DNA of 29,860 nucleotides, from positions 1 to 29,860 of IMG/VR virus record IMGVR_UViG_3300042939_000765. One strand, 5' to 3'. The number at the start of each line of letters is the position of its first letter. The stretch's first letter is position 1. Origin of the DNA: a virus. Of this stretch, positions 1 through 29,860 are shown piece after piece. Position numbers and translations under genes: made by a program. Under the pieces are notes generated by a model. The model saw only the letters and a program-made list of their open reading frames with translations, ran no database searches and was not told where the DNA came from.

Positions 1-14
1 TCGGGTTGCGAAGA

Positions 15-188
15 CTATTGATTTTCTCCGTCAAGGGTTCCTTTGAATTCATCGGGACTTCTACGATACAACGCGAGACCGTCTTCGACAAACAGAGCGG
101 CTAACTTCTCTGGAGGGAGAGAGCAGCGGTGGGCAGCTTCGATTAGTTCTTGGCTGTGGGTATTATTTAAGGTTATCTGCATGGGCAT
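15..188 (-). CDS. Small ribbon-helix-helix-like protein (57 aa)
   Basis: An ATG at 188 reads to a TAG at 15-17. It is preceded by a good ribosome-binding site (AGGAGAGGAA, about 8 bases upstream), which makes this small gene credible despite its size. The protein has a short beta-strand-like segment (MQITLNN, residues 3-9), a helix with LIEAAHRC, a turn (SLPPEK) and a second helix ending in GLALYRR. That layout matches the MetJ/Arc/CopG ribbon-helix-helix fold, whose dimers bind operator DNA with the paired strands. It lies beyond a terminator from the other RHH gene, so it probably has its own promoter. The function is inferred; it could be a small regulator or an antitoxin-like protein. No toxin partner is visible inside the window. 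Confidence 0.55.
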   Translation of the reverse strand: MPMQITLNNTHSQELIEAAHRCSLPPEKLAALFVEDGLALYRRSPDEFKGTLDGENQ

Positions 189-239
189 ATCTATATTCCT
201 CTCCTATGTGTGTAGTTGCGGTTTTATGCTGGCGTAGTG

Positions 240-278
240 AAAAAGAAGCAGCGGGGAGTGGGGCGTCCCCGCCGCTGT
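240..278 (-). terminator. Rho-independent terminator of the integrase/RHH operon
   Basis: Read on the minus strand, a GC-rich hairpin (CAGCGGCGGGGA paired with TCCCCGCTG, with a bulged base and a short loop) is followed by CTTC and six T residues. It lies a few bases after the stop codon of the 98-aa gene. This is a textbook intrinsic terminator separating the integrase/RHH pair from the small gene downstream. Confidence 0.75.
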
Positions 279-281
279 GAT

Positions 282-578
282 TTACTTCTTCCTGAGTTTC
301 CCTAGGACTTTAGCAAGAGCGCGTTGTGTTTCTTCATCGACGACTTCGCCGGCTCGCTCAGTTCGGTCATCGGGGAGGGCTGCGTTAAACGACTCAGCTA
401 CTTTTCGCAGTTCTCCTCCGGTGTCGTGTTTGACTAGGTATTCGGCCGTGGCTTCACGGACGAGCGCCGAGAGGTTTGTGTCTCGTGCTGCGGCCATGAT
501 ATCGAGCGCCTTGTAGGTGACGTTTTCCTCGATGTATGACACTCGCTTCATTCCAGGTCTTGGGTTTCCTTGGCTCAT
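282..578 (-). CDS. Ribbon-helix-helix domain protein (98 aa)
   Basis: The start is supported by AAAGGAAA about 8 bases upstream of the ATG. Residues 11-51 follow the CopG/Arc pattern: a strand (KRVSYIEEN), a helix (TYKALDIMAAA), the turn DTNLS, and a second helix (ALVREATAEYLVKH). The family binds DNA as dimers. The remaining half is polar and charged (residues 55-98) with a basic end (LGKLRKK), and could be an oligomerisation or DNA-contact tail. It lies about 40 bp after the integrase gene on the same strand and ends at a strong terminator, so the two are probably co-transcribed. Possible roles are control of integrase or lysogeny genes, a recombination directionality factor, or plasmid-type partition or antitoxin work. 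The fold is fairly clear; the role is not. Confidence 0.7.
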   Translation of the reverse strand: MSQGNPRPGMKRVSYIEENVTYKALDIMAAARDTNLSALVREATAEYLVKHDTGGELRKVAESFNAALPDDRTERAGEVVDEETQRALAKVLGKLRKK

Positions 579-619
579 TGTGGTGTTTCCTTTCTGTGTT
601 CTCTAACGAAAGCGATGGT

Positions 620-1879
620 CTACCAAGTTATTAAATGCGTCAATCCTTGTTTCTCCGCATATTCACGCACGGATATTGGTGAGATATTAAACCACTCCTC
701 GGCGGCGCGTTTACTCACCAAGGCTACGTAGTGTTTTGATAACATCTTGATCGAGGTTCCTCCGTGGTAGGCGGTGTTGTGTGGATTCTGATAAGATGCG
801 AGGTGATAACTCAAGAACGAATGTCGGAGGATATTGTCCTCCCATCCGGCTAGACCGACTTGCTTGAGCTTGGCTACGTCACGGGAAATGTTTCCGACTT
901 TGCGCTCGGTCATTATCGGGCCGTAATCAGGGAAGGTCGCGAGGTTGAGCCATTCGAAGAGACAATCAGGGGTGAAGATGTGCCGCGGCAGAGTCTTTTT
1001 GGCGATCACCCGGTCAACGTGCGCGGTCTTCTCCTCAAAGTTGAAGTGCGCTTTGGTCATCTGAGTGCATTCGTTGCGTCTTGCCCCGCCGAACGCCATT
1101 GTCGCGACATAGGCTAATTCCTTGGGTTTCACTACGATGAGGAACCTCATCAACTGCTCCGGCGTGAATACAGGGTAGTTACCTTCCGGTATCGCCATGA
1201 GCGTGACTTGGTCGGCGATCGTCTGGTGGTCATCGGCGAGGTAGCGCCGTTTTTTGGCGAAGTTCTCGATCGTCCGGTAAAAGCTCAGAAACTTGTGTTG
1301 CGTGTAGGGCGCGAAATGAGATTCCCGCAGCCGACGCTCTAGGCTTTGTGGAGTGATCTGCTGCATCGTCTCTTTCGGGAACCACGACTTCAAGGTTCTC
1401 ACTTGGGAATTGACCGTCTGCTCGTGGTCTTTCGAGAGCTTCTTTATCTTGATGTCGGCGACCAACTCATTGCAGATCTCGCCAAAGTTCTTCCCCTTCG
1501 AACTCAAAACGTGGAACTTGCGGAAGAACTCACACGCCTTGTGAAGCTGGTGGGGGGCCACGCTTTTCTCGCACTCCAATAAGTAGACCAAACGGGCCGC
1601 ATCGACCTTGGTGTGTTCTCCCTCGGCGCGGGAGAGGTGCCGGACCTTCTGCTTGGCCAATTCGATCGCTTCTTCCTTTTTGGCACGGGTGACCCGGAAG
1701 CGTTTGTCTCCGACATGCCACGTCAAGCGGTAGGCTGGGTAGCGCCCGGTGGATATTGCGTTTATCTTAACGACTGAATCTCCCAGCCGAACTTCTGTGC
1801 CTTTTTTCGATTCAAGAACCTTCAAATTGTCCATGTGGATTATGACCAGAATTGGGTCGAAACGTTCAAAAATCGACAT
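620..1879 (-). CDS. int: Tyrosine recombinase / phage integrase (419 aa)
   Basis: Catalyses site-specific integration and excision of phage DNA. The catalytic domain is at about residues 235-405. Arg-I is in GGARRNE (R267), the beta-hairpin lysine is K294 or K295, box II is NILRHSF (R352, H353), a later histidine lies in AYHGGTS (H372), and the nucleophile is in SKHYVALV (Y384). The usual HxxR histidine is N349. The core-binding SAM-like region is at about residues 130-225. The length is normal for the family. The LRHSF...HYVALV...AEEWFNISP end resembles verrucomicrobial and planctomycetal integrases, which suggests the host group. The start is uncertain: Met16 (ATG at 1834) is an alternative, and neither start has a convincing ribosome-binding site. 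The gene points away from the structural operon, with the candidate attP just upstream of it. Confidence 0.9.
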   Translation of the reverse strand: MSIFERFDPILVIIHMDNLKVLESKKGTEVRLGDSVVKINAISTGRYPAYRLTWHVGDKRFRVTRAKKEEAIELAKQKVRHLSRAEGEHTKVDAARLVYLLECEKSVAPHQLHKACEFFRKFHVLSSKGKNFGEICNELVADIKIKKLSKDHEQTVNSQVRTLKSWFPKETMQQITPQSLERRLRESHFAPYTQHKFLSFYRTIENFAKKRRYLADDHQTIADQVTLMAIPEGNYPVFTPEQLMRFLIVVKPKELAYVATMAFGGARRNECTQMTKAHFNFEEKTAHVDRVIAKKTLPRHIFTPDCLFEWLNLATFPDYGPIMTERKVGNISRDVAKLKQVGLAGWEDNILRHSFLSYHLASYQNPHNTAYHGGTSIKMLSKHYVALVSKRAAEEWFNISPISVREYAEKQGLTHLITW

Positions 1880-1948
1880 ATCCGCATATAAAAATAAACA
1901 AAAGATCCTTCGTAAACCGCTGTCCTACAGAGAAATGGACAATCTGAA
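1821..1948. repeat. Inverted repeat pair (14 bp) near the integrase start
   Basis: The minus strand of 1821-1834 reads ATGGACAATTTGAA. The plus strand of 1935-1948 reads ATGGACAATCTGAA, so 13 of 14 bases match in inverted orientation. One arm overlaps the alternative integrase start at Met16. It may be an integrase arm-binding or regulator site; no function can be proved from sequence alone. Confidence 0.4.
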
Positions 1949-2049
1949 AATATGCAGCGCGCACGGGATTCGAAGCGGTGTGCTAAAATGCGTAAATCTC
2001 TGATGGTTAGGGAGATGTCAGCTATCAAATTAGGTGTCGACCCAATTCT
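1848..2049. repeat. Inverted repeat pair (13 bp, perfect) flanking the candidate attP
   Basis: AGAATTGGGTCGA at 1848-1860 is repeated as its exact reverse complement at 2037-2049. A perfect 13-base match within 200 bp is unlikely by chance. The arms bracket the tRNA-like segment at 1954-1974, as arm-type integrase sites often do around an attP core. One arm is inside the annotated first codons of the integrase. Confidence 0.45.
1954..1974 (-). other. Candidate attP core: tRNA T-arm/acceptor-like segment
   Basis: On the minus strand this reads TTCGAATCCCGTGCGCGCTGC. It looks like the 3' end of a tRNA: a T-loop TTCGAAT, a stem strand CCCGT, then seven bases that could be an acceptor strand. 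The 5' side does not complete a T stem, so it is not an intact tRNA gene. Phages that integrate into tRNA genes carry just such a 3' fragment at attP next to the integrase, which is where this lies. The exact core length and target tRNA cannot be set here. Confidence 0.35.
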
Positions 2050-2067
2050 ACCCAGCTTTTTAATTCG

Positions 2068-3843
2068 ATGTCTTTGATTTTAGTGAAATCCGGCATTCAA
2101 CCGCCGGCCGGTTCGTTCCAACGCTACGGCGCTTGGTGGCCTCAACACACTGCCGACTGGGCGATTGAGTTGTTTTGTTTCCGTGGGATGGACACCGCGG
2201 GGATGGAGGTTCTTTCGAAGGAGCAGCACTTCAAAAACGCCGCCCAGATGTTCTTCCACAAGAAATCGGAGAATTTTGTCTGGCACCCGTGGGCGGAAGA
2301 CATGTTGTTCGAATGTTGCCACAACAAGTTCGTCGGTTTCGCGGGTTGTGGTTCGAGCGGTAAGTCGGAATTCATGGCGGTTTGGGCATTACTCAACTGG
2401 TTGTCCGCGCCGTTCCACACCCTCTCACTCGTCACGAGCACGAGTATTCGCGATGCGAAGAAGCGCGTTTGGGGTGCGATTCAACGCTACTGGCCCTGCA
2501 TCAAGGCGGTGGCTCCGGGTAAGCTGGCCGACACGCCGACCCCGGCGATCTATGCCATCAAGAATGGAGAGCGTCTTGAACAGGCTGGTGTGTATCTCAT
2601 TCCGGCCGAGGCGAAGAAGACCTCGGAGGTGACGGGCAAAATGAGAGGCATGAAAGCTCACCGCGTCATCGTGGCGGCGGACGAGTTGAGTGAGCTTGGC
2701 CATGCCTTCCTCGATACCGCCCTTTCGAACCTTTCCAACAACCCCGAGCTTCACATCTGCGCGGCGGCGAACCCTGTCTCTTACTACGATCCTTTCGGCC
2801 GCTTCGTTGAGCCGACGAATGGGTGGGGGAGTATTTCGGTCAATGACGAAAGGTGGGAGACGAAGATCGGCGGGGTCTGTCTGCACCTCGATGCCCTCAA
2901 GAATCCGAACTACTTGGCCGGCGAGAACAAGTGGCCGATCCAGAAGTGGGAGAAGATCGACGAGGCCCGTGAGCGACTCGGTGAGGACAACCCGATCTTT
3001 TGGAGAGACTACAGAGGTTTTTGGCCACCGCAGGCGGTATCGAAAGCCATCTACTCCGAGGCCGAGATCATCCGCTTCCAAGCCGATCAGAAGCCAATCT
3101 GGAGGGGCCGTGTCGAACGTATTGTCGGCATCGACCCCTCCTTTGTGAGCGGCGGGGATAGGTGTGTCATTTATTTGGGATCGTTTGGCCAGAACAAAGA
3201 TGGGGTCGATCAGGTTTCCTTCGACGAGTTCCACTACCTCGACGAAGAGGCCAGCAACCCCGAGCCGCGCACCTTCCAGATCGCCAAGAAAATCAAAGAC
3301 ATCGTGGTCAAAGCTGGGGTGCCGTGGCGCAACATCGGCGTGGACGTGACGGGCGGTGGCGTGCCGTTCTGCGATGCGATGGCTACGGTCTGCGGATCGA
3401 ATGAGTTCCTCCGGGTCCACTTCGGCGGTGCTCCTTCGGGGCGATCACTCTCCGCTTACGATGCGACCGCGGCCCAGGACAAATACGTCAACCGCGTCAC
3501 TGAGTTGTGGTTCGGCGCGAAGGAGTTTTTGCAGAATGGTCAGTTGCGGGGGATTGGGCCGGACTTGGCCCGCGAGATGACCAGCCGGAACTACGACACG
3601 CGGAAGTCCGGATCGATGAAGGTCGTCGTTGAGAGCAAGACCGATATGAAGGCCAGGATCGGCCGATCGCCCGACGTGGCGGATGCCGCCTTCGTCATGC
3701 TCGATGTCGTCCGCGAGCGGTTCGGGCTGCGTCCTCCGCAGGAAGGTGGCAGCGGCAAGCGTGGCGGGATGACGAGTTGGAAGAAAACCATGACCTCGAA
3801 GTTCAGTCCTCGGCGGTCAGGCTATTTGTTGACCAGCGCATAA
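2068..3843 (+). CDS. terL: Terminase large subunit (591 aa)
   Basis: The ATPase-nuclease that drives genome packaging into the prohead and cuts the concatemer. The N-terminal motor has a Walker A GCGSSGKS (residues 93-100) and a Walker B RVIVAADE ending D205-E206. CAAANP at 231-236 may be the coupling motif. The C-terminal RNase H-like nuclease has acidic residues in GIDPS (D356), GVDVTG (D426) and SPDVADA (D536 or D539). The length is typical. It is the first plus-strand gene after the integrase and attP region; no small terminase gene was recognised beside it. No clear ribosome-binding site precedes the ATG at 2068, which lies directly after the 2037-2049 repeat. It overlaps the next reading frame by a TAATG. 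Confidence 0.93.
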   Translation: MSLILVKSGIQPPAGSFQRYGAWWPQHTADWAIELFCFRGMDTAGMEVLSKEQHFKNAAQMFFHKKSENFVWHPWAEDMLFECCHNKFVGFAGCGSSGKSEFMAVWALLNWLSAPFHTLSLVTSTSIRDAKKRVWGAIQRYWPCIKAVAPGKLADTPTPAIYAIKNGERLEQAGVYLIPAEAKKTSEVTGKMRGMKAHRVIVAADELSELGHAFLDTALSNLSNNPELHICAAANPVSYYDPFGRFVEPTNGWGSISVNDERWETKIGGVCLHLDALKNPNYLAGENKWPIQKWEKIDEARERLGEDNPIFWRDYRGFWPPQAVSKAIYSEAEIIRFQADQKPIWRGRVERIVGIDPSFVSGGDRCVIYLGSFGQNKDGVDQVSFDEFHYLDEEASNPEPRTFQIAKKIKDIVVKAGVPWRNIGVDVTGGGVPFCDAMATVCGSNEFLRVHFGGAPSGRSLSAYDATAAQDKYVNRVTELWFGAKEFLQNGQLRGIGPDLAREMTSRNYDTRKSGSMKVVVESKTDMKARIGRSPDVADAAFVMLDVVRERFGLRPPQEGGSGKRGGMTSWKKTMTSKFSPRRSGYLLTSA

Positions 3844-3861
3844 TGCGTTATCTTAACCCCC

Positions 3862-3870
3862 TAACCGCAT
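3862..3870 (+). promoter_or_regulatory. Degenerate TAACCGCAT element before the 80-aa gene
   Basis: TAACCGCAT, 5 bases before the ATG at 3876, matches the second half of the recurring TAATAACCGCAT element found upstream of several other genes. A TATCTT sits just upstream at about 3849-3854, which could be a weak -10 box. It supports the downstream start choice. Confidence 0.35.
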
Positions 3871-3875
3871 TACTT

Positions 3876-4118
3876 ATGAAAGATCAAATCCCTTTTAACC
3901 GCCTCACTCCCGGCCAGAACGTGCCGCGCCCGCCTTTTGGAGACGCTTCCTTGGTTTACGATTCCGATAGCACCATGAAGATTGTCGACGGAGACAGTGG
4001 CACCAAAAAGCCGCTGCTTTCTTCCTCCGACGGTTCGATCACCAATGTCGTGACCTTGAGCCAAGCGGAATACGACGCGCTTACTCCGGACAGTTCGACC
4101 CTCTACGTCATCGTCTAA
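3876..4118 (+). CDS. Small fibre/virion-associated protein (80 aa)
   Basis: The frame is also open upstream, with another ATG at 3843 overlapping the terminase stop (TAATG) that would give 91 aa. I prefer the ATG at 3876 because the TAACCGCAT element precedes it. The segment TLSQAEYDALTPDSS followed by TLYVIV at the C-terminus is a motif often found at the ends of small phage fibre or neck-associated proteins. The middle is rich in D, S and T with beta-prone stretches (ASLVYDSDSTMKIVDGD). It overlaps the next fibre-like gene by TAATG, so the two are probably translated together and may assemble together. No enzymatic motif is visible. Confidence 0.6.
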   Translation: MKDQIPFNRLTPGQNVPRPPFGDASLVYDSDSTMKIVDGDSGTKKPLLSSSDGSITNVVTLSQAEYDALTPDSSTLYVIV

Positions 4119-5431
4119 TGCCCGCCCTCACGCAGGCCAGTCTCAAGAAAGGCAGTCAGACCGTCCTCGGTGCCTACCGGGGCGCGGTGCCTTCCTATAA
4201 CCCGCTGACCTTCTACCGCAATTTCGCACAGCTAAAGACGCTTAATCACGGAATCGGGCCGGCGATTAATTTTACAAGGGCATCCAACGCCACCTACTTC
4301 GACGCCAACGGCACCCTGCAAACCGCCGGAAACGACACGCCGCGTTTCGACCATTCCGGCGGCAGTTCGCTTGGGCTTTTGATTGAGGAGCAGCGCACCA
4401 ACAGTATCCGCAACTCGCAGGCTGGTGGGGCCGTGGTTGGAGCGCCTGGAACGCTGCCGATGAATTGGCTAACAGTGAACTCGGCAGGCATGACCCGCGA
4501 GGTCGTGGCAACTGGAACTGTCGGCGGACTTAGCTATGTGGACATCCGATTTACAGGAACACCCGCCAATACCAACGCCAACTCTGTGAGTTTTGAAGGT
4601 TCCACGCAAGTGGCCGCGTTGCAAAATCAGACGTGGACAACATCGGCTTCGGTTGCTCTGGTTGGTGGAACGCTCACCAACGTTACGAGTGTCGGCATCG
4701 GACATATTGAGGTCAATTCGGGCGGCACTGCGTTAGCGTCTGGCGTAATAACGAGCTTCACGCCCACAACCACCCTCACCAGATATGTTGGCACAAGAAC
4801 GCTGACCGAAGCATCAACCGCTTTTTATCGCCCGCTTGTTCGCTTTAGCCCGCAAAACACGGTCACCACCATCGACATCACCCTCCGCATAGCCGCCCCG
4901 CAGCTTGAGCAAGGTGCCTTTGCCACAAGTTACATACCGACGACAACCGCTGCCGCGACCCGCGCAGCGGACTCGGCCATCGTCACGCCGGTGTCTTCGT
5001 TCTATAATCAAGCGGAAGGGACGCTGTTTGCGGAGTTTCTCTCTGGCGTGGATTTGTCTGGTCCGAGGGTTGTGCAAATTGACGACGGGGCATCAAGCTC
5101 CATTCAAATAATTGCAGCGGCATCCGCTGGAGCTGGAGCATATTTCTTCACAAATATCAGCGGAGTCAACAAAGCAACGGCTCCCACATCAAACCCAAAT
5201 CTTGTAGCCAATACTATCTATAAAGTAGCTGGTTCCGTGTCTTCCGCAGGCGTTTTCGCTTCAAGGGACGGGGAGACAGCCGCTCAATCGGCTAACGGCG
5301 AATATCCGACAGGATTGACGCGGATGATTATGGGCGGATCGGGCGTCACGGCGCTTAATGGGTTTATCCGCAAAATCGCCTACTACCCACGTCGCCTCTC
5401 CAACACGCTGCTGGAACAGCTAACAACCTAA
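4118..5431 (+). CDS. Head-spike/tail-fibre-like protein with carbohydrate-binding-like domains (437 aa)
   Basis: The N-terminal third has the widespread phage spike motif FTRASNATYFDANGTLQTAG followed by SLGLLIEEQRTN (about residues 50-95). The middle region ends with QLEQGAFATSYIPTTTAAAT, typical of the CBM-like 'head spike fibre' domain. The C-terminal part, with NTIYKVAGSVS and GFIRKIAYYPRRLSNTLLEQL, resembles LamG/concanavalin-like jellyroll modules. Such proteins decorate virions or bind surface glycans. It starts inside the preceding stop codon (TAATG) and has no separate ribosome-binding site. It lies far from the main fibre block, between terminase and portal. The assignment as a virion surface protein is fairly safe; the ligand is unknown. 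Confidence 0.75.
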   Translation: MPALTQASLKKGSQTVLGAYRGAVPSYNPLTFYRNFAQLKTLNHGIGPAINFTRASNATYFDANGTLQTAGNDTPRFDHSGGSSLGLLIEEQRTNSIRNSQAGGAVVGAPGTLPMNWLTVNSAGMTREVVATGTVGGLSYVDIRFTGTPANTNANSVSFEGSTQVAALQNQTWTTSASVALVGGTLTNVTSVGIGHIEVNSGGTALASGVITSFTPTTTLTRYVGTRTLTEASTAFYRPLVRFSPQNTVTTIDITLRIAAPQLEQGAFATSYIPTTTAAATRAADSAIVTPVSSFYNQAEGTLFAEFLSGVDLSGPRVVQIDDGASSSIQIIAAASAGAGAYFFTNISGVNKATAPTSNPNLVANTIYKVAGSVSSAGVFASRDGETAAQSANGEYPTGLTRMIMGGSGVTALNGFIRKIAYYPRRLSNTLLEQLTT

Positions 5432-5435
5432 AGCC

Positions 5436-5717
5436 ATGACGGATTACCTCCACAAATTCCCCGACGAGGCCACGGCCCAGACCGCGCTGGCCGATTACTA
5501 TGATGCCGAGGCCGGCTGGAAGACTGGCGGCAAAGACTATGCGCTTGATCCGGTTGGCATCCTCACCGCCGAGACAGATGAGCTTGACGAAGAGGGCAAC
5601 GCCATCTTCGCGCTGCTCGACGGCTGGCATGTCAACCTCCGCGTCCTCGACGACCGGCCCGATCCGGCACCGACTTACGCGGTCACGCCGACCAATCAGC
5701 GCCGCGTTTGGTTGTAA
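5436..5717 (+). CDS. Hypothetical phage protein following the spike gene (93 aa)
   Basis: I do not recognise a named domain. The protein begins with a KFPDEATAQTALADYY segment, then GGKDYALDPVGIL and a conserved-looking DGWHVNLRVLDDRPD. Similar small proteins often sit next to fibre genes in tailed phages and may be assembly or virion partners. It starts 4 bases after the upstream stop, so it is in the same operon. It is acidic, with no signal peptide or membrane segment. The role is unknown; coding is likely from the tight packing and codon use like its neighbours. Confidence 0.65.
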   Translation: MTDYLHKFPDEATAQTALADYYDAEAGWKTGGKDYALDPVGILTAETDELDEEGNAIFALLDGWHVNLRVLDDRPDPAPTYAVTPTNQRRVWL

Positions 5718-5730
5718 CACCATCCCGCGG

Positions 5731-5745
5731 TATAATAACCGCACA
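5731..5745 (+). promoter_or_regulatory. TATAAT / TAATAACCGC element directly before a start codon
   Basis: A perfect TATAAT (5731-5736) overlaps the TAATAACCGC element (5733-5742) and ends 9 bases before the ATG at 5746. A weak -35 candidate (TTGGTT, 5708-5713) lies 17 bases upstream. If it is a promoter, the transcript would have almost no leader. Confidence 0.45.
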
Positions 5746-5934
5746 ATGTCGTATCGCGTCACAGTTGAGGAGTTGCGCAAGAATGCACCACCGTTGCGGA
5801 TGATTTCGCTGACCGCACCGGATTGGTTGCAGGCGGTCGATGCGGTGACCGAGGTGCTCTCGAAGGAGGACACGCTCTTTCAGGAGGACGAGAAGGATTT
5901 TATGGAGCCGGACGAACCTCGCGATTGGTCGTGA
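5746..5934 (+). CDS. Small hypothetical protein (62 aa)
   Basis: The ATG at 5746 was chosen because it directly follows the TATAAT/TAATAACC element; the same frame is open further upstream but overlaps the previous gene. The protein has a basic start (MSYRVTVEELRKN), a central SLTAPDWLQAVDAVTEVLSK helix-like stretch and a very acidic C-terminus (EDEKDFMEPDEPRDW). No domain is recognised. It overlaps the start of the glycosyltransferase gene as GTGA, suggesting translational coupling and perhaps a partner role. Acidic small proteins like this may be regulators or protein-binding factors, but that is only a guess. Confidence 0.6.
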   Translation: MSYRVTVEELRKNAPPLRMISLTAPDWLQAVDAVTEVLSKEDTLFQEDEKDFMEPDEPRDWS

Positions 5935-6899
5935 ATTATTTTCATTCTGGAGATCTGGGCGATGTCCTTTACGCCCTTCCGTCCATCCGAGAGTTGGGCG
6001 TCGGGGATCTTTATCTCAACTCGCGGCCTTGGACCGCGAAGATGACGCCCGAGCGGGCGGCGGTGTTGCGTCCACTCCTTGAAGCCCAAGACTATGTCGG
6101 CGAGGTCATTCACGGAGACGCGCCGGCCAACGAGTATTTCGTCAACTTCTCCACGTTCCGTAACGGTGGGTTGATTTACGGGGTCAGCCTCATGGAACTG
6201 CAAAGCGATTGGGTCAATGCCAACGCATCACCGGAACCGTGGTTAAAAGTTTCCCCCTCGGCGCGGGCTTCGGGGCGTGTGGTGTGTCACCGCAGCCCGC
6301 GCTACCACAATCCGTATTTTCGCTGGGATCTGGTCGGTGAATCCCTCGGCACGAAGATGCTTTTCGTTGGGATGCCGCACGAGGTCGAGGAGTTGCGTCG
6401 AGTCACCAAGGTCCATGCCGAGTATGCGATCACCCAGAACTACCTCGAACTCGCCAAACTGATCGCGGGCGCGGATCTCTTCATCGGCAACCAGTCGAGC
6501 CCGATGGCGTTGGCGATTGGCCTTGGGGTGCCTTTTATCCAAGAGACCTGTCTTTGGACGCCAGACTGTCTCTACCCGCGCAAAGAGGGTTTCTATTGTT
6601 ATGACGGTGGGATATCCCACCTTAACATCCCGCCTTTTGAACCCCCGCCGGATGTCGATCGTAACGCGCTTCCTCCGGGCGGCTGGCAGGTGATCTCCCG
6701 TCGTAGTGGTGAGCGGGTCACCTTCAAGAGCCACCGGCTTGCCACACGTCATCTTTACCGCACCGACCGCTACCACTCCGAGGAAGAAGCCGCCCAAGAG
6801 GTCGACCGGCAGAATGTGCTCCGGGTCCCGCATCTGGTCCGGCGCAACTCGACTTTTGAAATCTTCGGTAAGGTGGCCCCGCTAGTTTCTGCGTTTTGA
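5931..6899 (+). CDS. Glycosyltransferase, GT-B fold, GT9 (heptosyltransferase)-like (322 aa)
   Basis: I chose the GTG at 5931, which overlaps the previous stop (GTGA); an upstream in-frame start would add a low-quality stretch covering the previous gene. The N-terminus FHSGDLGDVLYALPSIREL matches the GDxGDxxYALPxIR opening of GT9-like proteins. The C-terminal nucleotide-sugar site is suggested by LIAGADLFIGNQSSPMALAI and GLGVPFIQE (about residues 172-205). GT9 enzymes transfer heptose or similar sugars to lipopolysaccharide. In a phage it could modify host surface glycans, virion proteins or DNA. It is embedded between virion genes and coupled (TGATG) to a nuclease gene. The fold is convincing; donor and acceptor are unknown. 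Confidence 0.75.
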   Translation: MNYFHSGDLGDVLYALPSIRELGVGDLYLNSRPWTAKMTPERAAVLRPLLEAQDYVGEVIHGDAPANEYFVNFSTFRNGGLIYGVSLMELQSDWVNANASPEPWLKVSPSARASGRVVCHRSPRYHNPYFRWDLVGESLGTKMLFVGMPHEVEELRRVTKVHAEYAITQNYLELAKLIAGADLFIGNQSSPMALAIGLGVPFIQETCLWTPDCLYPRKEGFYCYDGGISHLNIPPFEPPPDVDRNALPPGGWQVISRRSGERVTFKSHRLATRHLYRTDRYHSEEEAAQEVDRQNVLRVPHLVRRNSTFEIFGKVAPLVSAF

Positions 6900-7288
6900 T
6901 GAATTCCTGTCAAAAGGGCACTCACTCCGAGATTCTTTTCTGCGCTGAAGCGGGGCGGAGAGGGTGGGGTATCTATGTGCCTTTTGGCCACGCTCAAATG
7001 GCGGATGTCATTCTTTTCAAGCCGCCCCACAATCCGATCACGGTGCAAGTGAAGACCGCCACTTACGAGCGGGATAAAGACCGCTACGGCGTATCTTTGT
7101 CCCGCGGGCTCGATAAGGCAGTATACACAAGCGGCGACTTTGCCGTTCTTGCCGCGTGGATTCCGGAGGCGGACAAGTTTGTTCTTTGGCGATTTGACGA
7201 GATCGCCGACCGGAAGAAAATTAGCTACACGCCGCGGCTTCATCGTCAGCCGGATAATTGGGAACTTCTCGACAGTGTGCTAAAGTAA
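6899..7288 (+). CDS. PD-(D/E)XK nuclease, I-Ssp6803I-like (129 aa)
   Basis: The ATG at 6899 overlaps the glycosyltransferase stop (TGATG). The protein shows the order of the PD-(D/E)XK_5 family (type member: group I intron homing endonuclease I-Ssp6803I): KGTHSEILF (E11), a GW segment followed by IYVPFGHAQMADVILF (D36), and TVQVKTA (Q50, K52), the family's D...QxK active site. The length is near that family's usual size. Such enzymes cut DNA as oligomers. Here it stands alone between two glycosyltransferase genes, with no visible intron. It may be a free-standing homing endonuclease or have been recruited for DNA processing. Family assignment is good; the target is unknown. Confidence 0.75.
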   Translation: MNSCQKGTHSEILFCAEAGRRGWGIYVPFGHAQMADVILFKPPHNPITVQVKTATYERDKDRYGVSLSRGLDKAVYTSGDFAVLAAWIPEADKFVLWRFDEIADRKKISYTPRLHRQPDNWELLDSVLK

Positions 7289-7299
7289 TAACTCCATAA
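7286..7299 (+). promoter_or_regulatory. TAATAACTCCAT element
   Basis: TAATAACTCCATAA follows as, and overlaps, the stop codon of the nuclease gene and ends at the ATG at 7299. It is one copy of the recurring intergenic element; no Shine-Dalgarno sequence is present. Confidence 0.4.
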
Positions 7300-8054
7300 T
7301 GCTCCTCGTCCTTCCTGTCTCTCAAGCCGACCTGAAGCTCGCCACCGCTCTGGCTGGCCATCTGGAGCTATTGGGCGGCTTGTCGCGCCACAAGCTCTTG
7401 GTCGTCGGCACCCTCCAGACCAAGGACGAGGCGGCGGCTCTGAAAGAGAAATTGGCCCCGCTCTTCGCCTCGGCCGACCTCTTTGTGCCTGATTCCGAGT
7501 GTGAACTCGGCTGGCCCCAGTCGGCCAACCATCTGTGGGCGCGGACGGTGCGTCATCTCCAGCACAGCGGGAATAAGGACGCTTGGTATTGGTTCGAGGC
7601 CGACAACACGCCGATCCGCGAGGATTGGCTCGATGCGATTGAGACCGAATACAACCAAGCGCAAAAGCCCTTTCTGGGAGCCGTCCAGCCGACCCGGATG
7701 CTGGACCGCAAGACCCGTGAGTTCGTCAAAGTCGACGGCGAGCACGTCATTGGGACGTGCGTTTATCCGGCCGACTTCCATGCCCGCTCGCTCCTCTGGA
7801 GCTATGTCCGTCTCGATGATGGCCCGAATGTCGAACCCTTCGACGTGTATCTCCGCCATGAGATGCGTCCGAACACGGCGGTCTCCAAGCTCATCCACAA
7901 CAACTGGCGGACGAAGAACTACGAGATCGGACCGAAGGGCGAGATCTACTGCGACCCGATCGATGACCTCTCGGTCTACGGACCCGTGCCGGCCGATGCC
8001 GCTGTCGTCCACGGCTGTAAAGACGGCTCGCTCATAGAAGCCCTGCAAAAATGA
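7299..8054 (+). CDS. Putative glycosyltransferase, GT-A-like (251 aa)
   Basis: The N-terminus reads LLVLPVSQADL and later RHKLLVVGTLQT, like the first strands of a Rossmann-type nucleotide-sugar domain. DAWYWFEADNTPIREDWLDA (about residues 94-113) resembles the metal-binding acidic motif and following segment of GT-A enzymes; the usual DxD would be replaced by EAD. Later KPFLGAVQPTRM and HVIGTCVYPADFHARS fit a catalytic core of this kind. It is preceded by the TAATAACT element and overlaps the portal start by ATGA. Together with the GT9-like gene upstream it would make a two-enzyme glycosylation island. Confidence is moderate, since the motif is not canonical. Confidence 0.6.
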   Translation: MLLVLPVSQADLKLATALAGHLELLGGLSRHKLLVVGTLQTKDEAAALKEKLAPLFASADLFVPDSECELGWPQSANHLWARTVRHLQHSGNKDAWYWFEADNTPIREDWLDAIETEYNQAQKPFLGAVQPTRMLDRKTREFVKVDGEHVIGTCVYPADFHARSLLWSYVRLDDGPNVEPFDVYLRHEMRPNTAVSKLIHNNWRTKNYEIGPKGEIYCDPIDDLSVYGPVPADAAVVHGCKDGSLIEALQK

Positions 8055-10372
8055 CAAATTCCGAACTAGCTCCTCTCGAAATCCTCGGCCTCGACGAAAA
8101 CGGAAAGGCTCCGAAGATGCGCGTCGACAACGTCAATTCGGCCCGCTCGATCTACAAAGCGATCAAGGACTCCGATCAGGGCTCGTCCAAGAACCGCGCC
8201 TTGGTCGACGCCATGTTCAATGGCGCGGCTCCCTTCAATCAGCAGGATCTCATTGAAATGGGGCAGGGGGAACGAACCAACCTCGACTTCGGCGAAGCCG
8301 CTTCACTCAAGGAGCAAGCCCTTTCCGGATACTACGACCTCACCTCCTCGGTCGATGTCATGGCGCGGATCACGATCGACTACGGCTCTCCCGAGCAGCG
8401 CGTCGAGTGGGAGCGGGTCTTGGCCGAAGAATTTCACCGCACGCTCAAAGAGTGGCAGGAGTTTGAATTCAACCACCAGATGCTTGCCGACCAGTTCGTC
8501 TCGCACGGCGTCGGGGTCTGTTATTTCGAAGACGAAGTTGACTGGCGCTGGCGTGTGGCGGGGTTGTCCGAGTTCCGCATTCCGCGTGGAACACGCGCCT
8601 CCGAGTGGGAGATCGAGGTCGCTACGGTCGACCGCGAATACCAAGCCCACCAGCTTTACAAGTTCATCGAAGACCCAGCGGTGGCGAAGGATCTCGGGTG
8701 GAATGTGAAGATGGTCAAAGAGGCACTCATCCGTGCCTGCCGCGAGTCCACGTATCAAGAGGCCGGCGAGTGGGAGAAGCTCGAAGTCGAACTCAAGAAC
8801 AACGATCTTCTCTACGGCAACAGCCGCGGGAAGAAGGTCCATGTCGTCCACATGTGGGTGCGCGAGTTCGACAAGAAAGTCAGCCACTTGATCTTCCTCA
8901 AAGATCCGATCGGTTCGGACGAGAACGCCAAGGAAGAGGATTTCCTTTTCAAGAAGCCAAACCGCTTTGACGCCCCGACGAATTGCTTTGTTACCTTCTG
9001 CTACGGTGTCGGCAACGGCACGTATCACGGCATCCGCGGGCTTGGATACAAGGTGTATCCACACATTCAGCTTTTGAATCGACTCCGCTGCGGCATGGTC
9101 GATGGCGCTTTGCTATCTTCAGCTTTGATCGTCCAGCCCGGCGACAACGGCTCCCGTGCCCTTGAAGACCTGACGCTTTCGTATTACGGCCCTTACGCGC
9201 TGTTCCCTCCAGGGCTGAAGATCGTCGACAAGGCGATCCCTAATTACAATCAGAACCTCATTCCGGTCCTCAACGACCTCACGATGAATATGCAGAACCG
9301 CACCGTCGGCTACCAGTCGCGGGCGGTCACCCCGGATGGTCAGTCGCGGACGGCTTACGAGGTTCGCGCTCAACTCCAGCAGGAAGCGGTGCTCGGTGCG
9401 GCGGCGATCAATCTTTTTTATCACCCTTGGAAACGTCTTCTTCGCGAAGCCTACCGCCGTTTGGTCGCTCGTGATTATGCCGCTAACGAACCCGGCGGTC
9501 GCGAGGCGATCGAGTTCAAGCGTCGTTGTATGGCGCGTGGGGTTCCAGAAGAGGCAATCCACCGTTTCAATACGGTCGAGCCCGTCCGTGCCATCGGCTA
9601 CGGAAGCCCTGGGATGCGGAGTGCGGCGATCGACGAGACCATGCAGATCTTTGGGTCGCTCGATGAAGCCGGCCGGATCAATCTTTTGCGCGATCGCATT
9701 GCCGCTCGTTTCGGTCAGGAAGTGGTCGACCGCTATCTCCCGTCGCCGTCTACGACGCTTCGCACACCGATCGACGACAAGATCGCGCTCCTCGAAAACG
9801 CCACAATGTCGAGTGGCACCGGATTGCCGGTGTCTTCGGGCGAGAACCATTTCATCCACGCTTCGCGTCACCTCACCGCACTCGATGGACTCGACCAAGC
9901 GGTGTCTCAGGGTCAGGCCGAGCCGCAGAACGCGCTCCGTGCTTATCAGACAATGTTGCCGCACTTGGGCGAGCACTTGCAGTTGCTTGCTCCGGATGTG
10001 GCTCGTCAGGACCAGATCGCGCTCATGCGGCAGCGGTTCCAGCAACTCAATGCCTCGGGACAGCGTTTGGGCGACGAGCTTCAAGCCGCCGCCGAGCAGC
10101 AGGCCAAAGCCCAAGAGGCCGAGCAAGCCCGTGCGATCGAAGCCGAGCAAGCCCGCATCGCCCAGATGGAGCAGCAGTTGGCCGAAGCCCAGATGCTTTC
10201 GCCGAAGGCGCAAGCCGACCTCGCCGAACGTCGGGCCAAGTTGGAGATGCAGATCGAGAAGCACCAAGCCGACATGCAAATGAAGCAGGCCAAGGTCATG
10301 CAGGAGCTTGCCCTCAAAGATGCCAAAACCGCCGCCGAGATCACCCCGGCTGCACAACCGATGATGCCATGA
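8051..10372 (+). CDS. Portal protein / head-tail connector (773 aa)
   Basis: Forms the dodecameric ring at one capsid vertex through which DNA is packaged and ejected. Evidence is its size and position, an N-terminal region with helix-rich segments (ARSIYKAIKDSD, LKEQALSGYYDLTSS), a middle beta-rich clip/wing region (VCYFEDEVDWRWRVAGLSEF) and GYQSRAVTPDGQSRTAYEV near residue 430, a pattern seen in podovirus portals. The C-terminus (about residues 667-765) is a long Q/A/E-rich coiled coil that could form the barrel reaching into the capsid. It overlaps the upstream gene (ATGA) and the downstream HNH-like gene (ATGA). No other gene here fits the portal role better. Confidence 0.8.
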   Translation: MTNSELAPLEILGLDENGKAPKMRVDNVNSARSIYKAIKDSDQGSSKNRALVDAMFNGAAPFNQQDLIEMGQGERTNLDFGEAASLKEQALSGYYDLTSSVDVMARITIDYGSPEQRVEWERVLAEEFHRTLKEWQEFEFNHQMLADQFVSHGVGVCYFEDEVDWRWRVAGLSEFRIPRGTRASEWEIEVATVDREYQAHQLYKFIEDPAVAKDLGWNVKMVKEALIRACRESTYQEAGEWEKLEVELKNNDLLYGNSRGKKVHVVHMWVREFDKKVSHLIFLKDPIGSDENAKEEDFLFKKPNRFDAPTNCFVTFCYGVGNGTYHGIRGLGYKVYPHIQLLNRLRCGMVDGALLSSALIVQPGDNGSRALEDLTLSYYGPYALFPPGLKIVDKAIPNYNQNLIPVLNDLTMNMQNRTVGYQSRAVTPDGQSRTAYEVRAQLQQEAVLGAAAINLFYHPWKRLLREAYRRLVARDYAANEPGGREAIEFKRRCMARGVPEEAIHRFNTVEPVRAIGYGSPGMRSAAIDETMQIFGSLDEAGRINLLRDRIAARFGQEVVDRYLPSPSTTLRTPIDDKIALLENATMSSGTGLPVSSGENHFIHASRHLTALDGLDQAVSQGQAEPQNALRAYQTMLPHLGEHLQLLAPDVARQDQIALMRQRFQQLNASGQRLGDELQAAAEQQAKAQEAEQARAIEAEQARIAQMEQQLAEAQMLSPKAQADLAERRAKLEMQIEKHQADMQMKQAKVMQELALKDAKTAAEITPAAQPMMP

Positions 10373-10581
10373 GGGACTATAAAAAAGAATACGAGAGCTA
10401 CCATGCCTCTCCGATTCAGAAGAAGCGCCGCGCTCAACGCAACGCCGCGAGAAACAAAATGATGAAAGCGGGCCACGTCTCCAAAGGCGACGGTAAGGAT
10501 GTCCACCACAAACGCGGGATGAGTAACCATATGTCGAACCTCGCCGTGTTGCCCCGTAGTGTGAATAGGAGTATAAAATAA
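10369..10581 (+). CDS. Small HNH-like basic protein (70 aa)
   Basis: Very basic. The first half is DYKKEYESYHASPIQKKRRA followed by RNAARNKMMK. The second half, GKDVHHKRGMSNHMSNLAVL then PRSVNRSIK, has the spacing of a reduced HNH nuclease: the HH pair after a valine, an Asn in the middle, and a final NRS. Small proteins of this type next to portal genes are known in several podophages, usually called HNH endonuclease-like. HNH proteins nick DNA and some are needed for packaging together with terminase. The zinc-binding cysteines seen in larger HNH proteins are absent. The start overlaps the portal stop (ATGA). Confidence 0.6.
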   Translation: MRDYKKEYESYHASPIQKKRRAQRNAARNKMMKAGHVSKGDGKDVHHKRGMSNHMSNLAVLPRSVNRSIK

Positions 10582-10582
10582 C

Positions 10583-10816
10583 ATGCCAGCTTATTATCCA
10601 GAAGGAGATGCGCCCTTGCGCGAGGATTATACCGAGAGGTCGCTTCAGAAGATCAATTCGGTCCTCTACGGCACCAACCCGACTTGGGACGACATCGAGC
10701 TTACCTATGCCGGCACCAATCTGACTCAGGTCGTCTATAAGTTGAACGGTCAAGTCGTTGAGACGCGGAACTTTTCCTACACCGGCACCAACCTCACTCG
10801 CGTCTTGAAGAGCTAA
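10583..10816 (+). CDS. Small beta-hairpin repeat protein (77 aa)
   Basis: An AGGAG at about 10566-10570 lies upstream of the ATG, giving a plausible ribosome-binding site with longish spacing. The protein has two similar halves in its C-terminal part: [18 protein letters not shown] and [14 protein letters not shown], each a short strand-turn-strand unit. Comparable small proteins occur beside fibre genes in other phages, and a structural role (adaptor or fibre cap) is a reasonable inference. It is followed after 1 base by the large fibre gene, so they are surely co-expressed. No catalytic motif is seen. Confidence 0.65.
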
Positions 10817-10817
10817 G

Positions 10818-13043
10818 ATGGCTAGTTGGAGCTTCAACCCTTTTACCGGCAACCTCGATCTCGTTGGATCGGGTGGCGGTGCCGTCGTCTTCGAGGGTGA
10901 AGTCGCCACCTTTGCCGATCTTCCCGTCACGATCGGCGACCCTGCCGTCGGGGCTGCTTTTTTAGTCCGCGATTCTACCGGCGTCTGGCTGGTCAACCGT
11001 CGCGTGGCAGGCATTTATATTCGACGCAACAATGCCGGACTTTCGACCGACTGGGAATATGCCGGGGATTATCCGGTCAATAGCGTCAATAATCAGACGG
11101 GAAATGTTGTTTTGGGTGCGGCGGACGTTGGTGCTGCTGCGGCGACTCATGCGAGCACGCATTTTACTGGCGGAACGGATGCGCTGGCTCCCAGTGATAT
11201 TGGGGCCATATCTCAATGGTCAGTCTTTCAAGAAACAATTTCGGCGTCACCCACAACACTGGCAACTGGTCGCGCCCGCCGCATAACGATTTCGACAACA
11301 CTAAGCACCGACACCGAAGTCCTCCTGCCAACCACGGGCAACCAAGATGCAGATTCGTTTCAATTGATTCGCTCTGGAAACATTGCCAACGGTCGCATTC
11401 TTGTAAAGACAAGCGCAGGAGGATCAACGCTTGCAGACCTTGGAACGAAAGATAACGAAGGTCGCTCGTTTACTTTTAGATGGCAAGATGGCGGTAGTTT
11501 TTGGGCCATCGTCCCCGTTGATTCCCACGGCGCAGACAAAGTAACCAGCGGCACGCTCGATAACGCGAGAGTGAATTTTGCGGCCCCAGCGGCGATTGGA
11601 AGCACCACGCCATCCACCGGAGCCTTCACCACCCTTTCCGCCGCCCCGACAAGCGGCTCCGCTCTGACCCTCACAGGCGGCACGGTCACGGCATCGGCTC
11701 CGCTGATTGACGCAACGCAGACATTCAACGCCACACAAGCCGTTGTCACGGGGTCAATCAGTGGAACAACGCTGACCGTTACCGCCGTCACCTCTGGAAC
11801 CCTTGCCGTTGGCATGACGCTGACCAGCAGCGGAACAATCACCTACGGAACGCGCATCACGGCACTTGGCACAGGCACAGGCGGCACGGGAACCTACACG
11901 ATTAGCGCCAATCAAAACCGATCCTCCGCAACGCTGACAGGAACGCTTCCGCTCCACGCTTCGACAATAAACATTACCGACACCTTCAGCAGCAACGAAA
12001 GCACGGCATTTCGCGTATTGGCTGGAGACAATCCGATCTTTGAGGTTCTTCCTAAAGCTCCAAGTTCGGGAAATACAATCGGCGCGGGAGCACACGCGAT
12101 ACGCATCACGCGACCAACAGCAGCACAAACCACTGACATTTTCACCATTCGCGTAGGCACTGGCGTCAATCCCCCGACCATCTTTGCCGTGCGCGATGAT
12201 GGCTCTTGCAGTTGTAACACATTTTCGTGGGGCGGCAGCATTGCCCAAGCTGGATTTCTTACTTTGGCTGATGACAAGGCGATGGGATTTTCTGGATCGC
12301 CGAGACTTATCCGTGATGCCGCAGATACCTTTGGACAAAGAAATACGCAATTTGCAACGACAAATCCGCAGACTTACAACATCTACAATACTTGGGTGTC
12401 ACCGGGGACAAACCATGAGCGAGGATTCATGCGTTGGTCTTCCAACGTATTTCAGTTCGGCACAGAAAAAGGCGGCACTGGCACGGCGAGGAACTTGGAG
12501 TTAAGCGTTGACGGCAACCGCAGATTTTCTATTGCGGCGAACGGCGAGGTTAACATCGGCTCCTCAACAGGACTATTGTCTTCTCACGGCATTTGCGTCA
12601 GCGTGGCTGGTTCGCAAACGTCAATCGCGCATGGCACTGGAAGGATATTAGTCACATCATCAGTTGTGACCATGAACAGCGATGTTTTGCGCGTCGAGTC
12701 TGGCCGCGTCATGTTCGGCGGCACAACCAGCGCGTTCCCCGCTCTCAAACGCTCCTCGACTGCCTTGCAAGTTAGGCTCGCGGATGATTCGGCGTTTGCG
12801 CCGTTGGAGTGCGCTGGCTTGACGCTGAACGGTGACCTCACGGCATCTACCCGCAACATCGTCACCGACACCACCACTGGCACCAAGATCGGCACCAGCA
12901 CCACGCAGAAGATCGGCTTCTTCAACGCGACACCCGCCGTGCAGCCGACCGCCGTGGCCGATGCAACGGACGCTGCCAGCACGCAAGACCGCCTCAACGA
13001 TCTGCTCGCCCGCCTCCGCACCTTGGGGCTGATCGCAACCTAA
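10818..13043 (+). CDS. Tail fibre-like protein (741 aa)
   Basis: The N-terminus has [18 protein letters not shown] and [18 protein letters not shown], widespread virion-attachment segments of phage fibres, then [14 protein letters not shown] and [20 protein letters not shown]. Residues about 300-385 form a T/G-rich repeat module ([20 protein letters not shown], then [16 protein letters not shown]) also found in other phage fibres. The C-terminus, [20 protein letters not shown], is a helical end typical of fibre trimers. Low-complexity beta-rich sequence in between suggests a beta-helix shaft. It probably binds the host surface. It is followed by a 103-aa and then a 56-aa small protein, apparently as one cassette. 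Confidence 0.8.
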
Positions 13044-13047
13044 TCTT

Positions 13048-13359
13048 ATGCTAACCAACCCAACACCCATCGAAGTCCCCGCCGTAGCCGCCAAGGTCTA
13101 CGACCGCCTCCACGTTTACACGTTGTCCGCCATCCAGCCGACCGCTGATTCCGGCAGCATCACCGTCGAGTTGCTCCCCGCAACCGCAGACGGCGAACTG
13201 GCGAACGGAAGCCTCGTCCAAAAGATGACGGCTCCGCTTAATCCAGAAATCATGGCAGTAGTTCCTGAACTCGCCGCCGCGTTTGAGGCCGTCCTCGCCG
13301 CGATTCCCGCGACACAAGCCTACTTGGCCAGCCAGCAGGAGGAGACGAGCAATGAATAA
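13048..13359 (+). CDS. Fibre-cassette small protein, paralogue of the 100-aa protein at 18240 (103 aa)
   Basis: No named family is recognised. The protein starts NPTPIEVPAVAAKVYDRL and contains VELLPATADGEL and VVPELAAAFEAVLAAI. The same order (PIxxPA, K-aromatic, L.P..AD, VPE-AAA-aliphatic) is seen in the 100-aa protein after the capsid gene, so the two are probably paralogues. Their shared layout, beta-rich then a C-terminal amphipathic helix, suggests a small virion component. It starts 5 bases after the fibre stop and overlaps the next gene by 8 bases. Confidence 0.7.
   Translation: MLTNPTPIEVPAVAAKVYDRLHVYTLSAIQPTADSGSITVELLPATADGELANGSLVQKMTAPLNPEIMAVVPELAAAFEAVLAAIPATQAYLASQQEETSNE
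13337..13344 (+). promoter_or_regulatory. Strong Shine-Dalgarno AGGAGGAG
   Basis: AGGAGGAG ends 7 bases before the ATG at 13352, inside the previous coding sequence. It decides the start of the 56-aa gene and is one of the few clear Shine-Dalgarno sites in the window. Confidence 0.8.
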
Positions 13360-13522
13360 GACCGTCACGCTCACCGAGGCCGAAGCCAAGATCGTCATGC
13401 AGTGTCTCGACATTGCGACCAAGGCGGGCGGCTTGAACGCTGCCGCGGGCATTTTGCCGGTGGCGATGAGCATTGAGAAACAACTCACCGCAGCCGAAGA
13501 GCCCAAGTTGCAGGAGTCTTAA
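13352..13522 (+). CDS. Fibre-partner small protein family member (56 aa)
   Basis: The start is fixed by the AGGAGGAG site; an earlier start in the same frame would overlap the upstream gene further. The sequence MNKTVTLTEAEAKIVMQCLD then IATKAGGLNAAAGILPVA is a strand followed by two helices. It matches in length, order and several positions (MN-x-T, S/T-E, K-V/I, a hydrophobic core, then KQ-F/L-x-A) the two small proteins at 24462 and 25050. All three follow fibre genes or a fibre remnant. A chaperone, trimerisation or adaptor role is inferred only from this linkage. Confidence 0.75.
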   Translation: MNKTVTLTEAEAKIVMQCLDIATKAGGLNAAAGILPVAMSIEKQLTAAEEPKLQES

Positions 13523-13540
13523 TCCGGCAGCATATTAACA

Positions 13541-13828
13541 ATGAATGTCTCCGACCCGCTCAACATGTTGGCCCCCGATGGTTCTCGCCGACGGAAGGAA
13601 GAATCGCTGTCGATGAGCTTCGATGGTGAAAGACTGGCGCGGTTGGAGACCAAGGTCGACCTGATCTTGGAGCACCAGGAGTCCTTCCGGAGATCGTTCG
13701 AAAAACATGACGATCGACTCAAGCACTTGGAGAATACCAAGTCGACGATCTACGGGATCGCTGCCGCGATCGGGGCGCTCTCGGCTTTCCTTATGGACGG
13801 GTTGCGGGCCGCGATTTTGAACCGATAG
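13541..13828 (+). CDS. XhlA-like membrane/coiled-coil protein of the lysis cassette (95 aa)
   Basis: A soluble N-terminus, a heptad-patterned coiled coil (about residues 28-66, RLARLETKVDLILEHQESF), then one membrane segment (STIYGIAAAIGALSAFLM, about 68-85) and a short tail. This is the layout of hemolysin XhlA-like proteins, which work with holins or endolysins in host lysis. It opens a cassette with two more membrane proteins and an endolysin. No clear ribosome-binding site is seen; the start ATG follows an A/T-rich segment. An alternative is a membrane-anchored virion protein, but the neighbours favour lysis. Confidence 0.65.
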   Translation: MNVSDPLNMLAPDGSRRRKEESLSMSFDGERLARLETKVDLILEHQESFRRSFEKHDDRLKHLENTKSTIYGIAAAIGALSAFLMDGLRAAILNR

Positions 13829-13844
13829 TAATAACCACATAACT
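13829..13844 (+). promoter_or_regulatory. TAATAACCACAT element
   Basis: TAATAACCACATAACT follows the stop codon of the XhlA-like gene and ends at the ATG at 13845. It is one of the closest matches to the recurring element, with no Shine-Dalgarno sequence nearby. Confidence 0.4.
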
Positions 13845-14132
13845 ATGAAAGCCTTCCTCGCCAAAGTCCTCGGGATCACCAACTCGATCTGGAACTTCTA
13901 CGGGCCGCTGCTCCGGCAACTGGCCATCACAGGCACCGGGATTTTGCTCCCGATCGCTCTGGAAATCGTGCGTTCGCTGGCCACGACCGACAAGTCGGGG
14001 GCCGAGAAACGTGAAGAGGCGGTCTCCGCACTCAAAGGCGCGGCACTCAAACAGGGGGTCACTTTTACCGAATCCTTGATCCGTTTCACCGTCGAGTCGG
14101 CGGTCCAGCGGATGCGTCTCGACGAGAAATAA
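13845..14132 (+). CDS. Candidate holin, LLH-type (95 aa)
   Basis: One membrane-spanning segment is likely at about residues 24-46 (RQLAITGTGILLPIALEIV). It is followed by a cytosolic helical region whose SGAEKREEAVSALKGAA and SLIRFTVESAVQRMR resemble the conserved part of LL-H-family holins. Holins form pores that release or activate the endolysin. The gene lies within the lysis cassette, four genes ahead of the endolysin. The TAATAACC element, rather than a Shine-Dalgarno sequence, precedes it. Family assignment is by resemblance and is moderate. Confidence 0.6.
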   Translation: MKAFLAKVLGITNSIWNFYGPLLRQLAITGTGILLPIALEIVRSLATTDKSGAEKREEAVSALKGAALKQGVTFTESLIRFTVESAVQRMRLDEK

Positions 14133-14136
14133 CACT

Positions 14137-14457
14137 ATGGAAAAGCTCAAACTCAGCGTCCTGCGGTTTCTGGTCTCCAAGTCCGGAAGCCTTCTCACCC
14201 CGATCATCGCGGGCTTTGTCGCAACCTTGGTGGCGAAAGTGGCGGCATTCGATGCTGGACTCGCCGGCCAGATCGACCAAGCGGCGGTGGCGGGTTTTAT
14301 CGTGGCCGCGATCTTGGCGGCGGTGAATTACGCCACGAACGCGGCCCAAACTCCGGGTATCAAACGGATTCAGGCTTTGGTCAATACCGACCAAGACGGC
14401 ATCCCCGGCCCGGTGACCTACACCGAAGTGCGCCGCGCCATTGCAGTGGAAAAGTGA
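14137..14457 (+). CDS. Second holin-like membrane protein with peptidoglycan-binding-like end (106 aa)
   Basis: Two membrane segments are predicted by eye (about residues 17-37, SGSLLTPIIAGFVATLVAKV, and 48-68, QAAVAGFIVAAILAAVNYAT). The C-terminus, KRIQALVNTDQDGIPGPVTY then TEVRRAI, resembles the last third of a PG_binding_1 repeat (Gly-Pro followed by T, then a helix), though a full domain would be longer. The layout suits a holin or antiholin tethered to the wall. It follows the other holin candidate after 4 bases and overlaps the next small gene (GTGA). Confidence 0.6.
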   Translation: MEKLKLSVLRFLVSKSGSLLTPIIAGFVATLVAKVAAFDAGLAGQIDQAAVAGFIVAAILAAVNYATNAAQTPGIKRIQALVNTDQDGIPGPVTYTEVRRAIAVEK

Positions 14458-14609
14458 CCGATCACCAGATCCATGAAGCAGTGTTCCGGCAAAAGCCGAA
14501 AAAAGAAGACAAAAGGCCGTTCTGGCTGCGGTTGCTCGGGTCGTTAAGGCCGGAGATCAAGCCAGGGAAAAAGCCTTACGTGGGGATCAAGGGGAAGGTG
14601 GAATTTTAA
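14454..14609 (+). CDS. Small basic protein in the lysis cassette (51 aa)
   Basis: A GTG start overlaps the previous stop (GTGA) and its TAA overlaps the endolysin ATG (TAATG), so this short frame fills the gap exactly, which is strong evidence that it is real. It begins MTDHQIHEAVFRQKPKKEDK, continues with RPFWLRLLGSLRPEIKPGKK and ends YVGIKGKVEF. It is basic with one short amphipathic stretch (FWLRLLGSL) and no clear signal or membrane span. It could be a lysis accessory protein; no family is recognised. Confidence 0.7.
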   Translation: MTDHQIHEAVFRQKPKKEDKRPFWLRLLGSLRPEIKPGKKPYVGIKGKVEF

Positions 14610-15124
14610 TGATCGAAAAACTGGCAGATGTGGCGATGTCCCAAGTCGGCGTCCGTGAAGTCGGCGGCAACAACCGCGGAGCCAAGATCCGTGTTTACCA
14701 AGCCGCAACAAACTTGAAGCCTGGTGCCTGGCCTTGGTGCGCCGCTCTGGTCGATTGGTGCGTGCAGCAGTGGCTCGCGTATCCTGAAGCGAAGAAGTGG
14801 CTCGGCTTGAAGCACCGCACTCCGGATGGGTGGAGGCCGAAGACGGCCTTGGCGTTCGGGCTGATCGATTGGGCGCGGAAGCGTCCGAACACGGTCACGG
14901 TCCTGCCGGAGAAGACCAAGCCAAAGGCGGGTGACATCATTGTATTTGATTTCAGCCACACCGGCATCGTGGTCGGTGCGACCTCCAAGATCGTCGAGTG
15001 CGTCGAGGGCAATACCAACGGCCGCGGCACCCGCGATTCGGAGACGGGCGACGGGGTCTGGCTCAAGAAGCGCAATCTTTCGCTGGCTCGGTGCTATCTG
15101 CGGATTTCTCCGAGTAAGGCGTAA
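14609..15124 (+). CDS. Endolysin, CHAP/NlpC-P60-like peptidase or amidase (171 aa)
   Basis: Cleaves peptidoglycan at the end of infection. The papain-like core is visible: catalytic cysteine in WPWCAALVDW (C44), histidine in FDFSHTGIVVG (H117), and polar residues in VEGNTNGRG (E133, N135) as the third site. The N-terminal ADVAMSQVGVREVGGNN is the usual lead-in for this family. There is no signal peptide, so export would depend on a holin; holin candidates lie directly upstream. No separate cell-wall binding domain is present. Start overlap with the preceding stop (TAATG) fixes the start. Confidence 0.85.
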   Translation: MIEKLADVAMSQVGVREVGGNNRGAKIRVYQAATNLKPGAWPWCAALVDWCVQQWLAYPEAKKWLGLKHRTPDGWRPKTALAFGLIDWARKRPNTVTVLPEKTKPKAGDIIVFDFSHTGIVVGATSKIVECVEGNTNGRGTRDSETGDGVWLKKRNLSLARCYLRISPSKA

Positions 15125-15137
15125 TAACCCCGCAACC
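15122..15137 (+). promoter_or_regulatory. TAATAACCCCGC element
   Basis: TAATAACCCCGCAACC begins at the endolysin stop codon and lies 5 bases before the ATG at 15143. It is another copy of the recurring element. Confidence 0.4.
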
Positions 15138-15142
15138 ATTTT

Positions 15143-15430
15143 ATGAAACACAATCTGAACTCATTCCGGAGGAACGAACTCCTCCAAACCGGACTCGCCG
15201 AAGCGATGCGCCATCCCTCGATGGTCGCCGCTCTCGAAGTGCTCCGCGATCTCGGAGAGCCGGCCGAAATGCCGGTGCCGAGTGATGTCGACTTTCTAAT
15301 TTTTAACGCCCTGCAAAACGCCCGCCGCGAGGGGTTCTTCCACGCGCTGCGTTCCCTCGAAGCCCTTGCGACCCCGATCAAGGTCGTCCCGTCCACCAAA
15401 GATCTGATGCCGAACTTGGTCGACGAGTAA
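15143..15430 (+). CDS. Hypothetical protein preceding the scaffold (95 aa)
   Basis: Not recognised as a named family. It is mostly helical by eye (NELLQTGLAEAMRHPSMVAA, ALQNARREGFFHALRSLEAL) with no membrane segment. The position directly before scaffold and capsid genes suggests a head-assembly or virion protein, but this is inference only. Codon use is like that of its neighbours, and only 6 bases separate it from the next start, which supports coding. Confidence 0.6.
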   Translation: MKHNLNSFRRNELLQTGLAEAMRHPSMVAALEVLRDLGEPAEMPVPSDVDFLIFNALQNARREGFFHALRSLEALATPIKVVPSTKDLMPNLVDE

Positions 15431-15436
15431 TCCTTT

Positions 15437-16711
15437 ATGTCAGAGCAAACCACGCCGCGTAACGAATCTGCACCGGCGGCAGAGAACCAACCAAGCACGA
15501 CCCCGGAGCTATCCGAGGCCGGTGGCACTATGACTTTCGACGCGGCTCGTTCGCTGTCGGAAGCCTTCAACTCGATCGGCAAAGAGCCTACCGCTCCCAC
15601 GCCCGAGGCACCCAAGGCGGAAGCCCCCAAGGCTCCCGAGACCAAAACCGAAGCACCCAAAGCGGAACCCGTCGCGGAACCGACCAAGGAAGAAGCCCCG
15701 GCCACAGCCGATGCCGACGCTTTGGCTGAACTCCTGGGCGGACCGAAAAAGGCTGAACCCAAGTCCGATCCCGACGAGGAACCGCCCGCGGACATCGCGG
15801 CGACCGACAAGGCGAAGAACGCTTGGGCCGAGCAGCGCAAGGCTCTCAAAGAGGAGCGCCGTCGCCGCGAGGAACTCGAAGCGAAGGTTTCCGAACTTGA
15901 GAAACGCTCGACTGACGTTGCTCCTGACGAAGTGAAGCAGCTTCGTGAAACGGTAGATGCCTACGAGCGCGAGCTTCAGATTGCCCGTGTCGAGGCGACC
16001 AAGGAGTTCAAGGATGCGGTGGCCGTTCCTCGGGAGCGGATCAACGCACAGCTTGAAGCCTTTGCCAAGAAGTATGAATTCCGCGAGGCGGATGCCCGTG
16101 TCGCCTTTGCCGAGGCTGACTCGGAGAAGCAGACCGAGCTACTCGTCGAGATGGCCAGTGGCATGAACGACCGCGATCGTCTCCGCTTCTATGGCATGGC
16201 CGAAGAATGGCAGAAGGTCGAGGGCATCGCCAACAAGGTCCGCAACAATGCGAAGCTGGCTCTGGAAAAGATTCAGCAACACCACGAGGAACAGCAGAAG
16301 GTGTTCGTCGAACAGCGGTCCAAGTCTTACCGCAATACCCTGGAGAAGGTCTGGGGCGATGTCACCGAGAAGGCTCCGCTCTTCAAGCGGCGCGACGGGG
16401 ACGATGCTTGGAACAACCAGATCGCCGAAGTCGAGCGGTTCGCCACGGGGCTGGATTGGAATCTGGTCGCCGAAAACGACCAAGCGCGGGCCGAATTGGC
16501 CTTGCGTGCGGCCTCGGCTCCGTTCCTCTTCGGTCTGGTGCAGAACCTCTACGCCAAGACGACGGAACTGAGCAAGACGCTCTCCAAATACCAGTCGGCT
16601 AAACCCGGCGCGGGTGGGGGAGCGGCCGATCCGGCGATTGGTTCGGGCACAGCCGAGAAGGTGGAGCATGAGGATTTCTTCAGCGCCATCAAATCGGGGT
16701 TGGCGGGATAA
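15437..16711 (+). CDS. Scaffolding protein (424 aa)
   Basis: The N-terminal third is low-complexity and rich in P, A, E, K and T (for example PEAPKAEAPKAPETKTEAPK). It is followed by a long coiled coil with KALKEERRRREELEAKVSEL (about residues 135-195) and further charged helices. It ends DFFSAIKSGLAG. This acidic, extended, helical build directly before the capsid gene is typical of podovirus scaffolds, which shape the prohead and then leave or are degraded. The C-terminal end is the usual capsid-binding site in other phages. A terminator follows it, so capsid expression is uncoupled. No protease domain is seen. Confidence 0.8.
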   Translation: MSEQTTPRNESAPAAENQPSTTPELSEAGGTMTFDAARSLSEAFNSIGKEPTAPTPEAPKAEAPKAPETKTEAPKAEPVAEPTKEEAPATADADALAELLGGPKKAEPKSDPDEEPPADIAATDKAKNAWAEQRKALKEERRRREELEAKVSELEKRSTDVAPDEVKQLRETVDAYERELQIARVEATKEFKDAVAVPRERINAQLEAFAKKYEFREADARVAFAEADSEKQTELLVEMASGMNDRDRLRFYGMAEEWQKVEGIANKVRNNAKLALEKIQQHHEEQQKVFVEQRSKSYRNTLEKVWGDVTEKAPLFKRRDGDDAWNNQIAEVERFATGLDWNLVAENDQARAELALRAASAPFLFGLVQNLYAKTTELSKTLSKYQSAKPGAGGGAADPAIGSGTAEKVEHEDFFSAIKSGLAG

Positions 16712-16742
16712 TTCCCTCTAGTTCGTTTCGACGACTAGACGC

Positions 16743-16782
16743 GAGGCGGTTTCCTTCGGGGAGCCGCCTCTGCATTTATATT
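16743..16782 (+). terminator. Terminator between scaffold and capsid genes
   Basis: GAGGCGG (16743-16749) pairs with CCGCCTC (16764-16770) around a loop containing TTCGGGG, followed by an A/T-rich stretch (TGCATTTATATT). This is a good intrinsic terminator shape with a modest T tract, right after the scaffold stop. Confidence 0.65.
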
Positions 16783-16793
16783 AAGTGCGTAAT

Positions 16794-16821
16794 TTGACAA
16801 CCCCTTAGACTACCGTATCTT
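16794..16821 (+). promoter_or_regulatory. Sigma-70-type promoter for the major capsid gene
   Basis: A perfect -35 TTGACA (16794-16799), a 16-base spacer, and a -10-like TATCTT (16816-16821). It lies between the terminator and the capsid gene and would give a leader of about 170 bases. Confidence 0.65.
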
Positions 16822-16998
16822 AGTCTCACGTTTACGGGTAGCGGCAATCATCCGGTAGAAATCAAACAGTTAAGTTCGCGTGTAAGCCTGTTCCGCGGCG
16901 GGAGCAAACAACGTGGTCATCACCCCGTCCGGCTCCGCATGTGCGGTCTCCGACTAAGGCGAGGTAATAACCGCATAAATAAGGAGAATACAAGCACT
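16822..16998 (+). promoter_or_regulatory. Untranslated leader of the capsid mRNA
   Basis: I see no convincing gene here. The leader holds a small hairpin (CCGCATGTGCGG, 16935-16946), a TAATAACCGCATAAAT copy (16965-16980) and an AAGGAG ribosome-binding site (16981-16986) before the ATG at 16999. Its length suggests RNA structure affecting stability or translation, but no known riboswitch class is recognised. Confidence 0.5.
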
Positions 16999-18174
16999 AT
17001 GGCTTGCAATAACATCGAAGCATTGTTCGTCGAGCACGCCGGTCTCATCCGGAACAACGTGTCGAAGAACATCATGAACAGTGATTTCTACCTCAAATAC
17101 CTTCCCCGCGAACAGTGGATGGACGGTCAGGGGACAGAATATCAGTATCCAATCTATGAGCGCACGCTCTCGTCCAGCCCGGTTTCTTTCACTTCGTGGG
17201 AGTCCTCGGATGGTGAAGCTGGCGGTCAGTGCCAAATCGCCGGTCAGTCGATCGACAATTTCGGCATCACCCTGCGTTCGACTAGCCTCAAAAAGGCGGC
17301 TCTGAACTCGCCCGACATCTGTCTGGACGACCTTCAGTTCGCTTGGCAGGTCGAAGATCAGGTCAAAAACATCGTTCGCGTTCTTTCTGAGAACACGAAA
17401 TGGGTTTGGACCAACGCTTATCAGGACGAGTATATCGCGGCTTGCGGAACCAAAATGGTTGCGGCCCCGAACATGCCGTCCGGTAGCTCGTCCTTCCCTG
17501 TCACGCCCGCCACTTCCAAACTTACCTGGGGAATCCTAGAGCATATCTACGAAAACCTGGGCTATGCCGGAGGCGGCATCAACCCGTTCGCCCGTGTCGA
17601 CGAGATGACCCCCATCTACGCGGCAGTCGGCGAGCGTTTCACGTTCCATGATCTGAAGCGCCAAGACGCCAACACTCGTGACGATTTCCGTTACGCTTTC
17701 GAGGGTTCGGAGACTCAGTCCCCGATGCTCGGAGCGCCCGGTCTCTCCGGCGTGTATCGCGGCTACCGCTTCTTCACGATCGAGTTCCCGCCCCGCTACG
17801 ACTTCGTCGGTGGTGCGTGGGTTCGTCGTGAGCCGTTCGCGTCGACCCCGACGACGAAGGGTGACAAGTGGGAAGTGTCTGATGCTTACCGGAATGCCGA
17901 ATACACCGACACCGTGATTTATCACGCCGACGTGTTGAAGGTCCTCATTCCGAAGCCGAAGACCCGCGCCCCGATGACCTACAACCCCCAGTATTCCTGG
18001 GCGGGTGAGTTCGTCTGGCGGAATATCCCGGATCGGAATTGCAATTTGGATTCCAATATCGGTTTCTTCCGTGCGCTGTTCGCTTACGGCCCGAAGGTTG
18101 AGCGCCCTGACCTCGGCTTTGTGGTTCGCCACAAACGCTGTGCTCGCGCCCTCGACTTGGTCGCTTGCTACTAA
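16999..18174 (+). CDS. Major capsid protein (391 aa)
   Basis: The start is the ATG at 16999 behind AAGGAG; a longer frame from 16939 would read through the leader and is rejected. Begins MACNNIEALFVEHAGLIRNN, then SDFYLKYLPREQWMDGQG. Features that fit a capsid are its size, its place directly after the scaffold, its own promoter and terminators on both sides (high, separate expression), and beta-rich sequence with many aromatic residues. I cannot assign a specific capsid family by eye; the HK97-like fold is the default for tailed phages. Alternative: another abundant head protein, less likely. Confidence 0.78.
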   Translation: MACNNIEALFVEHAGLIRNNVSKNIMNSDFYLKYLPREQWMDGQGTEYQYPIYERTLSSSPVSFTSWESSDGEAGGQCQIAGQSIDNFGITLRSTSLKKAALNSPDICLDDLQFAWQVEDQVKNIVRVLSENTKWVWTNAYQDEYIAACGTKMVAAPNMPSGSSSFPVTPATSKLTWGILEHIYENLGYAGGGINPFARVDEMTPIYAAVGERFTFHDLKRQDANTRDDFRYAFEGSETQSPMLGAPGLSGVYRGYRFFTIEFPPRYDFVGGAWVRREPFASTPTTKGDKWEVSDAYRNAEYTDTVIYHADVLKVLIPKPKTRAPMTYNPQYSWAGEFVWRNIPDRNCNLDSNIGFFRALFAYGPKVERPDLGFVVRHKRCARALDLVACY

Positions 18175-18177
18175 GGT

Positions 18178-18237
18178 AGCACCTCACATCACTCTGGGGG
18201 CTTCGGCTCCCAGGGTGCCAGAGGTGCTCCATTTTTA
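18178..18237 (+). terminator. Strong double-stem terminator after the capsid gene
   Basis: An 8-bp inner stem CTGGGGGC/GCTCCCAG (18194-18201 with 18206-18213, one G-T pair) closes a TTCG tetraloop. An outer 8-bp stem AGCACCTC/GAGGTGCT (18178-18185 with 18221-18228) encloses it. Five T residues follow (18232-18236). It would end or strongly reduce transcription after the capsid gene. Confidence 0.85.
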
Positions 18238-18239
18238 GC

Positions 18240-18542
18240 ATGAACATCCCTTCGCCGAATCCCATCGTCTTTCCGGCTGCACCGGAGAAGACGTTTCCGC
18301 ACCTCTGGATCCGGAGGCTGTTGCTCGAAAGCCCTGCCGTTGATGAAGGCAAAATGGAGGCGCATTTTTCCCCCTACAACGCCGACACCCGCGAAATCGG
18401 CCCGTCCGCCTTCGACACCCAATTTACGACCGAGGATTTGTGGGATGCGATCAACGAAGTTCCGGAGGTCGCCGCGGCTTATGCTGCTATATTAGAGTCT
18501 GTCGCGCCAATGATCGCGTGGCTTTCCAATAGAAACCAATAA
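18240..18542 (+). CDS. Small virion-associated protein, paralogue of the protein at 13048 (100 aa)
   Basis: No named family. The order NPIVFPAAPEKTF, HFSPYNADTREI, then NEVPEVAAAYAAILESVAPM parallels the 103-aa protein after the 10818 fibre gene. It begins just after the capsid terminator's T tract, so it relies on read-through or on a weak promoter not visible here. The position after the capsid suggests a head-completion or tail-fibre connector role; this is inference. Confidence 0.65.
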   Translation: MNIPSPNPIVFPAAPEKTFPHLWIRRLLLESPAVDEGKMEAHFSPYNADTREIGPSAFDTQFTTEDLWDAINEVPEVAAAYAAILESVAPMIAWLSNRNQ

Positions 18543-18544
18543 TT

Positions 18545-18769
18545 ATGAAATTCGCAATCCCTGAAGGAATGGTCCCGCCCGATGGCGTGGAAGTCGGCTC
18601 GACATTCGACGCCCTCGCTACCCTCAAACTTGGTGAAGGTGAGCTTGAGCTCATCGCCGTCGACGGTCTCCCCGTCGCAACGTCCGAAGCTCCCGAAGCC
18701 GAAGAGGCCGACGAAGCCGAGGAGATGGGCTTCGACGAAGCCATCCGTAGCGGAATGATGGAGGGTTAA
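18545..18769 (+). CDS. Small acidic protein with a scaffold-like C-terminus (74 aa)
   Basis: Starts MKFAIPEGMVPPDGVEVGST, then a short beta-prone region (GEGELELIAVDGLPV) and a very acidic linker (EAPEAEEADEAEE). It ends GFDEAIRSGMMEG. That end resembles the last residues of the scaffold (DFFSAIKSGLAG). It is separated by 2 bases from the previous gene. It may bind capsid or portal through this tail; no known domain is recognised. Confidence 0.65.
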   Translation: MKFAIPEGMVPPDGVEVGSTFDALATLKLGEGELELIAVDGLPVATSEAPEAEEADEAEEMGFDEAIRSGMMEG

Positions 18770-18773
18770 TCCC

Positions 18774-19100
18774 ATGGCCGCTCAATACGACCTTGAAATC
18801 TACCAAGGTTCGGATTTTTCGATCCAGTTTCAGTTTGTCGATTTACTAGGTCAGCCGCTTGATCTAACCCAAGCAACCGTTGCCAGCCAGATCCGCGACT
18901 ATGCCGGCAATTTGGTAGCTTCGTTTACGACTACGTCAAGCACCGCCGGTAGCGTTATATTTACATTACCTCGCAATATCACACTCGGGATGCCGACTGG
19001 GCGTAATAAATACAATGTGGTAATTAGATTAGATAACAGCGATGAAGTGGTTTTGGAGGGTAGCGCGGTTGTGCGCGAACAAATTACAGTTATCGTGTAA
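18774..19100 (+). CDS. Phage virion protein, Ig-like/BppU-type N-terminal fold (108 aa)
   Basis: YDLEIYQGSDFSIQFQFVDL and GQPLDLTQATVASQIRD give the familiar opening of small phage structural proteins related to the BppU N-terminal domain (a beta sandwich). The rest is beta-rich and ends VVREQITVIV. It is 108 aa long, a single domain, with no other motif. Standing just before two fibre genes, it may link fibres to the tail. The start follows the previous stop after 4 bases. Confidence 0.7.
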   Translation: MAAQYDLEIYQGSDFSIQFQFVDLLGQPLDLTQATVASQIRDYAGNLVASFTTTSSTAGSVIFTLPRNITLGMPTGRNKYNVVIRLDNSDEVVLEGSAVVREQITVIV

Positions 19101-19104
19101 CATT

Positions 19105-19797
19105 ATGAGCAGAATTACCGTCAACAGAGTAATTGGCACGGCGGCCAATCTACCAACAGCAACTTCGAGCAACACCCCCAACACTTTAGTATTGCGGAGT
19201 GCCCAAGGTGACGTTGCGGTCGGTGTCTTAAATGCAAATTCAGTGCTATCGACGAGTGTCGAATCGGCCACTTCAATACTTGCAGGGGGGAACATCAGCA
19301 CAGACGGGAGCGTTGAGGTGGACGGAAACATTAACGCACGTGAAAGGCTGGAAGTTGGAAAAAGTTTAGATGACTATTCCGGACCCGGCAATGCTGTAAA
19401 TGGGGCCAACGGATCCTATTTATATTTCTCAAGTGAAAATGCGCCTTCTACCGCCAAAGGATTGACTATAAAGTCATTTGACGGTGGCGGAGGCGGCGTA
19501 ATTTATTTGGGTTTGGAGGTTGATATGACCGGATCTGCGGCCACCGGCGGCGGCGGAAGTCAATCAATCGCCGCGGTCTTTATGGGCGGGCGCGTCGGCA
19601 TTGGCACTTCCAACCCGAATACCGGAGCCGCGTTGGATGTCACCAGCACTACGCAAGGATTCCTCCCCCCACGTCTGACGACAACTCAACGTAATGCGAT
19701 CGGCACGCCTCCGGCCGGCCTAATGGTTTACAACACGACTACCAACAAGCTCAACTTTTACAACGGCACTGCATGGGAAGCTGTGACTAGCACTTAG
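19105..19797 (+). CDS. Short tail fibre-like protein (230 aa)
   Basis: The ATG at 19105 was chosen because it clears the previous gene; an upstream in-frame start would overlap it. The N-terminus contains [20 protein letters not shown], which is shared in pattern with the next, much larger fibre. The C-terminus has [35 protein letters not shown] and a final [20 protein letters not shown]. These are standard fibre-tip segments of phages, seen often in phages of Bacteroidota and others. It is a likely receptor-binding or accessory fibre, in one operon with its neighbours. Confidence 0.75.
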
Positions 19798-19805
19798 ATC
19801 TTGTT

Positions 19806-24458
<4,653 letters not shown>

Positions 24459-24461
24459 TTT

Positions 24462-24626
24462 ATGAATACATACACCATAAACATCAGTGAAGAGCACCTC
24501 AAAGTAATCAGCGCCGCGCTGGTCAACGGTCCCTACGGGGTCGTCGCTCCGGTTGTCGCGCACATTAACGCCGAGATCCAAAAGCAGTTTGACGCTGGGA
24601 TTGACGCGGGCAAGGAGGCGAAATGA
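24462..24626 (+). CDS. Fibre-partner small protein, copy A (54 aa)
   Basis: MNTYTINISEEHLKVISAAL continues VNGPYGVVAPVVAHINAEIQ and ends in a polar tail KQFDAGIDAGKEAK. It is a strand followed by two helices, without a membrane segment. It is nearly identical in its first half to copy B at 25050 and related to the 56-aa protein at 13352. It begins 3 bases after the giant fibre stop and overlaps the next gene (ATGA). Its tight link to fibre genes suggests a fibre assembly or attachment factor; the family is not named to my knowledge. Confidence 0.8.
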   Translation: MNTYTINISEEHLKVISAALVNGPYGVVAPVVAHINAEIQKQFDAGIDAGKEAK

Positions 24627-24910
24627 CCTGGAGCATCACGCAGATCAAGGTGAGCGATAGTCCGATGGACGGAACTATCGTTGTCGCGTCCTTCAGCGTC
24701 ACCGATGGCACAAGCACTGTATCGAGCGACACGCAGCTTCTTGCGGCCAACGCCGCCGAGTTTGTCCCGCTCAACGACGTGACCGAAGCGCAGTGCGTGG
24801 CGTGGGTCAAAGAGGCGCTTGGCGGTCAAGTCGCCGTCTACGAGGCAAAGGTTGCCGCACTGACAAGCGCGGTGGAACCCGAAGTGGTTCCGCTTCCCTG
24901 GGCTAACTAA
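24623..24910 (+). CDS. Fibre-locus hypothetical protein (95 aa)
   Basis: Starts MTWSITQIKVSDSPMDGTIV and has SFSVTDGTSTVSSDTQLLAA, then FVPLNDVTEAQCVAWVKEAL and a polar C-terminus. Small proteins with this MTW...T-E-A-Q-x-x-x-W-V-K-x-A-L-G plan are common near phage tail or fibre genes, with no assigned function. It looks like a beta-rich domain followed by an amphipathic helix. It overlaps the genes on both sides (ATGA and TAATG), so it is part of one coupled unit. Confidence 0.75.
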   Translation: MTWSITQIKVSDSPMDGTIVVASFSVTDGTSTVSSDTQLLAANAAEFVPLNDVTEAQCVAWVKEALGGQVAVYEAKVAALTSAVEPEVVPLPWAN

Positions 24911-25046
24911 TGGCTAAGACGATCCCTCAGCTTACAGATGCAACGACGGTCAATGCCGGCGACGAGATCGCTTGGAGGCGATTTCTGGCTATATTACGAT
25001 AAAAGATGCCACAGGCAATACCCGTAAGCTGGCCGTCCTTACTTAA
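24910..25046 (+). pseudogene. Collapsed tail fibre remnant
   Basis: The ATG overlaps the previous stop (TAATG) and begins [20 protein letters not shown], like a fibre N-terminus or the [15 protein letters not shown] segment of the giant fibre. The frame then meets a stop at 25000-25002. In another frame, 24987-25046 encodes [19 protein letters not shown] plus stop, which matches the C-terminal end [18 protein letters not shown] of the giant fibre. Thus both ends of a fibre are present but nearly all the middle is deleted, with a frame shift at the join (about 24968-24980). It is non-functional as a fibre. Confidence 0.8.
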
Positions 25047-25049
25047 TTT

Positions 25050-25229
25050 ATGAATACATACACCATAAACATCAGTGAAGAGCACCTCAAAGTAATCAGC
25101 GCCGCGCTGGTCAACGGTCCCTATGGAGTCGTTGCGCCGGTTATTTCGCACATAAACAGCGAAATCCAAAAGCAATTCGACGCCGGAAGCGACGTGGCTA
25201 ACGGTGCTTCTGCGGAAAGTAAGAGTTAA
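25050..25229 (+). CDS. Fibre-partner small protein, copy B (59 aa)
   Basis: MNTYTINISEEHLKVISAAL then VNGPYGVVAPVISHINSEIQ and KQFDAGSDVANGASAESKS. The first 30 residues are identical to copy A and the tail differs and is longer. It follows the fibre remnant exactly as copy A follows the intact fibre. The reading frame is intact even though the fibre is lost, so it may still be used by other fibres. Starts 3 bases after the remnant's stop. Confidence 0.8.
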   Translation: MNTYTINISEEHLKVISAALVNGPYGVVAPVISHINSEIQKQFDAGSDVANGASAESKS

Positions 25230-25245
25230 TGAGGGATAGCACGGC

Positions 25246-28074
25246 ATGATCGCCGACACTGAAAGACTAATTGATGGATTCCGCGGGCTCCCAGCGGGGA
25301 TGGACGGCTCCAAGGAGCCGCCGCAAACGCCCAGCGAAGCCGCTTGGTATGCCACGAATGTCACCTTCCGCGGCGGCAATGGACCGCGCACTCGCCCTGG
25401 ATTTCGGGAAATCCCAGCAAACTACTGGCGTAATCCGCAGCCGGCGAAGTCTGTCTCTACGGTGACCATTTCTGATGGCATCGCCACGGTGACGACGGGG
25501 ACCAATCACGAATACGACAACGGCAATAAGGTCACGATTTCCGGAGCTACCCCTTCTGGGTTGGATGGAACGCATGTAATTACGGTCATCGGCAGCGACG
25601 AGTTTACTTTCCTAACGACCGAGACGGGATCGGTGTCAGGGACAATCACCGCCCGCCGAGACATTGACGCCGTTTACACCCAAGATTTCATCAATGCGAC
25701 CACCAGCCGTGACCGCTATATCAGCGACATCCGAGGGGCGACCTACGTGCAGGGTGCAGCCATCTACCAAGACCCCCGCGAGGGCAACCCGACCCAGATC
25801 ATCATAGTCGCCGACGGCAAGATTATGGCGCTCAACCTCAATGACTCTTCCTGTTATCGGCTCAATGTTGGTGATGAAATCTCCGACGATGTTCCGGTCT
25901 ACATGACGCAGGCTGAGAGGTATCTCATCATCCAGACAGGGCAGGACGAACCCCGGATTTTCGACGGCTACGTGGTGCGGAGGGCCAGCTACTACGGTTC
26001 GGAGGTGGTGCCAATGGGTAAGCAGATGGCTTACGGCCAAGGACGGCTTTTTGTCGCGGTCAACGACGGAGCCGAAATGGTGGCTGGCGACATTGTTTTC
26101 GGAGGCTCCTTGACCAATATCGGAATCACAGGTTCCAGTGCTGCGAACCCTACCGTAGTCACGACGGCAACCAACCACGGTTTTTCCGCAGGCGACAAAG
26201 TTACCATCTCCGGACACAGTAGCTCGCCTCAGATCAATTCGACTTATGTCATCGGCACGACCCCTGCGGCGAATACGTTCACGATTCCGGTGGCCGTGAC
26301 CAGCGGCGGTTCGGGGGGTTTCGTCGCCCGCGCCAATTCGGGCCAGGACAGCGACGTGCTGCGCTTTACCGAAACAACTTTTCTCAACGAAGGGGGAGCC
26401 TTGGCCCCGACCGGAAAGATCGGACGGATCACTGCATTGGCCTTTCTCCCCCTACAAGACACCGCGACGGGGCAGGGGGATCTCATCGCTTTTTGCGAAC
26501 GGGGGGCAGTGACCTTTGAAGTTTCCGCACCACGCGATCAATGGAAAAACACCGTAGGTTTCCAGCGGGTGCTTTTCGACAACATCGGTTCGACCAGCGA
26601 CAGCATCCTTCCGGTCAATGGCGATTTGTTTTTCCGGTCCCGCGAAGGCAACGGCATCCGCACTTACCGAAACGCCCGCGGCGAATCCGACGGCTACGGG
26701 CAGACCCCCGTGTCGGCCGAAATCGATCCCGTTCTCAAACAAGATACTCCCTGGATGCTCGACGGGGTAACCTTTGCCAGTTTCGACAACCGTCTTTTGA
26801 TGACATGTTTACCCCGCCGCTTTCCGAGGCGAGCCGCTGACCAAACCCAAGCCGATCAATACGCGGCCGAGCCGGTGCCGACATTCTACGAAGGAATCGC
26901 AGTTCTAGATTTCCAGTCATCCTCGGCCGGCCGCGGGAAGTCGGCGGCGGTGTTCGACGGAGTTTGGACTGGGTTGCGGGTGATGAAGTTGATGCAGGGT
27001 CTCTTCGACGGCGATCCCCGTTGTTTTGCCATTTGCTTCCACGAGGATGATACGGGGCGGCGGGTTGAGCTTTGGGAGATTACAAAAAACGACGAGTTCG
27101 ACACTCCGGTTGAGGGTAAACGCCGCATCAATGCTGGCATCGTGACCAAGGCTTTCAACCTCGGGGACCAAATGAGCCTCAAAAAGTTGATTCGCTGCGA
27201 TCTTTGGTTCGACGACCTCGGTGGTGGTTTGGATTACCCCTTCGAGTGTGAGCTCGCCTACCGGCCCGACGACTACCCGAACTTCACTACTTGGCAGCGA
27301 TTTGACCGTGCAGTGCAGACGGAGTTTTTGTTGGAGGACAAGAATCTATTTGCTTACAGCAGCCAGTTTACCGATCCGGCATGGGTTAAAGGAGCGTCTG
27401 AAATCGACGGCGATCAAATCGACTCACCCCTGACCCCCCAGTCTGCCGACTTGTTTTTCGAGACGACCGCGGGGGCGACAAACCATACGATTTACCAAAC
27501 CAGATCGATTACCTCTGGGCTGAGTTATACTCTATCGGTCTACGCCAAAGGGGCCGGTCGCAACTTGGGACTTCACTTTTCCACTTTCGGTTCGGCGTTT
27601 GCCGGAGCAACTCCGATTTTCAACTTGTCGAACGGGACTGTCGCTTTTCTCCCCTCAGGTGTCACCGCGGCGATACAAGATCTCGGCAATGGTTGGTATC
27701 GATGCCAAGCGACAGCAACAGCTACCGCCTCGGCAACGGGAATCTTGGCTTTCTATTTATCCAATGGAACTACCTTGTCCTACACTGGTGATGGACTTTC
27801 GGGGGTGTATCTGTGGGGAGCCCAGTTAGAAGTTGGCGGTGCAGCCACCTCCTACGATTCCGAGCCCCCACAGCTTTTGAACTTTGAACGGGGTTATGCG
27901 CCGCAAGTGCGTTTCCCGACTCCGCCTTTGATCGCCAATATCGCGACCAATGTGCCCGCCTATTTGGGCCACGACTTCACCTTGCGGGTCAACTGGTCTG
28001 GGCGGGCGCACCTCGGACGCCTGATGTTGCATGGCCAGCGTCTTATTGAAAATGTGGGGGGAGGATCTCTGTAA
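25246..28074 (+). CDS. Large virion protein, tail hub/nozzle candidate with inserted binding domains (942 aa)
   Basis: The start LIDGFRGLPAGMDGSKEPPQ, then TNVTFRGGNGPRTRPGFREI, is a motif of large tail or DNA-stabilising proteins of podoviruses, in the style of P22 gp10 or T7 gp12. Two Ig-like modules (about residues 69-137, KVTISGATPSGLDG, and 288-362, DKVTISGHSSSP) interrupt it. A CBM-like spike domain is inserted near the C-terminus (about 699-874: NLFAYSSQFTDPAWVKG...GNGWYRCQA...YLWGAQLEVGGAATSY). The core continues to RAHLGRLMLHGQRLIENVGG. GAGGG before the ATG is the likely ribosome-binding site. Structural role is likely; the exact homologue is uncertain. Confidence 0.7.
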   Translation: MIADTERLIDGFRGLPAGMDGSKEPPQTPSEAAWYATNVTFRGGNGPRTRPGFREIPANYWRNPQPAKSVSTVTISDGIATVTTGTNHEYDNGNKVTISGATPSGLDGTHVITVIGSDEFTFLTTETGSVSGTITARRDIDAVYTQDFINATTSRDRYISDIRGATYVQGAAIYQDPREGNPTQIIIVADGKIMALNLNDSSCYRLNVGDEISDDVPVYMTQAERYLIIQTGQDEPRIFDGYVVRRASYYGSEVVPMGKQMAYGQGRLFVAVNDGAEMVAGDIVFGGSLTNIGITGSSAANPTVVTTATNHGFSAGDKVTISGHSSSPQINSTYVIGTTPAANTFTIPVAVTSGGSGGFVARANSGQDSDVLRFTETTFLNEGGALAPTGKIGRITALAFLPLQDTATGQGDLIAFCERGAVTFEVSAPRDQWKNTVGFQRVLFDNIGSTSDSILPVNGDLFFRSREGNGIRTYRNARGESDGYGQTPVSAEIDPVLKQDTPWMLDGVTFASFDNRLLMTCLPRRFPRRAADQTQADQYAAEPVPTFYEGIAVLDFQSSSAGRGKSAAVFDGVWTGLRVMKLMQGLFDGDPRCFAICFHEDDTGRRVELWEITKNDEFDTPVEGKRRINAGIVTKAFNLGDQMSLKKLIRCDLWFDDLGGGLDYPFECELAYRPDDYPNFTTWQRFDRAVQTEFLLEDKNLFAYSSQFTDPAWVKGASEIDGDQIDSPLTPQSADLFFETTAGATNHTIYQTRSITSGLSYTLSVYAKGAGRNLGLHFSTFGSAFAGATPIFNLSNGTVAFLPSGVTAAIQDLGNGWYRCQATATATASATGILAFYLSNGTTLSYTGDGLSGVYLWGAQLEVGGAATSYDSEPPQLLNFERGYAPQVRFPTPPLIANIATNVPAYLGHDFTLRVNWSGRAHLGRLMLHGQRLIENVGGGSL

Positions 28075-28235
28075 TGCCCGATCTTCAACAAATACCCTCT
28101 ATGGATGTGGATATCTCCAACGACATGAGTTCTTGGATTTCTCCCCCTGCCGGCTTTCTCCTTTTGATTGAGGAGGGCTCCCCCGACTACTACCTGCTGA
28201 TCGACGACAACGGCAACCGTTTGCTGATTGAGTAA
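28074..28235 (+). CDS. Small virion-associated protein (53 aa)
   Basis: The ATG overlaps the upstream stop (TAATG). Begins MPDLQQIPSMDVDISNDMSS, followed by GFLLLIEEGSPDYYLLIDDN and GNRLLIE, two similar short strands (LLLIEEG and YLLIDDNGNRLLIE) as found in small phage tail-associated proteins. It is acidic, beta-rich and without a membrane segment. Its stop merges with a TAATAACC element ahead of the last fibre gene. The role is unknown; coding is likely from the exact overlap. Confidence 0.65.
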   Translation: MPDLQQIPSMDVDISNDMSSWISPPAGFLLLIEEGSPDYYLLIDDNGNRLLIE

Positions 28236-28249
28236 TAACCCTGTAAAAT
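28233..28249 (+). promoter_or_regulatory. TAATAACCCTGTAAA element
   Basis: TAATAACCCTGTAAAAT starts at the stop of the 53-aa gene and lies 7 bases before the ATG at 28257. A second A/T-rich box (AATAATACTT) follows. It is another copy of the recurring element, with no Shine-Dalgarno sequence. Confidence 0.4.
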
Positions 28250-28256
28250 AATACTT

Positions 28257-29860
28257 ATGGCTTATACCGCAAACAAGAAGCCCGGAGGGCTGACCCAAGC
28301 ATCCTCACTGGCTAATGGCGACAATGTGGTCGTCGACCAGAGTGGCGACGTGAAACGGGCTACTTTGGAGCAAGTCGAGGCTAAAGTGTTCTCCTCCAAG
28401 ACAGCCAAAAGTCCCGTCGATGGGACCGAGGTGGTGATCGTCCGGCAAACCGACAATGCGCTCCGCCAAGTGGCTTTGGACAATATCGTCAAACCGTTGC
28501 TCATCACCAACGCGATGGTGAGCAACTCGGCGGATATCGTCGATTCCAAGCTGGCCCAGATAACTTCATCCAACAAAGTCGCCAACTCAGCCACCACGGC
28601 AACCAGCGCCAATACAGCCAGTGCCATCGTGGCCCGTGACGGCAGCGGAAACTTCAATGCCGGAACCATCACCGCAACTTTGTCCGGCAACGCTTCCACG
28701 GCGACAAATCTTTCCTCCAACCGCACTTTTGCCCTAACTGGTGATGTCACTGGCTCGGTCTCGAGCGATCTTTCCAGTGGGGCGAGTATCGCCACATCGA
28801 TTGCGGCTGGAACGATTGTTGATACCGACATCAGCGGCTCGGCCGGAATCACCCTCTCCAAATTGGCAACAGGGGCGTTGCCTACGGGTATCACCGTAGC
28901 TTCCGCCAACATCGTCAACGGCACCATTGTCGACGCCGATGTCGCCTCCAACGCAGCAATTACCCATAGCAAGCTGGCCAACATCACGGCAGGCCAAGTG
29001 TTGTTGGGCAACGCCTCGAACGTGCCGACCGCCACCGCTTTGTCCGGCGATGTCACGGTAAACAGTTCTGGGGTCACGGCAATCGGCACGGGGGTCATCG
29101 TGAACACGGACATTAATGCCTTGGCGGCGATTGATGGGTCCAAGATCGCACCGAACTTCGGGGCATCAATCGTTTCAGGGGGGAGAATTACACTTAACGG
29201 AGCGTCTGCGGGCGGTGTCGGCACTATAACAAGCACCAGTAGCGGCGCTTTCGGGCCGGGCGTCACTCTGACCAACACTGCCGCAGATTCAACTTCGCCT
29301 AACATTGTTTTAAGTAAATTCCGTGGAGCCGGTGCGGCTACTGACGCAGACTCCTCGGGACGTTTCGTTTGGCAGGCTTCGGATGGAACCAACTCCATCC
29401 AGCATTCGATGATCGACGCAAAAGTCGATGGTGCCCCATCAACAGGTTCTTTGTCGGGGCGCTTGGAGTTTTACACCCGCGCAACGACGGGCAATCTGAG
29501 TGAAAAGATGCGGATCAATTCCGTGGGTAATGTCGGCATCGGAAAAAACAATCCCGCGACACGGCTTGATGTCAACGGAACGGTAACGGCTACGGCCTTT
29601 GCCGGACCGTTGACGGGGAATGTGACAGGGAATGTGACGGGGAACGTGACGGGGAATTTGACTGGAACAGCCAGTGCCATTGCGGATGGCAGCGTCAGCA
29701 CGGCGAAGATTGTGGATGGTGCCGTGAACAACGCCAAACTTTCCTCAACGCTCGATCTTAGCAGCAAAACGGTGACGCTGCCTGCTGGAAACATAACGGC
29801 TGACAAACTTAGCACGTCAGCCACGGCCGGAACCGGCGTGGGCTATGTGCGACAGACCGG
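28257..29860 (+). CDS. Tail fibre, partial (window ends inside it; at least 534 aa)
   Basis: Begins MAYTANKKPGGLTQASSLAN, then GDNVVVDQSGDVKRATLEQV, a fibre N-terminus related to the DELIIQQ...KRATA segments of the giant fibre. It continues with repeated A-x-I-x-x-SKL units (AAITHSKLANITAGQVLLGN) and IVARDGSGNFNAGTI, then a NVGIGKNNPATRLDVNG fibre-tip segment and four VTGN-type units. The frame is open to the window end, so no stop is seen. It is probably another receptor-binding fibre. Confidence 0.85.
   Translation, partial: MAYTANKKPGGLTQASSLANGDNVVVDQSGDVKRATLEQVEAKVFSSKTAKSPVDGTEVVIVRQTDNALRQVALDNIVKPLLITNAMVSNSADIVDSKLAQITSSNKVANSATTATSANTASAIVARDGSGNFNAGTITATLSGNASTATNLSSNRTFALTGDVTGSVSSDLSSGASIATSIAAGTIVDTDISGSAGITLSKLATGALPTGITVASANIVNGTIVDADVASNAAITHSKLANITAGQVLLGNASNVPTATALSGDVTVNSSGVTAIGTGVIVNTDINALAAIDGSKIAPNFGASIVSGGRITLNGASAGGVGTITSTSSGAFGPGVTLTNTAADSTSPNIVLSKFRGAGAATDADSSGRFVWQASDGTNSIQHSMIDAKVDGAPSTGSLSGRLEFYTRATTGNLSEKMRINSVGNVGIGKNNPATRLDVNGTVTATAFAGPLTGNVTGNVTGNVTGNLTGTASAIADGSVSTAKIVDGAVNNAKLSSTLDLSSKTVTLPAGNITADKLSTSATAGTGVGYVRQT
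29610..29669 (+). repeat. 12-bp tandem repeat (coding)
   Basis: Five units of the type GTGACGGGGAAT (TTGACGGGGAAT, GTGACAGGGAAT, GTGACGGGGAAC, GTGACGGGGAAT, TTGACTGGAACA) encode LTGN-VTGN-VTGN-VTGN-LTGT in the last fibre. The unit length is a multiple of three, so copy changes keep the frame. Confidence 0.85.

Follow-up and report, generated by a model that had tools for sequence, protein, structure and literature searches.

A free-standing PD-(D/E)XK nuclease of the I-Ssp6803I type in always-filled, allele-swapping slots of two phage lineages

How does a small nuclease related to a group I intron enzyme come to lie between two glycosyltransferase genes of a phage, and what keeps it there? 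The locus is part of a stretch of viral DNA of 29,860 nucleotides (hereafter the window), the features of which are collected in Table 1. A sequence-only reading had placed the nuclease in the I-Ssp6803I-like PD-(D/E)XK_5 family, and this membership is confirmed: the ORF matches PF11645 (PDDEXK_5) with 28.7 bits, above the curated Pfam cut-off of 26.1 (E 1.5e-6), and phrog_5018 with E 2.8e-12. NCBIfam gave no match for the nuclease, and the PADLOC defence-system models gave weak matches only, to a 'homing endonuclease' model (E 0.02 for the window protein). Several homologues score above the window protein against PF11645 (38.4 and 37.5 bits), and some alleles fall under the cut-off. The sole nuclease matched by phmmer in the PDB is I-Ssp6803I (2ost), weakly (E 0.053), and in this alignment D36, Q50 and K52 coincide with the Asp and the QxK motif (QVK in 2ost) of the intron enzyme. 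The positions E11, D36, Q50 and K52, which had been proposed as catalytic, are invariant in an alignment of 17 diverse homologues, including some from another phage lineage (alignment A4); loss of D36 or K52 in homologues was sought and not seen, and by eye the active-site residues are also kept in alleles of only 22-45% identity.

An AlphaFold model of the nuclease, built from 17 homologues (pLDDT 84, pTM 0.81), agrees with 2ost_A over the whole chain (Foldseek 2.7e-10; Z 18.7, 1.7 Å, 128 residues), and the fold ranking puts I-Ssp6803I far ahead of SPARDA (Z 11.4) and the Hjc resolvases (Z 10.8). A Holliday junction resolvase of the Hjc/RecU type was ruled out by this ranking, together with the absence of a Pfam Hjc match. 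Archaeal Hjc resolvases share the PD-(D/E)XK fold and a similar size, but their structural match is far weaker, and the Q-x-K site and the PF11645 match of the window nuclease point to the homing family. The nuclease is devoid of an added DNA-binding domain of the NUMOD type.

I-Ssp6803I is encoded by a group I intron and has in common with the window nuclease its Pfam family, the full-length fold and the aligned D/QxK residues, whereas the identity of the two proteins is only ~20% and the window nuclease is free-standing, phage-borne and coupled to a glycosyltransferase gene. All Rfam families, that of group I introns among them, stay below threshold in the window, in agreement with the intronless reading of the sequence, and intron models found no match either there or in the eight relatives searched; hence a group I intron-encoded endonuclease was ruled out. 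The flanking ORFs are uninterrupted, and the nuclease is a separate ORF between two intact genes, outside any detected intron. The free-standing state is not new but ordinary for the PF11645 family, which includes T7 gp5.3 (1.1e-10). T7 gp5.3, Klebsiella phage KP32 gp22 and other members of phrog_5018 are likewise small free-standing phage proteins encoded in operons, although they share 27-32% identity with the window protein and their genes follow DNA polymerase gene 5 instead of lying between glycosyltransferase genes; T7 gp5.3 is annotated as hypothetical.

The ATG of the nuclease gene overlaps the stop codon of the upstream gene as TGATG (6897-6901), in line with the coupling to a glycosyltransferase gene proposed earlier. 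The position between two glycosyltransferases also holds, although the class of both neighbours is less firm: the upstream product matches PF01075 (GT9) with E 0.004 and 16.9 bits, below the Pfam cut-off of 22, and the downstream product (GT), for which no profile match was obtained, is assigned by its predicted fold (AlphaFold pLDDT 88; Foldseek E 1.2e-7 to ColGalT1, COLGALT1). That the genes belong to a head operon is plausible, with the terminase gene located upstream and the 773-aa gene downstream presumed to encode the portal; the latter has no Pfam, PHROG or informative NCBIfam match. Relatives of the 773-aa gene at ~40% identity occur in many phages (L067-L085), and their surroundings yielded no match to GT9, GT or the nuclease. 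The integrase-like gene beside TerL suggests a temperate phage; no relative of the nuclease or of GT was found in bacterial genomes, and the GT search returned no prophage relative. At 5731-5740 of the window, TATAATAACC immediately precedes an ATG, and a similar stretch (CTATAATAACCGCAC) stands before GT in L042; the two are possibly a shared intergenic signal.

Table 1. Coordinates of the genes and codons discussed (positions in the window, or in the locus named)
Feature	Position	Strand	Remarks
Integrase-like gene	620-1879	-	phrog_1, 1e-16; beside TerL
Terminase large subunit (TerL)	2068-3843	+	phrog_2, E 6.9e-17; upstream of nuclease
GT9-like glycosyltransferase	5931-6899	+	GTG start; left edge of slot; adjoins slot in all 35 spans
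PD-(D/E)XK_5 (I-Ssp6803I-like) endonuclease	6899-7288	+	129 aa, intact ORF
E11 codon	6929-6931	+	helix-1 acidic active-site residue; invariant in A4 (17 sequences)
D36 codon	7004-7006	+	metal-binding Asp; invariant; aligned with Asp of 2ost
Q50-V51-K52 codons	7046-7054	+	active-site QxK; Q50 and K52 invariant; aligned with QVK of 2ost
GT-A-fold glycosyltransferase (GT)	7299-8054	+	right edge of slot; predicted fold
Conserved 773-aa gene	8051-10372	+	presumed portal protein; 55 viral loci found with it
Second-lineage slot nucleases after HTH gene	L251:4238-4765; L257:4256-4753; L260:2463-2966		examples from L250-L263
EndoVII/HNH-type ORF	L241:2992-3525; L242:3421-3954		directly before distant GT-family gene

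To see what occupies this position in other phages, relatives were searched in IMG/VR via the nuclease, a nuclease alignment, the portal-like gene, GT and GT9, which yielded 35 distinct GT9-to-GT spans, window included. The slot is filled in all of them: 32 (including the window) carry a PDDEXK_5-like ORF, and the other three (L060, L061 and L088) have an unrelated LAGLIDADG-motif ORF between the GT9 and GT genes. The nucleases of 31 relatives are 47-65% identical to that of the window, and the flanks mostly 78-98%. The three loci with the LAGLIDADG-like ORF are distant (GT9 53-55%, GT 56-60% identity), and this ORF matches PF14528 below the cut-off (E 0.002) and phrog_5046, 'HNH endonuclease', with E-values down to 1.4e-16. 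An empty slot was found in none of the 35 loci, which IMG/VR sampling may still miss, and broken nuclease copies were not encountered, every full-length copy being intact. The GT9 and GT searches are independent of the nuclease, so the missing empty slots are not built into the search. In a phage collection, tblastn with the window protein found no close relative, and queries with other members of the nuclease family returned remote T7-type homologues only.

The nuclease and its flanks have different histories. Between L033 and L024, DNA identity is 91% in GT9, 98% in GT and 96% in the portal-like gene, as opposed to 55% in the first half of the nuclease; it collapses at the nuclease start codon and recovers within the 3' end of the gene, and pS is 0.685 in the nuclease versus 0.24 and 0.08 in the flanks. 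L034 and L042 likewise have flanks of 89, 88 and 90% identity and a first nuclease half of 47%. Closer pairs give a dN/dS of about 0-0.23 for the nuclease, a sign of purifying selection, and because synonymous sites diverge too, the divergence reflects replacement; positive selection was ruled out on this ground and by the low dN/dS. In the nuclease tree, L033 falls with L034/L038 (support 100/99.7), a grouping that GT9 (p 5e-79) and GT (p 6e-45) reject in AU tests of groups named after the alignments had been inspected. The nuclease genealogy thus conflicts with that of the flanks in AU tests and clade support, in the pS contrast and at the junctions, and alleles of the nuclease have been exchanged between phage backbones. 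In several independent pairs, what has been exchanged is little more than the nuclease ORF, and the coupled genes on either side are conserved.

For the window itself, GT groups with L034/L038/L039/L042 (100/99.9). By identity its GT9 is closer to the other group, yet the L034/L038/L039/L042 grouping is still compatible with the GT9 tree (p 0.35). A window composed neatly of two parents that meet at the nuclease was consequently not upheld, and the leaning of the two flanks towards different relatives is suggestive at most. The earlier proposal that the nuclease spreads this whole island draws a little support from this leaning, and is weakened by an exchanged tract that hardly exceeds the ORF and by a GT9 side for which the formal test does not reject a shared grouping. 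Could the nuclease be an accessory passenger that moves by general recombination into a permissive site and does not drive its own spread? Phage genomes are mosaic, the window leans to different relatives on its two sides and the region before GT9 is variable too, all of which such a passenger would explain; the confinement of the tract to the nuclease ORF, catalytic residues that never vary, and a slot repeatedly occupied by nucleases instead of other kinds of genes nevertheless make this account very improbable indeed.

The same pattern recurs in an apparently unrelated phage group, in which relatives of the nuclease lie between an HTH gene and small genes preceding DnaB. A search with the HTH protein only returned 14 loci, all 14 with a PDDEXK_5-like ORF in the slot and none with an empty or broken one. 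Of 12 loci that were compared, 11 show 90-100% identity over the C-terminal 90 aa of the HTH protein against 22-99% in the nucleases; the exception is L261, with a divergent HTH end. L255 and L260 have 100% identity at the HTH end and 28% in the nuclease, and the DNA of L251 and L257 is 93% identical up to the nuclease start, does not align within the gene and is 95% identical thereafter. The overlap at the nuclease start is retained in nearly all of these loci; some alleles are under the Pfam cut-off with the active-site pattern kept, and some have extra N-terminal segments. An always-filled, allele-swapped nuclease slot is hence present in two lineages. Another small PD-(D/E)XK ORF follows DnaB in two phages of the second lineage (L028:8862-9254 and L031:10581-10970); it is Hjc/PDDEXK_15-like (sub-threshold for L028), and these phages therefore carry two different nucleases with that fold.

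Universal presence and a coupled position in the head operon, as well as the proximity to replication genes in the second lineage, are what would be seen if the enzyme were a domesticated core nuclease that the phage needs for DNA processing, be it packaging, replication or recombination, and the HK97-type HNH nucleases near the terminase have been discussed as a precedent for such recruitment (PMC10448857). We consider this quite improbable, as L060, L061 and L088 have an unrelated nuclease in its place, the two lineages place the gene in different modules, a head operon and a replication module, the nearest fold is that of I-Ssp6803I and not of Hjc/RecU, and the alleles are far more divergent than either flank.

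More remote homologues of the nuclease are found after T7-type DNA polymerases, and others among Vibrio phage tRNA genes. T7 gp5.3 is located after DNA polymerase gene 5, and in T3 the gp5.3 at the same position is an HNH nuclease (HNH_3, 4.6e-19), a parallel to the slot described here. Homing of the T3/T7 type has reportedly been treated by Bonocora and Shub in 2009. The only filled/empty pair found concerns a different enzyme of the EndoVII/HNH type, inserted directly before a gene of a distant GT family: the insertion site in L241 and L242 is precise, and eight relatives are empty (L238-L240, L243-L246 and L248). A distant GT homologue is preceded, one gene upstream, by a further HNH ORF in L062, L235, L236 and L237 (e.g., L236:2361-2630); L231, L233 and L234 lack this ORF.

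Homing without introns has been described, including cleavage at a distance from the nuclease gene and marker exclusion (PMC2988022), and so has a single slot with interchanging homing endonuclease gene (HEG) families, including the exchange of HNH-3 by PD-(D/E)XK (PMC10448857). T4 Seg/Mob and ICP1-like HEG-islands resemble the window locus in being single-gene nucleases adjoining essential genes, with different families in one slot and an unchanged context (PMC2988022, PMC10448857). They are mainly of the GIY-YIG, HNH and T5orf172 types, whereas the window enzyme is a PD-(D/E)XK nuclease, and what sets its type apart is the allele series, a slot that was never found empty, and the occurrence in two lineages.

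Computation thus shows the fold, the active site, the slot position and the allele exchange between backbones. Taken together, the nuclease is probably a homing endonuclease, free-standing and of the PD-(D/E)XK (I-Ssp6803I) type, which we infer to spread by cutting co-infecting relatives. When two related phages share one cell, the enzyme would cut the partner DNA in or near the flanking glycosyltransferase and head genes, at a target sequence that is missing or changed in the genome of its own carrier. With the uncut genome as template, repair would then copy the nuclease, with little or much of the flank, into the partner by intronless homing, like that of the T4 Seg enzymes. Filled slots may still act as recipients, since the cut of a free-standing homing enzyme can fall hundreds of bases away from its gene, so that competing alleles, and sometimes a LAGLIDADG-like nuclease, would replace one another. 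Among the options offered by the sequence-only reading, a homing gene is the best-supported, by the unrelated LAGLIDADG-like nuclease in the same slot, the allele swaps between backbones and the horizontal spread into other lineages, while nothing was found in support of a recruited packaging nuclease. Turnover by homing is favoured by the replacement with a LAGLIDADG-like ORF and by the parallel in T7 and T3.

What does not fit a simple cycle of invasion, fixation and decay is the lack of empty or decayed copies. Once purely selfish homing genes are fixed, empty and decayed copies are expected; their absence keeps in play an exclusion role that benefits the phage. The nuclease would in that case be maintained as a weapon, with homing a by-product or absent: each allele would cut co-infecting phages of other types, every phage would need one, and recombination would turn the alleles over. 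Slots filled in 35 of 35 and 14 of 14 loci with copies all intact, and purifying selection (dN/dS about 0-0.23) acting on divergent alleles (22-99%) beside a conserved flank (mostly 90-100%), are in keeping with it, as is the precedent of PhiPA3 gp210, a homing enzyme that cuts the co-infecting phage PhiKZ (PMC11620839). Ordinary homing turnover would account just as well for the T7/T3 parallel and for the replacement by a LAGLIDADG-like ORF, however; no immunity element adjoins the nuclease gene, and nuclease-free loci may exist outside IMG/VR. We regard such a weapon as rather unlikely. Similarly doubtful is the stronger proposition of an exclusion locus, obligatory and polymorphic, with one intact allele per phage, alleles attacking other types in co-infection, and selection for allele diversification in at least two unrelated lineages; were it true, the locus would be a phage counterpart of allele-based incompatibility and not a purely selfish homing gene.

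Among homing enzymes, the PD-(D/E)XK type is known chiefly through a single enzyme of a bacterial intron. The loci described here add a free-standing phage branch whose alleles form natural series: in two slots the nuclease is swapped while its neighbours hardly change. The family is known; the setting, always filled and with swapped alleles, is unusually clear. Paired loci with common flanks and different alleles define donor and recipient sequences for cleavage assays, and the alleles are compact natural enzyme variants for mapping target specificity. Whether such genes persist by homing alone or by helping their phage to win co-infections becomes a testable question. In all relatives examined the slot is occupied, by exchanged versions of the nuclease or by one of quite another kind, and this suggests that phages overwrite one another's DNA by means of this enzyme.
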